DNA of 64,000 nt. It comes from an uncultured Coriobacteriaceae bacterium. GTDB lineage: Bacteria > Actinomycetota > Coriobacteriia > Coriobacteriales > Atopobiaceae. The stretch is taken from NCBI GenBank assembly GCA_902791035.1, contig CADAUA010000015.1, positions 1-64,000 of the forward strand. Direction: 5' to 3'. The notes below the pieces were generated by a model that did no database searches, had not been told where the DNA came from, and saw nothing but the letters and a program-made list of their open reading frames with translations. The first letter of the stretch is position 1. Each line of letters begins with the position of its first letter. Positions 1-64,000 of this stretch are shown here, in pieces. Made by a program: the position numbers and the translations under genes.

Positions 1-312
1 CCCTGCGAGATGCACTCCATCAAGAAGGGCGGCATGATGCACTGCCAGGAGGAGATGAAGCGCGCCGTCGATTGCGGCTACTGGAACCTCTTCCGCTTCA
101 ACCCCGCCGCCCCCGAGGGCAAGAAGTTCACGCTGGACTCCAAGGAGCCGAAGGGTGGCTACCAGGACTTCCTGATGAACGAGGCTCGTTACGCGCGTCT
201 GACCCGCGAGTTCCCGGGCCGCGCCGAGGAGCTCTTCGCCCGCAACGAGCAGGCCGCCATGGATCGCTACGCGCACCTGCTCAAGCTCAAGGAGATGTAC
301 GCCGAGGCGTAA
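1..312 (+). CDS. nifJ: pyruvate:ferredoxin (flavodoxin) oxidoreductase, C-terminal end only
   Basis: Only the last 103 residues are present; the gene starts before the window. The frame is open from base 1 and the fragment carries the typical C-terminal tail of the large single-chain enzyme: PCEMHSI followed by EMKRAVDCGYWNLFRFNP and the LDSKEPK segment. The family decarboxylates pyruvate to acetyl-CoA with reduction of ferredoxin or flavodoxin, in the cytoplasm. A strong terminator follows within 50 bases, so this is the last gene of its transcript. Family assignment is confident; full length and upstream Fe-S domains cannot be seen. Confidence 0.9.
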   Translation, partial: PCEMHSIKKGGMMHCQEEMKRAVDCGYWNLFRFNPAAPEGKKFTLDSKEPKGGYQDFLMNEARYARLTREFPGRAEELFARNEQAAMDRYAHLLKLKEMYAEA

Positions 313-359
313 GTTCTTGTCGCCACGCGTGACGTTGCCAGCGAGTAGCTAGGCCAGCC

Positions 360-394
360 GGGCCGGGAGAGAGGTTCTCCCGGCCCGACTTTTC
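360..394 (+). terminator. intrinsic terminator after nifJ
   Basis: A perfect 11-bp stem (GGGCCGGGAGA at 360-370 with its complement at 376-386) and a 5-nt loop are followed by ACTTTTCTT. Placement 48 bases after the nifJ stop fits Rho-independent termination. Confidence 0.85.
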
Positions 395-427
395 TTGCCC
401 CTGCCCCTGGGGTCGGAGTTCGTGTGA

Positions 428-572
428 GAAACACAGGGGGTACTCCCCTGTGTTTCAAAGGGGGTCCGGACAAAAAGTTGGACCATGCCAGGTCCAGATT
501 GGAAACACAGGGGAGTACCCCCTGTGTTTGGATGTCACGCGGGGTCGGACCTTTTGTCAGCACTTGTCACGG
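428..572. repeat. pair of GGGG-AGTAC-CCCC hairpins plus GTGACA repeat copies
   Basis: Two hairpins, 428-456 and 503-529, have arms of 11-12 bp (GAAACACAGGGG type) and loops GTACT/AGTAC. The second is the reverse complement of the first, so the pair forms a larger inverted structure with about 46 bp between. Bases 536-572 then carry degenerate GTGACA...GACCCC units. This fills the gap between convergent genes; no coding sequence is seen from 313 to 579. Confidence 0.8.
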
Positions 573-579
573 AGAGCCG

Positions 580-1104
580 CTAGGGCATCAGGAGCAAAGC
601 TGCGAGGAGGGCCGCCTGGCCGCAGGTGTTCGTCAGCTGCTCGATCCAGTTGGACCGGGCGTCGGTGGGGTCCAGATGGCCCGCGAACCATCCCATGCCG
701 CACATGCATATGACCCACAACACGAGAAAAGCCCAGGTGGGAAAGACCGTGACCGCTGCCAGCAGCCTTGACCCGTCGAGCCCGCTGGTAAGCAGCCCCA
801 CGAGCATCAGGGCGAATCCCGCGGGCATGACCACTCGCATCTGGCGGCTGAGCCAGGAGACGTTGCGGTGGGCTAGGGCAATCACGAGCTTCCAGCCCAC
901 CTTCCCCGCCCCTCCGATGAAGGCCACGACCGCGCCGACCACAAAGACCGTGCTGTGCAGGCGCAGGCCCGCGACAACGCAGGCAAGGCAGAAGAGCACC
1001 ACCGGCAACGCATCCACCAGGGCGAGCCCCAGCGTGAACCCCTCGGGGACCACGCCCTTGTCTATCTGCTCGTTTCCGCGTGCGTTGTCGGACTTCCTGG
1101 CCAT
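580..1104 (-). CDS. hypothetical membrane protein, about five transmembrane segments
   Basis: A 174-residue protein starting MARKSDNARG. That ATG is preceded by GGAGGACGCGC; a longer reading from 1134 has no such site. After a polar N-terminus come hydrophobic stretches near residues 25-45, 50-65, 90-110, 120-140 and at the C-terminus, so it is an integral membrane protein with a short charged loop between segments two and three. No catalytic motif is recognisable. It is divergent from the DUF1295-like gene at 1171, with only 66 bases between the starts. Function unknown. Confidence 0.65.
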   Translation of the reverse strand: MARKSDNARGNEQIDKGVVPEGFTLGLALVDALPVVLFCLACVVAGLRLHSTVFVVGAVVAFIGGAGKVGWKLVIALAHRNVSWLSRQMRVVMPAGFALMLVGLLTSGLDGSRLLAAVTVFPTWAFLVLWVICMCGMGWFAGHLDPTDARSNWIEQLTNTCGQAALLAALLLMP

Positions 1105-1170
1105 GCGCGTCCTCCAAAGATAACAGCGATACAATCACTCTACATCAAAGGTCGCAAGGTAAGGAAAGCC

Positions 1171-1962
1171 ATGGGATTCGTCGTTCTTGTCATCCTCTCG
1201 CTCGTGGTGAGCTCCGTCGGCTGGCACAAGTTCGTGTGGTTCATCTCGCTGGGCTACGGCTTCTCGGTCGCGGCGATCGGCGTGGCCCTGCTGGTCATGT
1301 ACGGGGCGGGCGCGAACCCGGTCTCGATCGTGCAGGCCGTGCTCTTCGTGGTCTACGGCCTGCGCCTGGGCGGCTACCTGCTGGCGCGCGAGCGTAGGAG
1401 TGCCGCGTACAACAAGCTCATGAAGGATCAGGTGAACGACGGGTCGGGCCTGGGCAAGCCGGTACAGGCGGTCGTCTGGGCCAGCGTTGCCGTGCTTTAC
1501 GCGTGCGAAGCGTCACCGGTGCTCTTCCGCATGCAGGCGGGGGCCGCGGCTGACGTGGCGTGCGTGATTGGCGCCGTGCTGCAGCTGGGCGGGATCGTCC
1601 TGGAGTCTGCCGCTGACCTGCAGAAGTCCGCGCAGAAGAAGGTCAACCCGCGCCGCTTCTGCGACAAGGGCCTCTACTCCTTCGTGCGCTGCCCCAACTA
1701 CCTGGGCGAGGTGCTCAACTGGACGGGAGTCTTCGTGTCGGGCGTGACGGTTGCGGCCGGCGTGTGGCAGTGGCTGGCCATGCTGGTGGGCTGGCTCGGC
1801 ATCGTGTACATCATGTTTGGTGGTGCGCGGCGGCTGGAGATCCGGCAGAACAGGAACTACGGCGCGGATCCCGAGTATCAGCGCTATGTGAAGTCGGTGC
1901 CGATCCTGCTGCCTTGGGTGCCGCTCTACAGCGTGGAGAAGTACACCTGGCTCAAGGGCTAG
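1171..1962 (+). CDS. DUF1295 / ICMT-like membrane methyltransferase family protein
   Basis: A 263-residue polytopic membrane protein. The C-terminal third has the signature of the steroid-reductase/isoprenylcysteine methyltransferase-like fold: GLYSFVRCPNYLGEVLNWTG (an R-x-PNYLGE motif around residues 170-190), then two helices and a terminal EYQRYVKSVP segment. Members methylate or reduce lipid-like substrates using a cofactor bound at the membrane face; the substrate here is unknown. Start chosen at ATG 1171 after AAGGTAAGGAAA; a TACAAT -10-like hexamer lies at about 1130-1135. The upstream in-frame extension overlaps the divergent gene and is not credible. A GTGACA repeat array begins a few bases after the stop. 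Confidence 0.75.
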   Translation: MGFVVLVILSLVVSSVGWHKFVWFISLGYGFSVAAIGVALLVMYGAGANPVSIVQAVLFVVYGLRLGGYLLARERRSAAYNKLMKDQVNDGSGLGKPVQAVVWASVAVLYACEASPVLFRMQAGAAADVACVIGAVLQLGGIVLESAADLQKSAQKKVNPRRFCDKGLYSFVRCPNYLGEVLNWTGVFVSGVTVAAGVWQWLAMLVGWLGIVYIMFGGARRLEIRQNRNYGADPEYQRYVKSVPILLPWVPLYSVEKYTWLKG

Positions 1963-2111
1963 GGTCGTGCGTGACAGCAAGTCCGACCCCGCGTGACAGC
2001 AACTCGTGCGTGACAGCAACTCCGACCCCGCGTGACAGCAACTCCGACCCCGCGTGACAGCAACTCCGACCCCGCGTGACAACCCCGCGTGACAGCAACT
2101 CCGACCCCGCG
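1963..2111. repeat. GTGACA-N8-GACCCC tandem array, core GCAACTCC
   Basis: About seven tandem units of a 22-bp period (GTGACAGCAACTCCGACCCC plus GC), of which one is cut to GTGACAACCCCGC, one ends at GCAACTCGTGC and one has core GCAAGTCC. The array spans the whole gap between the convergent genes ending at 1962 and 2112. Confidence 0.9.
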
Positions 2112-3479
2112 TCAGGCGGTGCGCTCCTCCTGGCGGAGCTCGCGCAGGATCGACCATGCCATGGGCAGGCCGATGGCGAACGTGATGAGGTCGGTCACGG
2201 GCTGGGCCAGCTGCACACCCAGGAGCCCCAGCATGGGCGGCAGCACCAGTACGACCGGCCCCAGCACGAGCCCCAGCCGGCAGGCGCCTAGGATGGTGGC
2301 CCGCCACATGCGTCCCGTGGTCTGCAGGAGGAAGTTCGTGATCATGGCCGAGCCCGTGAGCGGCAGCGTCACGCTCTCCAGTCGCAGGGCCAACACGGCG
2401 ATCGGGATGACCTCGGGATCGTCAGAGAAGAGCCCGACGATCGGCTCCGCAAAGACGAACGTGACCACGCTGATGGCGGCCACGGCAGCGAGCGCCGTCC
2501 GCACCGCAAAGCGATAACCGGCCCGGATGCGGTCGAACTTCTTGGCACCGTAGTTGTAGCCCACGGTGGGCTGGAAGCCCTGCCCGATGCCGATCTGCAC
2601 GTAGTTGCCGAATCCGCTCACGCGCTGCACGATGGCGATGGCCGCTATCGCCGCGTCGCCGAAGGGTCGCGCCGCGCCGTTGAGCAGCGTGGTGGCCATG
2701 CCCAGCATCACCTGTCGAATGAACGAGGGGAAGCCACCGTTGAAGATCTCGCGCACCATAGCGCGGTCCGGCACCCGCACCCACCGGCGTGAGATGGGGG
2801 TGATGCCGATCTTGTTCATCTCGAAGCAGAGGATGCAGAAGCTCATGAACTCGCAGAGCACGGTGGAGGTGGCGCTGCCGGCGATGCCCATGCCCGCGCC
2901 GTAGATGAGCGCCGGCGTGAGGAAGGTGTTGAGGATGGCGCCCGACATGATGGCCAGCATGGAGTAGAAGGCCTCGCCCTCCATGCGGAGCTGGAAGTTG
3001 AGGAGCAGAGTCGAGCACATGAAGGGCGCACCCAGCAGGATGATTCCCACGAAGACCCTGGCGTAGGGGAGGATCGTGTCGGTCGAGCCGGCGAGGATGC
3101 AGAGCGGGTCTATGAAGACGTTGCCCAGGATCGCGATGGCAAGACCCAGCAGCAGGGTGCATGCGAGGCCGGTGTTCGAGAAGACGCAGGCCTTCTCGCG
3201 CTCCTTGCGACCCAGGTAGCGGGCCATGGCGTTGCCCGTGCCCTGGCCCAGGCCGAAGCCGACGGACTGGATGAGGGTCATGGCCACGAAGGAGATGCCC
3301 ACGGCGCCCTCGGCCGAGGTTCCCAGCGTGCCCACGAAGTAGGTGTCGCAGATGTTGTAGATGGCGGTGACGAGGTTGGCCAGGATGGCCGGGCCGGCCA
3401 GCGTGAGGACGAGCCTCTGCACCGGTGCCTCCGTCATCTGGCGGAACTTCTCGTCTGTTGTCTGGCTGCTTGTGCTCAT
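2112..3479 (-). CDS. MATE family efflux transporter
   Basis: About 455 residues with twelve predicted membrane helices and two homologous MATE halves. The first half begins RLVLTLAGPAILANLVTAIYN and contains DTYFVGTLG; the second begins FNGGFPSFIRQ and has VGYNYGAKK. MATE proteins export cationic drugs and metabolites in exchange for Na+ or H+. Length is normal for the family. An alternative GTG start six bases upstream (3485) is possible; neither has a clear ribosome binding site. Repeat arrays lie directly downstream (1963-2111) and upstream (3526-3599). Substrate cannot be inferred. Confidence 0.9.
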   Translation of the reverse strand: MSTSSQTTDEKFRQMTEAPVQRLVLTLAGPAILANLVTAIYNICDTYFVGTLGTSAEGAVGISFVAMTLIQSVGFGLGQGTGNAMARYLGRKEREKACVFSNTGLACTLLLGLAIAILGNVFIDPLCILAGSTDTILPYARVFVGIILLGAPFMCSTLLLNFQLRMEGEAFYSMLAIMSGAILNTFLTPALIYGAGMGIAGSATSTVLCEFMSFCILCFEMNKIGITPISRRWVRVPDRAMVREIFNGGFPSFIRQVMLGMATTLLNGAARPFGDAAIAAIAIVQRVSGFGNYVQIGIGQGFQPTVGYNYGAKKFDRIRAGYRFAVRTALAAVAAISVVTFVFAEPIVGLFSDDPEVIPIAVLALRLESVTLPLTGSAMITNFLLQTTGRMWRATILGACRLGLVLGPVVLVLPPMLGLLGVQLAQPVTDLITFAIGLPMAWSILRELRQEERTA

Positions 3480-3525
3480 GGGCACTATGGTACGACCACG
3501 TCGCGCCCGGTGGGTGGACGGAACG

Positions 3526-3599
3526 TGACGAAGGGTCAGACCCCGGTGACAGCCGGGACAGACGCCGGTGACAAAAGGTCAGACCCCGGAGTGCTGGCG
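3526..3599. repeat. three-unit GTGACA repeat array that supplies a stop codon
   Basis: Three units in direct orientation: one with core AAGGGTCA, one longer variant (GTGACAGCCGGGACAGAC), and one with core AAAGGTCA. The TGA stop of the MFS gene on the minus strand (3579-3581) lies inside the last unit, so that protein's final residues SGV are repeat-encoded. The same three-unit order recurs at 24394-24465. Confidence 0.85.
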
Positions 3600-4886
3600 G
3601 CGGGCGACCTCCTCGACCGTCATCGTGTCCCCGTGGCGCACGAAGGCGAGCGGAAGGAAGCCCAGCGCGGCGCAGGCGGCAGCGTACACGTAGAGCTGCT
3701 CGTATCCCACGAACTGCATGAGCGCACCGGAGAGGATCGGCGTCACGATCTGCGCCGCCATGCTCACCGTATAGTAGTAGCCGGTGTAGCGTCCGGTGGT
3801 GCGCTCCGTGGCCAGCTCCATGACCATGGGGTAGACCGTGAGCGAGACGGTGGCGACCCCGATGCCAAAGACCGCCGACAGGACGTAGACCACGGGCGAG
3901 AAACCCCCGACGGCCCGGATGGCCAGGCATCCGACAACCATGAGGGCGAACCCCACGTAGGTGGTGCGCTTGCGCCCGACGTGCATCGACAGGCTGGCCA
4001 TAGGCATGTAGGCCACGAGCGCGGCCACGGTGGCCACCGTCTGCACCTGGGCATAGGCACCGCCGGCCATGCCCCACATGACCTCGGCGTAGCGCGAGAT
4101 CCCGCTGGTCACGGCGTTGTTCGAGAGGTACCAGAAGAAGACGGCGAGAAGGACGCCGAGAAGCGAGCGGCGCCGCCCAGGGTCTGCCTCGCGCTCCTTG
4201 CCACCAGTGTCGGTTGCAGCCTGGGCGTCCTCGTCGATCCCCAGCTCCAGGCTCTCGGCGTGCATGGCCGCCACCTCGGCTGGCTCGCGGAAGAGGGCGG
4301 CGAAGGCGATGGTCGTGAGCGCCAGCATCCCAGCTATGACCAGGTAGACGGGCACGTAGTCGGGGTTCTTCTCTGCGGGTACGAGCACGGCTATGCCCAC
4401 GAGGACCACCACGCCGCCCACGGCCGCCATGAGGGAGTTGAGGGCGTCGGCTTTGGAGCGCAGGGGTCGGGGCGTCACGTCGGGCATGAGGGCCACGGAG
4501 GGCGAGCGGTAGACGGAGAGCGCCACCAGCACCGCAAGGAGTGCCACGAGGAAGAGGGGCAGGTTCTGCCAGCGGTTGGCAAGGGCGATGAGGGGTGTGA
4601 GAACCGCCGCGACGCTGGCGCCGACCACGATGTAGGGGGTGCGGCGACCCCACCGGGTGCGCGTGCGGTCGGACAGGGTGCCCACGAGTGGCAGGAGGAA
4701 GAGGGCCAGGATGTTGTCGAGCGCCATGAAGAAGCCCGTGAGCGTGTCGCCCATGCCGAAGGTGTTCTTGAGCATGAGCGGAATCAGCCCGTCGTAGGCC
4801 TGCCAGAAGGTGAGCGCCCCCATGAAGGGGAGCGTGACGAGTATGGTGCGTCGCAGGTCGAGCTTGGTGAGGTCGCGGCTGGCCAT
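3579..4886 (-). CDS. MFS transporter, GPH/SLC45-like sugar permease family
   Basis: A 435-residue twelve-helix permease. The loop between helices 2 and 3 reads LSDRTRTRWGRRTPYI, the signature shared by glycoside-pentoside-hexuronide cation symporters and SLC45-type sucrose carriers; a central hydrophilic loop (residues about 225-255) separates the halves. A sugar or glycoside substrate is therefore likely but not shown. The start has a good site (AAGGAGGCTCCC). It is downstream of the metallophosphatase gene on the same strand with an 83-base gap, so co-transcription is possible. The C-terminal residues and stop codon come from a GTGACA repeat unit. Confidence 0.8.
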   Translation of the reverse strand: MASRDLTKLDLRRTILVTLPFMGALTFWQAYDGLIPLMLKNTFGMGDTLTGFFMALDNILALFLLPLVGTLSDRTRTRWGRRTPYIVVGASVAAVLTPLIALANRWQNLPLFLVALLAVLVALSVYRSPSVALMPDVTPRPLRSKADALNSLMAAVGGVVVLVGIAVLVPAEKNPDYVPVYLVIAGMLALTTIAFAALFREPAEVAAMHAESLELGIDEDAQAATDTGGKEREADPGRRRSLLGVLLAVFFWYLSNNAVTSGISRYAEVMWGMAGGAYAQVQTVATVAALVAYMPMASLSMHVGRKRTTYVGFALMVVGCLAIRAVGGFSPVVYVLSAVFGIGVATVSLTVYPMVMELATERTTGRYTGYYYTVSMAAQIVTPILSGALMQFVGYEQLYVYAAACAALGFLPLAFVRHGDTMTVEEVARRQHSGV

Positions 4887-4969
4887 GGGAGCCTCCTTGG
4901 GTTGCCTCCACCCATCATGGCCCTGCGACCCCCGCGGGCGCGCGAGTCTGCCGCCCGCTTACACGGACC

Positions 4970-6178
4970 TTACTCGTCGTCCGAGAGCGACGAGCTTATT
5001 GCCACCACGATTCCTGCCGTGAGCGTCCCCGCGAAGACGAGGAGGCCCAGGGCCTGCATGAAGTCGTGATGGAGCTGGTCCGGTGTGGTGGGCATGACCT
5101 CGGTGACCATGTCCACGAAGGGGTTCTCGGTGGTCGCACTCACGAGGTCGCGGTAGCGCAGGAGTCGCGTCTCGTAGGCTGCCGGGTCCACCTCGTGGAA
5201 GGTGAGTTCGCGCGCGGCGCGGTCGGTGCCCGGGCCATAGGAGTTGAAGCCGCAGCAGGGGGTGTAGCCAAGGTCGATCCCGTGCCAGCGCGACACGAGG
5301 GTGTTCTTGTGGTCGTGACCGAAGTAGACGGCAAAGACGTCGCCCGTGGCCTCGAGGGCCGCCATCTCGCCCGAGTCGGTGTCGGGGGAGCAGACGGTCT
5401 CGCCGAGGTCGCCCGAGATCCGTGCCGACTCCAGCGGCACGTAGGGCGCTGCTGCCTTGTGCGAGCGGAAGCCCAGCCAGCCGCGCTCCCTGCTCGTTGC
5501 CGGGCGGAGGCACTCGTAGACCTGGGTCGGCGGGATGTGCTGGAAGACCACGGTGGGCACGGCTCGTCCCGCCCGCTTGCGGGCGTCGTCCACCTGGGAG
5601 GTCATCCAGGCCGTGACCTGGGGGTCAAAGGGGGCAAAGCCGCCGGTGATGCTGCCAGCGCCCGAGTCGGCAACAAGGACGAGGAGCCGCGGGGCACCCT
5701 TTACCAGCGCGGCGTGGCCGGAGAGGCCCGTGCCCTCGCTGGGCAGGACGTCGAGCGCAAGGGTCCCGGGGGCGAGCTGGCGTACGGCGCCGGTACCGTT
5801 GAGGCAGCCGGGGAGCTTGCGGTAGATGGCCTCCTGGGTCTCGTTCGTGAGGCCACACTCGCGATCATGGTTGCCAAAGGTCACGACGAAGGGAAGGCCA
5901 CGGCGGACGATGGGCGCCATGAAGCGGTCGATCGTGTGGCTTACGGTCTCGTCCAGGTGGCCGCGAACGGCCACCTTGTCGAAGGTGCGGTCGTAGCCGC
6001 GGATCTGGTCGCCGGTGAGGATCACGAGGTCGGGGTCGGAGGCGTTGAGCGCGGCCTCGAGGAGCTTGATGGTGTCGGGCCGCACCGAGGGCTTCTCCTG
6101 GATGTCCGCCAGCTGCAGCACCTTGAAGGTGCCATCCTCGCGAAAGCGAAGCCTGGGGGTTGCTTCTGTGGCGCTCAT
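4970..6178 (-). CDS. calcineurin-like metallophosphatase with C-terminal membrane anchor
   Basis: A 402-residue protein. Metallophosphoesterase motifs appear in order: LQLADIQEKP (variant of D-x-H, with Gln replacing the His), LILTGDQI, TFGNHDRE (GNH[DE]), a QHIPP motif and YFGHDHKN (GHxH). The protein resembles the family of secreted or membrane-associated purple-acid-phosphatase-like DNA/sugar-phosphate phosphatases (YkuE/PhoD-like). A single hydrophobic helix near the C-terminus (ALGLLVFAGTLTAGIVVAI) followed by an acidic tail suggests a tail anchor; no signal peptide is seen, so orientation is uncertain. Start taken at the ATG after GGAGGCACCGC. Probably transcribed with the downstream MFS permease. 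Substrate unknown. Confidence 0.8.
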   Translation of the reverse strand: MSATEATPRLRFREDGTFKVLQLADIQEKPSVRPDTIKLLEAALNASDPDLVILTGDQIRGYDRTFDKVAVRGHLDETVSHTIDRFMAPIVRRGLPFVVTFGNHDRECGLTNETQEAIYRKLPGCLNGTGAVRQLAPGTLALDVLPSEGTGLSGHAALVKGAPRLLVLVADSGAGSITGGFAPFDPQVTAWMTSQVDDARKRAGRAVPTVVFQHIPPTQVYECLRPATSRERGWLGFRSHKAAAPYVPLESARISGDLGETVCSPDTDSGEMAALEATGDVFAVYFGHDHKNTLVSRWHGIDLGYTPCCGFNSYGPGTDRAARELTFHEVDPAAYETRLLRYRDLVSATTENPFVDMVTEVMPTTPDQLHHDFMQALGLLVFAGTLTAGIVVAISSSLSDDE

Positions 6179-6244
6179 GCGGTGCCTCCGTGGTTGCGAT
6201 GTCTTGATGCCCACCATGGTAACAAGACCCACCGCCTCGCGTGC

Positions 6245-6297
6245 GTGACGCGGGGTCGGAGTTCGTGTCACGCGGGGTCGGAGTTCGTGTCACGCCT
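6245..6297. repeat. GTGACA repeat, core CGAACTCC, overlapping a stop codon
   Basis: Two units in minus orientation. The TGA inside the GTGACA of one unit is the stop codon of the SRAP gene (6290-6292). Confidence 0.85.
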
Positions 6298-6901
6298 GAT
6301 GGTCGAGGGCGATGTTGCGGCGGTCGGCAAGGGTCGCGAAGTCCGGCCCCAGCCACACGCGGGACTCGCCCGGCGCCAGCACCAGGGGCATACGGTCGTG
6401 CACCGGCGAGACGTCCGCGTTCGGCCTGGTGGTGACCACCGAGAAGCGGTCTCCCTCCCTCACGCACGCCATGAGGAAGACGCCGTGTCCGTGCAGCTGG
6501 TAACGTACTTGTCGCTTGGGCTGGCTCGGGTCCCCGTTGGGGTCGGGCTGGGTCCAGCGCTCCCAGAAGGCGTGGACGGGCACGACGCAGCGGCCGCGCG
6601 CTATGGGGCCGGCCCAGAGCCCCGAGCCGGACCGTGCCTGGGCGAGTGCCGTCTCGATGCGGGTGTTGAAGACCAGACGAGAGCGGCCTTGGACCTGGGT
6701 GGGTAGTCCCCACGTGAGGGTGGCTACCTGCAGGTCGCCCTTGTCGTCCGGTACGAAGAGCGGCAGCTGCGAGCCGGGGTAGGCGTCGGGGACGACGATG
6801 CCAGGCGCGCGGTGTGGCACGGTGGCACGACCGGTCTCGCGCAGCGCGCGGATTGCGTCCTGGAGCTCGGCAAAGAGCATAGGTGCCATGCGGTGGCACA
6901 T
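6290..6901 (-). CDS. SOS response-associated peptidase (SRAP, YedK/HMCES type)
   Basis: A 203-residue protein beginning Met-Cys, the invariant processed N-terminus of the family, in which Cys2 forms a covalent link to abasic sites in single-stranded DNA. Other signature elements: FNTRIETA (Asn and Glu of the active site), RGRCVVPVHAFWEW-like segment (here FWERW), and VSPVHDRMPLVL with the active-site His. These proteins shield abasic sites at replication forks. A GAGGAGG site precedes the start. Length is normal. The stop codon sits in a repeat unit. No LexA-like operator was evident upstream. Confidence 0.9.
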   Translation of the reverse strand: MCHRMAPMLFAELQDAIRALRETGRATVPHRAPGIVVPDAYPGSQLPLFVPDDKGDLQVATLTWGLPTQVQGRSRLVFNTRIETALAQARSGSGLWAGPIARGRCVVPVHAFWERWTQPDPNGDPSQPKRQVRYQLHGHGVFLMACVREGDRFSVVTTRPNADVSPVHDRMPLVLAPGESRVWLGPDFATLADRRNIALDHQA

Positions 6902-6944
6902 CGTGGCCTCCTCTCGTCGCCCAACATCGTAATCCCAGGGGTCT

Positions 6945-7330
6945 CATGAGGTTCTGACCTTTTGTCATCAACCTTCGTCCCTACTGTCGTCGAGAGCTCG
7001 GGCGAGCGGGTTGCACCTTACTGGGGCCCTCGCGTGGCCTTGGCCTGCCTGCTTGCCGCTAGGGTGCAAGAAACCCGCCTTAGGGCCGGGATTCTGCACC
7101 CTACTGGGGCTCTGGCGAGTTGGGGTTGTCCGGACGGTCTGTTAGGGTGCGGCAGCTCGCCAAGAATCTGACAGAAGGTCAGACTCCGGTGACAGCGCAG
7201 AAGGTCAGACTCCGGTGACAGCGCCCCCAGATGTGCGTGACAAAAGGTCTGACCCTATCTATCTGGAGCGATGTGCGTGACAAAAGGTCTGACCCTATCT
7301 ATCTGCGTGACAAGAGAACAGACCCCAGTT
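6945..7330. repeat. two 59-bp stem-loops and a GTGACA repeat array
   Basis: This 510-base gap has no gene. Bases 7011-7069 and 7094-7152 are two related stem-loops, each 59 bp, with arms TGCACCYTA and TAGGGTGCR and a common CTGGGGC after the left arm. Bases 7166-7330 hold five or six GTGACA units (cores GAAGGTCA, AAAGGTCT, AGAGAACA); the AAAGGTCT unit is doubled together with a following TATCTATCTG tail. Confidence 0.8.
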
Positions 7331-7412
7331 TACCCAATCTACCTGCGGCGGAATTAATGTCCGGTCGGTCTGGCATGCTCTTCTCAACGTAAGGTCCAAG
7401 AGAGGAGGCACC

Positions 7413-7745
7413 ATGTACGAGAGGGGCAAGCAGTATCTGCTGTGCAACGTGGCGGGGTTCTCGCACTGGGACGGGTTGGAGGTGTTCTCGCAGCTCGAGC
7501 CCGGGGTCGAGCTGACGCTCGTGCCCGAGCCGGACAATCCCTACGACCCGAACGCTGTGGCCTTCTATCTGGCCGGCGTGAAGATCGGCTACGTGCCGAG
7601 GGACTCCAACTCCACGATCTCGCTCCTGCTCAACTTCGGACATGCGGACGTGTTCCGCGCTCGCATCGCCGCGGTATACAAAGACAAGCACCCAGAGCAG
7701 CAGGTGCTCGTGAGCATCAACGTGACGGATGCCCGGGAGGAGTGA
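7413..7745 (+). CDS. HIRAN domain protein
   Basis: A 110-residue protein that is essentially one HIRAN domain: FSHWDGLEVFSQLEPG, then LTLVPEPDNPYDPNAVAFY, then KIGYVPR. The PDNPYDPNAV core is diagnostic. HIRAN domains bind 3-prime or damaged single-stranded DNA ends and are often fused to helicases or nucleases; here it stands alone. The ATG follows AGAGAGGAGGCACC. Convergent with the dehydrogenase gene, 24 bases away. Proximity to the SRAP gene hints at a DNA-repair theme, but they are on opposite strands and this is only suggestive. Confidence 0.85.
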   Translation: MYERGKQYLLCNVAGFSHWDGLEVFSQLEPGVELTLVPEPDNPYDPNAVAFYLAGVKIGYVPRDSNSTISLLLNFGHADVFRARIAAVYKDKHPEQQVLVSINVTDAREE

Positions 7746-7769
7746 TGGTGCTGGCCAGGTCTTACGCGC

Positions 7770-8744
7770 CTAGTCCCGCACTTCCTGCCCGTACAACCTA
7801 AGCGCCGCGTCCATGGCGTGTGACACCATCTCCTCCACGGCCTCGCGCGTGTAGAAGGCCATGTGCTGCGTGAGCACCGTGTTCGGGAATTGTCGCAGAT
7901 AGGCCATGTCGCGGTTGGCAATGATGTCGTTCACGTGCGACTCGTGGTAGATCTCGCTCTCGCCGGCAAAGACGTCCATGGCTAGGGCGCCTATCTTGCC
8001 GCTCTCGATGCCGTCGATGAGGGTGTCCACATCCATGAGGCTCGCGCGGGCGGTGTTCACCAGCACCACGCCGTCGCGCATCTTGGCCATGCTTGCGTGG
8101 CAGACCATGTGGTAGGTCTCCTCGGTGGCCGGCAGGTGGAAGGTGATCACGTCCGACTGGGAGAGGAGGTCGTCCAGCTCCACGTACGTGCCCAGACCCT
8201 CCATAGCGGGGTTGCGCCTCGTGTCGTAAGCCAGCACGCGGCTGCCAAAGCCCGCAAGGCGGCGTGCCACCGCGCACCCGATGGCGCCTGTGCCCATGAT
8301 GCCCACCGTGAGCGAGGCGAGCGTGCGCCCCTGCAGACCACCGAGGGAGAAGTCGTTCACGTTCTGGCGATAGACGGCCGGCTTGTACTTGCGCAGGGCC
8401 ACGAGTGTGAGCATGAGGGTGAAGTCCGCCACGCTGTCTGGCGCGTACCAGGTGTTTGCGACTGCCACGCCAGCATCGAGCGCCGCCTGCTGGTCGATGT
8501 GGTCCATGCCGCGCGTGCGCGTGACCAGCACGCGGCAGCCGCGGGTGGCCAGTGCCTCGAGAAGCTCGCGATCGTAGCGCACCATGCCCAGCACGAGCGC
8601 GGCGTCATAGCCTCGCACGAGGTCCAGGTGCTCCACGTCGAGCTTCTCGGTGTGGAGCGTCAGCTCGTCCACGCCGGCGCGTGCTGCCTGCCGTGCGAAC
8701 TCGTCGCGCTCGTCCGACCGTACCTCGAATGCTGCGATGCGCAT
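7770..8744 (-). CDS. D-2-hydroxyacid dehydrogenase (D-lactate / D-2-hydroxyisocaproate type)
   Basis: A 324-residue NAD-dependent dehydrogenase. The Rossmann motif GTGAIG is at about residues 151-156, TRTRGMDHID near 75-85, and the catalytic triad is visible as Arg233 (NTARA), Glu262 and His294 (TQHMAFYT). VanH and ldhA products are close relatives; these reduce pyruvate or branched 2-oxoacids to D-hydroxyacids, regenerating NAD+ in fermentation. RBS AAGAGGAGAGG precedes the ATG. A candidate promoter and a possible 58-codon ORF lie upstream, so it may be the second gene of a short operon. Exact 2-oxoacid preference is not decidable from sequence. Confidence 0.9.
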   Translation of the reverse strand: MRIAAFEVRSDERDEFARQAARAGVDELTLHTEKLDVEHLDLVRGYDAALVLGMVRYDRELLEALATRGCRVLVTRTRGMDHIDQQAALDAGVAVANTWYAPDSVADFTLMLTLVALRKYKPAVYRQNVNDFSLGGLQGRTLASLTVGIMGTGAIGCAVARRLAGFGSRVLAYDTRRNPAMEGLGTYVELDDLLSQSDVITFHLPATEETYHMVCHASMAKMRDGVVLVNTARASLMDVDTLIDGIESGKIGALAMDVFAGESEIYHESHVNDIIANRDMAYLRQFPNTVLTQHMAFYTREAVEEMVSHAMDAALRLYGQEVRD

Positions 8745-8765
8745 GTGCCTCTCCTCTTCGCGATA

Positions 8766-8822
8766 ACGTGACAGCGGGGACAGACCTCGTCCCGGGCGTG
8801 ACGGCGGGGACAGGCCCCGCTA
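8766..8822. repeat. GTGACA repeat, GCGGGGACA variant, two copies
   Basis: Two units with GTGACA(or GTGACG)-GCGGGGACAG, one base longer than the usual N8 spacing, lie between the dehydrogenase start and the candidate small ORF. Confidence 0.6.
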
Positions 8823-8828
8823 CTTACC

Positions 8829-9005
8829 CTAGCTCTCCGCGCTTGACAGCGCCACATCCAAGACATACATGTCTGCCGCGCCGCACCCGAACGCGTCGAG
8901 GCCCTCCAGGTCCCACCAAGAGAGCTCGGGCCCTTGCCTCATGAGTCCGTTTCCAGAAGCCTTGATGCAGACAAGGTCTCCTCCTTTCCGAGGGCGCAAT
9001 GCCAT
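8829..9005 (-). CDS. possible small ORF, 58 residues, unknown
   Basis: An open frame from ATG 9005 to TAG 8829 encodes MALRPRKGGDLVCIKASGNG and continues with a WWDLEGLDAFGCGAADMYVL segment. It is too short for most gene finders. In favour: it starts about 20 bases downstream of the predicted start point of a plausible promoter (9033-9061) and reads towards the dehydrogenase 84 bases further on. Against: no strong Shine-Dalgarno sequence, and GC at third positions (roughly 70 percent) is below that of neighbouring genes. No family is recognised. It could be a leader peptide or untranslated. Confidence 0.3.
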   Translation of the reverse strand: MALRPRKGGDLVCIKASGNGLMRQGPELSWWDLEGLDAFGCGAADMYVLDVALSSAES

Positions 9006-9032
9006 AGGCTCTTGCGGTCCGTGTGGTGCTGG

Positions 9033-9085
9033 CTATTAGACTAATCGTGCAGTACTTGCAAGATGTTTCCAGAAATGGAACTCTG
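9033..9085 (-). promoter_or_regulatory. element A: promoter-like site shared with the opp operon
   Basis: On the minus strand TTGCAA (9056-9061), a 17-bp spacer and TAATAG (9033-9038) resemble a sigma-70 promoter aimed at the small ORF and dehydrogenase. The sequence TAGACTAATCGT...TGTTTCCA here (9037-9071) recurs with identical internal spacing at 20551-20585 upstream of oppB. A dyad TGCA-N5-TGCA sits at the -35 region. It could also act on the peptidase gene at 9232. Confidence 0.5.
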
Positions 9086-9231
9086 GATTGCTATGCGCGC
9101 ATGGTTGCCCCATGACAAGGACTACGGGCGCAAACCCGTGGCATCATCGGGATGGAGGGCTGGCCTGGCGCTTGGCGGGGGTCCGCGCGTCCGCTCGCTG
9201 CGGTTGGCGTGTACAAATTGGGGGTACGAGC

Positions 9232-10515
9232 ATGGAGGAGCCGGGAATTGCGGCTGAGGAGTTCGCGGCAAGGCGAGAGGCGCTGGCGGAGGAGCTGCCG
9301 GAGGGCAGCCTGGCGTTGGCGTTCTCTGGCCAGACGGTTCCCATGTGGGACGAGGTGGACTATCCCTTTGAGGTGGACCGCAACTTCTACTACCTCACGG
9401 GCGTGGATGCGCCCAACTGCGTGCTGGCGCTGCTCAAGCTGGGTGGCGTCGCGCACGCCACGCTCTTCGTGCCGCGCTCCAGCCAGTATGAGCTCACCTA
9501 CTTTGGCAAGCCGCCCGCCATTGGTGACTACCAGGCGCTGACGGGCATCCAGAACGTCATGTACCAGGAGAACTTCAGGACGGCAATAGAGCTGCCCTGC
9601 TTCACGGTGCTTGGGGTGAGAAAGGTCCTCTCGCTGGACGCGAGCCAGGTGCCCAGGCCGCGCTCTGCATCCAACCAGTACCTGCGCTACCTGCGCGACT
9701 CCTTCCCCGGCATGGAGCTGGGTTCCGCTGCGGACAAGGTCTTCAAGCTGCGGGAGGTCAAGAGCCCGGCGGAGCAGGCCCTTCTGCGCAAGGCCGTTGG
9801 CATCACGGGCGAGGGGCTGCGAGAGCTCATGCACACGGTGCGACCTGGCATGTGCGAGTACGAGGTGCACGCCATCTTTGACTACGTAGCCATGCGGCGC
9901 GGATGTCGGCGCAACGGCATCGTGCTGGACATCTCGAGTGGCCCCAACAACAACGTGCTGCACTACGACGGCCGCGGGAGGCAGATGGGGGAGGGCGACC
10001 TGCTGCTGGCCGACGTGGCCTGCACCTGCGGGCACTACAGCTCGGACGTGACGCGCACCATGCCCGTGAGCGGCCGCTTCACGAGCGAGCAGCGCCACTG
10101 GTACGAGGTTGTGCTGCGCGTGCAGGAGTCCATCCTCTCGCACCTGGGGCCGGGCATGCCGGTGGCGGGCGCCAACGCCGAGGCGCGCAAGATCCTGGCG
10201 AGCGAGCTGCGAGGCGCCGGGCTCATAGGTCCTGACCAGCCCATCAACGTGACGTCGGCTCGCAACTGGGCGGGCGCAAACCCGGGTGACCACCACATTG
10301 GGCTTCTGGTGCACGACGTGGGCATGATCGGCGGGGTGCTGGAGCCGGGCATGGTCTTTACCAGCGAGCCGGGCGTCTACCTCAAGGACCTGGGCTTTGG
10401 CATCCGGCTGGAGGACGACGTGCTGGTCACGGACGAAGGGCTGGAGCTTCTTTCTGGCGGAATCCCGCGCACGCCAGACCAGATCGAGGCCGCGATGGCA
10501 GAGGGCCGCGCGTGA
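9232..10515 (+). CDS. Xaa-Pro aminopeptidase (aminopeptidase P family, M24B)
   Basis: A 427-residue two-domain protein: creatinase-like N-terminal domain (about residues 10-165, with FEVDRNFYYLTGVDAP) and a pita-bread catalytic domain. Metal ligands are visible: the two Asp of LADVACTCGHYSSDVTRT, the His of LLVHDVGM, Glu in TSEPGVY and Glu in IRLEDDVL. It would remove N-terminal residues that precede proline. ATG 9232 follows GGGGG; an in-frame extension to 9088 lacks a binding site. The next gene, a proline racemase family enzyme, begins 79 bases downstream, and opp/tldD genes face it, indicating use of proline-rich peptides. Confidence 0.9.
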   Translation: MEEPGIAAEEFAARREALAEELPEGSLALAFSGQTVPMWDEVDYPFEVDRNFYYLTGVDAPNCVLALLKLGGVAHATLFVPRSSQYELTYFGKPPAIGDYQALTGIQNVMYQENFRTAIELPCFTVLGVRKVLSLDASQVPRPRSASNQYLRYLRDSFPGMELGSAADKVFKLREVKSPAEQALLRKAVGITGEGLRELMHTVRPGMCEYEVHAIFDYVAMRRGCRRNGIVLDISSGPNNNVLHYDGRGRQMGEGDLLLADVACTCGHYSSDVTRTMPVSGRFTSEQRHWYEVVLRVQESILSHLGPGMPVAGANAEARKILASELRGAGLIGPDQPINVTSARNWAGANPGDHHIGLLVHDVGMIGGVLEPGMVFTSEPGVYLKDLGFGIRLEDDVLVTDEGLELLSGGIPRTPDQIEAAMAEGRA

Positions 10516-10594
10516 GCGGACGCAGCGATTGCGGCTGTGCGCTGCCCCTGTGGATGCGGGGCTTGAGCCGGAGGCTGGCGGGCTGGAGGCTGGC

Positions 10595-11599
10595 GTGAGA
10601 CAAGAGCTTGGCTATCTGGACCTGCACTGCGCGGGCGAGCCCTTCCGGCTGCTGACCGAGCCCATGGACCTGCCCGGTGCCACCATGGAGGAGAGGCGGC
10701 GCTACGTGGGCAGGGAGCTGGGCGGGCTTCGCAGGCTTGCCCTGTGCGAGCCGCGTGGGCACAGCAACATGTATGGGGGAATCATGTGCCCGCCCGTGCG
10801 GCCGGCGAGCGACCTTGGGATTGTCTTTCTCACCACCGAGGGGACGAGCACCATGTGCGGCCACGGCACGCTCTGCCTGGGACGGGCGGCCGTGGAGCTG
10901 GGCCTGAGGGAGTTTTGCGAGGGGTGGAACACACTGCGAGTGGATGCGCCTTCGGCCACGGTGGACGTTGGCGTGGAGGTTGCCGGCGGAGAAGTGCGAC
11001 AGGTGGCCTTCGTCAACGACCGCTCGTTCGCGTGCGAGGGGGACTTCTGGCTTGACGGCGGACTGCGCGGTCGTGTGGGGGTGCAGGTGGCCTATGGCGG
11101 TGCCTTCATGGTCTTTGTGAGGGCGTCCGAGCTGGGCGTGGACTTGGAGAGCGCGCGGGTGGGCGAGCTGCTGGAGCTTGCGGGGCCGCTCTATGAGGCG
11201 GCGAGCCGGCTGGACGTGGCGCATCCCGAGGACGGGGACAAGAGCATCCGGCGCAACGGCTGCTGCCTGATTCTGGCAAGCGAGCCCGTGGTGTGCGGCA
11301 GGCGGGTGCGCACGCGGACCTTCACGATGTTTGGGCGGGGGTTGTACGACCGGTCGCCCACGGGGACGGGGTCGTCAGCTCTGGCGGCATTGCTTGTGCG
11401 TGACGGCGTACTGGGGCTGGGCGGAGTGCTGGAGAACCGCGGGCCAAGCGGGATTCCGTTTGAGGTGCAGGTGGGGCCTGCGGCCGACGGGCGCGGGGGA
11501 ATAGTGCCTACGGTGTGCGGGCAGGCCTTTGTGACCGGGCGCGGCACGCTGGTGCTCGAGGGCGCAGATCCCCTCCAAGAAGGTCTGTCCCTGCTCTAG
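10595..11599 (+). CDS. proline racemase family, probable trans-3-hydroxy-L-proline dehydratase
   Basis: A 334-residue protein with the proline racemase fold: LHCAGEPFRLL at the N-terminus, the first catalytic Cys in TMCGHGT (Cys88), and the C-terminal loop DRSPTGTGSSA. In racemases and epimerases the latter reads SPCGTG with a second catalytic Cys; here it is Thr256. Cys plus Thr is the published hallmark of trans-3-hydroxy-L-proline dehydratases (human L3HYPDH type), which yield pyrroline-2-carboxylate. GTG start chosen because GGAGG lies five bases upstream and the protein start aligns with family length. Clustered with aminopeptidase P. The reductase needed to convert the product to proline is not in this window. 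Confidence 0.8.
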   Translation: MRQELGYLDLHCAGEPFRLLTEPMDLPGATMEERRRYVGRELGGLRRLALCEPRGHSNMYGGIMCPPVRPASDLGIVFLTTEGTSTMCGHGTLCLGRAAVELGLREFCEGWNTLRVDAPSATVDVGVEVAGGEVRQVAFVNDRSFACEGDFWLDGGLRGRVGVQVAYGGAFMVFVRASELGVDLESARVGELLELAGPLYEAASRLDVAHPEDGDKSIRRNGCCLILASEPVVCGRRVRTRTFTMFGRGLYDRSPTGTGSSALAALLVRDGVLGLGGVLENRGPSGIPFEVQVGPAADGRGGIVPTVCGQAFVTGRGTLVLEGADPLQEGLSLL

Positions 11600-11629
11600 C
11601 GCCCCAGGAAACCTATCAACTCCGCAACG

Positions 11630-11730
11630 TGACAGGGGGTCAGACCCCACTTTGCGCGTCGGATTCGCCATAAGCCTTCCAACGTGACAGGGGGTCAGAC
11701 CCTAGCGACAGGTCTGACCCCCGCTGTTGC
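11630..11730. repeat. GTGACA repeats, core GGGGGTCA
   Basis: Two direct copies of AACGTGACAGGGGGTCAGACCC about 52 bp apart, and a third degenerate copy with GGTCTGACCCCC in the other orientation, fill the gap between convergent genes. Confidence 0.85.
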
Positions 11731-11761
11731 GAGGCGCGCGAGGCGCCGGCTGGCCCAGGGC

Positions 11762-13135
11762 CTAGAGCTCGGCGGCGGCCAGGTGCATGCTGCTCACCAG
11801 CACGTCCGGGGACCCGCACCACAGTGCGCCCAGGTCCTCCATGTCAAACCAGGCGACCGCGTTGCCGCAGGCCACCACGTTGGCGAACAGGCTCTGCAGG
11901 CTGTCCGACCAGGCCACCGCGCTTATGGGCTCTGCAAGCTTGCCATTGCGGATTCGCACCCCGCGGCAGGGCGTGCTCACCCCTCCAGACGCGAAGCTGA
12001 AGGAGTGGTAGATGTCGCTGATGTCGGTGAGGTACACTCCGTCCCCCGCCTTGGCTACAAGCCCGTCCAGGTCCTCCGTCCCAGGAACGACATACAGGTT
12101 GCCCGGCGCCGTGAAGACGTCGTTGGGCACGATGCGGCCAAGGCTGTCGCGGCGGTTGGCGTTGGCAGTGGAGGAGGGCAGCCCCATCTTGACGGCCCAC
12201 TCCAGGTTGCTCACCGGTCGCACGAAGGTGCCCTTCTCCACGATGCTGCTGGCCCCGTGGACCACGCCCTCGCAGTCGATTCCCAGGCAGCCGGGGCCGC
12301 CAAAGGCGGGCTCCGCCGTCTCGGCCAGTCCAAGCGCCGGCGACGCCACGCGGCTTCCCAGCTTGCCTGCAAGGAAGCTCTGCCCGGTCGCGACCTTCTC
12401 AGCGCCAAAGACGCTCCACATGCCCACCAGCACCTGGTTCATGACGTCGCGAGAGATCACCACCGGATAGTCGCCGGTCTCTACGGTGCCGCCGTCGAGC
12501 GAGGCCTCGCCCGCAAGCTTGGTGCGCCCCACGAGCTCTGTCACGTCGACGTCGTCAAGGCTGGGTGCAAAGCTGCGGCACTGCACCCAGTGCTGCTCGC
12601 CCTTGCCGAACGCGATGTAGGTCATCCTCACCATGTAGTGCGCATGCTCCGCCAGGCGAGAAAGGCCCTCCGAGTTGCTGACCCTCCGGGCGCAGGCGTA
12701 GTGGCGCACCATGCATTCTATGGTGGAGTGCTCGCCGGCAACGTCCGTCAGCCTGCCCACGCAGCGGCGCGCCATCGCCGTCATGGCAGCCACGTCGGCT
12801 TCCTCGAGCTCGGGGTTCCTCCCCGCGCCGGCCTCGCCCACGCGAGGCCTGGCCAGCATGCCCGCGGGGTCGGACAGGTCAACCGCGCCGGCCTCTGCCA
12901 CGGCGCGCGCCGCCAGGTCCTCCAGCGGCTCGGAGGCGTCCTCGCTGCGGGCGTATCCCACGTGGTCGCCAGCCGTGCGCACATAGCGCTGGGCCAGCTC
13001 CGAGCTGGAGCAGCCCAGGCTTCCGTCCTCTGTGGCCGTGACCTCCTGGGTGCGCGACCACTCTTCCTCCAGCTCAAGACCTGGCACGCCGTGCTTGCGC
13101 GCGAGACCTGCCAGCTGCATGCAAACGTCTGTCAT
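11762..13135 (-). CDS. pmbA: TldD/PmbA family protease subunit, PmbA (TldE)-like
   Basis: A 457-residue member of the U62 family without the HExxxH metal site, as expected for the PmbA/TldE partner. The C-terminal region has SSTANANRRDSLGRIVPNDV, then GTEDLDGLVAKAGDGVYLTD and a Ser-rich SFSFASGGV segment typical of the family. TldD and TldE form a heterodimeric metalloprotease that degrades unfolded or modified peptides and matures some peptide antibiotics. Stop of tldD and start of this gene are ten bases apart, so they are co-translated. Placement after opp genes suggests a role in digesting imported peptides, which is inference. Confidence 0.85.
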   Translation of the reverse strand: MTDVCMQLAGLARKHGVPGLELEEEWSRTQEVTATEDGSLGCSSSELAQRYVRTAGDHVGYARSEDASEPLEDLAARAVAEAGAVDLSDPAGMLARPRVGEAGAGRNPELEEADVAAMTAMARRCVGRLTDVAGEHSTIECMVRHYACARRVSNSEGLSRLAEHAHYMVRMTYIAFGKGEQHWVQCRSFAPSLDDVDVTELVGRTKLAGEASLDGGTVETGDYPVVISRDVMNQVLVGMWSVFGAEKVATGQSFLAGKLGSRVASPALGLAETAEPAFGGPGCLGIDCEGVVHGASSIVEKGTFVRPVSNLEWAVKMGLPSSTANANRRDSLGRIVPNDVFTAPGNLYVVPGTEDLDGLVAKAGDGVYLTDISDIYHSFSFASGGVSTPCRGVRIRNGKLAEPISAVAWSDSLQSLFANVVACGNAVAWFDMEDLGALWCGSPDVLVSSMHLAAAEL

Positions 13136-13144
13136 CGATGCCCC

Positions 13145-14548
13145 CTAACCCACCTGCATGCCGTCGATAAGGATGCGCGGCATGAAGGCGGTCACGTAGA
13201 TAAGTCCGGAATCGGCGCCACAGAGGGCACCGGTGTCGCGGAAGTACCTGTCGCCCACGGCGGCCACGCGCTTGAGGGCATCGATGGAGCGGCCGCTCAT
13301 GTTGACGTTGCTGATGGGGTCCGTGAGCTCTCCGTGCTCGATGATGTTGCCCGAGCTGGCCAGGAAGTTGAACTTGCCCGTTACGGGGTCCACGTTGCCG
13401 CCGCCCACCTCGCGCACGTAGAGGCCGTAGTCCACGCTGGGAATGATGTCTTCCGTGGGCGTGGTTCCGCGGCGCACGTAGGTGTTTGTCATGCGGGCCA
13501 CGGGGGCAAAGCGGTAGTCCTGCCTGCGTCCGGCCGCGGTCTGCGGCATGCCAAGCTGGCGGCTGCCCAGGCGGTCGATCATGTAGTTCCTGAGCACGCC
13601 GTCCTCTATGAGCACGTTGGTGGCTGAGGGCACGCCCTCGTCGCTCATGGCGTTGGTGCCGACGTATCCCGGAATGACGCCTCCGTCGCATACCGTGACC
13701 AGCGGGGATGCCACCTGCTGGCCCACCAGCCCAGCAAACACGCCGCCCTTGAGGTGGGTGCTCTCCAGCGGGTGGCCGCAGTCTTCGTGGATGAAGGTGC
13801 CGGAGTCCACCACCACGGGCATGTAGCCGGCCTTGATGGGCTTGGCCACCAGGCCGTCCAGGGCCGTCTGCACGGTGGGTTCCACTATCTGGCGCAGGGC
13901 CTCCTCGGAGTCAAGCGCCTCGAAGCCCGCGGCAAAGGAGTAGTTGGTCCAGTTGCCGGAGGACTTGACACCGTCAGACACGGTCACGAAGAAGCGCAGG
14001 GTGGTGACGACGCGCCTCTCACGCGAGAAGGTGCCCTCGGAGTTGAGCACGGCCACGTCCTGCATGCGGTCCTGGTAGTCGGCGTGGGCGTCCACCACCT
14101 TGGGGGAGTAGGCGTGCGCGATGGCGATGGCCTGGTCCAGCATGGCCTTCTTGTCTGCCGTGGGCACCTCGTCCGGGTTGCGCAGGATGGGGTTTGCCGG
14201 CTCGTAGGTAATCTCGGTCACGGGCTGCACGGTCGAGACGGGCGCCTCCACGCGCCAAGGCACCATGGACCCAAGGCCCTCGGCCAGGCGCCGCAGCGAG
14301 GCGGCGTCCGTGCCGTTGGTGTAGCCGTAGCGGGTCTCGGTCCCGCTCATGAGGTAGAGTCCTGCGCCGTGCATGTGGGTGACGCTGGATGCGCTTATCT
14401 GCGACCCGTCGTGGCTCAGGCGGGTCTGCACGTTGTCCTCGAAGTAGAGCTCCGAGAAGTCCGCGCCGCGCCCAAGCGGCAGGCTCAGGGCCTCGAGTGC
14501 CGGGTCCACCCAGGACGTCGAGTCCATGATGCTAGAGGAGAAAGCCAT
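13145..14548 (-). CDS. tldD: TldD metalloprotease catalytic subunit
   Basis: A 467-residue protein with HEDCGH at residues 254-259, the HExxxH zinc site of TldD, followed by the HPLESTHLKGG segment and DEGVPS (the DEGT-like loop). A GG-rich VREVGGGNVDPVTGKF motif lies near residue 395. The ATG at 14548 follows GCAAGGAGGTCAG; the longer reading to 14647 runs into the intergenic hairpins. Partner pmbA is directly downstream. Together they would form the TldD-TldE protease in the cytoplasm. Confidence 0.9.
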   Translation of the reverse strand: MAFSSSIMDSTSWVDPALEALSLPLGRGADFSELYFEDNVQTRLSHDGSQISASSVTHMHGAGLYLMSGTETRYGYTNGTDAASLRRLAEGLGSMVPWRVEAPVSTVQPVTEITYEPANPILRNPDEVPTADKKAMLDQAIAIAHAYSPKVVDAHADYQDRMQDVAVLNSEGTFSRERRVVTTLRFFVTVSDGVKSSGNWTNYSFAAGFEALDSEEALRQIVEPTVQTALDGLVAKPIKAGYMPVVVDSGTFIHEDCGHPLESTHLKGGVFAGLVGQQVASPLVTVCDGGVIPGYVGTNAMSDEGVPSATNVLIEDGVLRNYMIDRLGSRQLGMPQTAAGRRQDYRFAPVARMTNTYVRRGTTPTEDIIPSVDYGLYVREVGGGNVDPVTGKFNFLASSGNIIEHGELTDPISNVNMSGRSIDALKRVAAVGDRYFRDTGALCGADSGLIYVTAFMPRILIDGMQVG

Positions 14549-14569
14549 CTGACCTCCTTGCGAGAAGGG

Positions 14570-14650
14570 CGGCCGCCCCAGACGTTTAGGGACGGCCGCC
14601 GGGCTTGCGAGTTCACGCGTGCAAGAAGGGGTAGCCCCTTCTTGCACGCG
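14570..14650. terminator. two hairpins between the binding-protein gene and tldD
   Basis: Bases 14616-14650 form a perfect 16-bp stem (left arm begins CGCGTGCAAGAAGGGG) with loop TAG. A second stem with GGCGGCCG/CGGCCGCC arms lies at about 14570-14605. Neither has a U-tract in the direction of transcription, so they look more like 3-prime stabilising or partial-termination structures downstream of the binding-protein gene than a complete terminator. Confidence 0.6.
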
Positions 14651-14670
14651 CGGCGAGCTTGCGGCCCGCC

Positions 14671-16326
14671 TTACCAGCTGGTCTTGCTCAGGTAGTTGTG
14701 CAGGGCGTTGCCGATGGGGTTGGTCGCGCGGTCCGTGGTGTCCTTGCCGTAGAGCGTCAGGTTGTAGGTGTCAAGGACGGGCCTGAAGGCGAACTGCTCC
14801 TTAATCAGAATCTCCTCCATCTGGTGCATGAGCTCGGACTGCTTCTGGGCGTCAGGCTCCGCCGTCACCTGGGCGTAGAGCTCGTCGTACTCGGGGATGG
14901 AGATCCCGTACTGGGCCGCGTCCGTGATGTAGCTGGCCAGGGTCTCAAGTGGGTTGGGCACCGTGGGGGCCACGGCAATGTAGGAGAAGGCCCAGTCGGA
15001 GCCGCTTAGCATGGAGAGGTAGGTGGGGATGTCGTAGGCACCCACCTCCACCGGGATGCCCAGCTGGTCCTTGAGCAGGGCTTGGAAGAACTCGCCACGC
15101 GCGGTGCCGCGGGTGCTGTTGCTGGTGAGGTAGACCAGCTTGGGCATGCCCTCGCCGTTGGGGTAGCCAGCGTCTGCCAGGAGCTGCTTGGCCTGCTCCA
15201 GAGCGGCGTCGCTGTAGGGCTCGATCAGGGCATTGTCCGCCGTACGGAAGGAGCCGCCCGCAGGATCGGGGTACTTCTCGCCCAGAAGTCCTGTGGACTC
15301 CACGGCGTTTCCGTCCTCCAAGATGGAATTGACGTAGCCCGCATCGATGGCCAGGAAGATGGCCTGACGCACGCGCACGTCGTCCAAGGCCTTGCAGTTC
15401 CAGTTGAAGTGAAGGCTGGCCGTGCCGATGGTCTCGCTGTTGACAAGGTCGGCCTTGTCGCCGATCTGGGCGATCAGGTCCGTGGGGGCGTACTTGTAGT
15501 AGTCGAGCTCGCCGTTGCTCATGGCCGCATTGGCAGCCGAGGCGTCGGCATAGAGGTGGTAGGTGATGGTGTCTGGCACGGCGGAAGCGTTGCCCACGTA
15601 GGCGTCGTTGCGCACGATGACGACGGACTCGTCGGGGTTGAACTCGGAGAGCTTGTAGGGGCCGTTGGAGAGGTGGTGCTCGGGGTCGGTGGACCAGCCG
15701 TCGCCGCCCTCCTCAATGGCCTTCTGGTTCTCCGGGAAGAAGGCGGACGTGGCAAAGAGGCCCTTGACCACGTTCTCGGGAAGCATCGACGCCAGGGTGA
15801 CCTCCAAGGTCTTGTCGTCCTTGGCCACTACGCCCAGGCCGTCAGCAGACCCCTCCCCGCCGTAGAACTCGGCCGCACCCTTGATGTAGCTCAGGAAGCC
15901 GTAGGCGTTCTCGGAGGCGGTGGCGGGGTCAAAGAGACGCTGGGCGGCGTAGGCAAAGTCGCCTGCCACCACGTCGGAGCCGTCGGACCACTTGGACTCG
16001 CCCAGGGTGAAGGTGTAGGTGAGGCCGTCGTCCGAGGCGGTGTAGGACTCGCAGACGCCGTTGACCAGGGAGGTGCCGTCGGAGTCGTAGCGGAAGAGGC
16101 CCTCGCCCAGCGGCAGGAAGATCTCGTCATCGTCGGAGTTCGAGTCGTTCTGGGGGTCCAGTACCGCAGGGGCGATGCTGCTGAAGACGTTGAGTTCCTT
16201 GGGCTCGCCGGAGGCAGCATCGCCGGAGCCGGAGTCGGACGAGCCGCCGCAGGCGGCCAGCGCCGCCGTCAGCGCCGCGAGCGAGCCTGCGCCAACGAAG
16301 GACCTTCTGGAGATGTTCTTGCTCAT
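14671..16326 (-). CDS. peptide ABC transporter substrate-binding lipoprotein (SBP family 5)
   Basis: A 551-residue secreted protein. The N-terminus MSKNISRRSFVGAGSLAAL has a twin-arginine motif and ends in the lipobox LAAC, so it is a lipoprotein probably exported by Tat. A Gly/Ser/Asp-rich linker leads to the family-5 domain, with AVLDPQNDSNSDDDE and the YTFTLGESKWSDG signature near residues 105-120. OppA/DppA relatives bind short peptides. It follows oppF after 76 bases containing a small hairpin, the last transporter gene before tldD and pmbA. Confidence 0.9.
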   Translation of the reverse strand: MSKNISRRSFVGAGSLAALTAALAACGGSSDSGSGDAASGEPKELNVFSSIAPAVLDPQNDSNSDDDEIFLPLGEGLFRYDSDGTSLVNGVCESYTASDDGLTYTFTLGESKWSDGSDVVAGDFAYAAQRLFDPATASENAYGFLSYIKGAAEFYGGEGSADGLGVVAKDDKTLEVTLASMLPENVVKGLFATSAFFPENQKAIEEGGDGWSTDPEHHLSNGPYKLSEFNPDESVVIVRNDAYVGNASAVPDTITYHLYADASAANAAMSNGELDYYKYAPTDLIAQIGDKADLVNSETIGTASLHFNWNCKALDDVRVRQAIFLAIDAGYVNSILEDGNAVESTGLLGEKYPDPAGGSFRTADNALIEPYSDAALEQAKQLLADAGYPNGEGMPKLVYLTSNSTRGTARGEFFQALLKDQLGIPVEVGAYDIPTYLSMLSGSDWAFSYIAVAPTVPNPLETLASYITDAAQYGISIPEYDELYAQVTAEPDAQKQSELMHQMEEILIKEQFAFRPVLDTYNLTLYGKDTTDRATNPIGNALHNYLSKTSW

Positions 16327-16365
16327 GTTCTTGTCCCTTCCCTTGAGGACGGTATTGCAACGTCA

Positions 16366-16381
16366 GCCGGGCGAGCCCGGC
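16366..16381 (-). other. small intercistronic hairpin
   Basis: GCCGGG-CGAG-CCCGGC forms a 6-bp stem with a stable tetraloop in the gap between oppF and the binding-protein gene. It could set relative transcript stability; the effect is untested. Confidence 0.4.
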
Positions 16382-16402
16382 GTGAGACCAGATGTGATGG
16401 CG

Positions 16403-17452
16403 CTAGGATTCCGCAGCCGGGGCCGCGGGTGCCGCGATTGCCTCCACCAGCTCGTCCGTGCCCTTGAGCTGAAGGTCCCGCCAACGGGTGCAGGCAACGC
16501 GGTGGCCGGGCGCGCACTCCTCCAGCTGCGGCCGCGCAGCCAGGCACTCCTTGGTGGCAAAGGGGCAGCGGGTAGAGAAGATGCAGCCCTGGGGTAGGTC
16601 TGTGAGGGGAGGCAGCTCGCCTTCCAGCTCCACGCGACGCTTGGCGCGGGCACGCTGGGGGTCGGGCTCCGGCACGGCGGACAGGAGCGCCTCCACGTAG
16701 GGATGCCTGGGGTGCGAGAAGAGCTCGTCGGTTGACGCCTCCTCCACGATGCGACCTAGGTACATGACCACGATGCGGGAGCACAGGTGGCGCACCACGG
16801 CCAGGTCGTGGCTGATGAAGAGGTAGGCCACATCGGTCTTGGCCTGGAGGTCGGCCAGCATGTTGAGCACCTGCGCCTGCACGGAGACGTCGAGCGCGCT
16901 CACGGCCTCGTCGCAAATGACCAGCTGCGGGTCGCAGATGAGGGCTCGGGCGATGGCTATGCGCTGACGCTGTCCCCCGCTGAGCGAGAAGGGGTAGCGG
17001 TCCAGGCAGTCCCGCTTGAGCCCCACGCTCTCCACGGCCTTGCCTGCCAGCTCGCGCCACTGGTCCTTGGGTGCCAGCCTCTGGACCTTGAGGGGCTCGG
17101 CCAGGATGTCTGCAATGGTCTTGCGGGGGTCCAACGAGGTGTAGGGGTCTTGGAAGACCATCTGGATGGTCTTGTGAACAAGGGCCTCGTCCTCCCTGCT
17201 CGCGCCCACCTCGTGGCCGTCTATGCGCACGGTGCCGCCGTCACGTTCGTAGAGGCCGCAGATGGTGCGTCCCACGGTGGTCTTGCCGCAACCGGACTCG
17301 CCCACAAGGCCCACGGACTCCCCTCGCTGCATGTAAAGCGAGAAGCCCTCCACCACGGGCACCTTCTGCTTGTGGCGGCCCACCCGCATTGGGAAGGCCT
17401 TGGCAAGGCCTGTGACCTCCAACAGCGGTGCTGCGTCGTTTGTGCTAGGCAT
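16403..17452 (-). CDS. oppF: oligopeptide ABC transporter ATPase, OppF-like
   Basis: A 349-residue ATPase with Walker A GESGCGKTT (about residue 55), Q-loop MVFQDPYTSLDP, signature LSGGQRQR, Walker B QLVICDEAVSALD and switch His in ISHD. The C-terminal extension carries the oligopeptide-transporter-specific Cys motif (CIFSTRCPFATKEC, then C), which in relatives holds an Fe-S cluster. ATG 17452 has AAGGAGG upstream and overlaps the end of oppD by eight bases, indicating translational coupling. In Walker B the usual Glu-Pro is Glu-Ala, a common OppF variant. Confidence 0.9.
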   Translation of the reverse strand: MPSTNDAAPLLEVTGLAKAFPMRVGRHKQKVPVVEGFSLYMQRGESVGLVGESGCGKTTVGRTICGLYERDGGTVRIDGHEVGASREDEALVHKTIQMVFQDPYTSLDPRKTIADILAEPLKVQRLAPKDQWRELAGKAVESVGLKRDCLDRYPFSLSGGQRQRIAIARALICDPQLVICDEAVSALDVSVQAQVLNMLADLQAKTDVAYLFISHDLAVVRHLCSRIVVMYLGRIVEEASTDELFSHPRHPYVEALLSAVPEPDPQRARAKRRVELEGELPPLTDLPQGCIFSTRCPFATKECLAARPQLEECAPGHRVACTRWRDLQLKGTDELVEAIAAPAAPAAES

Positions 17453-18560
17453 GCGGGGCCTCCTTCTGGAGCGGGCCCGCCACGGCGGGCGTCTGGAGCA
17501 GCTTGCCGGACGTGCCCCGCGCGGCGCAGAGCCAGCAGGTGCATGCGTGGTCCCCACCCAGGTCGAACTCCGGCGGCACCTGTTGGCGGCACACCTTCAT
17601 GCAGTGGGGGCAGCGGGGAGCAAAGGGGCAGCCCAGGGGCATCTTGCGAGGGTCTGGCACCATGCCCGGGATGGGGACCAGCGGCTCCTCGCGCGGGCCC
17701 TCCAGCGTGGGCATGCAGGCCAGAAGTCCCGTGGTGTAGGGGTGGGTGGTGCGATAGAAGATGTCGTCCACTGTCCCGCGCTCGACGATGCGCCCGCCGT
17801 ACATCACGATGACGCGGTCGCACAGGGTGGCGATGACCCCCATGTTGTGCGAGATGAAGACCACGGAGTTGCCCATCTGGCGCTGCAGGTCGCGCACCAG
17901 GTCAAGCACCTTGGCCTGGATGGTCACGTCCAGTGCCGTGGTAGGCTCGTCGCAGATGAGCAGGCTGGGGTTGCAACAGAGCGCTATGGCTATGATCACG
18001 CGCTGCCGCATTCCGCCGGAGAGCTCAAAGGGGTACTGGTCCATGCGCTTCTCGGGCTCGGAGAGGCCTACGCGGCGCAGGTAGTCCACCGCCACCTCGC
18101 GTGCCTCCTGGCCGTGCTTGTCCAGGTGCCTCTCTATGGTCTCCAGCATCTGGGAGCCCACGGTGTAGAGGGGGTCAAGGGCTGTCATGGGGTCCTGGAA
18201 GACCATGGAGAGGTCGCCCCCGCGCATCACCTCCATGTCGCGCTCGGGAAGCCGGGCCAGGTCCACGCCACGGTAGGCAATGGTCCCGCCCGTGGTCTCG
18301 AGGTTGGAGGGCAGAAGCCTCATGACGGCGCTCATGGTGAGGCTCTTGCCGCAGCCGGACTCGCCCACCACGCCTAGGATCTCTCCTGTGCGCACGTCAA
18401 AGCCCACGCCGTGGATCACGTCGTAGTCTCCCTTGCGGGCATGCACCGTAACGGTGAGGTCGCGCACCTGCAGGAGGGGCTGGCCTGCCTCCACCTTCTG
18501 GAGGCTCCGCACCAAGGCGGTGTCTACCTCCGCCGTGGTCTGCTTGCTGCCAAATGCCAT
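17445..18560 (-). CDS. oppD: oligopeptide ABC transporter ATPase, OppD-like
   Basis: A 371-residue ATPase. Walker A GESGCGKSLT, Q-loop MVFQDPMTALDP, signature LSGGMRQR, Walker B LLICDEPTTALD and ISHN (Asn where most have Asp after the switch His). The C-terminal oligopeptide/dipeptide extension has CPFAPRCPHCMKVC plus later Cys, the Fe-S-type motif. It starts eleven bases after oppC ends and overlaps oppF. It would form the heterodimeric motor with OppF. Confidence 0.9.
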   Translation of the reverse strand: MAFGSKQTTAEVDTALVRSLQKVEAGQPLLQVRDLTVTVHARKGDYDVIHGVGFDVRTGEILGVVGESGCGKSLTMSAVMRLLPSNLETTGGTIAYRGVDLARLPERDMEVMRGGDLSMVFQDPMTALDPLYTVGSQMLETIERHLDKHGQEAREVAVDYLRRVGLSEPEKRMDQYPFELSGGMRQRVIIAIALCCNPSLLICDEPTTALDVTIQAKVLDLVRDLQRQMGNSVVFISHNMGVIATLCDRVIVMYGGRIVERGTVDDIFYRTTHPYTTGLLACMPTLEGPREEPLVPIPGMVPDPRKMPLGCPFAPRCPHCMKVCRQQVPPEFDLGGDHACTCWLCAARGTSGKLLQTPAVAGPLQKEAPHA

Positions 18561-18571
18561 CTTCCGCCTCC

Positions 18572-19573
18572 TTAGAGCATGCGGGGGTCAAGGGCGTCCT
18601 CAAGGGCGTCGCCTATGACGAAGAGGGACCAGGTGATGAGGAATATGAGCACGGCGGGCTCGATCATCTCGTAGGGGTAGAGCATCATGTTGTCTCGTGC
18701 CGAGTTGATGAGGGTGCCCAGCGAGGCCATGGGAACGGAGACTCCCATGCCGATGAAGGAGAGGAAGGCCTCTGAGAAGATGGCGTCGCGCACCAGCTGG
18801 GTCATCTCCACGATGATGAGCGGGGAGCTGTTGGGTAGCAGGTGGCTCCATACGATGAGTGGCCCCTTGGCGCCCATGGACTGGGCTGCCATGGCGTAGC
18901 CCTCGTTCTTGAGCTGGAAGATGGAGCCACGCACGATGCGCGCGAGCCCCGTCCAGTAGAGAAGGGCAAAGGCCACCAGGATGCAGAACATGCCCGATCC
19001 CGCCTGCTTGAAGAAGCCGTCCGGCATGCCCTCAAAGAGGGAGTCGATGGGCGCCTTGAGGGAGATCGCCATGATGAGCACCACCAGCTGGGCCGGCAGC
19101 GAGTCGATTATCTCCACGATGCGCATGAGCACCAGGTCAACCTTGCCGCCGCACCAACCCGCTATGGAGCCGTAGAGGCAGCCCACGACGAGCACGGCCA
19201 CCGCGGTGATCAGGCCCACGGACATGGAGATTCGCACGCCGTACATGCAGCGCACCAGCAGGTCGCGGCCCATCTCGTCCGTGCCAAAGACGTGGGCGGC
19301 GCAGGGCGCCAGCTTCTCTTCTCCGCGAAAGACCTGGTCATACGAGGCGTCAACAAAGAGGGGCCCTACAAAGCCAAAGAGCACCACGGCCAGGAGCAGG
19401 ACCGTCGCCACCAGGGCCACCTTGTTTGACGTGTATACCGCAAGGCGGCGCTTCCAGATGGGCTCCTCCTGAGGCAGCTCCTGGGCTGCGTTGAGGTCAA
19501 AGGGCTCGGGGTCAAATGCGTGCGCGTCGAGGCCCAGGGCTTGGGCGCGGGCAGCTTGGCCTGCTTGGGTCAT
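18572..19573 (-). CDS. oppC: oligopeptide ABC transporter permease, OppC-like
   Basis: A 333-residue permease. An N-terminal cytoplasmic segment and KRRLAVYTSNKVALVATVLLL (the OppC-N region) precede about six helices. HVFGTDEMGRDLLVRCMYGVR is the family signature, and the ABC-binding EAA loop is AAQSMGAKGPLIVWSHLLPN. The ATG at 19573 follows GGGAGGCCACGCA. Gap to the oppB remnant is only 13 bases, so they were designed as one operon. Confidence 0.9.
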   Translation of the reverse strand: MTQAGQAARAQALGLDAHAFDPEPFDLNAAQELPQEEPIWKRRLAVYTSNKVALVATVLLLAVVLFGFVGPLFVDASYDQVFRGEEKLAPCAAHVFGTDEMGRDLLVRCMYGVRISMSVGLITAVAVLVVGCLYGSIAGWCGGKVDLVLMRIVEIIDSLPAQLVVLIMAISLKAPIDSLFEGMPDGFFKQAGSGMFCILVAFALLYWTGLARIVRGSIFQLKNEGYAMAAQSMGAKGPLIVWSHLLPNSSPLIIVEMTQLVRDAIFSEAFLSFIGMGVSVPMASLGTLINSARDNMMLYPYEMIEPAVLIFLITWSLFVIGDALEDALDPRML

Positions 19574-19586
19574 TGCGTGGCCTCCC

Positions 19587-20504
19587 TTACTCGTCCAGCT
19601 TGATGCGAGGGTCAATAAGGCCGTACACGATGTCCACCACCAGAAGGATCGCCACGATGAAGGTGGTGTAGAAGATGGTGGTGCCCATGATCACGGGGTA
19701 GTCGCGCTGCGAGACGCAACGCACCATGTAGGAGCCAAGGCCGGGTATGGAGAAGACCGTCTCCACCACCAGGTTACCCACCAGGATGCCCGCGGTGAGT
19801 GGCCCCAGCGTGGTCACGATGGGGATGGCGGCATTGCGGAGCGCATGCTTGAAGAGTATGTAGCGCGTGCCCATGCCCTTGGCCTTGAGGAAGCGGGTGA
19901 AGTCCTGCGAGAGCACGTCGAGCAGGGCGGCGCGGGTGATGCGGGTAAGGACCGAAGCCGGTCCCGCGCTGAGGGCCGCCACCGGCAGGATGTAGCTCTG
20001 CCAGCTCTTGAGGCCGGAGGTGGGCAATGCGTGCAGCCACATGCCAAAGGCATACAGAAGCACCACCGCCAGAAGGAAGCCGGGAAGCGACGAGAAGAGG
20101 CTGGAGAGCGTGGTGACCACGCGGTCTGCCGCCGTGCCGCGCTTGTAGGCGGCGAGGATTCCCAAGGGGATGCCCACCAGGCACGAGAACACGATGGCGA
20201 TAAGGCCCACCTGGGCGGAGACGGGGAACTTGTCCGCGATTATCTGGTTCACGGAGTAGCCCGAGCTCACGATGGAGGTTCCCAGGTCCCCATGGAGAAG
20301 GGCAGACATGTAGTCCAGGTACTACTCGCCCACAGGACGGTCCAGCCCGTACTTCTCCAGAATGAGCTGCTGGGCTTGGGCAGAGAGCTTGTCTGAGGTA
20401 AAGGGCTCGCCCGGGACCATGTTCATGAGGAAGAAGGTGAGCGTGGCCACCACGAAGATGGTGAGCACGCCAAAGGCCACGCGCTTTGCGATGTACTTGC
20501 CCAT
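19587..20504 (-). pseudogene. oppB: oligopeptide ABC transporter permease OppB, interrupted by an in-frame TAG
   Basis: Both halves are in one frame. From ATG 20504 (site GGAGGCAGG) it reads MGKYIAKRVAFGVLTIFVVA and a normal N-terminal region to DRPVGE, then a TAG at 20322-20324, then YLDYMSALLHGDLGTS and a complete permease remainder including the EAA loop. Homologues usually have Gln at the TAG position, so one C-to-T change (CAG to TAG) explains it. Total length, 306 codons, is otherwise normal. Possibilities: true nonsense mutation, sequencing error, or reinitiation at ATG 20309, which would give a permease lacking the first helix. All downstream genes remain intact. Confidence 0.85.
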
Positions 20505-20546
20505 CCTGCCTCCGGTTCCGTCCATGCGACTTGGACAAGTCGTTGA

Positions 20547-20600
20547 AAAGTAGACTAATCGTCCAAAGTGTTGAAAGTGTTTCCAACTACTAAACTCTGA
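20547..20600 (-). promoter_or_regulatory. oppB: element B: promoter-like site upstream of oppB
   Basis: On the minus strand TTCAAC (20570-20575), 17 bp, TACTTT (20547-20552), about 43 bases before the oppB ATG. The block TAGACTAATCGT-N15-TGTTTCCA (20551-20585) matches element A at 9037 with the same spacing, and an imperfect dyad TCCA-N5-TTGA occupies the -35 region. Likely bound by a common regulator, perhaps the adjacent YheO-type protein. Confidence 0.55.
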
Positions 20601-20622
20601 CTTGCAACGTGAATGCCGAGAC

Positions 20623-21324
20623 CTAGGCCGTTGGCACTGCTCCGCCTGGTCCCTCTTCCTTCTGGATGGCATTGAGGTAGTTGTAGATGGTGCTCTTGGA
20701 CACATGTAGGCGTGTCGCAAGGGCGGGAACGCTGCGCTGGTAGTCAAAGAACCCGTGGTTCTTGAGGGTGCGCACAAGGACCATGCGCTCCGAGCGGCTG
20801 AGGACCTCTGCCGGCTTGCCCATCTCGACTATGCAGAACTCCATGAGGTCCGCCTCGTCGCGCATGGGCTGGCCGTTGGGATAGATGGTCTTGTGGAGGT
20901 CGCCCGACACCGCCCCCAAGGCCTGCAGGAGCTGCACGGTGCGGTCCACCTCGGTCGCGTCCAAGGTCACGTCAAGCGAAAGAATGTAGCCCTCGCCCCG
21001 CACCAGCCAGGTGGACTCCTTGAGGCGGCGCCCATCGGGCATGCGGACCTCCTGGCAGTTGTCGTCCTCGAAGACCGTCTCTGGCAGGGTACTCGTGCCA
21101 AAGGTGGTGTCGATGCCAAAGATCGAGTAGGTGGAACCCACTGCGCGTCCGCTCACGTGGCCGTTATAGACCGCCAGTGCCCGGATGCCGTTCTCCCAGA
21201 CCTCGTGGACGATGGTCTCGCAGTTGGGGCCCACGAACTGGGCTATGCCAGCAGCAAGGCGCGACAGGAGCTCCACGGCCTCGTCCTTGGTCATATGGGT
21301 GTAGGGGATGCCCTCTCCTAGCAC
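20623..21324 (-). CDS. YheO/DauR-type transcriptional regulator (PAS-like plus HTH)
   Basis: A 233-residue protein. The N-terminal YheO-like PAS domain (about residues 15-130) starts with FVGPNCETIVHEVW; the C-terminal HTH_22-type domain reads TLKNHGFFDYQRSVPALATR then LHVSKSTIYNYLNAI, with SKSTIYNYL as recognition helix. DauR, a family member, controls D-amino-acid catabolism, so an amino-acid or peptide signal is reasonable. It follows the PatB/MalY gene by 11 bases and precedes element B and the opp operon, making it the best candidate for their regulator. An earlier ATG and an internal one (MTKDEAVE) are both possible starts. Confidence 0.85.
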   Translation of the reverse strand: MLGEGIPYTHMTKDEAVELLSRLAAGIAQFVGPNCETIVHEVWENGIRALAVYNGHVSGRAVGSTYSIFGIDTTFGTSTLPETVFEDDNCQEVRMPDGRRLKESTWLVRGEGYILSLDVTLDATEVDRTVQLLQALGAVSGDLHKTIYPNGQPMRDEADLMEFCIVEMGKPAEVLSRSERMVLVRTLKNHGFFDYQRSVPALATRLHVSKSTIYNYLNAIQKEEGPGGAVPTA

Positions 21325-21335
21325 GGCTTGGCCTC

Positions 21336-22532
21336 CTATCGGTGTGGGGCGGGTTTGGAAGCAGGGAGCGCGGCGGCGGCAGAGACGATGCGGCCCATGG
21401 CGGCCTGCGTCTGCGCGTGGATGGCGCCCAGGTTGATGCGGCTGAAGCGCTGGAGCCCCTCTCCGTACTCCGGGCCAGGCTCGACCTCCACCAGGGCGCG
21501 CTGCTCCAGGAAGGCGTTGATCTTGTCGCCGGGAAGGGGCAGGCCGTCCCAGCGCACCCAGCAGACGAAGGTGCCCTCGGTGGGAAAGACGCGCGCCAGG
21601 TGCGCGCCCTCGAGGGCCTCGGCCACGATGCGGCGGTTCTGGGCCAGGTAGGGCAGGGTGTCGCGCTGCCAGGCCAGGCCCTCTGGGGTGTAGGCCGCCA
21701 TGAGGGCGGTGCGGCCAAAGGGGTCGATGCTGCCAAAGTGGTCGGCCGTGCGGCGCTTCTCAAAGCGGTCTCGCAGGGCGGCGTCCGGCACGATGGCGTT
21801 GGCAAAGTTGAGGCCCGTGCAGCTGAAGCACTTGCCAAGGGAGGTGAGGGTGATGGCATTGGCACAGCCTGGCTCGAGCGAGGCGTAGGGTGTGGTGCGG
21901 TGGCCGTCAAAGACGTCCTCCGCAAATATCTCGTCGGAGACCACGATGGTGCCATAGCGGGCGGATAGCTCCGAGACGGCCATGAGCTCCTCGCGCGTCC
22001 ACACGCGACCGACGGGGTTGGTGGGGTTGCAGACCACCAGGAGCTTGTTGCGGGGGTTGGCCATCAGGTGCTCCAGGCCGTCCAGGTCCATGGTGTAGCG
22101 GTCGCCGTCCAGGAGCAGGGGGTTGTGCACAGTTCGCAGGCCCATGCGGGTCGCCGCCTGCTCGTAGCGGTAGTAGACGGGCGGCTGCGTGATCATGGCG
22201 TCGTCCGGTCCCAGGCACATGCGGATGCACGTGGCCACCGAGAAGATCGTGCCCATGGTGGGCACCACCCACTGGCCGTCGATGGCCCAGTCGCGTGCGT
22301 TGGCCATCCACCAGGCCACCCGCTCCCGGTAGCCGTCGATGGGCCAGTTGAAGTCGTAGCAGCCGCCCTCGGCATATGCGGCCAAGGCCTGGCGGATGCA
22401 GGGGGCCGTCTTGAAGTCGAACTCAGCACCGCCCAGGCTCGCATAGCCCGCGTCGCGGATGGGCTGGGGGGTCAGGGCGTCCTGAAGGCTTCCCGTGCCC
22501 GTGCGGTCTACTGGCTCTGCGACAAACGCCAT
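21336..22532 (-). CDS. PatB/MalY-type PLP-dependent C-S lyase / aminotransferase
   Basis: A 398-residue fold-type I PLP enzyme. Features in order: YDFNWPIDGYRERVAWWM, CNPTNPVGRVW (Asn and Pro of the cofactor site), VVSDEIFAED (Asp pairing with pyridine N), LTSLGKCFSCTGLNFA with the Schiff-base Lys, and FSRINLG with the carboxylate-binding Arg. Relatives cleave cystathionine or cysteine conjugates, releasing thiols, sulfide and pyruvate. The start MAFVAEPVDR follows an AAGGGCAGG stretch. Operon with the regulator gene downstream. A third AATCGTCCAA element lies 29 bases upstream. Substrate uncertain. Confidence 0.85.
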   Translation of the reverse strand: MAFVAEPVDRTGTGSLQDALTPQPIRDAGYASLGGAEFDFKTAPCIRQALAAYAEGGCYDFNWPIDGYRERVAWWMANARDWAIDGQWVVPTMGTIFSVATCIRMCLGPDDAMITQPPVYYRYEQAATRMGLRTVHNPLLLDGDRYTMDLDGLEHLMANPRNKLLVVCNPTNPVGRVWTREELMAVSELSARYGTIVVSDEIFAEDVFDGHRTTPYASLEPGCANAITLTSLGKCFSCTGLNFANAIVPDAALRDRFEKRRTADHFGSIDPFGRTALMAAYTPEGLAWQRDTLPYLAQNRRIVAEALEGAHLARVFPTEGTFVCWVRWDGLPLPGDKINAFLEQRALVEVEPGPEYGEGLQRFSRINLGAIHAQTQAAMGRIVSAAAALPASKPAPHR

Positions 22533-22560
22533 GGGGTGCCTGCCCTTCTTGTTTGCGATG

Positions 22561-22580
22561 AATCGTCCAACAGCTGGACA
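22561..22580. promoter_or_regulatory. element C: AATCGTCCAA dyad upstream of the PatB-like gene
   Basis: AATCGTCCAACAGCTGGACA contains the perfect dyad GTCCA-N5-TGGAC and shares AATCGTCCAA with element B. It has no obvious -10 at the corresponding place, so it may be an operator only. Confidence 0.4.
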
Positions 22581-22721
22581 CATCGTAGCGATGGGAGGCG
22601 GGAGTTGGGTTTCTGGCATGTGACGTCTTGGGGTGGGGGTAATGACGCGAGGGCGGCGGGTAGCATCTTAGGTCAATGAAGACTTGCGGCGCGGCCGGTG
22701 CGCCTTGTCATGGAGGTTCAT

Positions 22722-23009
22722 ATGTCTCAGGCCACTACCTGGTGGGCAAGCGCATTGGCACTGGTGCTTCTTCCTGTGGCGTTCGTGCTGGGCTTCTGGG
22801 CCCTCTTTGGCCGCGAGGGCGGGCTGGTGCCCACGAGCGGTAGGCACGTGGTTTGGCTGGCTGTGGCTATGGGCGCGGTGATGCTGCTCATGCTGCTGGT
22901 TGGCGTGCCCATGGGCTTCTTCGTGCTGCCGATCGTCTTTCCCTTCGTGTGGTGGGACGACGGCTCCGGCAAGGGTGGCCACGGCGACAAGGGCGGGGAG
23001 AAGCGCTAG
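22722..23009 (+). CDS. small membrane protein, unknown
   Basis: A 95-residue protein with two transmembrane helices (about residues 5-27 and 37-65) and a Gly/Lys-rich cytoplasmic tail ending GDKGGEKR. The ATG at 22722 follows TGGAGGTTCAT. No domain is recognised. It is followed by a 51-bp tandem repeat array and is convergent with the HAD phosphatase gene. Codon use matches its neighbours. Confidence 0.6.
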   Translation: MSQATTWWASALALVLLPVAFVLGFWALFGREGGLVPTSGRHVVWLAVAMGAVMLLMLLVGVPMGFFVLPIVFPFVWWDDGSGKGGHGDKGGEKR

Positions 23010-23018
23010 GCGCCGAAC

Positions 23019-23248
23019 CGGCCGTAAGCGGGAGGGCCTTCCCGCGTCGGGAAGCTCGGGACGCTTAGCCGGCCGTAAGCGGGAGGGCCTTCCCGCATCG
23101 GGAAGCTCGGGACGCTTAGCCGTCCGTAAGCGGGAGGGCCTTCCCGCGTCGGGAAGCTCGGGACGCTTAGCCGGCCGTAAGCGGGAGGTCCTTCCCGCGT
23201 CGGGAAGCTCGGGACGCTTAGCCGGCCGTAAGCGGGAGGGCCTTCCGA
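23019..23248. repeat. 51-bp tandem repeat, four full copies and one partial
   Basis: Copies start at 23019, 23070, 23121, 23172 and 23223 (cut at about 23248). Copies differ by one or two bases. Each contains GCGGGAGGGCCTTCCCGC, an imperfect palindrome, and each junction forms another (GCTTAGCCGGCCGTAAGC). 51 is a multiple of three and one frame stays open, but there is no start site or similarity to support coding. Confidence 0.9.
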
Positions 23249-23280
23249 ATCCGGCCTGACAGGACTCTTGGCGGGTCCTG

Positions 23281-23304
23281 GCTCTAGGGCCCTGGCCCTA
23301 GAGC
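23281..23304. terminator. perfect 11-bp hairpin overlapping the HAD gene end
   Basis: GCTCTAGGGCC and GGCCCTAGAGC pair around a two-base loop. The TAG stop of the minus-strand HAD gene (23298-23300) is in the right arm. No U-tract; it may act as a weak bidirectional terminator between convergent genes. Confidence 0.45.
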
Positions 23305-23948
23305 GCGCCGGCGGCGAGAAGGTCGCGCACCTCGAGCAGGCTCCCGCACGTGGCGGCGGCCCAGGCGCGGGTCTTGTCGGTCGGCGGCATCATGTCCGGT
23401 ACCATGACCGTCACGAAGCCTCCGCGATGGCCTGCCTCCACGCCGGCATAAGAGTCCTCGAGCACGAGCGCGCGTGAGGGCTCCACGCCCAGCGCCGCCG
23501 CGGCCGCAAGGAAGATATCGGGCTCGGGCTTGCTGTGGCCTATGCCCACGCCACTCACCGTGGCCTGGAAGCGGTCCGCGATCCCCGCCGTCTGCAGGTT
23601 GGACTCGATCATCTCGACGGAGCTGGACGAGGCGACTGCACGGGGCACGCCGTGGCCATCGAGCCAGTCGAGAAGCTCGACCAGGCCGGGCTTCATCCTG
23701 AGCTCCGTCTTGAGTAGCCTCGCCGTCTCCTCGTCGAGGGCGGCTGCGACCTTGTTGCCGTAGTCGATGCCACACATGCGGTTGACCGTGGCCGTCCGCA
23801 CGGCACCGTTCGTTCCGCGGCAGGCATCGGCGAGGCCCTCGGGATAGGCCAGCCCAAAGCGCGCGAGCGCCGGGTGCCAGGCCTTGCCCCAAATGGGCTC
23901 GGTGTCGAACATGAGACCGTCCATGTCGAAGATGACTGCCCTGACCAT
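23298..23948 (-). CDS. HAD-superfamily phosphatase, beta-phosphoglucomutase-like
   Basis: A 216-residue HAD subfamily IA hydrolase: motif I VIFDMDGLMFDTEP (nucleophile and acid/base Asp), motif II AVASSSSVEMIES, Lys in GHSKPEPDIF, motif IV VLEDSYAGVEAG. A helical cap sits between motifs I and II. Members dephosphorylate sugar phosphates or interconvert beta-phosphoglucose. The ATG of MVRAVIFDMDG is preferred because TTGGGAGAGAAG precedes it; a start nine codons earlier is possible. It follows the thioesterase gene on the same strand with a 43-base gap. Confidence 0.85.
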   Translation of the reverse strand: MVRAVIFDMDGLMFDTEPIWGKAWHPALARFGLAYPEGLADACRGTNGAVRTATVNRMCGIDYGNKVAAALDEETARLLKTELRMKPGLVELLDWLDGHGVPRAVASSSSVEMIESNLQTAGIADRFQATVSGVGIGHSKPEPDIFLAAAAALGVEPSRALVLEDSYAGVEAGHRGGFVTVMVPDMMPPTDKTRAWAAATCGSLLEVRDLLAAGAL

Positions 23949-23991
23949 GCGCTTCTCTCCCAAGACACTGACCAACGAGCGCCAGCAGGGC

Positions 23992-24474
23992 CTAGGGGCG
24001 CTGCCGGCGGAAGCACGTGGCCGTCATGCGGGCTACGTGCGTGCCCAACTCATCGTACACGTCGGTCGTGTAGAAGCCGAGTGCGCGGCCCGACCGGTCG
24101 GCCTCGCAGGTGGCCACGAGTCGCGTGCCGCGCGCGGCAGACAGGAACTCTATCTGGTTGCTCACGCTCACGGTGGGCGCCTGACCCACGTTGCTGGCAA
24201 CTGCCAGCGCGAAGTCCGCGAGGGTGAAGATGGCGCCGCCCATCACGCTGCCCTGCGCGTTGCGATGGAGGTCGTCGCGGAGGGGCATGCGCACCACGGC
24301 GTGGCCTGGCGTTGCATCGTCGATCACGCAGCCGGCCGCCGCCGCGAAGTGGTCTCGCGAGAAGTACGCGCGCACCTGGTCCAGCGCCGGCTGCGTGGGG
24401 TCTGACCTTTTGTCATCGTCGTCTGTCCCCACTGCCACCGGGGTCTGACCCTTTGTCACGCCCTCGCGACTCAC
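23992..24474 (-). CDS. PaaI-like hotdog thioesterase; start lies in a repeat array
   Basis: The hotdog domain spans about residues 30-160: TPGHAVVRMPLRDDLHRNAQGSV with the catalytic-region Asn-Ala-Gln-Gly, then MGGAIFTLADFALAVASN. Such enzymes hydrolyse acyl-CoA thioesters, commonly aromatic or medium chain. The frame opens with GTG 24474, whose GTGA overlaps the stop of the upstream flavoprotein gene, and the first 27 residues (VTKGQTPVAVGTD...KRSDP) are translated GTGACA repeat units. Either coupled translation really begins there and the repeat adds a tail, or the true start is an internal GTG such as the one encoding the Val of QVRAYF. Confidence 0.75.
   Translation of the reverse strand: MSREGVTKGQTPVAVGTDDDDKRSDPTQPALDQVRAYFSRDHFAAAAGCVIDDATPGHAVVRMPLRDDLHRNAQGSVMGGAIFTLADFALAVASNVGQAPTVSVSNQIEFLSAARGTRLVATCEADRSGRALGFYTTDVYDELGTHVARMTATCFRRQRP
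24394..24465. repeat. three-unit GTGACA array inside or just before the thioesterase gene
   Basis: Minus orientation: unit with core AAGGGTCA, a longer GTGGCAGTGGGGACAGAC variant, then a unit with core AAAGGTCA. The same three-unit order occurs at 3526-3599. Confidence 0.85.
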
Positions 24475-25865
24475 AGCTCCGCCCCCAGGCGCTCGCCCAT
24501 GAGGTAGCCCATGACGGAGGCCATCATGAGGCCGCGGGTCCAGCCGGAGGAGTCGCCCAGGCAGTGGAGGTGGGCCACGTTGGTCTCAAAGCGGTCGTCC
24601 ATGGTTATGCGGTTGCTGTAGAACTTGAGCTCCGGCGCGTAGAGCAGGGTCTCGTCGGACGCGAAGCCAGGTATGGCCTTGTCCACGGCCTGCATGAAGC
24701 TCACGATGGAGATCATTGTGCGGTAGGGGAGGGCCGAGGTGATGTCGCCCGCCACGGCATCGGGCAGCGTGGGTCGCACGTTGGAGCGGGAGAGCTCCTC
24801 CGGCCAGGTGCGCTTGCCGTCCAGCACGTCGCCGAAGCGCTGCACCAGGATGTGGCCGTCGCCCAGCATGTTGCAGAGGCGGCCGATGTTCTGCGCGTAG
24901 GCAATGGGCTGGTTGAAGGGCGTGCGGAAGTGATGGGTGCAGAGGATGGCCAGGTTCGTGTTCTCGGACTTGCGCTCCTTGTACGAGTGGCCGTTGACCA
25001 CGGCCAGGCCGCCGTCGTAGTTCTCCTGCGCCACAAAGCCGCCGGGGTTCTGGCAGAAGGTGCGGACCTTGTTCTTGAAGGGGCCGGGGTAGCCTATGAG
25101 CTTGCCCTCGTAGAGGACCTCGTTCACGTCCTCGATGACCTCGTTGCGCATCTCGATGCGCACGCCGATGTCCACGGGGCCGGGCTCGTGCCTGATGCCA
25201 TGGCGGGTGCAGGCGTCCTCGAGCCAGCTGGCTCCGCGCCGGCCGGTGGCCACGATCACGCTGCGTGCGTCTATGCGCTCCTCGCCGGCAGGCCCCTTGG
25301 CGACGACGCCGCGGCAGGTGCCGTCCTCGATCACGAGGTCACGGCACTCGGTGCGAAAGCGGATGTCCACCCCGGCGTCCAGCAGGTGGCGCTCGATGGC
25401 GGCGTAGAGCTCCTGGGCCTTTTCGGTGCCAAGGTGGCGGATGGGGCAGTCCACGAGCTTGAGGCCGGCCTTGATGGCGCGCAGGCGGATCTGGCGGACC
25501 TTGTCATCGTGGCCGCGGCCCTCCACGTGAGGGTCGGCGCCGAACTTGAGGTAGAGCTGGTCCACGGTGTCGATGGTGTCCTGGGCGCGCTGGGCTCCGA
25601 TGAGCTGCGGCAGATCGCCGCCCACCTCGTAGGAGAGCGAGAGCTTGCCGTCCGAGAAGGCCCCCGCGCCCGAGAAGCCCGTCGTTATGTTGCAGGGCTG
25701 GCAGTTGAGGCAGTGGCCGGCCTGCTCCTTGGGGCAGTGGCGGCGCTCCACGGGGAGGCCCTTCTCGAGCATGACGATGTGGGACTGCGGGCGCTCCTCC
25801 AGGAGCTTGAGGGCACAGAAGATGCCGGATGGGCCGGCACCCACGATCACGACGTCTGCGGGCAT
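24471..25865 (-). CDS. FAD-dependent dehydrogenase, COG2509 family
   Basis: A 464-residue flavoprotein. The dinucleotide-binding motif is at the N-terminus (VVIVGAGPSGIFCALKLLEE), a second GG motif occurs in SVIVATGRRGASW, and the C-terminus has LHCLGDSSGWTRGLMMASVMG for FAD closure. A Cys-rich segment, CPKEQAGHCLNCQPCNITTG, near residues 45-65 is typical of this family and could bind metal or Fe-S. Reaction unknown; relatives are annotated only as uncharacterised FAD dehydrogenases. Start follows AGAGGAAG. Its stop overlaps the GTG that opens the thioesterase frame. Confidence 0.8.
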   Translation of the reverse strand: MPADVVIVGAGPSGIFCALKLLEERPQSHIVMLEKGLPVERRHCPKEQAGHCLNCQPCNITTGFSGAGAFSDGKLSLSYEVGGDLPQLIGAQRAQDTIDTVDQLYLKFGADPHVEGRGHDDKVRQIRLRAIKAGLKLVDCPIRHLGTEKAQELYAAIERHLLDAGVDIRFRTECRDLVIEDGTCRGVVAKGPAGEERIDARSVIVATGRRGASWLEDACTRHGIRHEPGPVDIGVRIEMRNEVIEDVNEVLYEGKLIGYPGPFKNKVRTFCQNPGGFVAQENYDGGLAVVNGHSYKERKSENTNLAILCTHHFRTPFNQPIAYAQNIGRLCNMLGDGHILVQRFGDVLDGKRTWPEELSRSNVRPTLPDAVAGDITSALPYRTMISIVSFMQAVDKAIPGFASDETLLYAPELKFYSNRITMDDRFETNVAHLHCLGDSSGWTRGLMMASVMGYLMGERLGAEL

Positions 25866-25951
25866 GGGACTTCCTCTCGGGTTCCTGGGCTAGGCCCCTC
25901 GCCGGGAACCGCGGATGCGAGGGACTTGAACCGATTGTAGCAAGCGGAGGC

Positions 25952-26016
25952 GTGACAGAAGGTCGGGGGCGTGACAGCAGCTCCGACCCCGCGTGACAGC
26001 AGCTCCGACCCCGCGC
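25952..26016. repeat. GTGACA repeats, core GCAGCTCC
   Basis: Three units, the first truncated (GTGACAGAAGGTCGGGG), in the divergent region between the flavoprotein gene and queD. Confidence 0.8.
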
Positions 26017-26074
26017 CACGAGACCCCCGCGACGGAGTGATAAGGTCTGGTAGAAAGAGAGAGGAGACACGCCC

Positions 26075-26494
26075 ATGTACCAGCTCAAGACCGAATGCGA
26101 CTTCGACTCCGCCCACTTCCTGGCGGACTATCACGGCAAGTGCGAGAACCTCCACGGCCACCGCTGGCACGTGGTGGCCTACATCTCGAGCGAGGACCTG
26201 GGCGCGTCGGGCACCCAGCGCAGCATGGTGCTCGACTTCGGCGAGTTCAAACGCGTGGTGCGCGAGGAGTGCGCCAGGCTCGACCACACCTTCCTGGTGG
26301 AGGAGGGCACGCTCAAGCCGGCCACCGTCGAGGCGCTGGAGGGCGAGGGCTTCTCGCTGACCATCCTGCCCTTCCGCACCACGGCCGAGAACCTGGCCCA
26401 CTACCTCTATGAGCGTCTGGTGGCGCGCGGCCTGCCCGTCTCGCAGGTGGACTGCAACGAGACGCCGCTCAACTGCGCCAGCTACCGCCCGTAG
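26075..26494 (+). CDS. queD: 6-carboxytetrahydropterin synthase QueD / PTPS family
   Basis: A 139-residue protein. Zinc ligands His14 (DSAHF), His27 and His29 (LHGHRW), with catalytic Cys23 in the CENLHGH motif; a LDHTFL segment and final ETPLNCASY supply the substrate-binding Glu and catalytic residues. QueD converts dihydroneopterin triphosphate to 6-carboxytetrahydropterin in queuosine synthesis. Start follows GAGGAGACACGCCC. No queC, queE or queF is adjacent in the window, so the pathway context cannot be confirmed. Confidence 0.85.
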   Translation: MYQLKTECDFDSAHFLADYHGKCENLHGHRWHVVAYISSEDLGASGTQRSMVLDFGEFKRVVREECARLDHTFLVEEGTLKPATVEALEGEGFSLTILPFRTTAENLAHYLYERLVARGLPVSQVDCNETPLNCASYRP

Positions 26495-26623
26495 CAGGGA
26501 GTTCGCGTCCGGGCCGATTCGTGTCCGGTGGCGTGGGTATACTTTCTGAAAGTCGGGTGACGTCCCCGGAGGGGTCGTCGCGGACGGTCGCTTCTTGGGC
26601 TTTCGTGTGGACGGGAGGTTCGC

Positions 26624-27682
26624 ATGGGTCAGGACACCTTGCGGGGCGTGAACCTCACGGGCTGGCTGGCGCTGGAGTCGTGGGTCACGCCAGACCTCTT
26701 TGCGGGTTCCGGTGCCATCGACGAGTCGGTGCTCGCCAAGTCCCTGGGACACGACCGCTACGCAGACCTCGTGCGGCGCCATCGCGACGAGTTCGTGACG
26801 CAGGACGACTTCACGCGCATAGCGGCGCGCGGCTTCAACGCCGTGCGCATCGTGGTGCCTTGGTACGTCTATGGCGAGGACGGGCCGGACCCGGGTCCCT
26901 ACGTGGGCTGCATCGACCAGGTGGACCGCGCGCTCGAGTGCGCGGAGGAGATAGGCCTCAAGGTCATCTTCGTGCTGGGCATACGTCCCGGCTGGGCCCA
27001 GGCCGACGGCAGCTACGACAAGAGCCTCTCGGACGTGCGGCTGGCGCGTTCGAGCTACCTGGACGTGGTCGCGGCGCTCGCCAAGCGCTACGCGTCGCGC
27101 ATGGGCTTCTTTGGCTTCGAGGTGGCGGACGCGGCGCGGCCGCAGGTGCGCCAGGGCATCGACAAGGGCTTCGCCCTCACGGAAGGCACGCCCATCCACA
27201 TGCTGCGCAACTACTATCGCGAGGCCTACGACATCATCCGGGCTGCGGCCGGCCCGGATCCCGTGGTCATCCTTCCCGACGGCGGGATGCACAACATCTG
27301 GGACCGCTTCATGTCGCAGCGGCGCTATCAGAACGTCTGGCTGGACTGCCAGTTCGACGACCCCAGCGCCGAGGGCGTGGACGGTGCTGGCCCGGCGGGC
27401 ATCCGCAGGCTGGTGGAAAGCGAGAAGCGCCATCTGGCAGAGGCCTCGCGGTCGGGGCTCCCGGTCATGGTGGGCAAGTGGTCCTCGGCCCTGCCGATTT
27501 CGGAGAGCTCGATCACGCCGGAGGGCCGGGTGGCCCTGGAGCGCATCTATGCGTCGGAGCAGATAGCGGCCTACGGCAGCTGTCCCGCCTGGTTCTTCCA
27601 GACGTGGAAGACCACGGGCAGGCTGGCCGGGTGGGACGCCCGCGTGGCCTTGGCCACCTTCCAGCGGGGGATGCTCTCGTGA
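26624..27682 (+). CDS. glycoside hydrolase family 5-like protein lacking catalytic glutamates
   Basis: A 352-residue TIM-barrel protein closest in outline to exo-beta-1,3-glucanases: GVNLTGWLALESWVTP at the start, GFNAVRIVVPWY, PDGGMHNIWDRFM and a C-terminal PAWFFQTWK. No signal peptide, so cytoplasmic. The acid/base position, normally Asn-Glu-Pro after strand 4, reads FEVADAA (residues about 165-171), and the nucleophile position, normally VGEWSxAL, reads VGKWSSAL with Lys285 (codon AAG). Both catalytic Glu therefore appear absent. GGGAGGTTCGC precedes the ATG. Its TGA overlaps the GTG of rsmI by four bases. It may be a sugar-binding pseudoenzyme. Confidence 0.75.
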   Translation: MGQDTLRGVNLTGWLALESWVTPDLFAGSGAIDESVLAKSLGHDRYADLVRRHRDEFVTQDDFTRIAARGFNAVRIVVPWYVYGEDGPDPGPYVGCIDQVDRALECAEEIGLKVIFVLGIRPGWAQADGSYDKSLSDVRLARSSYLDVVAALAKRYASRMGFFGFEVADAARPQVRQGIDKGFALTEGTPIHMLRNYYREAYDIIRAAAGPDPVVILPDGGMHNIWDRFMSQRRYQNVWLDCQFDDPSAEGVDGAGPAGIRRLVESEKRHLAEASRSGLPVMVGKWSSALPISESSITPEGRVALERIYASEQIAAYGSCPAWFFQTWKTTGRLAGWDARVALATFQRGMLS

Positions 27683-28617
27683 CGACTCAGGGGGCGGCGA
27701 GCGAGAAGGACGCGCCCGGCGAGAGGGGCGAGGGGACCGGTGGTGCGACCTCGGCCGGCAGCGCACGCGGGCTTCTCTCCGTGGTGGGCACGCCCATAGG
27801 CAACCTGCGTGATGCCTCGCCACGGGTGGTGGACACCCTGGCCTCGGCCGACGTGGTCCTCTGCGAGGACACGCGCGTGACGGGCAAGCTCCTGCAGGCG
27901 CTGGGCGTGCATGTCCGCCTGGAGCGCTGCGACGAGAACGTGATGGCCGCCCGCATCGCGCCCACGCTCGAGCGGATCCGTGCGGGGGAGCGGGTGGCCT
28001 TCGTGTCCGATGCGGGCATGCCGGGCGTGTCCGACCCCGGCCAGCGCCTGGTGGACGCCGCGCTCGATGCCGGCCTCGCCGTGGAGGTGGTGCCCGGCCC
28101 CTCGGCCGTGACCTGCGCCCTCGTGGCCTCGGGTCTGGCGAGCGAGCACTTCTTCTTCGAGGGCTTCCTGCCACGCAAGCGCTCGGCCCAGCTCGCGCGC
28201 CTGGGGGAGCTGGCGCTCGTGCCGGGGACGCTCGTGCTCTACGAGTCGCCCCGCCGCGTGGCCGAGACCCTTGCCAACGTGGCGGAGGTCTTCCCGGAGC
28301 GGCGGGTGGCCCTTGTCCGCGAGCTCACGAAGATCCACGAGGAGTGCGTGCGCGGCCTGGCGCCCGAGCTCGCGCGGGCCATCGCCGAGCGCGAGGAGGT
28401 GCGCGGCGAGTGCGTGGTGGTAATCGCGGCGCCCTCGGCTGAGGAGCTGGACGCGCGCAGGCGAGCCGCCACGGCGGGGCCTGCAACGCTGGAGGAGGCC
28501 ATAGCCCAGGGGCTGGCTGCGGGCGAGGCGCCGAGCGCCCTGGCCAGGCGGCTGGCCAAGGACTTCTCGGTCCCCAAGTCCCAGGCCTACGACGCCATCC
28601 TTGCCGCGCGCGCCTAG
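27679..28617 (+). CDS. rsmI: 16S rRNA (cytidine-1402 2'-O) methyltransferase RsmI
   Basis: A 312-residue tetrapyrrole-methylase-fold enzyme: VVGTPIGNLRDASPRVVDTL, VLCEDTRVTGKLL, VAFVSDAGMPGVSDPGQRLV and VVPGPSAVTCALVASGL are the RsmI signatures. It adds the 2'-O methyl group of m4Cm1402 with RsmH. The N-terminal 30 residues are Gly/Ala/Glu-rich and not conserved. The GTG start overlaps the previous stop (GTGA), implying translational coupling to the GH5-like gene. A repeat array starts two bases after its TAG. Confidence 0.95.
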   Translation: MTTQGAASEKDAPGERGEGTGGATSAGSARGLLSVVGTPIGNLRDASPRVVDTLASADVVLCEDTRVTGKLLQALGVHVRLERCDENVMAARIAPTLERIRAGERVAFVSDAGMPGVSDPGQRLVDAALDAGLAVEVVPGPSAVTCALVASGLASEHFFFEGFLPRKRSAQLARLGELALVPGTLVLYESPRRVAETLANVAEVFPERRVALVRELTKIHEECVRGLAPELARAIAEREEVRGECVVVIAAPSAEELDARRRAATAGPATLEEAIAQGLAAGEAPSALARRLAKDFSVPKSQAYDAILAARA

Positions 28618-28618
28618 C

Positions 28619-28713
28619 GTGACACGAGCTCCGACCCCGCGTGACACGAGCTCCGACCCCGCGTGACACGAGCTCCGACCCCGCGTGACAGACCCCGCGT
28701 GACAGACCCCCGC
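28619..28713. repeat. GTGACA array, core CGAGCTCC
   Basis: Three exact 22-bp units with core CGAGCTCC, then two truncated GTGACAGACCCC units. It begins at the rsmI stop codon and ends about 60 bases before metG. Confidence 0.9.
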
Positions 28714-28773
28714 GTGCGATAGGTATACAATCATCGGGTTACGACCAGCCATCGTCCGTCATTAGGAGCCCAC

Positions 28774-30331
28774 ATGGCAGAGAAGCCCAGCTACTTCATC
28801 ACCACCCCCATCTACTACGTCAACGCCGCGCCACACCTGGGCACCGCCTACTGCACCATCCTTTGCGACGTGCAGGCGCGCTACCGCCGCGCCGCCGGCT
28901 ACGACGTCAAGTTCCTCACCGGCATGGACGAGCACGGCGAGAAGGTCGAGGAGGCCGCGCAGAAGCACGGCATGGAGCCCCAGGAGTGGTGCGACTCCCA
29001 GGCCCCGCTCTTCAAGGACCTGTGGCGCACGTTGGAGATCTCCAACGACGACTTCATCCGCACCACGGAGCCCCGCCAGGTCAACGCCGTCCAGTACCTG
29101 TGGGACCGCATGAGGGAGTCCGGCTACCTCTACAAGGGCTCCTACGACGGCTGGTACTGCGTGCCCGAGGAGACCTACTTCACCGAGACCCAGGTGGCCA
29201 AGTCCGACGAGGCCAACCACACCGAGGGCCAGCACCTCTGCCCCGACTGCGGCCGCCCGCTGGAGCGCGTGCAGGAGGAGTCCTACTTCTTCAAGCTCAG
29301 CGCCTTCCAGGACCGCCTGCTCAAGCTCTACGACGAGCACCCCGACTTCGTGCAGCCGGACTTCCGCATGAACGAGGTCCGTTCCTTCGTGGCAGGCGGC
29401 CTGCAGGACCTCTCCGTCTCGCGCACTGTGGTTCGACGCCCTTCTCAACTATATGACGGCCGTGGGCTACGGCGTGGACACCCCCGAGGCCAAGGCCGAG
29501 CTGGCGCGCCGCTGGCCCGCCCAGTACCACGTGGTGGGCAAGGACATCATCCGCTTCCACTGCGTCATCTGGCCGGCCATGCTCATGGCCATAGGCGAGG
29601 CCCTGCCGGAGCACGTCTTTGCCCACGGCTTCCTCATGGTGCGCAACGCCGAGACGGGCAAGGGCGAGAAGATGTCCAAGTCCCGCGGCAACGCCATCGC
29701 GCCGCAGGACGTGATCGACATGCTGGGCGTGGAGGGCTACCGCTACTACTTCATGACCGACGTGGTGCACGGCGAGGACTCTGCCATCAGCTTCGACCGC
29801 ATGGAGCAGGTCTACAACGCCGACCTGGCCAACAGCTGGGGCAACCTGGTGAGCCGTGCCCTCAACATGAGCGCCAAGTACTTCGACGGCAAGACCCCCG
29901 AGCTGGCCGAGGGCTGGGCAGACAAGACGAACCCCCTGCGCGCCATCGCCCAGGGCATCGAGGGCCGCTACGCCGAGCGCATGGAGCGCTTCGACTACGC
30001 CGGTGCCAAGGACGTCGTGATGGAGCTCGTCCACGCCGCCAACCACTACATCGAGGACTCCGCTCCCTGGGCCGTGGCCAAGGACCCGGCCCGCGCGGAG
30101 GAGCTGCGCGACATCATCACCAACCTCCTGGAGGCCATCCGCATCTCCGCCCACCTGCTGGAGCCCCTCATGCCCCAGACCTCGGCCGAGGTCCTGCGCC
30201 GCATGTCGCTCGAGGCCGAGGCGGACACCGACGACCTTGCCGCCGCCTGCGAGTGGGGTGGCCTTGCGGGTGGCGTGCCCGTGACCAAGGGCGAGGCGCT
30301 CTTCCCGCGCCTGGCCGCAAAGAAGAACTAG
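28774..30331 (+). pseudogene. metG: methionyl-tRNA synthetase with internal deletion and frameshift
   Basis: The first frame (28774 to about 29428) encodes a normal start: FITTPIYYVNAAPHLGTAY (HIGH-equivalent), GMDEHGEKV, a CPDCGRPL zinc knuckle half, and GGLQDLSVSRT. Downstream, a different frame resumes with WFDALLNYMTAVGYG, WPAQYHVVGKDI, EKMSKSRGN and the anticodon domain to 30331. Homologues have about 18 residues between SRT and WFDALLNY (the F-D-W-G-I-P-V-P region, ending V-V-Y-V). Those are missing, and the length 1558 is one over a multiple of three, so about 53 or 56 bases are gone. MetRS is essential, so an assembly or sequencing error or a second copy must be considered. Start has TTAGGAGCCCAC. 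Confidence 0.85.
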
Positions 30332-30412
30332 CGTGACAAGGGCTGGCGTGCCGGCAGGGCATAGGTCGCGCGCCTTGCGGCCAGTCGCGACCTGTGCCGC
30401 GGGGGTGGCGCG

Positions 30413-31270
30413 ATGACGGCGTCGTCCCTGGCCAACCCCACCGCCACGCGAGCGGTCCTCGAGCGCTTCGGCCTGGCCACCAAGCACCGGCTGGGGCAGA
30501 ACTTCCTGGTGAACGACGCCGTGATCGAGAGGATCTGCGGCCTGGCGGAGCTGGGGCCCGACGACGTGGTGCTCGAGGTGGGTCCCGGCATCGGCACGCT
30601 CACGGTGGCGCTTCTCGACCGGGCGGGTGCGGTGGTGGCCGTGGAGGCCGACCGCGAGCTGGAGCAGGTGCTGGCCGTGACCTGCTCCGGCACGGGCGGC
30701 CGGCTCAATCTGGTGATGGGAGACGCCCTGCGCGTGCCGGTGGAGATGCTCGTGGCCGGCGGCGATGCCGCGGTCGCGGCGCCCAACAAGTTCGTGGCCA
30801 ACCTGCCCTATCAGGTGGCAGCCACGGTGATCCTGCGCTTCTTCCAGGAGCTGTCCTGCCTGGAGCGGGCGGTCGTCATGGTGCAGAGGGAGGTCGCCGA
30901 CCGCATCGCGGCTGCGCCGGGCGGGCGCGACTACGGCGCCTACACGGCAAAGCTTGCGCTGCTGGGGCATGTGACCGGGCGCTTCGAGGTGGGACCGGGC
31001 AACTTCATGCCACCGCCGCACGTGGACTCCGCCGTGGTGCGGATCGACCGTTCGCCGATCGTGCCGGTCGGGGAGGCGCTTGCGGTGGGGGAGGTCATCG
31101 ACGCGGCCTTCGCCCAGCGGCGCAAGACCATCCGCAACTCGATGCGGGCGCGTGGCTACGACGCCGCGGCGCTCGACGCGGCCTTCGCAGCCACGGGAAT
31201 AAGCCCGACCTGCCGCGCGGAGACCGTGCCGCCCGAGGGGTTTGTCGCCCTCTGGCGGGCCCTGGCCTAG
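30413..31270 (+). CDS. rsmA: 16S rRNA dimethyladenosine transferase RsmA (KsgA)
   Basis: A 285-residue SAM methyltransferase: KHRLGQNFLVN at the N-terminus, motif I LEVGPGIGTLT, and the adenine-binding catalytic motif NLPYQVAATVI, followed by FMPPPHVDSAVV. It dimethylates the two adenosines of helix 45 in 16S rRNA. The ATG follows GGGGGTGGCGCG. In many relatives tatD lies between metG and ksgA; here tatD is displaced by 4.5 kb beyond the M14 gene. A perfect 15-bp hairpin begins four bases after the stop. Confidence 0.95.
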   Translation: MTASSLANPTATRAVLERFGLATKHRLGQNFLVNDAVIERICGLAELGPDDVVLEVGPGIGTLTVALLDRAGAVVAVEADRELEQVLAVTCSGTGGRLNLVMGDALRVPVEMLVAGGDAAVAAPNKFVANLPYQVAATVILRFFQELSCLERAVVMVQREVADRIAAAPGGRDYGAYTAKLALLGHVTGRFEVGPGNFMPPPHVDSAVVRIDRSPIVPVGEALAVGEVIDAAFAQRRKTIRNSMRARGYDAAALDAAFAATGISPTCRAETVPPEGFVALWRALA

Positions 31271-31273
31271 AGC

Positions 31274-31462
31274 AGTGGGCACCAGGGGAGTACCCCCTGG
31301 TGCCCACTGGCGCTCATGTCAGTTGCAGGTGCCTCGTCCGGCTCGGCTGCGGAGCAGGCAACGTGCCTACCTGCGATTATATGAAGTGCAACCAATTGCC
31401 AGACACCTGCAAGTGACACTTCGCGTGCGGGTAGGCACCAGGGGAGTACCCCCTGGTGCCCG
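31274..31462. repeat. composite hairpin repeat, copy 1 (about 185 bp)
   Basis: Ends are hairpins of the GGGG-AGTAC-CCCC family: 31274-31308 (15-bp stem) and 31434-31460 (11-bp stem). Between them is an inverted pair TGTCAGTTGCAGGTG / CACCTGCAAGTGACA and the segment ATTATATGAAGTGCAACC. A similar copy lies at 35500-35678 in the same orientation, on the other side of the M14 gene. The first hairpin may terminate rsmA. Confidence 0.9.
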
Positions 31463-31476
31463 CCCTTGTCTGTCGC

Positions 31477-34400
31477 TTACTCCTGCTCGCGACGGCGCGC
31501 CAGCACCAGCATGCTGCCACCTGCCAGGGCCAGGAAGACGATCTCCGCCACGTCGGAGGCCACGAGCGCGCGGTCGCCGGCTGCCGGGATGGTCGTGGTC
31601 GCGACCGTCGGGGCCTTGGCCATGTGCTTGGGCACGTAGGTGCTGGCCTGCTTGGTCGGGCCTGCGGGCTGCTCGGGCCCGGTCGGCTCGCCGGGCACCT
31701 CCGGCTCCGCGGGCACCGGCACCTCCGGGAACTCCTGGCCCTCGGAGAGGCTGTAGAGCGAGGCCGTGAGGTAGCGGTAGTCGTCCGTCTGGTGGGCCTT
31801 GTTGGTCAGCGTGTTGGCGAAGAGGACCATGCTCACGTCGTCGCCGAGGATGCTGATGGCCTGGATCTGGCCCTTGTACTGTTCGAGCCAATCGGTGGTC
31901 ATGAAGCCCTCGATGGGCTGGTCGGTCGTGGTCTTGATAAGGACGTGCGCACCCTCGGGCACGGCGACGAAGTAGTTCCCGCCGTAGCCGTACATGATGT
32001 AGTCGCCCTCCTTGCGGTAGGTGGCTGTGACGATGCTGTCCTCGGGGAAGGTCACGGTGTCGAGGGCGTCGAATCCGCCGCGCGAGCTCGTGTACTTGAT
32101 GTCGGCCAGCTGATTGCGCTGGACGAAGCGCAGGGCGCTCGTGGTGTAGCCGATGTAGGGCACGCCGGCCTTGATCTTTGCCGCGACGTCCTTGGCGTTG
32201 TAGGGGCTCTGGCTGCCCACGATGATCGTGGCCTCGTCCAGGTCGTCGGTCAGGGTGAAGCCCATCTGCGTGGCCAGGGCGAAGAGGTCCCAGTTGCCGC
32301 TGGTGTTCAGGCGGTTGGAGTAGCCCACCATGCCCACCGAGCTGGTGGTGTCGTCGCTGTAGGCCTTAGGCACGTAGACCTTGATGTCGTTGCGGATGAG
32401 CTTGGCCGTGGGCGTCGAGGTGCCCTGGGTGGCATAGAGGACGTACTTGTCGCTCACCTTGGAGAAGTCCGAGCTGGCCACCACGTAGTCGCCCTCGTGC
32501 TGGCCCTCGGTGATGAGACCCACCTGGACACCCTGCTTGAGCAGGTCGTTCACGGCCAGGATGGACTGGAGCGAGTCGTTGCGGATCACGGTCACGGGGC
32601 CCGTGCCGGACACGTAGGTGGACACGGAGGGCGCCTCGGTCACGTCGCTCAGGCTGGCAGCGGAGAAGGCCCCCACGGTGCGGATGGTGTCCATGTCGAA
32701 GCCGCGGAAGTCCGAGAAGTTGGAGATGGGCTCGGAGTAGAGGGAGCCGGCCGTCCACTCGGAGATCACGAGGTTGGGGTAGAGGGCGGCGTTGGCCATG
32801 TTGCGCTTGGCCTGGTGCATGTCCACGACGATGGTGCCGGGCGCGTAGGTCGTGCCGTTGACCGTCGTCTCCTCGTCCAGCTGCTTGACCTTGACGCCGT
32901 TGTGGAGCAGGTAGGCCACCATGTCACGCGCGGACCCGCGGTCCTCCTGGCTCTGGGCGTCCATGGGGATCACGTAGTACTCGGGGAAGAAGTTGTGGTT
33001 CTCATTGTCCTGAGGACGGAAGACGTCCGCCTCGGCGCCAGCCTCGTCGTACTGGCTCACGTAGTAGGGCCGGATGGTCTCGGCATCGATGTTGTAGACG
33101 CCGCGGACGTAGCGCTCGAGGAGGTTGGAGAACATGTGGTCGAGGTTGTCGATCACGAACTGGGCGTTGCCGATGCAGCCGGCCGCGATGGCGTGGACGG
33201 CGTCGCTGTTGCCCACGGGGAGCTCCACCGTGTAGGCGTTGGCGCCGTGCATCATGGCGTACTGGGGCGTGTAGGAGCTGGACATGTCGTCGAAGGGGTA
33301 GTCCCACATCACGGAGCCGTCAGCCTGGCGCTTGAGGTAGTCGCGCATGGGGATCTGGGCGGAGTTGATGGTGGGGTTGTTTGCCAGGGCGGTGCTGGCG
33401 AAGTACTCGCCCTCGGCCATGGCCGTGTCGATGAAGAGGTCGTACTCGTTGTTGGGATCGTGGGTGGGCGAGCAGGGCTCGATTTGGAACTGCTGGTAGA
33501 AGCCGTGGAACTCGTGGAGCGAGATGGGATCCCACTGGGTGATGAGCCCGCTCATGGCTTGGGTCTCGGGCTGGGTCTGGAAGGTGTTGTCGCGGTTGAG
33601 GTCGAAGCCGTTGCCGTTCGTGCGGACGTCGTCGGCGCGGGCGTCCACGTTCTCGGAGGGCACCAGGATGAAGAAGACGTGCTTGAGGATCTCCTGCGGG
33701 TCAAAGACCTGCTCGACCACGTTGTAGTACTCGGCGATCTGGTCGTCGGAGAGGTCGGCGGAGCCGTCGTTGAGGCCGGCGTTGGAGCGGGTGCCGTAGG
33801 GGGTGCCGTAGCCGTTGCTCTCGCCGTCGTTGCCGCGGACGTAGCCGATGCCGGTGACCTTGTCTTTGATGAGGTCGGACCACACGGTGCCGTCGAGGTC
33901 CATCTCCTTCTGGAGCTCCTCCAGGCCAGCGTCCGTCAGGCTCTCGAAGCGCTTGTAGGTGATGGGCTTGTTCTCCGCCAGGTCCTTGAGGAACTGCATG
34001 ACGCCGTCGGCCGCGGAGAGCTCGTCCGCGTGGACGTTGCTGTAGAAGATGGGGACCTTGTAGTCCAGGGTGCCGGCCTTGACCTCGGCGAGGACGCCCG
34101 AGGGGTCCTCCTCCATGCGGGCCTTGAGGGCCTGGTAGTCGTCCAGGTCCTGGGCGCTGCCGGCCACGAAGACGACGCTCATGTCGCGGCCGTCGGCGGA
34201 GGTGCCGAACTTCTCGACCTTGGCGTAGATGCCGTTCTCGTTGGCCTCGGCCACGAGCTTGGGGAGCTCCTCGTCGATCTCGGCCTGGGTGTAGTACTCG
34301 TCGAACGGCTTGAGGACCACGTCGGTCGAGACGGCCTGGCCGTCGAGGTCGCAGCGGAGCTGGTAGGTGCCCAGGTAGTTGAGGATCTCGGAGCGCACGG

Positions 34401-35289
34401 TGGAGCGGGAGCGCACGTCGATGCCGTTCATGCCAAAGAAGTACTCGTTGCCGAAAGTCAGCCTGAGCTTGGACTTGCCCCCGTCCTCCACGGCGGCCAG
34501 CTGGATGTCCGTGAAGAAGTTCGTGGACTTGGCGGTGCTCGTGGACACGGTCATCCACTCGTCGAGCGTGGTGCCGAGGTATTTGTTTGGATAGGTAGCG
34601 GGGTCGGCCACGGCGTCGGCCGCCTCCTGGGTGCGGGTGAGCGAGAAGGTCGCCTTGCCGTCGTCGATGAGCTGCTGGAGCTGGTCGGTGGTGGCACCGT
34701 CCACGCCGACCTCGACCTCGAAGGTGCGCTTGTCGGTCATGGAGATCATGGAGGGGTCGGTGTGCTCGTAGGTGTCGTCGGTGCGGGTGAAGCTGATGCC
34801 GTCGAGCTTGACGTCGGCCGCGGGGGTGGTGTCGGCCGCGGTGGCTGCCTCGGCTGCCGTGACCTCGGCGGGCGCGGCCTCGGCGGCAACCTCCGCTGCG
34901 GGCTCGGCGGTGGCCGTGGCCTCGGTAGCTGCGGGCTCTGCCTCGGGCGATGCGGCGGACTCGGCGGTCGTGCTCTCCTCGGCTGCCGCCGTGGTATCGG
35001 GCGCTGGCTCGGCTGCTGCCGGTTCCGCGCTGGCTCCCACCGGCACGCTCGCGGCTGTGGTCACGACGACCGGTGCCGGGGTGGACTCCAGCCCTGCGGT
35101 CACGGCCTGCTCGGCTGCCGTCTTGGTCGGCTCGAGGTCCGTGCCCTCCTCTGCAAGGGCGGGCACGGCGGTGAAGCTCGTGGCGAGCATGACGCCCGCC
35201 ACGACCGAGACCGCGGTCCTCGTGAGCGACCTCTGGGGCTGCTCGGGCTGCTTCAGGTGCTTGGGGTGCTGATGCCTTGTGCGCTTCAT
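31477..35289 (-). CDS. secreted, sortase-anchored M14 zinc carboxypeptidase-like protein
   Basis: 1270 residues. A signal peptide ends near VPALA (about residue 46), then an Ala/Glu/Thr-rich stalk to about residue 155. The M14 domain carries NVHADE (zinc His and Glu, about 420 and 423), SLHEFHG (third zinc ligand, about 592) and YTVELP (catalytic Glu, about 688). A long C-terminal region with possible beta domains follows. The end is TTTIPAAGD, a hydrophobic helix and RRREQE: a sorting signal in which IPAAGD stands for LPxTG. It would be linked to the cell wall and trim peptides outside the cell. ATG follows GGAAAGG. Flanked by direct copies of a 185-bp repeat. Confidence 0.85.
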   Translation of the reverse strand: MKRTRHQHPKHLKQPEQPQRSLTRTAVSVVAGVMLATSFTAVPALAEEGTDLEPTKTAAEQAVTAGLESTPAPVVVTTAASVPVGASAEPAAAEPAPDTTAAAEESTTAESAASPEAEPAATEATATAEPAAEVAAEAAPAEVTAAEAATAADTTPAADVKLDGISFTRTDDTYEHTDPSMISMTDKRTFEVEVGVDGATTDQLQQLIDDGKATFSLTRTQEAADAVADPATYPNKYLGTTLDEWMTVSTSTAKSTNFFTDIQLAAVEDGGKSKLRLTFGNEYFFGMNGIDVRSRSTVRSEILNYLGTYQLRCDLDGQAVSTDVVLKPFDEYYTQAEIDEELPKLVAEANENGIYAKVEKFGTSADGRDMSVVFVAGSAQDLDDYQALKARMEEDPSGVLAEVKAGTLDYKVPIFYSNVHADELSAADGVMQFLKDLAENKPITYKRFESLTDAGLEELQKEMDLDGTVWSDLIKDKVTGIGYVRGNDGESNGYGTPYGTRSNAGLNDGSADLSDDQIAEYYNVVEQVFDPQEILKHVFFILVPSENVDARADDVRTNGNGFDLNRDNTFQTQPETQAMSGLITQWDPISLHEFHGFYQQFQIEPCSPTHDPNNEYDLFIDTAMAEGEYFASTALANNPTINSAQIPMRDYLKRQADGSVMWDYPFDDMSSSYTPQYAMMHGANAYTVELPVGNSDAVHAIAAGCIGNAQFVIDNLDHMFSNLLERYVRGVYNIDAETIRPYYVSQYDEAGAEADVFRPQDNENHNFFPEYYVIPMDAQSQEDRGSARDMVAYLLHNGVKVKQLDEETTVNGTTYAPGTIVVDMHQAKRNMANAALYPNLVISEWTAGSLYSEPISNFSDFRGFDMDTIRTVGAFSAASLSDVTEAPSVSTYVSGTGPVTVIRNDSLQSILAVNDLLKQGVQVGLITEGQHEGDYVVASSDFSKVSDKYVLYATQGTSTPTAKLIRNDIKVYVPKAYSDDTTSSVGMVGYSNRLNTSGNWDLFALATQMGFTLTDDLDEATIIVGSQSPYNAKDVAAKIKAGVPYIGYTTSALRFVQRNQLADIKYTSSRGGFDALDTVTFPEDSIVTATYRKEGDYIMYGYGGNYFVAVPEGAHVLIKTTTDQPIEGFMTTDWLEQYKGQIQAISILGDDVSMVLFANTLTNKAHQTDDYRYLTASLYSLSEGQEFPEVPVPAEPEVPGEPTGPEQPAGPTKQASTYVPKHMAKAPTVATTTIPAAGDRALVASDVAEIVFLALAGGSMLVLARRREQE

Positions 35290-35456
35290 GACACGACCTT
35301 TCCTTGTGGTGTCCCCCGGAGGGGCGAGCGGGCCAGTGCGCGTGCCAGAGCCTGTCGCGGCGTCGGCACGCAGCGGGCCAGCCGACGAAAGCTTGGGAAA
35401 ACCTTAAGAGCGAATTGTGACTTGTCGATTACATTTGTGTGAGGCGCCTGATAACG

Positions 35457-35691
35457 CGCGGCAAGCACTGCGTGTCGTGGTCTCGCGGGCACTAGGGAAG
35501 TGGGCACTAGGGGGTACCCCCCTGCTGCTCATGTCAGTTACAGGTGCCTCGCCCGGAGAGGGCATGGATGCAACAACGCATCTACCTGCAATTATATGAA
35601 GTGCAACCAACGGCAACCCACCTGCAAGTGACACTTCGCGTGCGGGTGGGCACCAAGGGAGTACCCCCTAGAGCCCGCGGCAAGCACCGCG
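35457..35691. repeat. composite hairpin repeat, copy 2, with short flanking direct repeats
   Basis: Bases 35500-35678 match copy 1 (31274-31462): shared CTCATGTCAGTT, ATTATATGAAGTGCAACC and CACCTGCAAGTGACACTTCG blocks, with degenerate terminal hairpins. The 12-mer CGCGGCAAGCAC occurs at 35457-35468 and again at 35676-35687, just outside the element, which could be a duplicated target. Confidence 0.8.
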
Positions 35692-35805
35692 CGGCGACAA
35701 ACTCGCGAAGATTGTTGCCTGGAAGGTCGACTTGTGGGGCTTTTGGCGCCCTCGTCCTGCTAGGATGGTCGCCACTCGATGCAGGATGCCACAGGGAGGT
35801 CGCAC

Positions 35806-36825
35806 TTGTCGCAGGAACCGTTGGGGCTCGATGCCCTCACGTTGGAGGACGGTCACCTCTTCCATGACCGCAAGGGGAGGCCACGTCCCCTGCCTGCGGC
35901 CGGCGCCCCGCTGGCCGACACGCACGGTCACCTGACCTGCCTACGCAGGCACGACGCCTCCGTCGCCGTCTGCCGTGCGGCGCTCGCGGGGGTGCGCCTG
36001 CTCGTGGTCCCGGTGGACCCCGTGGACGAGCTGCCGCGCAAGTGGCCCACGCCGCAGGCCCTTCTCGACTGGCTGGACGCCCAGGTGGAACGTGGGGCGC
36101 GGCGACTGGAGGAGTGTGCGGCGCACGGCATGGTGCCGCCCGTGCCGGCAGGCTGGACGGGCCGCCTGCCCGACCTCGTGGAGAGCATCCGGATCATCGC
36201 GGGTGCCCATCCCTACGGTGCCCCCGAGCTGGACGCGGACGCGCTCGCGCGGCTGGACGCGCTTCTCGCCAGCCCGCGCTGCGTGGGCGTGGGGGAGATA
36301 GGCCTGGACTTCGGCCCCTACAACGAGGTCCCCGCGGACGTGCAGGAGGGGGCCTTCCGCCGCCAGCTCCGCATGGCCCACGAACGAGGTCTGCCCGTGG
36401 AGCTCCACATCCGCGACGCCCAGGACGACCCCACGGCCGCGGCCCACCGGCTGGCCGTGCGGGTCCTCGAGGAGGAGGGCGTGCCGGAGCAAGGATGCGA
36501 CCTGCACTGCTTCACCTCGGGGCCCGAGGTCATGGGGCCCTTCGTGGAGCTGGGCTGCCATGTGGCCTTTGGTGGGGCGGCGACCTTCAGGAAGTCGGAC
36601 GACATCCGCGATGCCGCGGCGGCCTGCCCGGCAGACAGGATCCTCTCGGAGACCGATGCCCCCTACATGGCGCCCGTGCCGCTGCGGGGCGAGGAGTGCG
36701 AGCCGGCCATGGTGGCCTTCTCGGCCGCCTGCCTGGCCGACGCCCGCGAGGAGGCTGGGGTCGCCACGCGCGAGGAGACCTATGCCGCCCTCTGGGAGAA
36801 CGCGTGGGGGCTCCTCATGGGGTAG
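35806..36825 (+). CDS. tatD: TatD family metal-dependent hydrolase
   Basis: About 339 residues. Metal-site motifs of the family: PLADTHGHLTCL (H-x-H), VGVGEIGLDFGPYN (Glu), LPVELHIRDA (His), CDLHCFTSG (His) and ILSETDAPYMAP (Asp). TatD enzymes are 3'-5' DNases and may act on D-aminoacyl-tRNA. The N-terminal 45 residues before PLADTHGH are longer than usual. TTG 35806 is preferred since GGGAGGTCGCAC precedes it; ATG 35779 is the alternative. comF follows within about 30 bases. Confidence 0.85.
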   Translation: MSQEPLGLDALTLEDGHLFHDRKGRPRPLPAAGAPLADTHGHLTCLRRHDASVAVCRAALAGVRLLVVPVDPVDELPRKWPTPQALLDWLDAQVERGARRLEECAAHGMVPPVPAGWTGRLPDLVESIRIIAGAHPYGAPELDADALARLDALLASPRCVGVGEIGLDFGPYNEVPADVQEGAFRRQLRMAHERGLPVELHIRDAQDDPTAAAHRLAVRVLEEEGVPEQGCDLHCFTSGPEVMGPFVELGCHVAFGGAATFRKSDDIRDAAAACPADRILSETDAPYMAPVPLRGEECEPAMVAFSAACLADAREEAGVATREETYAALWENAWGLLMG

Positions 36826-36857
36826 GCAAGCCGGTAGCCGGGCCTGCAGACGAGCGG

Positions 36858-37730
36858 GTGGCCAAGCCGTGCGGGCCAGTCGAGCCGTACGAGCCGTACG
36901 GACCGGTCGAGCCGTACGGACGGTGCGCCTTGGCCGGGCCGCGTACCTCGGCCGGCGACAAGGCCGCCTTGTCGGTGCCGCGCGCCGGGGAAGGCGGGGA
37001 CAAGGGCAGGCGCGTCCTGCGCCTTGCGCGCGAGGGGCTGACCGAGCTCCTGTGGCCCACGCGCTGCGTGGGCTGCGACATGCCTGGGGAGCTCCTGTGC
37101 GAGGACTGCCGCGACAGCCTGCCCTGGATCTGCCAGGGGACCGCCTGTCCCTGCTGCGGGGCGCCCTTTGGCTCGCTCGTGTGCACGGGCTGCGCGGGCG
37201 ACTGGGAGCCGCGTGCCACCATCTGCGCCATGGGCTTCGACGGGGCCGCGGCGCGCATGGTCGTGACCCTCAAGGACCACCACGAGCTGCGCCTGGCGCC
37301 GGTCATGGCAGCCGCCATGGCGACCGCCCTCGACGAGGCCTCCGCCTGGCCGGCACGCGACGGCCTGCCGCGCTTCGACGCGCAAGCCACCGACGCCGTG
37401 TCCTTCGTGCCGGCTACCGCCGAGGCCTACGCGCGGAGGGGGTTCGACCACATGGAGCTCGTGGCCCGCGCCCTGGCGGAGGAGCTGGGCCTGCCCCTGG
37501 CCGACGTGCTCGTGCGCGCCCACGCGCGCGACCAGCGCGGGCTGGGTCGCGACGAGCGGGCGGCGAACCTGGGAGGGAGCATGCGGGTGACGGAGAGCGT
37601 GAGCGGGCTCAGGCTCCTGCTCGTGGACGACGTGGTGACCACCGGTGCCTCGGTGCGGGAGGGCGCGCGCACGCTCCTGGCGCACGGGGCCCAGAGCGTG
37701 GTGGCATGCGCCTTTGCCCGCGTGTGGTAG
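36858..37730 (+). CDS. comF: ComF family phosphoribosyltransferase-like protein
   Basis: About 290 residues. The core shows a double zinc-finger region, PTRCVGCDMPGELLCEDC and CPCCGAPFGSLVCTGC, followed by a phosphoribosyltransferase domain with LLLVDDVVTTGASV (PRPP loop) near the C-terminus and FDHMELVARALAEELGL before it. ComF acts in DNA uptake in competent bacteria; many homologues are of unknown role. Start is uncertain: GTG 36858 would include a short repeat-like stretch of Glu-Pro-Tyr-Gly codons; GTG 36975 would give a normal family length. Neither has a strong ribosome site. Confidence 0.8.
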   Translation: MAKPCGPVEPYEPYGPVEPYGRCALAGPRTSAGDKAALSVPRAGEGGDKGRRVLRLAREGLTELLWPTRCVGCDMPGELLCEDCRDSLPWICQGTACPCCGAPFGSLVCTGCAGDWEPRATICAMGFDGAAARMVVTLKDHHELRLAPVMAAAMATALDEASAWPARDGLPRFDAQATDAVSFVPATAEAYARRGFDHMELVARALAEELGLPLADVLVRAHARDQRGLGRDERAANLGGSMRVTESVSGLRLLLVDDVVTTGASVREGARTLLAHGAQSVVACAFARVW

Positions 37731-37783
37731 TGGGGGTGTGGTGGGACGTGCGTGCCACGGCATGCCCCGAGTACATGAAAGGT

Positions 37784-38089
37784 TATAATTCCTACCCGTC
37801 TCATCCCAGGTCTGTGGTTGCGGGCGGGTGCCGCGGCGCGCGTCCTAGTCCATGGCAGACGAGGCCGAAGGGATCCACGTAAGCCGGGGCGTGAGCGCGC
37901 CGGCGATCATGGTTCGTCCTAGAAGTAAGTCGCACCGCCCGTCATACCAAACCAGAGGCATCCGGCCTCGCGGGCGAGAGGGCCAACGTGGGGGGCCGTA
38001 GCCCCGAAGCGACAGCCCCAGTGCGCGAGTGTGGGGGCAAAGACCAGGTCAGCTGGGTGAGACGCCTGCGTCTCGGGAGGGAGCCAGGG
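37784..38089 (+). promoter_or_regulatory. promoter (TATAAT) and long leader with no gene
   Basis: A consensus TATAAT lies at 37784-37789 in GGTTATAATT, followed by about 290 bases to the lipoprotein start. The leader is rich in self-complementary GC blocks and holds the direct repeat CGTCCTAG (about 37841 and 37916). No open frame with a start site was found, and no riboswitch consensus was recognised. Confidence 0.45.
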
Positions 38090-39067
38090 ATGCGAGAGGT
38101 ACGGCGGGTGGCGGGAACGATGCTTGCGGGGCCGATGCTCGCGACGCTCTTGTCGCTCGCGCTTGCGGGATGTGCCGTGGACGGGGCGAGCCTGGCTGAC
38201 CTGCCTGCCCTGCCAGACCTGCCTGCCCTGCCAGCGCTGGCAGCGCTGGGGGACCTGCCGCTCCCCGGGGACGCCACGCCGGGCGTGGACGAGGCCCGTG
38301 CCGCTGCCACCGACGCCCTGGAACCCAAGGTGAGCGCGTCCGCCCTGCACGAGGAGGGCTTCCTCACGGTGGGACTCGTGCAGCCCTCGGCACAGGCCCC
38401 CTACTGCATGGTGGACAAGGACGGTGTGGCACGCGGGCTCGATGTGGACGTGGCCTCGGCCCTGGCGGACGAGCTGGGCCTCAAGGTGCGCTTCGTCACT
38501 GCGGGCAGCACCTCGGCGGCCCTCGCCAACGGCTGCGACGTCGTCATGGGGGTGCGCCCCACGGGGGAGGCCACGGCCCTGGCGGGTACGTATGCGCAAA
38601 CCGCCTGTGGGGTCTTCTCGCTCGGCGACGCCGCGCCGACCGCGGAGGACCTGGCTGGCGGGGCGGTGGGTGTGCAGGGGTCGTCGTCCTCGGCGCGCAC
38701 CCTAGCCTCCGTGGGGCTCGCCACGAGCGAGCGCGAGTACGCGAACCTGAACGACGCCTTCGACGCGCTGGCCGCGGGCGAGGTGGACTACGTGGCCTGC
38801 GAGGTGGGCGCCGGCGCATACCTCGCACCTACGTACGAGGGGGTGCACTTCGTGGGCATCCTGGAGGACCCGACGCCCGTGAGCGTGGCCACCGATGCTT
38901 CGAACGCCGAGCTGGCCGATGCCGTGGCCACGGCCATGGGGACCTTGCGGACCAACGGCGTCCTCGACGTGGCCCGGGCCCGCTGGGTGGGGAGCCTCCC
39001 TACGCTCACCGCCGGAAACGAGCTCGACGGGCTGGAGGCCGCGACCGCGGAGCTGACCGGCCGCTAG
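38090..39067 (+). CDS. amino-acid-binding lipoprotein (SBP family 3)
   Basis: A 325-residue lipoprotein: signal peptide with lipobox LALAGC, then a low-complexity Leu-Pro-Ala-Leu linker (about residues 30-58). The binding domain starts EGFLTVGLVQPSAQAPYCMV, includes LDVDVASALADELGLKVRFV and CDVVMGVRPT, and ends with TLRTNGVLDVARARW, the typical order of polar amino-acid binding proteins. No permease or ATPase is adjacent, so it is an orphan binding protein or a sensor. Start ATG 38090 follows GGGAGGGAGCC; an upstream in-frame ATG is not supported. Confidence 0.8.
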   Translation: MREVRRVAGTMLAGPMLATLLSLALAGCAVDGASLADLPALPDLPALPALAALGDLPLPGDATPGVDEARAAATDALEPKVSASALHEEGFLTVGLVQPSAQAPYCMVDKDGVARGLDVDVASALADELGLKVRFVTAGSTSAALANGCDVVMGVRPTGEATALAGTYAQTACGVFSLGDAAPTAEDLAGGAVGVQGSSSSARTLASVGLATSEREYANLNDAFDALAAGEVDYVACEVGAGAYLAPTYEGVHFVGILEDPTPVSVATDASNAELADAVATAMGTLRTNGVLDVARARWVGSLPTLTAGNELDGLEAATAELTGR

Positions 39068-39215
39068 GCTGGGCGGGCGCGGTAACCGGGCGGGCCGCTC
39101 GCGGGCCGTAATCCCTACGAGACCCGACACGACTGTCATGCGAGCGTTGGTTTGGGGTAAGACACCCATAACGGCCATCCCCATTGGCCGTGTCCGGCAA
39201 CCTAAGGAGGCACGT

Positions 39216-39803
39216 ATGGTAGACATCAAGATCTCGGGACGCAAGGTCGCCGTCTCCGACGCGCTGCGCGCGCATGTGGAGAAGAAGATAGGCGACGCGC
39301 TTGGCGTGTTCGACATATCCCCCATGACCTGCGATGTCGTGCTGCGTGTTGACAAGAACCCGTCCAACCCCGAGCGCAAGTCCTGCGAGGTCACGGTGTT
39401 CGTGCGAGACAGCGTGGTGCGCGTGGTGGCGAGTGCCGAGGACATGTACGCCGCCATCGACGACGCGGCCGACAAGGTGACCCGCCAGCTGCGCAAGTAC
39501 AAGACCCGCGTGGTGGACCGCCGCCAGCGCGCGTCCGCGCCCAAGACCCCGGGCATGAGCCAGGAGCAGCTGGCCGACCTCATCGAGCCGGCGCCCGAGG
39601 AGGAGGACGACCAGCTCGTGCGCGAGAAGTACATCGAGCTCAAGCCCATGACCGAGGAGCAGGCGCTGGTGCAGACCGACCTCATCGGCCACGACTTCTA
39701 TGTGTTCCAGAACGCCACCACGGGGCTCGTCAACGTCATCTACCACCGCAAGAACGGTGGCTACGGGATTATCAAGCCCAAGGTCGAGGGGGAGCATGAG
39801 TAA
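39216..39803 (+). CDS. hpf: ribosome hibernation promoting factor, long form
   Basis: A 195-residue protein. N-terminal S30AE/YfiA domain (MVDIKISGRKVAVSDALRAH, residues 1-100), acidic linker, and C-terminal dimerisation domain (YIELKPMTEEQALVQTDLIG then HDFYVFQNATTGLVNVIYHR). Long HPF dimerises 70S ribosomes to 100S in stationary phase. CTAAGGAGGCACGT gives a clear start. The stop overlaps the degV start by eight bases. Confidence 0.95.
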   Translation: MVDIKISGRKVAVSDALRAHVEKKIGDALGVFDISPMTCDVVLRVDKNPSNPERKSCEVTVFVRDSVVRVVASAEDMYAAIDDAADKVTRQLRKYKTRVVDRRQRASAPKTPGMSQEQLADLIEPAPEEEDDQLVREKYIELKPMTEEQALVQTDLIGHDFYVFQNATTGLVNVIYHRKNGGYGIIKPKVEGEHE

Positions 39804-40866
39804 GACTGACGACCAGAAGGTCCCGACAGCGGCCCCCCAGATGGACGCTGCCCAGACGCAGGCGCCAGAGGAGAACGCGGCCGACGCAGGTGGCGCCGGC
39901 CGCGCCTACCATCAGAAGCGCAAGTGCGCCATCATCGTGGACTCCACGGCGGACTACGCGCCCGAGGTTGCGCGCCAGCTGGGCGTGGAGGTCATACCCT
40001 TCACGTACGTGACGCCCGAGGGCGAGAAGGTCGACGACTCGTGGGCCACGAGCGACCCCCACGAGTTCTACGAGTACATGCGCAGGAACCCCACGGTGCA
40101 CTTCCACACCGCCGCGGTGACCCCGGGCCGCTACTACGAGGTCTTCGAGAGGTACGCCAAGCAGGGCCTGCCCTGCATGTACATGGGCCTCTCTGCGGGC
40201 CTCTCCAGCTCCATAGACGCGGCGCGCCAGGCAGCGGGGCTCATCCGCCAGAACTACCCCGGCTACGAGATGTACGTGCTCGACAACCGCTGCGACTCGG
40301 CGGCGGGCGAGCTTCTGGCCATCGAGGTCGTGCGCCTGGCGGAGGACGGCCTGAGCGCCAGGGAGCTCTACGACTGGGCGTCCGACGCCCGTTACTTCAT
40401 TCACGGCTACTTCACGCTGGAGAACCTCGACGCCTTGGCGGCCGGTGGCCGCATCCCGCCCGCGGCGGCCAGCATCGGCGGCAAGCTGGACATCAAGCCC
40501 GAGCTCTCCTACGACCTGAACGGTGCCCTCACCCTGCGTGGCATGTGCCGCGGCCGCCGCAAGGCGCTCCGTGCGATCATGGCGGACTTCCGTGAGAACT
40601 ACGCGCACGACACCACGCTGCCCCTGGCCATCGTGTCCACGGATGCCGAGAAGGACGCGGACTGGCTGGAGAACGAGGTCCGCAAGGAGCAGGGCTGCGA
40701 GGACGTGACGGTCATCCGCAGCCAGGTCTCGCCCATCTTGGGCAGCCACGTGGGGCCGGGCATGGTGGCCCTCATCTTCTGGGGCAAGGACCGTCGCGAG
40801 CTCTCCAAGGGCTCGCTCACGGGCAGGATCGCCCGGCGCGTGCGTGGCGATACGGACGAGAAGTAG
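39796..40866 (+). CDS. DegV family fatty-acid-binding protein
   Basis: A 356-residue protein. After a 40-residue polar, Ala/Gln-rich tail at the N-terminus, the DegV domain begins KCAIIVDSTADYAPEVARQL, then HTAAVTPGRYYEVFE, MGLSAGLSSSIDAAR, VLDNRCDSAAGELLAIEV and GGRIPPAAASIGGKLDIKP. DegV/FakB proteins present fatty acids to the FakA kinase. No fakA is adjacent. ATG 39796 has GGGGGAGC upstream and overlaps hpf, so the two are translationally coupled. Confidence 0.9.
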   Translation: MSKTDDQKVPTAAPQMDAAQTQAPEENAADAGGAGRAYHQKRKCAIIVDSTADYAPEVARQLGVEVIPFTYVTPEGEKVDDSWATSDPHEFYEYMRRNPTVHFHTAAVTPGRYYEVFERYAKQGLPCMYMGLSAGLSSSIDAARQAAGLIRQNYPGYEMYVLDNRCDSAAGELLAIEVVRLAEDGLSARELYDWASDARYFIHGYFTLENLDALAAGGRIPPAAASIGGKLDIKPELSYDLNGALTLRGMCRGRRKALRAIMADFRENYAHDTTLPLAIVSTDAEKDADWLENEVRKEQGCEDVTVIRSQVSPILGSHVGPGMVALIFWGKDRRELSKGSLTGRIARRVRGDTDEK

Positions 40867-40961
40867 CAGGTAAAGACGGGTCGGGTACGTCCGCGCGCGG
40901 CTGGTGCCGTGGCGGGGGTGCCCGCTCGGTCTTGTTGGCCAACGTCGGGAGGCAGTGTCAA

Positions 40962-41954
40962 GTGGTTCTGACCAAGAAGAGCAGGATAGCCCTTATCGGC
41001 ACCGGCATCATGGGTGCCCCCATCGCCGGGCACATACTGGACGCCGGCTATGACCTCACGGTCTACAACCGGACCCGGTGCAAGGCGGAGGGGCTTCTTG
41101 CCCGCGGGGCCCACTGGGCCGACTCGCCCGCCGAGGCCGCCCGCGAGGCAGACGTCGTCTTTACCATGCTCGGCTATCCCGGCGACGTGGAGGACGTCTA
41201 CCTGGCCACGGACGGGCTGGTGCGTGCGGCCAAGAAGGGCGCCTACCTCATCGACCTCACCACGTCGTCCCCGCAGCTCGCGCGCGACATCCACGATGCC
41301 TGCGAGGTGGAGGACAAGTTCGCCTTCGACTGCCCCGTTACGGGTGGCCAGTCGGGTGCCGAGGCCGGTACCCTCACGCTCATCATCGGGGCCACGGAGG
41401 AGCGCGCCCGGCCGGTGCTCCCGCTGCTCCAGACCTTCTCGTCCAAGGTCTACTACATGGGCGGCGCCGGCAAGGGCCAGGTGGCCAAGCTCTGCAACCA
41501 GGTGTCACTCGCGTCCTGCATGGTGGGCTACGCCGACGCCATGGCCCTCGCCGAGCAGGGTGGCTTGGACGTGGCCCAGGTGCTGGACATGATCGGCCAC
41601 GGCATGGGCGGCTCGGTGGCGCTGGACCGCCTGGCCCCCAAGTCGCTCGACGGCGACTACCGCCCCGGCTTCCTCTGCGAGCACATGCGCAAGGACATCG
41701 CGCTGGCCCGCCAGCAGGCCGAGGACATGGACCTGGCCCTGCCCGGGGCCGAGACCGCCTTCACGCTCTACGACACCCTCTGCGAGATAGGCGGGTCGCG
41801 CCTGGGCACGCAGGCGATCACCCTGCTCTACCAGGACGAGGCCGCGGCCACGGCCGCCGGGCTCGACTGGTCGTTGGTGGAGCCCGCCCAGGGCGGCGCG
41901 GACGGGACGGACGCCGCGGACGCATCCGCGCAGCCGTCCGGGCCTGGCAACTAG
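40962..41954 (+). CDS. NAD(P)-dependent beta-hydroxyacid dehydrogenase (GarR/MmsB family)
   Basis: About 330 residues. Cofactor motif IALIGTGIMGAPIAGHILDAG, NRT selectivity loop, substrate motif DCPVTGGQSGAEAGTL, and GKGQVAKLCNQV with the catalytic Lys. Family members reduce tartronate semialdehyde or oxidise 3-hydroxyisobutyrate; specificity is not decidable. The GTG start is eight bases from GGGAGG; the TTG ten codons upstream is less likely. A Ser/Ala/Gly tail of about 25 residues ends the protein. It follows degV by 95 bases on the same strand. Confidence 0.85.
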   Translation: MVLTKKSRIALIGTGIMGAPIAGHILDAGYDLTVYNRTRCKAEGLLARGAHWADSPAEAAREADVVFTMLGYPGDVEDVYLATDGLVRAAKKGAYLIDLTTSSPQLARDIHDACEVEDKFAFDCPVTGGQSGAEAGTLTLIIGATEERARPVLPLLQTFSSKVYYMGGAGKGQVAKLCNQVSLASCMVGYADAMALAEQGGLDVAQVLDMIGHGMGGSVALDRLAPKSLDGDYRPGFLCEHMRKDIALARQQAEDMDLALPGAETAFTLYDTLCEIGGSRLGTQAITLLYQDEAAATAAGLDWSLVEPAQGGADGTDAADASAQPSGPGN

Positions 41955-42010
41955 ACACTCACGCGCGGCGCCGCACGGGCGTCGCGCCAGGAAGGGAAAC
42001 CGTTCAGTAC

Positions 42011-42793
42011 ATGACAGGAACCGACACCGCCCAGAGCTCGATCGCGGTCCTCATAGACTACGAGAACCTGGCCCTGGGCACGGGCAAGCGGCGCAAGGGC
42101 GGCCATCAGGAGCCCGGCCCCGCGCCCGACATCAAGCTCATCATGGAGCGCCTGGTAGACAAGGGGCGCATCACGGCCAAGCGCGCCTACTGCGACTGGC
42201 AGCGCTTCCCGGACTCCATCACGCCCCTGCACGAGCTGGGCATCGAGCTCATCGAGATTCCCGACCGGGCCCACACCGGCAAGAACTCCGCCGACATCCG
42301 GCTCTCGGTGGACGCGGTGGAGATGTGCCTCACCAAGGAGCACATAGACACCTTCGCCATCCTCTCCGGCGACTCGGACTTCTCGCCCCTCGTGGCCAAG
42401 CTCAAGGAGTACGGTCGCACGGTCATCGGCGTGGGCATGCGCGAGAGCACGAGCCCGCTTCTGGCCGAGGTGTGCGACGAGTTCATCTTCTACGACGACC
42501 TGCAGCGGGCGGGCGGGGTGCCGGACTTCACGGCCAAGGTGCCCAAGGAGAGGCACGAGTGCTACCAGCTGCTCTTCGAGACCATCGACGCCCTGCAGCG
42601 GGAGAGCGACAGCTTCATCCTGGCCTCGCGGCTCAAGGACACCATGCGACGCAAGAAGCCGCAGTTCTCCGAGACATCGTACGGCTACCGGTCGTTCACG
42701 GCGCTCCTGCGCGAGGCGGCCAAGCTCGGCCTCATAGAGATCCACACCGACCCCAAGAGCGGGACGGTGGTCGTGGACGGATTCTGCGAGTAG
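42011..42793 (+). CDS. NYN (LabA/DUF88-like) domain protein with C-terminal OST-HTH/LOTUS-like domain
   Basis: A 260-residue protein. The PIN-like NYN nuclease domain has VLIDYENLALG (first Asp), KNSADIRLSVDAVEM and FAILSGDSDFSPLVAKLKEYG (acidic metal site). The C-terminal 80 residues, with LQRESDSFILASRLKDTMRR and SYGYRSFTALLREAAKLGLIE, match the winged-helix RNA-binding LOTUS/OST-HTH fold. NYN-LOTUS proteins are thought to be RNases. ATG 42011 is about 14 bases from AGGAAGGG. Same strand as its neighbours but gaps of 56 and 118 bases leave operon membership open. Confidence 0.85.
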   Translation: MTGTDTAQSSIAVLIDYENLALGTGKRRKGGHQEPGPAPDIKLIMERLVDKGRITAKRAYCDWQRFPDSITPLHELGIELIEIPDRAHTGKNSADIRLSVDAVEMCLTKEHIDTFAILSGDSDFSPLVAKLKEYGRTVIGVGMRESTSPLLAEVCDEFIFYDDLQRAGGVPDFTAKVPKERHECYQLLFETIDALQRESDSFILASRLKDTMRRKKPQFSETSYGYRSFTALLREAAKLGLIEIHTDPKSGTVVVDGFCE

Positions 42794-42911
42794 GTGCGCG
42801 AGTCTGCGAGTAAGGCCCGCCATCTGCGGGTATCTTGCGATAGGACAAGTACGCCGCCGTGGCAGGTCCGGCGGCGTGTGGCATGTTTGGGCACGTGAGA
42901 GAGGAAGTCGC

Positions 42912-43496
42912 ATGGCAGAGACAGACGAGGCCCTGGCGGGCATGTCGCCCGAGCTCGTGGGTGTGCTGGTGGAGGAGCTGGGATCGTCGAGCCGCAGGCA
43001 CCGGCAAGACGTCTCCCGGCGCATCGCCGAGGTGGCCAAGGCGGACCCGGAGCTCCTGGCGCCGCACGTGGGCGCGCTCGTGGAGGCACTCTACAAGCCG
43101 GAGGCGCAGACCCGCTGGCAGGTCCTGGATGCGCTCACTACGCTGGCGCCCACGCATGCGGCCGAGGTGGCCGAGGGCTTCGATGGGGCGGAGGCGTCCC
43201 TCTTTGACGATGGCTCGGCCATGGTGCGCCTGGCGGCCTTTCTCTTCCTGTGCGCGCTGGGCGCAACCTCGCCGGAGCTGTCCGACCAGGCCTGGCCCCT
43301 GCTCGACGAGGCCATCCAGTGCTACCACGGTGACGCCGAGTACCACGACATGCTGGTGGGCCTCCTGGGCCTCGCGCGCGGTGACGCGTCGGACGCGACG
43401 AAGAAGGCCCTGGTCGGCCGCGTGAGCTTCGACTCCAAGAACGGCAGCGGCTACATCCGCCAGCTCTCCGCCGACATCCTGGCCGCCTGCAAGTAG
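42912..43496 (+). CDS. small HEAT-like repeat protein
   Basis: A 194-residue all-helical, acidic protein. Helical pairs such as QDVSRRIAEVAKADPELLAP, LVEALYKPEAQTRWQVLDAL and AMVRLAAFLFLCALG resemble HEAT repeats used for protein-protein contact. No catalytic motif. GAGGAAGTCGC precedes the ATG. Its Lys-Tag stop is followed at once by a GTGACA repeat. Function unknown. Confidence 0.7.
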   Translation: MAETDEALAGMSPELVGVLVEELGSSSRRHRQDVSRRIAEVAKADPELLAPHVGALVEALYKPEAQTRWQVLDALTTLAPTHAAEVAEGFDGAEASLFDDGSAMVRLAAFLFLCALGATSPELSDQAWPLLDEAIQCYHGDAEYHDMLVGLLGLARGDASDATKKALVGRVSFDSKNGSGYIRQLSADILAACK

Positions 43497-43548
43497 CCTG
43501 ACAGGGGGTCGGAGTTCCTGTCACGCGGGGTCGGAGTTCCTGTCACGC
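43497..43548. repeat. GTGACA repeats, core GGAACTCC
   Basis: Two units in minus orientation immediately downstream of the HEAT-like gene. Confidence 0.85.
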
Positions 43549-43678
43549 TCTGTGTCAGCATTTCAGGGGAGGGCGAGGGTTGTGCCCACTCGCTGGAACC
43601 CTGCGCGCCGCGTGGGGCCCCGGCTGGCCGCGCGGTACAATCCCGTCGTTTGGAAAACCTATCCGAAAGGCAATTCGC

Positions 43679-44521
43679 ATGGCAAACAGCAAGAAGGGCC
43701 TCGCGACCCCCATCTGGATCGTCATCGCCGTGGCAGCGCTGGCCGTAGGCGTCCTGCTCGGTCACTTCGTGATCGGCGGGGGCGGCGCAGTCTCGCTCTC
43801 TGGCAAGACCACGATCTCCGAGGGCGACTTGGACAGCCCGATCGCGAGCTACACCTACGACGGCAAGACCACGAACGTCAGCGCGCGCGAGGTGATCGAG
43901 CAGAGCTCCTCCCTCGACGCCGCCAAGCAGGACGACGGCACCTACGCCGTGCCCTCCGCCGACGACGTGCTGGCCTACGCGCGCAATGCCATCGTGCTGC
44001 AGGTGGCCTCCGACCAGGGCCTCTCCGTGAGCGACGAGGAGCGCGACCAGTACGCGCAGGACATGCTCCAGACCACCGACTACGCAACCGTGGCGGCCAA
44101 CTACGGCATCCCCGAGGACACGGTCAAGAAGATCGTGTCTGACTCCGCCCTCATGAAGAAGCTCCGCGACTCCGTGGTCACGACCGAGCTGCCCACCATG
44201 CCGGATGCCCCGACTGCTCCCGACGACGGCAACACCGACACCGCCACCCAGGACTACGCCACCTACGTGATCAGCCTGCTGGGCGACGAGTGGGACGCCA
44301 CGAACAACACCTGGGCCCGCACCGACGGCTCCTACTATGCTGCGCTGAGCTCCTACCCCATCTCCAACGAGTCCGCCACCTACGCCGCCGCCCAGGCCGC
44401 CTACTACGTGGCCTACAGCAACTACTCGACGGCATCCAGCCAGGTGTCCTCCGAGTGGACCACCTACGTGAACACGCTCTTCTCCAAGGCGTCGATTCAG
44501 ATCGAGTCCCTGCAGGCATAG
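43679..44521 (+). CDS. membrane-anchored extracytoplasmic protein, SurA-N-like region
   Basis: A 280-residue protein with one N-terminal helix (PIWIVIAVAALAVGVLLGHFV), then an extracytoplasmic domain. Residues about 65-165 (SAREVIEQSS, then ARNAIVLQVASDQGLSVSDEE and YGIPEDTVKKIVSDSALM) resemble the helical N-terminal domain of SurA/PrsA-type chaperones, but no parvulin isomerase domain is present. The C-terminal half is Tyr/Ser/Thr/Ala-rich. It could be a holdase for secreted proteins. ATG 43679 follows CCGAAAGGCAATTCGC. A strong terminator ends the unit. Confidence 0.65.
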   Translation: MANSKKGLATPIWIVIAVAALAVGVLLGHFVIGGGGAVSLSGKTTISEGDLDSPIASYTYDGKTTNVSAREVIEQSSSLDAAKQDDGTYAVPSADDVLAYARNAIVLQVASDQGLSVSDEERDQYAQDMLQTTDYATVAANYGIPEDTVKKIVSDSALMKKLRDSVVTTELPTMPDAPTAPDDGNTDTATQDYATYVISLLGDEWDATNNTWARTDGSYYAALSSYPISNESATYAAAQAAYYVAYSNYSTASSQVSSEWTTYVNTLFSKASIQIESLQA

Positions 44522-44554
44522 GGCCTGCTTATAGCGGCCGGTAGTCCGGCCTAC

Positions 44555-44592
44555 AAAGTGGGTGGTCCTCCATCGAGGACCACCCACTTTTT
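44555..44592 (+). terminator. intrinsic terminator after the SurA-like gene
   Basis: A perfect 16-bp stem (AAAGTGGGTGGTCCTC and complement) with loop CATC, followed by TTTTT; the A-run on the 5' side makes it usable from both strands. Confidence 0.9.
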
Positions 44593-44666
44593 ATATGCTG
44601 GGGACATCTCCTGGACGCGCGCTTCCAACTGGGGCTTCTTGCTGCGGGCAAGTCTCAAGAACCGGG

Positions 44667-44920
44667 AGGTAGACCCCCGGAGGGGGCTACTACCATACTT
44701 GCCGACGATAGTCCTCCAAGGGGGACCACCCATATTTTGTGCATAGACAGTATCAATCGGATACCTTCCGTCAACTGGTGTTTCTTTCCAGAAGGTAATT
44801 CGGAATGGTCGAGGGTAGACCCCCAGAGGGGACTACCTGCGTGCGGGCGGGGAGGGTAGACCCCTAGAGGGGACTACCGGCGTGCGGGCGGGGAGGGTAG
44901 ACCCCTGCGGGGGTTCACCC
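44667..44920. repeat. GGTAGACCCC...GGGGACTACC hairpin family
   Basis: Hairpins at about 44667-44693, 44814-44837, 44855-44878 and 44894-44920 share GGTAGACCCCYNGNGGGG. The last three form a tandem array of about 41 bp with the spacer GCGTGCGGGCGGGGA. A looser relative (GTCCTCCAAGGGGGACCACC) lies near 44711. No gene is seen from 44593 to 44991. Confidence 0.8.
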
Positions 44921-44991
44921 ACTCTTGATATGACCGGACTTCGGGCAGAGAATGGGTTTCGCCGGTCGATCAGAACCGAGGAAGGAAGGCC

Positions 44992-46185
44992 ATGCGCGTG
45001 GCGATAAGCGCTTGTCTCTTGGGACGTCCCGTGCGCTACGACGGCGGGACCAAGCCCAATGCGGCGGTGCGGGCTCTGGCAGACAAGGTCGACGCGCTCC
45101 CAGTGTGCCCGGAGACGGCGAGCGGCCTTCCCGTGCCGCGTCCGCCAGCAGAGCAGCAGCCAGACGGCCGCGTCCTCCTTCGTGGTGGCACCGATGTGAC
45201 CTCGGACTTCGCGCGCGGCTCCGCGCATGAGGCCGCCCGGGTCATCGCCGCCCAGGCACCGCTCGCCGTGCTCAAGGCAAAGAGCCCCTCCTGCGGCCAT
45301 GGGGTAATCTACGATGGTACCTACACTGGAACGCTGACCAAGGGGGAGGGCACCTTTGCCCGCCTGCTTGTGGAGGAGGGGATCTGCGTGGTTGATGAGA
45401 ACGTGGTCAAGTCCTGCAAGCCGAGTGTGGAGCACCCGGTGGCCATCGTGTTGGGAAGCGGCCTGGGCCACCTGCAGACGCTCGTGAAGCCGGTCCGTCG
45501 CATCGACTACCACGACATCGAGGACTTTCCGGAAGAGGCCCAGCCCGTGGCGGGCCACCGCTTCGAGGCCACGGTGGGCACCGTGGACGGCGTGCCCGTG
45601 GTGGTATACCCGGGGCGCATCCACCTCTATCAGGGCTACACGGCCGGCCAGGTGACCTGCCTGGTGCGCCATGCCCACCGCCTGGGCTGCCACGACATCA
45701 TCTTCGCATGCGCCACGGGTGCCGTGGAGGGCAACGCCCACATGGGCCTGGGCATCATCACCGACCAGATCAACCTCACCGGGCGCAACCCCCTGGCCGA
45801 GTGGGACGGCCTGCGCGACGTGGAGACTCCCTTCGTGGACATGGGCGAGGCCTACAGCGCCTATCTGCGCACTATCGCGCGCGGTGTGGCCGACGACCTG
45901 GGCATCTCCGTGGAGGAGGGCGTCTACGCCGGGCTCCTGGGACCCAGCTTCGAGACGCCCGCCGAGGTGCGCATGCTCGCGGGCATGGGCGTGTCCTACG
46001 CCGGCATGAGTACGGTTAACGAGGTCATCATGGCCAACGCTCTGGGCATGAACGTGCTGGGGCTCACCCTGGCCACGAACATGGCGGGGGCGAGCGAGAC
46101 CAACCACCAGTCCGTGCTGGAGGAGGCTGCCAAGCACGCGGACGACTTCGAGCGCCTGGTGCGCGGGGTCATCCGGCTGCTGTAA
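44992..46185 (+). CDS. DUF523-purine nucleoside phosphorylase fusion
   Basis: One 397-residue frame with two domains. Residues 1-140 are DUF523: ISACLLGRPVRYDGG, LPVCPETASGLPVPRPPAE and LKAKSPSCGHGVIYDG with its conserved Cys. From about 148 it is a trimeric-type purine nucleoside phosphorylase: VAIVLGSGLGHL, VVYPGRIHLYQGY, GIITDQINLTGRNPL, LLGPSFETPAEVRMLAGMG and MSTVNEVIMAN, then LATNMAGAS. The PNP part lacks the usual 20 or so N-terminal residues. PNP cleaves purine nucleosides with phosphate; DUF523 has no settled role. GAGGAAGGAAGGCC precedes the ATG. The two are usually separate proteins. Confidence 0.85.
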   Translation: MRVAISACLLGRPVRYDGGTKPNAAVRALADKVDALPVCPETASGLPVPRPPAEQQPDGRVLLRGGTDVTSDFARGSAHEAARVIAAQAPLAVLKAKSPSCGHGVIYDGTYTGTLTKGEGTFARLLVEEGICVVDENVVKSCKPSVEHPVAIVLGSGLGHLQTLVKPVRRIDYHDIEDFPEEAQPVAGHRFEATVGTVDGVPVVVYPGRIHLYQGYTAGQVTCLVRHAHRLGCHDIIFACATGAVEGNAHMGLGIITDQINLTGRNPLAEWDGLRDVETPFVDMGEAYSAYLRTIARGVADDLGISVEEGVYAGLLGPSFETPAEVRMLAGMGVSYAGMSTVNEVIMANALGMNVLGLTLATNMAGASETNHQSVLEEAAKHADDFERLVRGVIRLL

Positions 46186-46214
46186 GGCCAGCTCCGCGGA
46201 CAAGGGCGTACGGT

Positions 46215-46988
46215 ATGCCGGCCAGGCGCTATCAGGACATAAACGCCGAGACCATCGACCGCTGGGTGGACCAGGGCTGGGAGTGGGGCCAGCCCATCGA
46301 CCATGCGACCTTTGCGTGTGCCGCGGCGGGGGAGTGGGACGTGGTGCTTACCCCGCGGCTGCCGGTGCCGCACTGGTGGTTTGGCGACCTGCAGGGCAGG
46401 CGCGTGCTAGGGCTTGCCGCGGGTGGCGGCCAGCAGATGCCCGTTCTTGCTGCGGCAGGCGCCGTGTGCACGGTGCTTGACTACTCGGAGCGCCAGCTGG
46501 AGAGCGAGCTGCTGGTCGCCGAGCGCGAGGGCTACGACATCACGATTGTGCGGGCGGACATGACGGAGCGCCTGCCCTTCGAGGACGAGTCGTTCGACCT
46601 GGTGTTCCACCCGGTGTCCAACTGCTACATCCAGGACGTGCAGCATGTGTGGGACGAGGTTGCCCGCGTGCTCGTGCCGGGCGGTCGGCTCCTTGCGGGG
46701 CTGGACAACGGCTTCAACTTCGTGGTGGACGTGGACGACGAGAGCCACATCGTGGGACGGCTGCCCTTTGACCCGCTGGCTAACGCGGAACAGATGGCCG
46801 AGCTTGAGGCCACGGATTCTGGCGTGCAGTTCTCGCACACCATAGGCGAGCAGATTGGCGGGCAGTTGCGGACCGGGCTTGAGCTCCTGGACGTGTACGA
46901 CGACACAAACGGCGAGGGCTACCTGCACGAACACGGCGTGCCCACCTTCTGGGCCACCCTCTCACGCAAGCGTGCCAAAAGTGTCTGA
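46215..46988 (+). CDS. class I SAM-dependent methyltransferase
   Basis: A 257-residue methyltransferase: motif I VLGLAAGGGQQMPVLAAAG, acidic motif II VLDYSERQLE, motif III VRADMTERLPFEDESFDLVF and post-motif VARVLVPGGRLLAGLDNG. Similar to UbiE-type small-molecule methyltransferases; substrate unknown. It starts 29 bases after the fusion gene and is probably co-transcribed. Start follows ACAAGGGCG. Confidence 0.85.
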   Translation: MPARRYQDINAETIDRWVDQGWEWGQPIDHATFACAAAGEWDVVLTPRLPVPHWWFGDLQGRRVLGLAAGGGQQMPVLAAAGAVCTVLDYSERQLESELLVAEREGYDITIVRADMTERLPFEDESFDLVFHPVSNCYIQDVQHVWDEVARVLVPGGRLLAGLDNGFNFVVDVDDESHIVGRLPFDPLANAEQMAELEATDSGVQFSHTIGEQIGGQLRTGLELLDVYDDTNGEGYLHEHGVPTFWATLSRKRAKSV

Positions 46989-47024
46989 CACTCCTAGCAC
47001 GGTGGGGCTGCGAAAAATTGGTGC

Positions 47025-47053
47025 TTGAAAAGCCGCGGCCTCGCCCCTATAGT
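47025..47053 (+). promoter_or_regulatory. promoter of tRNA-Thr
   Basis: TTGAAA at 47025-47030, a 17-bp spacer and TATAGT at 47048-47053, eleven bases before the mature tRNA. Confidence 0.75.
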
Positions 47054-47063
47054 TAAACAGCAC

Positions 47064-47139
47064 GCCAGCATAGCTCAGTCGGTAGAGCACCGCTCTCGTA
47101 AAGCGGGGGTCATGAGTTCGAGTCTCATTGCTGGCTCCA
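47064..47139 (+). tRNA. tRNA-Thr(CGT)
   Basis: All arms pair: acceptor GCCAGCA/TGCTGGC, D stem GCTC/GAGC, anticodon stem CCGCT/AGCGG with loop CTCGTAA, T arm ATGAG-TTCGAGT-CTCAT. Anticodon CGT reads ACG codons. CCA is encoded at 47137-47139. Confidence 0.97.
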
Positions 47140-47147
47140 CGAAAAAG

Positions 47148-47187
47148 AGCCGGTTAGCCATTTGATTTGGTTAACCGGCTTATTTAT
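47148..47187 (+). terminator. terminator after tRNA-Thr
   Basis: AGCCGGTTAGCC pairs with GGTTAACCGGCT (one mismatch) around a 9-nt loop, followed by TATTTAT. Confidence 0.8.
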
Positions 47188-47267
47188 GTTAGAGGCTGAC
47201 TGCATTGGACGGCTCAACGCTCTGTCCAACATGCCTGTGCCATGAAGAACGCTTCCTTGAGCTCGAA

Positions 47268-47450
47268 CTACATCTGCAAGGGCCACACAAAGCAGATGCA
47301 CGGCTCGTTGTAATAGGGCAGAAGCACATCGTGGGTGAGGAACGTCATGCGCTCGACCTTTGCCTGGGCGATGAGCATGCGGCCGAACGGATCCTTATGG
47401 TTTGGTGCGTCGGCTCCGCGCTCTAGCCCATCGGTTGATTCCAAAGAGCG
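47268..47450 (-). pseudogene. remnant of a PIN-domain (VapC-like) toxin, C-terminal part
   Basis: The reading frame ends with HKDPFGRMLIAQAKVERMTF then LTHDVLLPYYNEPCICFV and a stop. H-x-DPFDRxLIAQA followed by LLTxD and a late Tyr is the C-terminal signature of PIN toxins; here the Asp of DPFD is Gly. No N-terminal PIN half with its acidic residues, and no antitoxin gene, can be read upstream, so this is a decayed fragment. Confidence 0.6.
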
Positions 47451-47976
47451 TGGCAAACTCGTTATTTCGTGCCGTTCGTGCCACTTGGACCCATGCGGGC
47501 GGTGCGCGGCGGGCCGACTACTCGGGCGGCCCAAATAAAGTCAGCGTTCAAGGCAGGCGCGGGCAGAAAAATGTGCTCCTGACCCCTCTGGGCGTTGACT
47601 TTTTTCGGCGCACCCCGAGTAGCGAGTCGCCACGATGGCCGGTTTCTGCTGCCGACGCCCACATGAGGGGCGCAAAGCCGCCCGCCAGGGCCGATTGTCT
47701 GTCGGCTGATAGATGGGCTAAGCGGAAAGCCTGCAGGTGGAAGACCTTTTGCGCGAGGCTCGGCAGAGGTTTGGCCCTGCTCCCCTCTGACGGGAAGGGC
47801 CCGCGATCGTCTGCCGCTCGCCCACCTCAGCTGCGCACCCCCGAGGGGCAGGCGCGTTTACCAGCCATAAGCGCACTTGGGCGTCATGGAGGCATGAGGT
47901 CCGGTGCATTTGACTATGCTAGGCGTACCTAAGACAGGCACGACGGGGTCGCCACCCCGGCAGAAGGGGGAGGCAC
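47451..47976. other. gene-poor stretch downstream of tRNA-Thr
   Basis: No open frame with a start site or protein similarity was found in these 526 bases. A loose stem (AAAGTCAGCG at 47536 with CGTTGACTTT at about 47586) and TTGACT at 47910 are visible. Base use is less regular than in coding regions, consistent with remnants of an inserted segment. Confidence 0.4.
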
Positions 47977-49056
47977 ATGCCCTTCAGGATCATCCGCAAC
48001 GACATTACCAAGGTCCACGCCGACGCCATCGTGAACACGGCAAACCCGCAGCCCACCTTTGGCAGCGGGACCGACGCCGCCATCTACCATGCGGCGGGGG
48101 AGCAGCGGCTCCTGGCGGCGCGGCGGGGCATCGGTGCCCTCGTCCCAGGTCAGGCGGCTGTGACGCCTGCCTTTGACCTTCCTGCCACCTACATCATCCA
48201 CACCGTGGGTCCGGCCTGGGTGGACGGCCGTAATGGGGAGCTAGATACCCTGCGTGCCTGCTACCGTAACTCGCTCGTGCTGGCAGACCAGCTTGGGTGC
48301 AAGAGCATTGCCTTCCCTCTCATCTCCACGGGTGCGTACGGGTTTCCCAAGAGCGCGGCGCTCGAGGTGGCGCTCTCAGCCATCCGCGACCACCTGGAGC
48401 ACTCGGACCTGGAGGTCACGCTCGTTGTCTTTGGGCGCGACTCCTACCAGCTGGCTTCGGGCCTGGTGGATCAAGTTGACCAGTACATCGACGAGAACTA
48501 CTACGAGCAGCAGCTGGCCACGGAGATTGGGGAGAGCCGCGACGCGGCGTCAGGCGCGCGGCCCTTCTCACCTGGGCAAAGGCGCAGGGGTGCAAGGCTC
48601 AAGGAGGAGCCGTCGGATGGTGGGGCAAAGCTCGAGGAGTGCGCACCGGCACCGTTAGCTGCGCCGTCCTTCTCAGTGGCCACAGCGCCCAGCTCTCTGG
48701 AGGACGCCATCAGCAGCATGGGCCAGAGCTTCCAGGCCACGCTCTTTGCCCTTATCGACCAGAGCGGCATGACGGACGCGGAGGTCTACAAGCGGGCCAA
48801 CCTGGATCGCAAGCTCTTCTCAAAGATCCGCTGCAACGAGGCCTACATACCCAAGAAGCAGACCATCCTGGCCCTGGCCATAGCACTGAGGCTGAGCATG
48901 GCGCAGGCGCGCGAGCTCCTGGCCAGCGCGGGCTTCACGCTTACCAACAACAACCTGCGTGACGTGATCGTGAGCTACTGCATAGAGAGCCGCATCTACG
49001 ACATCTTTGAGGTGAATGCCCTGCTCTTCAAGTACGACCAGCCGCTTCTGTCGTAG
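47977..49056 (+). CDS. macrodomain protein with C-terminal helix-turn-helix-like domain
   Basis: A 359-residue protein. Residues 1-170 are a macrodomain: IRNDITKVHADAIVNTANPQ, GSGTDAAIYHAAG, VTPAFDLPATYIIHTVGP and PLISTGAYGFPKSAALEVAL, so it should bind or hydrolyse ADP-ribose or its adducts. After a charged linker, residues 240-359 (GQSFQATLFALIDQSGMTDA, then VYKRANLDRKLFSKIRC and SMAQARELLASAGFTLT) form a helical domain like a lambda-repressor HTH with an extra C-terminal part. GGGGGAGGCAC precedes the ATG. A VWA gene follows 141 bases after the stop. Confidence 0.85.
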   Translation: MPFRIIRNDITKVHADAIVNTANPQPTFGSGTDAAIYHAAGEQRLLAARRGIGALVPGQAAVTPAFDLPATYIIHTVGPAWVDGRNGELDTLRACYRNSLVLADQLGCKSIAFPLISTGAYGFPKSAALEVALSAIRDHLEHSDLEVTLVVFGRDSYQLASGLVDQVDQYIDENYYEQQLATEIGESRDAASGARPFSPGQRRRGARLKEEPSDGGAKLEECAPAPLAAPSFSVATAPSSLEDAISSMGQSFQATLFALIDQSGMTDAEVYKRANLDRKLFSKIRCNEAYIPKKQTILALAIALRLSMAQARELLASAGFTLTNNNLRDVIVSYCIESRIYDIFEVNALLFKYDQPLLS

Positions 49057-49085
49057 GTGACAACAGGTCAGACTCCGATGACGCC
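49057..49085. repeat. GTGACA repeat, core ACAGGTCA
   Basis: One unit starts directly at the macrodomain stop codon, followed by a partial GATGAC unit. Confidence 0.75.
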
Positions 49086-49197
49086 CAGCCGCGATGTCGC
49101 TTTGGAAGCGACCATCCGGGCGGGCATGCCTGCGACACTTGCGCCATCAAGCAGGGAGCGCCGACCGCACGGCCGGCGCCTGACGCAGGAGGCAGTC

Positions 49198-49902
49198 ATG
49201 ATGGAGCAGCAGGGGCACGACGCAGTCCAGAGGCGCACAGGCGACAAGTTCGACCTCACCGAGCTCGTGATGATCCTGGACCGCAGCGGGTCCATGGGAG
49301 GGCTGGAGGGCGACACCATCGGCGGCTACAACTCGATGCTGCAAAGGCAGCGCCAGGCCGGCGGTCGCGTGCTGGTGTCCACCGTGCTCTTTGACGACGT
49401 GAGCGAGGTCCTCTTTGACCGCGTGCCCCTGGAGCGTATGCCCCGGATGACCGAGAACGACTACTACGTGCGCGGATGCACGGCGCTCCTTGACGCGCTG
49501 GGCGGAGCCATCCATCACATCGGCAACGTGCACAAGTATGCGCGCCCCGAGGACCGGCCGGGCAAGACCATCTTCGTCATCACCACGGACGGCCTGGAGA
49601 ACGCCAGCCAGCGCTACACCTACGAGCGAGTGCGCCAGATGGTGAGCCACGAGCAGGAGAAGTACGGCTGGGAGTTTCTCTTCCTAGGAGCAAACATGGA
49701 TGCCATCGCCACGGCGGCGCGCATGGGCATTGGCGCGGATCGTGCGGCCACGTACGTGAGCGACTCCGCGGGCACGGCCCTCAACTACGAGGTGGTGGGC
49801 GAGGCGGTGTGCCAGATGCGCGCCACGGCGGCCCCCATCGACGGCAGCTGGAAGCAGCGCATAGAGCAGGACGAGCGCCGTCGCGGCCGGCGAAACGGCT
49901 GA
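49198..49902 (+). CDS. VWA domain protein
   Basis: A 234-residue protein consisting of a von Willebrand A domain: MILDRSGSMGG is the MIDAS D-x-S-x-S loop, the Thr is in VRGCTALLDALG and the second Asp in ITTDGLENAS; GWEFLFLGANMDA follows. No signal peptide, so cytoplasmic. The 30-residue C-terminal tail is charged (EQDERRRGRRNG). Cytoplasmic VWA proteins act as metal-dependent adaptors, as in TerY and MoxR-associated systems. ATG 49198 follows GCAGGAGGCAGTC. Likely paired with the macrodomain gene. Confidence 0.85.
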   Translation: MMEQQGHDAVQRRTGDKFDLTELVMILDRSGSMGGLEGDTIGGYNSMLQRQRQAGGRVLVSTVLFDDVSEVLFDRVPLERMPRMTENDYYVRGCTALLDALGGAIHHIGNVHKYARPEDRPGKTIFVITTDGLENASQRYTYERVRQMVSHEQEKYGWEFLFLGANMDAIATAARMGIGADRAATYVSDSAGTALNYEVVGEAVCQMRATAAPIDGSWKQRIEQDERRRGRRNG

Positions 49903-49921
49903 GCTCGCGGAACCTGCCCCA

Positions 49922-50017
49922 AAGTCACCTACGTATGCAACCGAGGGTAACTGGGACATAGGGGCCGCTTTCGTGCGAGAACGCCAAGTTGCCTACGGCC
50001 ATATACGTAGGTGACTT
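49922..50017. repeat. inverted repeat element, 15-bp arms around 66 bp
   Basis: AAGTCACCTACGTAT (49922-49936) is matched exactly by its reverse complement at 50003-50017. The interior has no gene. It lies between convergent genes. Confidence 0.75.
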
Positions 50018-50041
50018 GACCGGCCGGTTGCCTCCTGCAAA

Positions 50042-50072
50042 GGAAGGCCGGGAGCCTTGCCCCCGGCCTTCC
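50042..50072 (-). terminator. hairpin downstream of the lactate permease gene
   Basis: An 11-bp stem GGAAGGCCGGG/CCCGGCCTTCC with a 9-nt loop; on the minus strand it is followed by TTTGC, so it may be a weak intrinsic terminator. Confidence 0.6.
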
Positions 50073-50115
50073 TGCAACTAGCGACAAGCCCTTATTGCTG
50101 TGCGGCAGCCGCCTG

Positions 50116-51657
50116 CTACCAGCCCAGCAGCACGCCCACGTAGGTGAGGACCGCCATGAGGGCCATGAAGGCGAAGGAGTAGGGCGCGATCCTGCCCAGG
50201 ACCTCGCCGTCCTTGCCCTGGAGCTCCGGGGTGGAGCAGCCGATGGCAATGTTCTGCGGGGAGATCATCTTGCCGGCGGAGACGCCGAGCGAGTTGCTTG
50301 CGGCAAGCCAGGTCTCGTCTGCGCCAATGGCCTTGGCGGCGCTCACCTGCACGTTGCCAAAGAGCACCTCGGAGCTGGTGCCGGAGCCCGTCACGAAGGT
50401 GCCCAGCGCACCCAGCAGCGGCGCCACCAGCGGGTAGAAGCCGCCCAGCGTGCCCACGAAGAAGGCCGCGATGCTGGCGATCATGCCGGAGTAGCCCATG
50501 ATCTTGGCGCAGGCCAGCACGAAGAGCATGGTCACGATGGTCTTGGACATCTGCTTGCAGGTCTGGCCCAGCACCTGGCCTATCTCGGCTCCGCTGCAAC
50601 CCTGGATGAGGGCGCCCACGATGCCGCAGATCATGATGAGGACGCCCGGCGTGTTGACCCACGAGAAGGTGAGCGTGGCCGTGGGGTCGCCCTGGTAGAT
50701 GTTGACCGTGGACTTGATGGAGCTGAGCGGCGCGTTGATGGGCGGCACCAGCTTGCTCGTGGCCACCAGCACCACGAAGACCAGGATGAAGGGGCTCCAG
50801 GCGCGCAGGGCCTCAGCCGTCTCGATCTTTGCGCCATGGTTGGGGTTCTTGGCAGGGTGGAGAAGGTCGATCTTGTGGCCAAAGGCCTTGGCGGAGGCGA
50901 ACGTGACCACGAGCGAGACCACGGAGGCCACGACCATGGGCAGGTCGGCGCCGGCCACGGCAGCGGTGGCGATCTCGGGGATGGCCATGGAGAGGCCGGA
51001 GAGCAGGGTGAGTGGCACCATGCCGCGCATGCCCTTGGGACCGTTGCCCACGAGCATCACGATGAGGAAGGGCGTGGCGATGACGAAGGGCGCCGCCTGC
51101 AGGGCCTGGGTGAGGGCCAGGTTGGTGGCGTCTAGGCCGGTGATGGAGGCCAGCGTGGTGGTGGGGATGCCGATGGAGCCGAACATGGTGGGCACGCCGT
51201 TGGCCAGAAGGCACACCAGTACCGCCTTCATGGGGTCAAAGCCCAGGGCGATCATCATGGAGGTGGGGATGGCCACGGCTGTGCCGAAGCCGGCCATGCC
51301 CTCGAGGAAGCCGCCGAAGCACCAGCCGATCAGAAGCGCCAGCACACGCTGGTGGGAGCTCACGGAGGTCAGCATGACCTTGATGGTCTCGATAGCGCCG
51401 GTGTGGACCGTCACGTTGTAGGTGAAGACGGCCGCAATGATCACGATGACGATGGGCCAGAGGGCCATGAGCACGCCCTCGAGGGCGGCGGTGAGCATGT
51501 TGACCGGGGTCATCTGCCAGAAGACCAAGGAGAGGACGGCCGCAAAGCCGAAGGCGCCCGCCGCTGCCACCGGGGCCTGCATCTTGAGGCCCACGAGGGC
51601 CACGACCAACCAGATGATGGGTGCCAGGCCGAGCAAGAAGGGGACGAAGAGATCCAT
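50116..51657 (-). CDS. lctP: L-lactate permease (LctP/LldP family)
   Basis: A 513-residue permease with about thirteen helices. Signature segments: MFGSIGIPTTTLASITGLD, FGGFLEGMAGFGTAVAIP, and near the C-terminus ALGTFVTGSGTSSEVLFG and SLGVSAGKMISPQNIAIG. LctP proteins co-transport lactate (and glycolate) with protons. ATG at 51657 follows AAAGGAGCAGCC. It is single-gene and divergent from deoC. With the D-2-hydroxyacid dehydrogenase elsewhere in the window it implies lactate exchange with the environment. Confidence 0.9.
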   Translation of the reverse strand: MDLFVPFLLGLAPIIWLVVALVGLKMQAPVAAAGAFGFAAVLSLVFWQMTPVNMLTAALEGVLMALWPIVIVIIAAVFTYNVTVHTGAIETIKVMLTSVSSHQRVLALLIGWCFGGFLEGMAGFGTAVAIPTSMMIALGFDPMKAVLVCLLANGVPTMFGSIGIPTTTLASITGLDATNLALTQALQAAPFVIATPFLIVMLVGNGPKGMRGMVPLTLLSGLSMAIPEIATAAVAGADLPMVVASVVSLVVTFASAKAFGHKIDLLHPAKNPNHGAKIETAEALRAWSPFILVFVVLVATSKLVPPINAPLSSIKSTVNIYQGDPTATLTFSWVNTPGVLIMICGIVGALIQGCSGAEIGQVLGQTCKQMSKTIVTMLFVLACAKIMGYSGMIASIAAFFVGTLGGFYPLVAPLLGALGTFVTGSGTSSEVLFGNVQVSAAKAIGADETWLAASNSLGVSAGKMISPQNIAIGCSTPELQGKDGEVLGRIAPYSFAFMALMAVLTYVGVLLGW

Positions 51658-51846
51658 GGCTGCTCCTTTGGGTAGCGTTGCCGTGCGTCCGGGCCGTGAT
51701 GCACAGATTATATGGCGTGGGCCTGCCATCTGGCCCCGCAATGGCGTCTCGCCTGCCGAACGGCCGGTGCCCGATTCGCCAGTGTGCTCGACCTTCTTGC
51801 GGCGCTACCATCAGGCTGGAAACAAGGGCGACCACGAGGAGGACCC

Positions 51847-52557
51847 ATGCGCGAATGGACCCTGGACGAGCTCTGCAGGCTCGTGGACCACACCAACCTG
51901 CATCCCGACGCCACCGAGGAGGACATGACCAGGCTCTGCGACGAGGCCAAGCGCTACCACTTCAGGATGGTCGCCGTGAACCAGGTGCAGTCAGCCTTCT
52001 GTGCGCGTCAGCTGGCCGGGACCGACATAGACACCGGCGCGGCCATCTCGTTCCCACTGGGGCAGACCAGCGTCGCCTCCAAGGTCTTCGACACCAAAGA
52101 CGCCATTGCCAACGGGGCCAACGAGATCGACTACGTGGTCAACCTCACGCAGGTCAAGGCAGGCAACTGGGCCTACGTGCGGGACGAGATGGCCCGGATC
52201 GTGGACGTCTGCAAGGAGGCGGGCGTGCCATCGAAGGTGATCTTCGAGAACTGCCTGCTCACGAACGACGAGAAGCTCGCGCTCTGCCGCATCGCCAGGG
52301 AGGTGGAGCCCACCTTCGTCAAGACGTCCACGGGCTTCTCCAAGTGGGGCGCCACCGTGGAGGACGTGGCCCTCATGAAGGCCAACGTGGGCGAGAAGGT
52401 GCGGGTCAAGGCCGCGGGCGGCATCCGCGATGCCGACACCTTCATAGCTATGATTCGCGCCGGCGCCACCCGCATAGGCTGCTCAGCCGGCATCCCTATC
52501 ATCGAGGAGATCCGCCGCCGCATGGAGGAGCGGGGCGTCGAGTCCATCCGGGTCTAG
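51847..52557 (+). CDS. deoC: deoxyribose-phosphate aldolase DeoC
   Basis: A 236-residue aldolase: [50 protein letters not shown] with the Schiff-base Lys, and [14 protein letters not shown] with the second Lys. It splits 2-deoxyribose-5-phosphate into acetaldehyde and glyceraldehyde-3-phosphate. CGAGGAGGACCC precedes the ATG. The usual deoxynucleoside partners (deoA, deoB) are not adjacent, though a PNP-containing fusion is 6 kb away. Confidence 0.95.
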
Positions 52558-52591
52558 TCCGGACGTCCTGGATCCGGACGCCCCGGGACGG

Positions 52592-53213
52592 CTAGCGGCG
52601 TTCGACGGCGCCCGCGGGACAGACCTCCAGGCAGCGGCCGCAGTGCAGGCAGTGGCTCTGGTCTATGGCGCGCGCCCCGTCGTGGCTGATACAGTCCTGG
52701 GGGCAGGCCTCGTTGCACCTGCCGCATGCGATGCACTTGTTGGTGTCTATGAAGTAGCCGTGGGCGTTGGACGCCTGCCCGCCAAACGAGAAGGACTGGC
52801 GATAGATCGGCCTCTGCGAGAGGTCGAAGAGCTCGCTCGACCCCCGCCAGATCTGGAAGACCTCGAGGGCTTCCCGCGAGGCCTCCGTCGGGTAGATCTG
52901 TGCCATGTGGGGGGTTCTTCTCGAAGATCTCACCCAAGCGGCGGGTGCCGATGGGGCGCACGTCGCCGCGCAGGTTCACGGAGACTGACGTCATGGTGGA
53001 CTCGCCCCTGAGGCCGGTCAGGGCCACGAAGGGATGGGCGATGAGGCGCTGGTAGAAGGCCTTGCCCCGTGCCGTAAGGAAGTAGAGGCCATCCGCATCC
53101 GCGAGCATCATGTCGATGACGCAGGTCACGGGCAGACCGTCGTCGTCCACCGTGGCCACTATGGTGCTGTGGATGCGCGACTGCAGGAACTCGAGGATGT
53201 CTTGGGCGGTCAT
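52592..53213 (-). pseudogene. flavin-binding split-barrel/ferredoxin protein with a +1 frameshift in a C6 tract
   Basis: From ATG 53213 the first frame encodes a pyridoxamine-phosphate-oxidase-like split barrel (IVATVDDDGLPVTCVIDMML, VALTGLRGESTMTSVSVNLR). After EIFEKNP it shifts; the second frame continues HMAQIYPTEASREALEVFQI and then two [4Fe-4S] motifs, CIACGRCNEACPQDC and CLHCGRCLEVCPAGAV. The total of 622 bases is one more than a multiple of three. The break coincides with G6 on the plus strand (52909-52914); five would restore a 206-residue protein. Sequencing error, phase variation or true inactivation are all possible. RBS AAGGAGACCC. Confidence 0.85.
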
Positions 53214-53340
53214 GGGTCTCCTTGGGGCGAGGGCGGGGCGGTCGGCGTGGCAGAGGGCCGACCGTCTGCCGGCTGGCCTGCCAGTTCCGACGCCATTAGG
53301 CTAGAGTGTAGCTACAGGTGCGCCGGGAATCGAGGTGGAC

Positions 53341-55098
53341 ATGGCTGACGAGACCGACGAGCGCGAGACGTGGGAGCCGCACTGGCCTACCGATGATGGG
53401 GTTGACGTGCCGGCGGCGGGGTTCGCCGAGTGCGAGGACTGGGCCTTGGACGCTGCCGAGCCGGATTGGGCGGCGGCTGACCGTGTGCTGGGCAACAAGC
53501 CCGCAGAGCCCGAGGCACCAGAGGCAGATGATGCGCTAGCAGAGCCTGGCGAGCCCGATGTGCCCGAGGCGGACGACGCGCTAGCAGAGCCTGGCGAGCC
53601 CGATGCGCCCGAGGCGGACGACGCGCTAGCAGAGCCTGGCGAGCCCGATGTGCCCGACGAGCCCGATGCACCCATAGGGCCCGACGAGCCCGATGCACCC
53701 GACGAGCCCGATGCACCCATAGGGCCCGACGAGCCCACCATGGCCGTTCCCTACTCCCCGGCGGAGGAGCCGGCGGAGCCCAGGCTTGGGTCGGAAGCGG
53801 CGACTGCGTTCGACCCGGTGGCGGAACCCGGCCCAGAGGCGGAACCCAAGCCTGACGCCGAGCCCGAGCCCGGCATCGAGCAAGAGCCGAACGAAGGGGA
53901 CGAGAGCGGTATCGAGCCCGAAGTCGATGCCGAGCCAGAGCCCGACGGCATGCCCGAGCCCGGATCCGAAGACGAGTTCGAGCTCGCGTCGGAGCCCTGG
54001 GCCGAGGGTCTCTCGCAGCTGGACACCCCCATAGCACCCCTGCCCGTAGCCCACACGCATGCCACCCAGAACGACCAACGGGAGCGCCGGATGTCGCGCG
54101 TCCTTGTTGTCGTGTTGGCCTGCGCGCTGGGCGTGGCCGTGGTGGGGGCCGGACTTTGGTACGCGGGAACCATCCGGGCCCAGGCGGAGCGCGAGGCATA
54201 CGAGCAGGCGCACCGTGTCTACGACGTCACCGTGCCCCTGGATGCGCCGGGCTACACCGAGAGGGCCACGCGCATCCCGCTGCACGTGACGGGTACCGAC
54301 CTGGACGGCAACGCCGTGGACCACACGGCCTACGTCAGCGGGTCGGGCGCGGGGCTGAGTCTCGTGCAGGGCGACTACACGGTGCGGGCGGACGTGTCGC
54401 CGATCCTGGCCGACGGGTCGCTCTATGCGCTGCCGAGCACCGAGGTCACCATCTCCATCTGGGCCGACGACTCCGGCAACGCGAGTCCCAAGGTCACGGG
54501 CTCGCTCGCGTACGCGGTGGCGGACATGTCCACCGTCACGGACGAGCAGATAGAGGCCGCACGCGATGCCGCGGCGGCCGACGACGAGAGCGCTGGTTCG
54601 GCGACGGCCCTGGCCCAGGAGGCGACGGACCTGCGCGACGCCGCAGTGGCAGACGCCAAGCGTGCCGAGGTCGCCAGGCAGTTCGCGACGGCACTCTTCA
54701 CCAACGCCAAGGACACCGGCGAGACCACGAGCACCTGGTGGGGCAAGCGGGCCAAGCTCGCGGAGGTCTCGGGCTATCCCAAGGCCTGCCTGGAGTATGT
54801 GGACAAGGACGCCGAGGTGTACGGGCTCCTCAGGCGCAGCTACGCCTACGCGGCCCGGACCGACAAGCGCGGCATCCGCGACGTCACGGTGTGGGATCCC
54901 GAGGTCGAGGTGACCAAGGTCGCCGGCCAAAGCGTGTATCTGCAGGTCAAGTGCTACAGCACGAGCGGTCTCACGGCCGCCGTGGACTACAAGACCAAGT
55001 GGGACAAGGACGTGGTGGACGTCCTTGTCTCGATGGGCGAGGGGAATCTCGTGGAGGACTACGAGCTCGTCAACTGGGACGAGGCGGACAACTCCTAG
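53341..55098 (+). CDS. single-pass membrane protein with acidic Glu-Pro-Asp repeats
   Basis: About 585 residues. The N-terminal 255 are cytoplasmic and highly acidic, with tandem repeats of EADDALAEPGEPDVP and then of DEPDAPIGP. One helix (RVLVVVLACALGVAVVGAGL) at about residues 260-280 leads to an extracytoplasmic region containing a lone Ig-like part (VYDVTVPLDAPGYTERATRI, VTISIWADDSGNASPKV) and a helical segment. No catalytic motif. ATG 53341 is six bases from GAGG; GTG 53335 is possible. Repeat-driven length variation is likely. Confidence 0.75.
   Translation: MADETDERETWEPHWPTDDGVDVPAAGFAECEDWALDAAEPDWAAADRVLGNKPAEPEAPEADDALAEPGEPDVPEADDALAEPGEPDAPEADDALAEPGEPDVPDEPDAPIGPDEPDAPDEPDAPIGPDEPTMAVPYSPAEEPAEPRLGSEAATAFDPVAEPGPEAEPKPDAEPEPGIEQEPNEGDESGIEPEVDAEPEPDGMPEPGSEDEFELASEPWAEGLSQLDTPIAPLPVAHTHATQNDQRERRMSRVLVVVLACALGVAVVGAGLWYAGTIRAQAEREAYEQAHRVYDVTVPLDAPGYTERATRIPLHVTGTDLDGNAVDHTAYVSGSGAGLSLVQGDYTVRADVSPILADGSLYALPSTEVTISIWADDSGNASPKVTGSLAYAVADMSTVTDEQIEAARDAAAADDESAGSATALAQEATDLRDAAVADAKRAEVARQFATALFTNAKDTGETTSTWWGKRAKLAEVSGYPKACLEYVDKDAEVYGLLRRSYAYAARTDKRGIRDVTVWDPEVEVTKVAGQSVYLQVKCYSTSGLTAAVDYKTKWDKDVVDVLVSMGEGNLVEDYELVNWDEADNS
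53521..53739 (+). repeat. in-gene tandem repeats, 45-bp and 54/27-bp
   Basis: Three 45-bp units at 53521, 53566 and 53611 with a few substitutions, followed by GAGCCCGATGCACCC-based units. All keep the reading frame of the membrane protein. Confidence 0.9.
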
Positions 55099-55147
55099 CT
55101 CGCTGCGGTAAGGGATGGCGGCCCGGCCCTGCGACCGCCCCGGCCCG

Positions 55148-55561
55148 CTACGTGAGGTCTTCGAGCCTGAGGTCTGGGATGCCGAACTGCCCGAGCTTGA
55201 CCTGCACCGGGTCGCCCGACACGCTTACGATGTCGACGGCGCGGCCGCCCACGGAGCAGCTGTAGGCGTACTGGATGGAGAGGTCCGCGCTGGAGAGCTC
55301 GCGGATCACGGAGCCCAGGCCACCCGGGACGTTGGGGATCTCCATGGCTACGACCTTGGTCGTGGCCGCGTGGAGCCCGGCTTCCGCGAAGGCATCGAGT
55401 GCCACCTGGGGCTTGTCCACGATGATTCGCACGATGCCGAAGTCGGTCGAGTCGGCCACCATGAGGGCGATCACCTGGACGTCATGCTTGCCGAGGATGG
55501 CGCTCATGTCTGCGAGCGAACCCGGCCTGTTGGGAAGGAAGACGGTAATCTGGTCAATCAT
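55148..55561 (-). CDS. ACT-domain protein (tandem)
   Basis: A 137-residue protein with two ACT domains: DQITVFLPNRPGSLADMSAI with KHDVQVIALMVADSTDFGIV, then KVVAMEIPNVPGGLGSVIRE with LSIQYAYSCSVGGRAVDIVS. Both have the N-R/V-P-G-x-L ligand motif. Stand-alone tandem ACT proteins are amino-acid sensors. The ATG follows GATTGGGGGTTCGC; the extra 11 residues of the longer frame are unsupported. No biosynthesis gene is adjacent. Confidence 0.85.
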   Translation of the reverse strand: MIDQITVFLPNRPGSLADMSAILGKHDVQVIALMVADSTDFGIVRIIVDKPQVALDAFAEAGLHAATTKVVAMEIPNVPGGLGSVIRELSSADLSIQYAYSCSVGGRAVDIVSVSGDPVQVKLGQFGIPDLRLEDLT

Positions 55562-55689
55562 GCGAACCCCCAATCGCGTCCAGTGCCTACCCAATTGTAG
55601 GACGGCGGTTACGTTTGACGATTGCGGACGCGTTACGTTCTTCGGTCCGCTTGGGTCGTCCGAGGCGCGGCTGCGGCACCGCCGACCGC

Positions 55690-56862
55690 TCAGGGGAAAT
55701 AGGGGCTGCCGAGCAGGTCATCGATGGGCGATGGGGGAAGGTCGTAGGGGACGTCGGGATCCACGAGGAGGGCGTCGACATCCGGCGCAGGGATGTCGGC
55801 GTAGCCGGTACCTTCCGACGGGGAAGCCCCAACTCCCGTGGCCAGCCACTCGAGCGGGGGCAGGAGCTCGCGACGCAGGGAGTCGATCGCATCGAGGGCA
55901 TCCCGGCTGTGGAGGCGACGGAGCCGCCTGCGCGACTTGGCATCGCCGTGGTCTGCCATGTGCTGGACGATCTGGCCGAGCTTTCGCTCGAAGGCATCGC
56001 GGCTGGTAAGGTCCTCCGTGCGCATGGGGATTACCCGGATGCGCAAAGACTCGATGTCCGACTTGCGCTCATCGTCCATCACCCGCTCCTCGGGAGTGGA
56101 ATGGCGCTCGTTGCTGTCGTACTCCACGTCCAGCTTGTACTGGGGCCAGTAGAGGTCGGGCTTGAAGGTGTCCCTGCGGGTCAGGTGACGGAGCTCCGGC
56201 GGGACCGGCATCTCCGGGTTGAGCTGCGGAGGCTCGAGATTGGCCCCACGATGACGTGGCGGGAGGACGAGCAAAGTAGCCAGGAGGGTCTCCATCGGCG
56301 AGAAGGAGTTATCGAGCAACCAGGGGAGGGCTTGACGCGCGTATTGTGCGCCGCGCATCCCCTTGGCTCGTTCGACGTAGCCAGCAATCCTACGCGCGGT
56401 GGTGAGGGGCTGACAGAAGTAGGTGCAATGCTCGCCGTGCTCGCCGGGCGTCTCGCGCGAGTAGCGACCGGTGAGCTCCATGCCTAGGGCGAGGCACTCG
56501 GGAATGTCATGGATGTCCGCGCACCTTCGCACGAAGTAGGCCTCGGGTGACGGCATGAGTACGTGCCCGCCCGCGCGTACGAGTGCACCCTGCGGTAGTC
56601 GCTGCGGCATGAGGTGGTGCCCCAGACCTTCCGATTGGAACATCTCCGACTTTGAAGTCACGCTTATGTCAAGGGGTTCCTCGGACGGGAGATAGAAGCG
56701 GACCATCGACAGGCCGAGGTCGTCAATGTCCTGTTGCGTTGAAGCGCAGCTGCCAGGTGTGAAGTTGCGCCTCTGGCATCTCGCCAGACATAGCTCTCCC
56801 TCGTGGGCGGCGTGCATGGCGTGATCGAGCGACTTGCCTGCTAGGACGATCTCTTTGGGCAT
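55690..56862 (-). CDS. hypothetical protein with PD-(D/E)XK-like (DUF559-type) core
   Basis: A 390-residue protein. Residues about 220-290 read DTFKPDLYWPQYKLDVEYDS then RVMDDERKSDIESLRIRVIP, resembling the KxDfxw...vvEyDg...dD.rR layout of DUF559/Vsr-like nucleases, though the Lys of the motif is not seen. The N-terminal half includes ELCLARCQRRNF and YFVRRCADIHD segments of unknown role. Many Coriobacteriia carry proteins of this outline; I cannot name a function. AAAGGAGCAAG precedes the ATG. It sits next to the 145-bp inverted-end element. Confidence 0.65.
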   Translation of the reverse strand: MPKEIVLAGKSLDHAMHAAHEGELCLARCQRRNFTPGSCASTQQDIDDLGLSMVRFYLPSEEPLDISVTSKSEMFQSEGLGHHLMPQRLPQGALVRAGGHVLMPSPEAYFVRRCADIHDIPECLALGMELTGRYSRETPGEHGEHCTYFCQPLTTARRIAGYVERAKGMRGAQYARQALPWLLDNSFSPMETLLATLLVLPPRHRGANLEPPQLNPEMPVPPELRHLTRRDTFKPDLYWPQYKLDVEYDSNERHSTPEERVMDDERKSDIESLRIRVIPMRTEDLTSRDAFERKLGQIVQHMADHGDAKSRRRLRRLHSRDALDAIDSLRRELLPPLEWLATGVGASPSEGTGYADIPAPDVDALLVDPDVPYDLPPSPIDDLLGSPYFP

Positions 56863-56981
56863 TCTTGCTCCTTTACCGGGGTGGAGGAAGTATGCCCCGA
56901 TTGGCGGCGAACGACTTTGGGAAGTCGCAGAAATTCCCTTGGACCTATGAGGATGGCCGCGAAGTTCTGGATCGTCCAAGA

Positions 56982-57126
56982 ATGACGTCAAATCCGAGCT
57001 TTTCGGTGTCGGTTCTTTAAAAGAACAATGTTATGTACAAGTTTGGCCGACTTGTGGGGCGTCTCGGCGGCCGAGGACGATTCAGAGGGCCATGGGCGAC
57101 ACCGAAAAGCTCGGATTTGACGTCAT
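56982..57126. mobile_element. 145-bp MITE-like element with perfect 30-bp inverted ends
   Basis: The 30 bases 56982-57011 (beginning ATGACGTCAAATCCGAGC) are the exact reverse complement of 57097-57126. The 85-bp interior contains three smaller hairpins: GTTCTTTAAAAGAAC, ACAAGT...ACTTGT and CTCGGCGGCCGAG. The interior is more AT-rich than the surroundings. No target duplication or transposase is visible. Confidence 0.75.
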
Positions 57127-57154
57127 ATTGAGCGAAAGCTCTACTTCAAGGTTC

Positions 57155-57712
57155 CTAGAGGAGGGTTGTGGCGTGGGAGATCGTGGCAATGTAGTCGTCC
57201 AGAGAGGCAGCTCCGCCCTCCGTGCGGCGGTATTCGGGATATCCCAGCATGAGGAAGGTGATGACCCAGGCCACAGCCTCAGCGCTGTCGGCGCTGCGGG
57301 TCCATATGTCCTCGCGCAGGGCATTGGCCACGGTTGCGCGCATACCCTGTTCGACGTCCACGTCAGAAGGGACCTGTCGCAGGAGGGCCAGATCGTCAAG
57401 GACGCTCTCCGGAGTGTCCAACATGGGGCCCATGAGTCCCATCGTCGCACCGGAAAGGGGGCTGGCCGGCGTGTGCCTCGACACCACCTCCCCAAAGGCC
57501 CGGATCCGCTCGCGCTTGAGCTGGTCGGCGAGGTCATACTTGTCGTGGTAGTGCCGGTAGAAGGTCCCTTTGTTCACCAGAGCCTCGTCCACTACGTCCT
57601 GCACGGTAATCTGGTTGAACCGCCTGGCGCGGAGCAGCCGCAGGAACGCCTCCTCGATGCTGCGCCGAGTCTTCACAACTCTGAGGTCCTGGCCACCGGT
57701 TTTCTGCGACAT
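57155..57712 (-). CDS. TetR family transcriptional regulator
   Basis: A 185-residue protein. The N-terminal HTH reads SIEEAFLRLLRARRFNQITV then QDVVDEALVNKGTFYRHYHD, the standard TetR layout with recognition helix NKGTFYRHY. The C-terminal ligand domain resembles the AcrR/TetR_C_7-type of Gram-positive regulators. Divergent from the radical SAM gene with 186 bases between, so that gene is the likely target. A GATATC-centred AT-rich motif near 57752-57765 is a possible operator. Confidence 0.85.
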   Translation of the reverse strand: MSQKTGGQDLRVVKTRRSIEEAFLRLLRARRFNQITVQDVVDEALVNKGTFYRHYHDKYDLADQLKRERIRAFGEVVSRHTPASPLSGATMGLMGPMLDTPESVLDDLALLRQVPSDVDVEQGMRATVANALREDIWTRSADSAEAVAWVITFLMLGYPEYRRTEGGAASLDDYIATISHATTLL

Positions 57713-57898
57713 TAATAGAACCCTTCGTCAGCTTATGCGACATGACGTATAGATATCATATCACGAAGATTCAAAATGACCATTGTCCGCGCGGTGTGTC
57801 GATAAGAAAATCGACCCCGGTTTGAAAACGCTTATAAGCTGCGTGGACAGCCCATCAAGACAGCGGTCGGTGGGACCCACGCGAAGGGAGAGGCAAGG

Positions 57899-59350
57899 AT
57901 GCAGTCCAAGATCGCACACGCCGCCGAGCGCAAGGCCTTCGAAGTGGCGTTCAACCAGGTCATCAAGTCCATGACCAGCGACACGCGCGAGGGGGCCATC
58001 GAAAAGCTCATCAACATGGCGGCCAAGCTCCTCAAGGACACCAACCCCGGTGCCGTGGTGGGTATGAAGTCCGCCCTGTACCCCGGTTCCAAGTGGGAGG
58101 ACTGGATTTTCCGCGTGATCGACGAGACCGACCCCAACGTCCTGCGCGCGGCCGTGCTCAATGGCGGTTACGAGTCTGCCTTCCGCGGCTACCGCGACTG
58201 CATCGCCAATTCCGAGAAGTACCAGCGCAACGTCCCCTGGATCATCCTCTTTGACCCGACCTCCGCCTGCAACAAGCACTGCGTGGGCTGCTGGGCGGCG
58301 GACTACGGCAACGCCCTCAACCTCACCTTCGACGAGATGGACTCCCTCGTGTCGCAGGCCCGCGCCCTCGGCACGCACTTCTTCATGATGACCGGCGGCG
58401 AGCCCCTCTGCCGCAAGAAGGACATCATCCGTCTTGCCGAGAAGTACGACGACTGCCTCTTCAACGTCTTCACCAACGCGTCCCTCATCGACCAGGCCTT
58501 CTGCGACGAGGTCAAGCGCGTGGGCAACATCATCTTCTCCGTGTCGGTCGAGGGCTCTGAGGAGACCAACGACGGTCGCCGCGGCGAGGGCTCCTACCAG
58601 GAGGTCATGCGCGCCTTCGACCTCATGCATGCGAACGGCCTGCTCTTTGGCACCTCCACGGCATACACCCGCGCGAACGTCGAGGTCGTCTCGTCCGACG
58701 AGTACTTCGACAACATCATCGAGCACGGCTGCCGCTGGGCCTGGTACTTCCACTACATGCCCGTGGGCGAGGGCGCCAGCGCGGACCTCATGCCCACCGT
58801 GGAGCAGCGCGAGCACATGTACAACCGCATCCGCGAGGTCCGCGGCTTCGAGGGTGGCAAGTCCATCTTCGCCATGGACTTCCAGAACGACGGCGAGTAC
58901 GTGCGCGGCTGCATCGCCGGCGGGCGTCTCTACTGTCACGTGAACGCCCGCGGCGACGTGGAGCCCTGCGTGTTCATCCACTACTCCAACGCCAACATCA
59001 AGGACCAGAGCTGGCTCGACTGCCTGAACCAGCCCATCTTCCAGCAGTACCGCGAGCGCTACCCCTGGAACGACAACATGCTGCAGCCCTGCCCCATGCT
59101 GGAAAACCCGGGCATCCTGCCGCAGATGGTCAAGGCCTCCGGTGCCAAGTCCACCCAGTACACGGCCGAGGAGTCCGCGGAGACCCTGATGGAGCGTACC
59201 CTGCCCTACGCCAAGGCCTGGGGCCCCGAGGCCAGGAAGCTCTGGCTCGAGAAGTACCCCTCGGGCAAGAAGGTCGATGCCATCGGCTCCAAGGAGCGCG
59301 CCAAGCACCTCGCGGCCATCGCCGCCGAGGAGGAGGCCGGGCAGCGCTAG
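57899..59350 (+). CDS. radical SAM protein
   Basis: A 483-residue protein with CNKHCVGC (Cys124, 128, 131), the [4Fe-4S]-SAM motif, then MMTGGEPLCRK (GGE motif). The C-terminal region has conserved Cys in YVRGCIAGGRLYCHVNARGD then VEPCVFIHYSN and LQPCPMLENP, a SPASM-like auxiliary cluster site. An N-terminal helical extension of 100 residues precedes the barrel. Proteins of this type in anaerobes modify peptides or are annotated as radical SAM/SPASM of unknown role. GGGAGAGGCAAGG precedes the ATG. Probably repressed by the divergent TetR gene. Confidence 0.85.
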   Translation: MQSKIAHAAERKAFEVAFNQVIKSMTSDTREGAIEKLINMAAKLLKDTNPGAVVGMKSALYPGSKWEDWIFRVIDETDPNVLRAAVLNGGYESAFRGYRDCIANSEKYQRNVPWIILFDPTSACNKHCVGCWAADYGNALNLTFDEMDSLVSQARALGTHFFMMTGGEPLCRKKDIIRLAEKYDDCLFNVFTNASLIDQAFCDEVKRVGNIIFSVSVEGSEETNDGRRGEGSYQEVMRAFDLMHANGLLFGTSTAYTRANVEVVSSDEYFDNIIEHGCRWAWYFHYMPVGEGASADLMPTVEQREHMYNRIREVRGFEGGKSIFAMDFQNDGEYVRGCIAGGRLYCHVNARGDVEPCVFIHYSNANIKDQSWLDCLNQPIFQQYRERYPWNDNMLQPCPMLENPGILPQMVKASGAKSTQYTAEESAETLMERTLPYAKAWGPEARKLWLEKYPSGKKVDAIGSKERAKHLAAIAAEEEAGQR

Positions 59351-59383
59351 GCGGTGCCAAGATGCTGCGGATGGCTGTTATGC

Positions 59384-59412
59384 CTTACATAAGGCTTACA
59401 TAGAGCTTACGA
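59384..59412 (+). promoter_or_regulatory. Pho-box-like direct repeats upstream of pit
   Basis: TTACAT (59385), TTACAT (59396) and TTACGA (59407) recur every 11 bp, the period used by PhoP/PhoB-type regulators. They lie 58-85 bases upstream of the phosphate transporter start, with TAAGAT near 59440 as a possible -10. Confidence 0.65.
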
Positions 59413-59469
59413 ATTCATTAAGATGCGGCCCCTTTCCGATAAGATGGAGACATCAGGGAAAGGGGTCGC

Positions 59470-60519
59470 ATGGTCAGTTTCGCCCAGTTTCTGGAGGCCC
59501 TCGCCTCCAACCCGTTCCTCGCCGTCGTCATGGTGCTCGTGCTGGGCACCATTTTCGTGAACGGCGCGACCGACGCCGCCAACGCCATCGCGGAGCCCGT
59601 GGGCACGCGCTCCATAGGCGTCGACGAGGCAATCCTCATGAGCGTCATCTGCAACTTCGTGGGCCTCGTGGCCATGACGCTGATATCCACCGCCGTGGCA
59701 GACACCATGTCGGGCATGGTGGACTTTGGTGGCGACACCCACGCCGCCCTCATCGCGCTTGCCGCCGCCACGGTGGGCATCGTGGCCTGGGGTGTGGGCG
59801 CGTGGATCTTCGGCATCCCCACGAGCGAGAGCCACGCGCTTATCGCCGGCCTCACGGGCGCGGCGCTGGCCGTCTCGGGCGGCCTCGACGGCGTGAACAT
59901 GGGGGAGTGGGCCAAGGTCATCTACGGCCTGGTCCTCTCGACCGTCCTGGGCTACCTGGCCGGCTGGACCATCGCAAAGGTCATCCCCATCATGTGCGCC
60001 AAAGCGGACCGGCGCCGGGCCAACGACTTCTTCGGCCGCATGCAGGTCTATGGTGCGGCGGGCGTGGCCCTCATGCATGGCGCGCAGGACGGTCAGAAGT
60101 TCATGTCCACCGCGATGCTGGCCATTGCCCTCTCCATGGGCAAGTCCATCCAGGAGGTGGGCGGCTTCCCCCTGTGGCTCGAGGTGCTCTGCGCCGCAAC
60201 CATGGCCATCGGCACCGCAGTGGGTGGCAAGAAGATCATAAAGAAGGTCGGCATGGAGATGGTCCCCCTGGAGAAGTACCAGGGCTTCGCCGCCTCCGTC
60301 TCGGCCACGGTGAGCCTGCTCATCGCCACGCTCACGGGCCTGCCCGTCTCCACCACCCATACCAAGACCGCGGCCATCATGGGCGCCGGCGCCGCCAAGA
60401 ATCCCCGGTCGGTCAACTGGGGGATCGCCAAGGACATGGTCCTCACCTGGGTCTTCACCTTCCCTGGCTGCGGCGTGATCGGCTACGTGCTTGCCAAGCT
60501 CTTCCTCATCTGGTTCTAG
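59470..60519 (+). CDS. pit: PiT-family inorganic phosphate transporter
   Basis: A 349-residue permease with the duplicated PiT signature: FVNGATDAANAIAEPVGTRS in the N-half and GLPVSTTHTKTAAIMGAGAA in the C-half, plus SHALIAGLTGAALA and MHGAQDGQKFMSTAMLAIAL. About ten helices. It moves phosphate with H+ or as a metal-phosphate complex. GGGAAAGGGGTCGC precedes the ATG. The DUF47 gene follows after 71 bases, the usual pair. The upstream Pho box suggests induction by phosphate limitation. Confidence 0.95.
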   Translation: MVSFAQFLEALASNPFLAVVMVLVLGTIFVNGATDAANAIAEPVGTRSIGVDEAILMSVICNFVGLVAMTLISTAVADTMSGMVDFGGDTHAALIALAAATVGIVAWGVGAWIFGIPTSESHALIAGLTGAALAVSGGLDGVNMGEWAKVIYGLVLSTVLGYLAGWTIAKVIPIMCAKADRRRANDFFGRMQVYGAAGVALMHGAQDGQKFMSTAMLAIALSMGKSIQEVGGFPLWLEVLCAATMAIGTAVGGKKIIKKVGMEMVPLEKYQGFAASVSATVSLLIATLTGLPVSTTHTKTAAIMGAGAAKNPRSVNWGIAKDMVLTWVFTFPGCGVIGYVLAKLFLIWF

Positions 60520-60590
60520 AAGACTCCGCGCGGCCGACCACCAGCCGTCCGTGCGACCCATACCAAGACCTCGCAGCAAAGGAGCGCAAC

Positions 60591-61214
60591 ATGCCCGCCA
60601 TCAAGAAGGAAGACCAGTTCTACACCCGTCTCAAGGACTTCGCGGCCCTCATCGTCGAGGCTGCGGAGGAGTATGCGAGCATCATGAGCGACTTCCCCCA
60701 GTCGCTCAGCCGCATCCAGCGCATGCGCCTCTACGAGACACGAGGCGACGAGCACGTGAGCGCCATCATGCAGCAGCTCTACGTGTCCTTCATCACGCCC
60801 TTCGACCGCGAGGACATCTCTCAGCTGGCCTTGGCCATGGACGACATCCTGGACGACATGAAGGGCGTCTCCGTGCGTCTGGACCTCTTCAACAAGCAGC
60901 AGATGCGGCGCGAGGCCGTGCAGATGGCCGACCTCACCCTCACTGCCGTGCGCGAGATGCAGGAGATGATCGACCACCTGCCGGACTACCAGAAGGATCC
61001 CGTGGTCATGCAGAAGGCCATACTGGTGGGCAAGATCGAGGACGAGGGCGACACCGTATACGAGTCCGCCCTGCACCGGCTCTTCCACGAGGAGGCCACG
61101 GAGGCATTGGACGGCATCACCTGGCTACGCATCTTCGACCGCATGGAGTACGTGCTGGATGCCTGCGACCACACGGCCGGCATCGTGCGCTCCGTGGTGA
61201 TGAAGAGCGCCTAG
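60591..61214 (+). CDS. DUF47 / PhoU-like phosphate transport accessory protein
   Basis: A 207-residue all-helical protein: FYTRLKDFAALIVEAAEEYA at the N-terminus, ETRGDEHVSAIMQQLYVSF with the metal-binding E-x-x-x-D, FDREDISQLALAMDDILDDM and EDEGDTVYESALHRLF. DUF47 proteins partner Pit transporters, probably gating them. GCAAAGGAGCGCAAC gives the start. Ends at a large inverted repeat. Confidence 0.9.
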   Translation: MPAIKKEDQFYTRLKDFAALIVEAAEEYASIMSDFPQSLSRIQRMRLYETRGDEHVSAIMQQLYVSFITPFDREDISQLALAMDDILDDMKGVSVRLDLFNKQQMRREAVQMADLTLTAVREMQEMIDHLPDYQKDPVVMQKAILVGKIEDEGDTVYESALHRLFHEEATEALDGITWLRIFDRMEYVLDACDHTAGIVRSVVMKSA

Positions 61215-61225
61215 GAGTGGGCTTC

Positions 61226-61299
61226 GGGCACTAGGGGGTACTCCCCTGGCGTCCGGTGGGGATTTCCACCGGGCGGCAGGGGAGTACCCCCTAGTGCCC
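61226..61299. terminator. long nested hairpin between DUF47 and pyrE
   Basis: A perfect 23-bp inverted repeat (61226-61248 with 61277-61299, GGGCACTAGGGGG... type) encloses an inner 7-bp stem CCGGTGG/CCACCGG. It belongs to the AGTAC hairpin family. Lying between convergent stops, it may end both transcripts. Confidence 0.7.
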
Positions 61300-61306
61300 A
61301 TTCTGG

Positions 61307-61969
61307 CTACCTGGCGCCGTACTGGGCGTAGTACTTGTCGAGCGCTGCCTTGAGGTCGGGGGTGATCACGGTGCCGTCGAGCGCCTCGCGCACCTCGGAC
61401 ATGCTCACGATGGACGTCACCGGGAAGCCGAACTTGTCTTGGATCTCCTGCTGGGCGGTCACGACGCCGCCACGGCCGACCTCCTCGCGGTTGAGCGAGA
61501 CCACAAGCCCCACGACCTCCACATCCGCCGCGCCCTTGAGCTTGGGATAGGTCTCCTCGATGGACTTGCCGGAGGTGGTCACGTCCTCGACCATGACCAC
61601 GCGGTCGCCGTCGTGGAGCTCGGTGCCCAGGAAGTTGCCCTTGTCGGCACCGTGGTCCTTGGCCTCCTTGCGGTCGGAGCAGTAGCGGGCCTCCTTGCCG
61701 TAGAGCTCGTCCAAGCCGATGGCGGTGACCACGCTGAGGGGGATGCCCTTGTATGCAGGGCCAAAGACGACGTCGAAGTCCAGACCGAAGGCGGACTTGA
61801 TGGCCTGCGCGTAGAAGAGGCCCAGCTTGTGGAGCTGGGCGCCCGTCACGTAGGCGCCGGCGTTCATGAAGAAGGGCGACTTGCGGCCGCTCTTGAGGGT
61901 GAAGTCGCCAAACTTGAGGACGTGGCTCTCCACCATGAAGTCGATGAACTGGCGCTTGTAGTCTTCCAT
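61307..61969 (-). CDS. pyrE: orotate phosphoribosyltransferase PyrE
   Basis: A 220-residue enzyme: GDFTLKSGRKSPFFMNAGAY, VVFGPAYKGIPLSVVTAIGL, YCSDRKEAKDHGADKGNFLG (flexible loop with Lys and His) and the PRPP motif VVMVEDVTTSGKS. It makes orotidine-5'-phosphate in pyrimidine synthesis. AAGGAGCAGGC precedes the ATG. The rest of the pyr pathway is not adjacent. Length is normal. Confidence 0.95.
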   Translation of the reverse strand: MEDYKRQFIDFMVESHVLKFGDFTLKSGRKSPFFMNAGAYVTGAQLHKLGLFYAQAIKSAFGLDFDVVFGPAYKGIPLSVVTAIGLDELYGKEARYCSDRKEAKDHGADKGNFLGTELHDGDRVVMVEDVTTSGKSIEETYPKLKGAADVEVVGLVVSLNREEVGRGGVVTAQQEIQDKFGFPVTSIVSMSEVREALDGTVITPDLKAALDKYYAQYGAR

Positions 61970-62071
61970 GCCTGCTCCTTGCCCGCGCGTGGCGGCTCGA
62001 GGTCTGCCTGCTCCTGCTGTCGTCACGATTCTAGTGCTGTCGAGCCCGGCCGTCCCGCGGCGTGGCCCGTC

Positions 62072-62773
62072 CTATTGCCCCTGCCGGAGGGGGAGGACGC
62101 CTGCGAGGACGGGCTCGAGCGCCCTGGCGACAAGGGCCATCCCGTCCGCATCGGCCTGGGCAAAGCGGCCCGCCACGGGGGAGTCCAGGTCGATGACGCC
62201 GATCACCTGGCCGCCTGCGTGCAGGGGCACCACGAGCTCGGATGCCGATGCCGAGTCGCAGGCAATGTGCCCGGGGAAGTCGTGGACGTCCGGCACGAGC
62301 TGGGTCCGGTCGGCCTGCGCCGCCGTGCCGCAGACGCCCCTGCCGTAGGCGATGGGCGTGCAGCCGGGCCTTCCCTGGAAGGGGCCCACCACGAGCTCGG
62401 GCGTGCCATCGGCGCGAAGACTGGTCAGGTAGAAGCCGACCCAGTTGGTGGCGGGCAGGGCCTCACTCATGGCGGAGGAGGCGTTGGCGAGGCCGGAGAC
62501 CCAGGGGGTGCCGTCTTCCGCCAGGGCCGCGACCTGCTTGGCGAGGAGGCCGTAGTCCGTGGGCTCGAAGCCAGGCTCGCGCGTTCTGAGCACCCAGGCC
62601 AGGCGGTCCTCCAGCCGCCTGACCCTGAGCCGGAGCGCGCCGACCTTGTCTGCCAGGTCTGCATCCGTGCTGGTGGCCACCAGCTGGTCGCCAAGCGCCC
62701 AGCCCAGCTCCTCGCGTGCGTCCTCCAGCTGGCGCTCCAGCTCCTCTGGGTCGTCTGACCAGTTCGTTGCCAT
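62072..62773 (-). CDS. GAF-type free methionine-(R)-sulfoxide reductase
   Basis: A 233-residue protein. Residues about 75-230 form a GAF domain with the three fRMsr cysteines: Cys138 (QGRPGCTPIAYG), Cys148 (GRGVCGTAAQ) and Cys172 (GHIACDSASASELVVPL), at the same spacing of 10 and 24 as E. coli YebR/MsrC. It reduces free methionine-R-sulfoxide. The extra N-terminal 70 residues are charged and heptad-like (LERQLEDAREEL, VRRLEDRLAWVL), suggesting a coiled coil. GAGGGAGGCCCA precedes the ATG. Confidence 0.9.
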   Translation of the reverse strand: MATNWSDDPEELERQLEDAREELGWALGDQLVATSTDADLADKVGALRLRVRRLEDRLAWVLRTREPGFEPTDYGLLAKQVAALAEDGTPWVSGLANASSAMSEALPATNWVGFYLTSLRADGTPELVVGPFQGRPGCTPIAYGRGVCGTAAQADRTQLVPDVHDFPGHIACDSASASELVVPLHAGGQVIGVIDLDSPVAGRFAQADADGMALVARALEPVLAGVLPLRQGQ

Positions 62774-62998
62774 TGGGCCTCCCTCTCGTGATGACGTCGC
62801 AGTGCCCAAGGAAGAGGATAACCAAAGCCAGCCACGGGGATAGCGCGCTGGTTGCACCGCTCCCGGAGACACCGTCCAACCGCTGCCCAGGGTTGGCACG
62901 GGCCCTCGGATGCCGCTCGCCGGTTGGGTGGCCTTGTCAACGGATGCCCCGGCGTATGATGGAAGGCCGACTGTCCCCATCGCAACGATCGGAGTCCC

Positions 62999-64000
62999 AT
63001 GCGCTACGCTCTCACCCACGCCACGGTTCTGGACGGCACCAAGGACATGGAGCCCAAGGAGAACGTGACCGTCCTCGTGGACGGCGAGAAGATCGTGGAC
63101 GTGACGGCAGGTCCTGCTCCCTCGGGCTTCGAGGAGGTGGACCTGGGCGGCCGCTTCCTCATGCCCGGCCTCATAAACATGCACGTCCATCTGGCCGGAA
63201 ACGGCAAACCGCAGAAGAAGCAGCGGGACAACACCAAGCTCGTCAAGACCATCTTTGGCAACCCCATCGGTCCCAAGGTGGCCCACGCGCTCGTGGCCGA
63301 GTACGCAAGGATCGAGCTCATGAGCGGCGTAACCACGGTGCGCACGGTGGGAGGCCTGCGCGACCTGGACACCCGCGTCCGCGACGAGATCGCCTCGGGC
63401 AAGCGCCTGGGCGCCCGGATCCTGGCCTCAAACGAGGGCATCTCGGTACCGGGTGGCCACATGGCGGGCTCGGTTGCCGTGCCTGCCGAGTCCATCCCGC
63501 AGGCCGTGAGCCTGGTCCGCAAGGTCAACGCCCAGCACGTGGACCTGGTCAAGCTCATGATCACCGGCGGCGTGATGGACGCCAAGGCCAAGGGCGTCCC
63601 CGGCGAGCTCAAGATGGACCCCACGATGGTTCGCGCCTGCTGCGACGAGGCCCATAAGCTGGGCTATCTGGTGGCGGCGCACGTGGAGTCGCCTCAGGGC
63701 GTGCGTGTGGCTCTGGAGAACGGCGTGGACTCGATCGAGCATGGTGCCAAGCCCGACGCGGACACCATGGACCTCTTCCTGAGCCGTGGGGCCTTCCTCA
63801 CCACGACGATAAGCCCGGCGCTCCCGTACGCCCTCTTTGACCAGTCCGTGAGCAACGCGAGCGACGTGGAGCGCTTCAACGGCAACGTGGTGTTCGAGGG
63901 CATCATCGACTGCGCACGCGCGGCGTTGGCCTCCGGCGTGCCGGTGGCGCTGGGCAACGACGTTGGCTGCCCCTGGATCACCCAGTACGACTTCTGGCGG
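62999..64000 (+). CDS. metal-dependent amidohydrolase, 3' end outside window
   Basis: 334 residues are visible and the frame is open to the window end. Amidohydrolase superfamily motifs: ATVLDGTKDMEPKENVTVLV N-terminal barrel, LMPGLINMHVHLAG (H-x-H), VDLVKLMITGGVM (Lys), YLVAAHVES (His), DSIEHGA (His) and VALGNDVGCP (Asp). This resembles imidazolonepropionase-like and prolidase-like (Xaa-Pro) members; substrate not decidable. Start ATG 62999 follows CGGAGTCCC. It is divergent from the sulfoxide reductase gene. Confidence 0.85.
   Translation, partial: MRYALTHATVLDGTKDMEPKENVTVLVDGEKIVDVTAGPAPSGFEEVDLGGRFLMPGLINMHVHLAGNGKPQKKQRDNTKLVKTIFGNPIGPKVAHALVAEYARIELMSGVTTVRTVGGLRDLDTRVRDEIASGKRLGARILASNEGISVPGGHMAGSVAVPAESIPQAVSLVRKVNAQHVDLVKLMITGGVMDAKAKGVPGELKMDPTMVRACCDEAHKLGYLVAAHVESPQGVRVALENGVDSIEHGAKPDADTMDLFLSRGAFLTTTISPALPYALFDQSVSNASDVERFNGNVVFEGIIDCARAALASGVPVALGNDVGCPWITQYDFWR

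Follow-up and report, generated by a model that had tools for sequence, protein, structure and literature searches.

A ten-copy family of helically phased inverted-pair repeats in an uncultured Coriobacteriaceae bacterium and the association of such pairs with putative VSR-like nuclease genes

An inverted-repeat element beside a VSR-like nuclease gene in the window (the whole 64,000-nucleotide stretch of DNA that was analysed) was one member of a ten-copy non-coding DNA family, and it is rather likely that the protein encoded by that gene recognises the arms of these elements. The copies of this family have two-part arms that occurred exclusively as inverted pairs, their lengths followed the turn of the DNA helix, and long-loop inverted pairs with other arm motifs were associated with related nuclease genes across many genomes. 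The first-pass annotation had correctly named the nuclease gene as a neighbour of the element while missing the significance of this link, which is the main result reported here.

Anatomy and copies of the element

The 30-bp perfect inverted ends described in the first-pass annotation (56982-57011 and 57097-57126) matched exactly and the whole 145 bp folded far beyond chance as claimed (z of about -10.6, with no shuffle equalling it). The three inner hairpins that had been attributed to the core were not upheld, as the core fold on the described strand was at the level of dinucleotide shuffles (z of -0.49, against -2.37 for the opposite strand). No common fold was shared by the cores of the nine other copies, whose values scattered about zero except for -3.3 on one strand of the copy on contig C2. 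The ends therefore carry the folding signal and the inner hairpins do not. The limits of 56982-57126 proved too narrow, with conserved GAAGTAG/CTACTTC outer boxes extending the element to 56961-57147. Matches to R1, the sequence model of the arm used for the arm search, covered 56961-57010 (+) and 57098-57147 (-) and the information profile was at background outside of these. The described placement between a nuclease-like gene and a TetR gene, both on the minus strand, was borne out, the former starting at 56862, 98 bp from the element, and the latter ending 7 bp beyond it. Features of the region were as follows.

55690-56862, minus strand: VSR-like / PD-(D/E)XK homing-endonuclease-like protein of 390 aa, the presumed partner
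56961-57147, no strand: whole element, two two-part inverted arms of about 50 bp and an 87-bp core
56961-56967, plus strand: left outer box A, GAAGTTC (consensus GAAGTAG)
56983-57010, plus strand: left box B, TGACGTCAAATCCGAGCTTTTCGGTGTC
57036-57061, plus strand: central motif, TACAAGTTTGGCCGACTTGTGGGGCG, separated from box B by 25 bp on the left and 36 bp on the right
57098-57125, minus strand: right box B, the perfect inverse of the left box B
57141-57147, minus strand: right outer box A, CTACTTC
57155-57712, minus strand: TetR-type regulator (PF00440), a bystander gene

The copy-number comparison proposed in the first-pass annotation gave a dispersed family, with ten copies in the source genome (2.69 Mb in 37 contigs) and none in the 139 other genomes of the bacterial family. 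Exactly 20 full-length arms were identified with R1 in the source genome, every one of them in an inverted pair of about 187 bp, and the same search of the 139 genomes returned no convincing arm. Degenerate arm patterns matched nothing in a collection of species-representative genomes, in viral contigs or in phage records, and their matches in plasmid records were at chance level. The tenth copy (contigs C24/C27) was interrupted by a multicopy insertion sequence, accompanied by the 8-bp duplication CAACCACA, and rejoining of the flanks restored exactly 143 bp, the modal pair length. This insertion sequence (L069 1663-1761 and L070 1-99) also broke the assembly at the point where it split the copy. 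Similarity between the C15 and C20 copies was essentially confined to the element. Nine of the ten copies were located in an intergenic region with at least one gene start, and no common theme was apparent among the adjoining genes.

All 20 arms aligned without gaps and consisted of box A (GAAGTAG), 15 variable bases and a 28-bp box B (TGACGTCAAATCCGAACTTTTCGGTGTC), with conservation stopping abruptly outward of box A and inward of box B. Box B arms were about 87% identical while the cores were near random and mostly unalignable apart from the central motif, a pattern that requires either selection in place or some process that homogenises the arms. Within box B the flanking parts were nearly invariant, and at the nine middle bases the two arms of a copy agreed more closely than arms from different copies (P=0.0009). 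The arms of one copy were not concordant in the spacer between boxes A and B.

Helical phasing and related repeat families

Pair lengths, measured from outer end to outer end of boxes B, were 143 bp in six copies, 144 in one, 154 in two and 165 in one, and therefore stepped by approximately one DNA helical turn. With the modal length fixed, a phase test on the other four lengths gave P of about 2.5e-4 when a 10.5-bp repeat was assumed and 5e-4 with a repeat of 11. The central motif, TGCAGNNNTACCCGASTTGTGGGGCG, was clear in eight copies, its distance to box B being 25, 26 or 36 bp on the left side and 25, 26, 36 or 46 bp on the right. These distances correspond to turns of the helix and keep the same phase. 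The length steps together with the in-phase central motif point to a structure of DNA and not of RNA. The central motif resembles a protein site, and we read the element as a candidate DNA-protein structure in which the two arms and the central site would lie on one face of a short loop.

Further inverted-pair families were found in a 0.4 Mb sample of the source genome, and the same cutoff gave two and none per 0.4 Mb in two relatives. Family 2 consists of a 30-bp palindrome, CACCTGCAAGTGACATGTCACTTGCAGGTG, whose repeats were spaced at 103, 103, 104 and 114 bp in the four pairs; one further spacing, of 181, was composite. In family 3, CGAACTTCAGGTTAGTAGAGT, all seven pairs had a spacing of exactly 80 bp between the inverted arms; dispersed copies of both families were counted in sampled stretches of the genome. 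A central module, GCAATTC.TCTACCTGC..TTATA, was common to families 2 and 3, and in one copy of the first family (family 1) this module replaced the usual motif, with a score of 20 where shuffles reached at most 12. Arms and centres therefore combine like modules, and the central motif that is shared between families hints at a second factor common to them.

The 15-16 bp unit of the window element's central motif also built rigid arrays of 31-bp period on four contigs (C1, C2, C5 and C6). These arrays of AACCCGACTTGTGCGG were mostly intergenic. Arrays of 51-bp and 22/23-bp period, equal to five and two helical turns, were observed as well, and the 22-bp unit also occurred as an inverted pair. 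Array positions are given below.

31-bp period: L207 5381-5739; L208 6030-7280; L206 1637-2197; L200 15354-15781 and 17016-17231
51-bp and 22/23-bp period: L188 9142-9498, L189 16379-16607; L198 19559-19647, L206 8379-8473, L204 approximately 395-490

Three inverted pairs on GGGGTACTCCCC were present in the window at 478, 35588 and 61261, apparently another dispersed pair family, which had a relative at C1:405 kb (L195) and for which no nuclease partner was identified.

Nuclease genes and their repeats

The 390-aa protein had no match of its own in Pfam. A profile of 27 relatives matched the homing endonuclease of PDB entry 3r3p (E=4e-4 over 52 residues), which we take to be I-Bth0305I of the VSR-like/EDxHD kind, and two relatives matched REase_MTES_1575 (MTES_1575/DUF559). 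Residues of catalytic type, D236, W239, E247 and H254 among others, were invariant in the 27 relatives, and on this sequence evidence the protein appears to contain a catalytic core homologous to the VSR-like/EDxHD homing endonuclease. A single-sequence structure prediction was uninformative (mean pLDDT 36). In addition to the related core indicated by the profile match, the two share a gene for a nuclease of selfish type; I-Bth0305I is annotated as a mobile intron protein whereas the gene described here is free-standing and flanked by dispersed inverted-pair repeats. Members of the nuclease family were present in 132 of 140 genomes of the bacterial family, often with at least ten per genome, and no relatives were found in viral contigs and phages.

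Four nuclease genes in the source genome adjoined four different repeat families. The link in the window was to a single adjacent copy of the ten-copy family, the second member (C2:206 kb) was flanked by two 31-bp arrays and the third (C1:79 kb) adjoined family 2. These three loci prompted the hypothesis of an association, and for the fourth strong nuclease match (C6:149 kb) either family 3 or 22-bp arrays were predicted beforehand. Family 3 was found on both sides of this gene, as predicted. The rough chance of links at four of four loci is 5e-6, a figure in which three of the four are not independent of the hypothesis.

In other genomes of the bacterial family a long-loop inverted pair was detected at 20 of 29 nuclease loci compared to 4 of the 44 control loci, which were likewise taken from this family (Fisher P=1.2e-7), with a cutoff of 18 out of 20 bases, under which nine of the 29 nuclease loci had no pair. 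A stricter cutoff of 19 out of 20 bases left 12 nuclease loci and 2 controls (P=1.4e-4), and locally shuffled sequence gave no such pairs. Pairs at nuclease loci were mostly located 35-420 bp from the gene and several loci (L231, L237, L238 and L240) had related pairs on both sides. Arm motifs usually differed from locus to locus, and R1 matched none of them. Arm similarity tracked nuclease similarity (Mantel P=0.004), to which shared ancestry may contribute as several of the close pairs came from one genus. The closest nuclease relatives, at 43% identity, had different flanking repeats and the specificity of the partners would therefore have to change fast.

Dispersed families were again found in 400 kb from a different genus (G103), where both nuclease genes detected had a family of their own. 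The first, GACCATACCCGAACG, comprised six pairs, all at a spacing of 48, with two beside the nuclease gene and four elsewhere, and the second, GACTTGTCAATAGATTT, was spaced at 108 in four pairs and 106 in one, with one pair beside the nuclease gene. A homologue in Collinsella aerofaciens (WP_320677929.1 in NZ_OY725717.1), annotated as a hypothetical protein, was followed immediately downstream by a perfect pair with a spacing of 169 bp, and this organism contained further pair families whose spacing was constant. In one stretch (L278, NZ_OY725717.1 400001-450000) several clusters contained arms of TCTCGATCTGTAACA whose orientation alternated at intervals of 40-41 or 80 bp, and GTTGCGGTGAAATAG formed pairs 49-50 apart.

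Proposed mechanism and alternative explanations

From the layout of the repeats and their association with the genes, we infer that the nuclease binds and cuts the arms and that the repeats spread in consequence. A dimer or tetramer of the nuclease would grip both arms in one complex with the intervening DNA looped, perhaps with a second factor bound at the central site. A looped two-arm complex would account for the length steps of about 11 bp and for the in-phase central site. Box B or its vicinity would then be nicked or cut, and with other copies as templates for repair the arms would spread and be kept alike while the cores drift. Such cutting and repair would explain the conserved arms and drifting cores, the match of the box B middle within an element and the lack of a target duplication. 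It is quite possible, and is proposed here tentatively, that VSR-like homing-endonuclease-type genes, multicopy within genomes of a Collinsella-related family of actinobacteria and each with its own set of helically phased inverted pairs that is bound as a looped complex and spread or homogenised by cutting and repair, constitute a new selfish or domesticated system. The nuclease genes might also simply tolerate or attract repeats.

The nearest parallel is the REPtron, in which the TnpA_REP gene sits among its own inverted-pair repeats (PMC8266576). Both systems have dispersed intergenic palindromic repeats that form inverted pairs with a linker and lie beside the gene of the presumed enzyme (PMC8266576). 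The enzyme described here is VSR/PD-(D/E)XK-like and not an HUH tyrosine transposase, and its repeats have two-part arms of about 50 bp in helical phase, number about ten copies and not hundreds, and lack a hairpin right after GTAG. With a different class of enzyme and without the GTAG-hairpin layout, the element is not classed as a REPtron, and the best reading is that the nuclease-repeat pairing would work like a REPtron with another class of enzyme. That the repeats form a REP/BIME system served by a classical HUH TnpA_REP (RAYT) transposase is very doubtful. In favour of such a system the REP tetranucleotide GTAG recurs in box A, in the arms of family 3 and in the central module that families 2 and 3 have in common, but it lies 22 bp outside box B with no adjoining hairpin, the local hairpin of box B is broken in some copies, and a weak tblastn search of 2.0 Mb of the genome with E. 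coli RayT identified no RAYT-like protein. An enzyme that makes or keeps the repeats is known for few small dispersed palindromic repeats, with TnpA_REP as the main case. If the reading preferred here is true, a second and unrelated enzyme class has entered the same partnership, which would indicate a general route by which DNA-cutting enzymes acquire a repeat family of their own. It would also provide a biochemical handle, as many natural enzyme-site pairs with differing motifs could be read from the genome, and would assign a testable role to a large group of genes, which includes at least one that carries a hypothetical-protein annotation in Collinsella aerofaciens, a common gut bacterium. 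No description of the nuclease-repeat pairing was found in the open-access literature, subscription journals being outside the search.

The likeness to a MITE noted in the first-pass annotation held in part. The element is short and non-coding, with terminal inverted repeats and several intergenic copies like the prokaryotic MITEs (reviewed in PMC10969869), and differs from them in having no target duplication, related transposase or shared core and in its fixed helical spacing. The missing target duplication and transposase, already remarked upon for the window copy, were confirmed across the family: no duplication of length 2-12 was present at any offset of 18-44, and the 37-contig assembly contained no longer element with these ends that could be an autonomous parent, all 20 arms being in short pairs. 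A plain MITE was rejected on these two grounds. An old non-autonomous MITE whose DDE transposase is now lost, with an incidental nuclease link, would fit the dispersed intergenic copies, their sharp ends and the confinement of the C15/C20 likeness to the element, yet it is unlikely given that neutral decay after insertion does not yield arms about 87% identical around near-random, unalignable cores and that the nuclease association recurs in other genomes. Tn3-type TIMEs and ERIC/Correia elements are likewise short, dispersed inverted-repeat elements, and to our knowledge neither helical spacing nor a nuclease partner has been described for them. Operators of a DNA-looping regulator or of a chromosome-structuring protein, with the nuclease-like protein acting only as a regulator or being unrelated, are about as improbable as the old MITE. 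The phased multi-site layout and the nine copies near a gene start agree with operators, but gene starts border most intergenic regions anyway, the neighbouring genes share no theme and the nuclease residues of catalytic type are invariant in the 27 relatives.

Two further explanations are highly improbable. A tyrosine recombinase (Xer or an integrase) that uses the arms as paired sites to invert or resolve the core would fit the 28-bp length of box B and the concordance of its variable middle between the arms of an element, but the recombinases identified were limited to XerC- and XerD-like proteins and a single phage-type integrase, the orientation of the core has no evident consequence and the nuclease link would go unexplained. 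Ten paired copies also argue against the single 28-bp XerCD site expected per replicon terminus, and dif was not clearly found. A structured RNA or an attenuator acting as a transcript, as raised in the first-pass annotation, could draw on the strong overall fold and on some paired changes in box B. Covariation was seen in box B only and is also explained by DNA symmetry, and set against an RNA are the chance-level folding of the cores, the unpaired spacer between boxes A and B, the lack of an Rfam match for the element and the steps in length by helical turns. Differences compatible with G-U pairing on one strand were considered as a hint of RNA and rejected, as two of the copies could not be oriented with certainty and there were transversion mismatches as well.

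Elsewhere in the window, the region 37800-38061 was identified as a raiA RNA (RF03072, 148.9 bits) and 53335-55098 encodes a protein with tandem PDAPEADDALAEPGE-type repeats in its N-terminal part.
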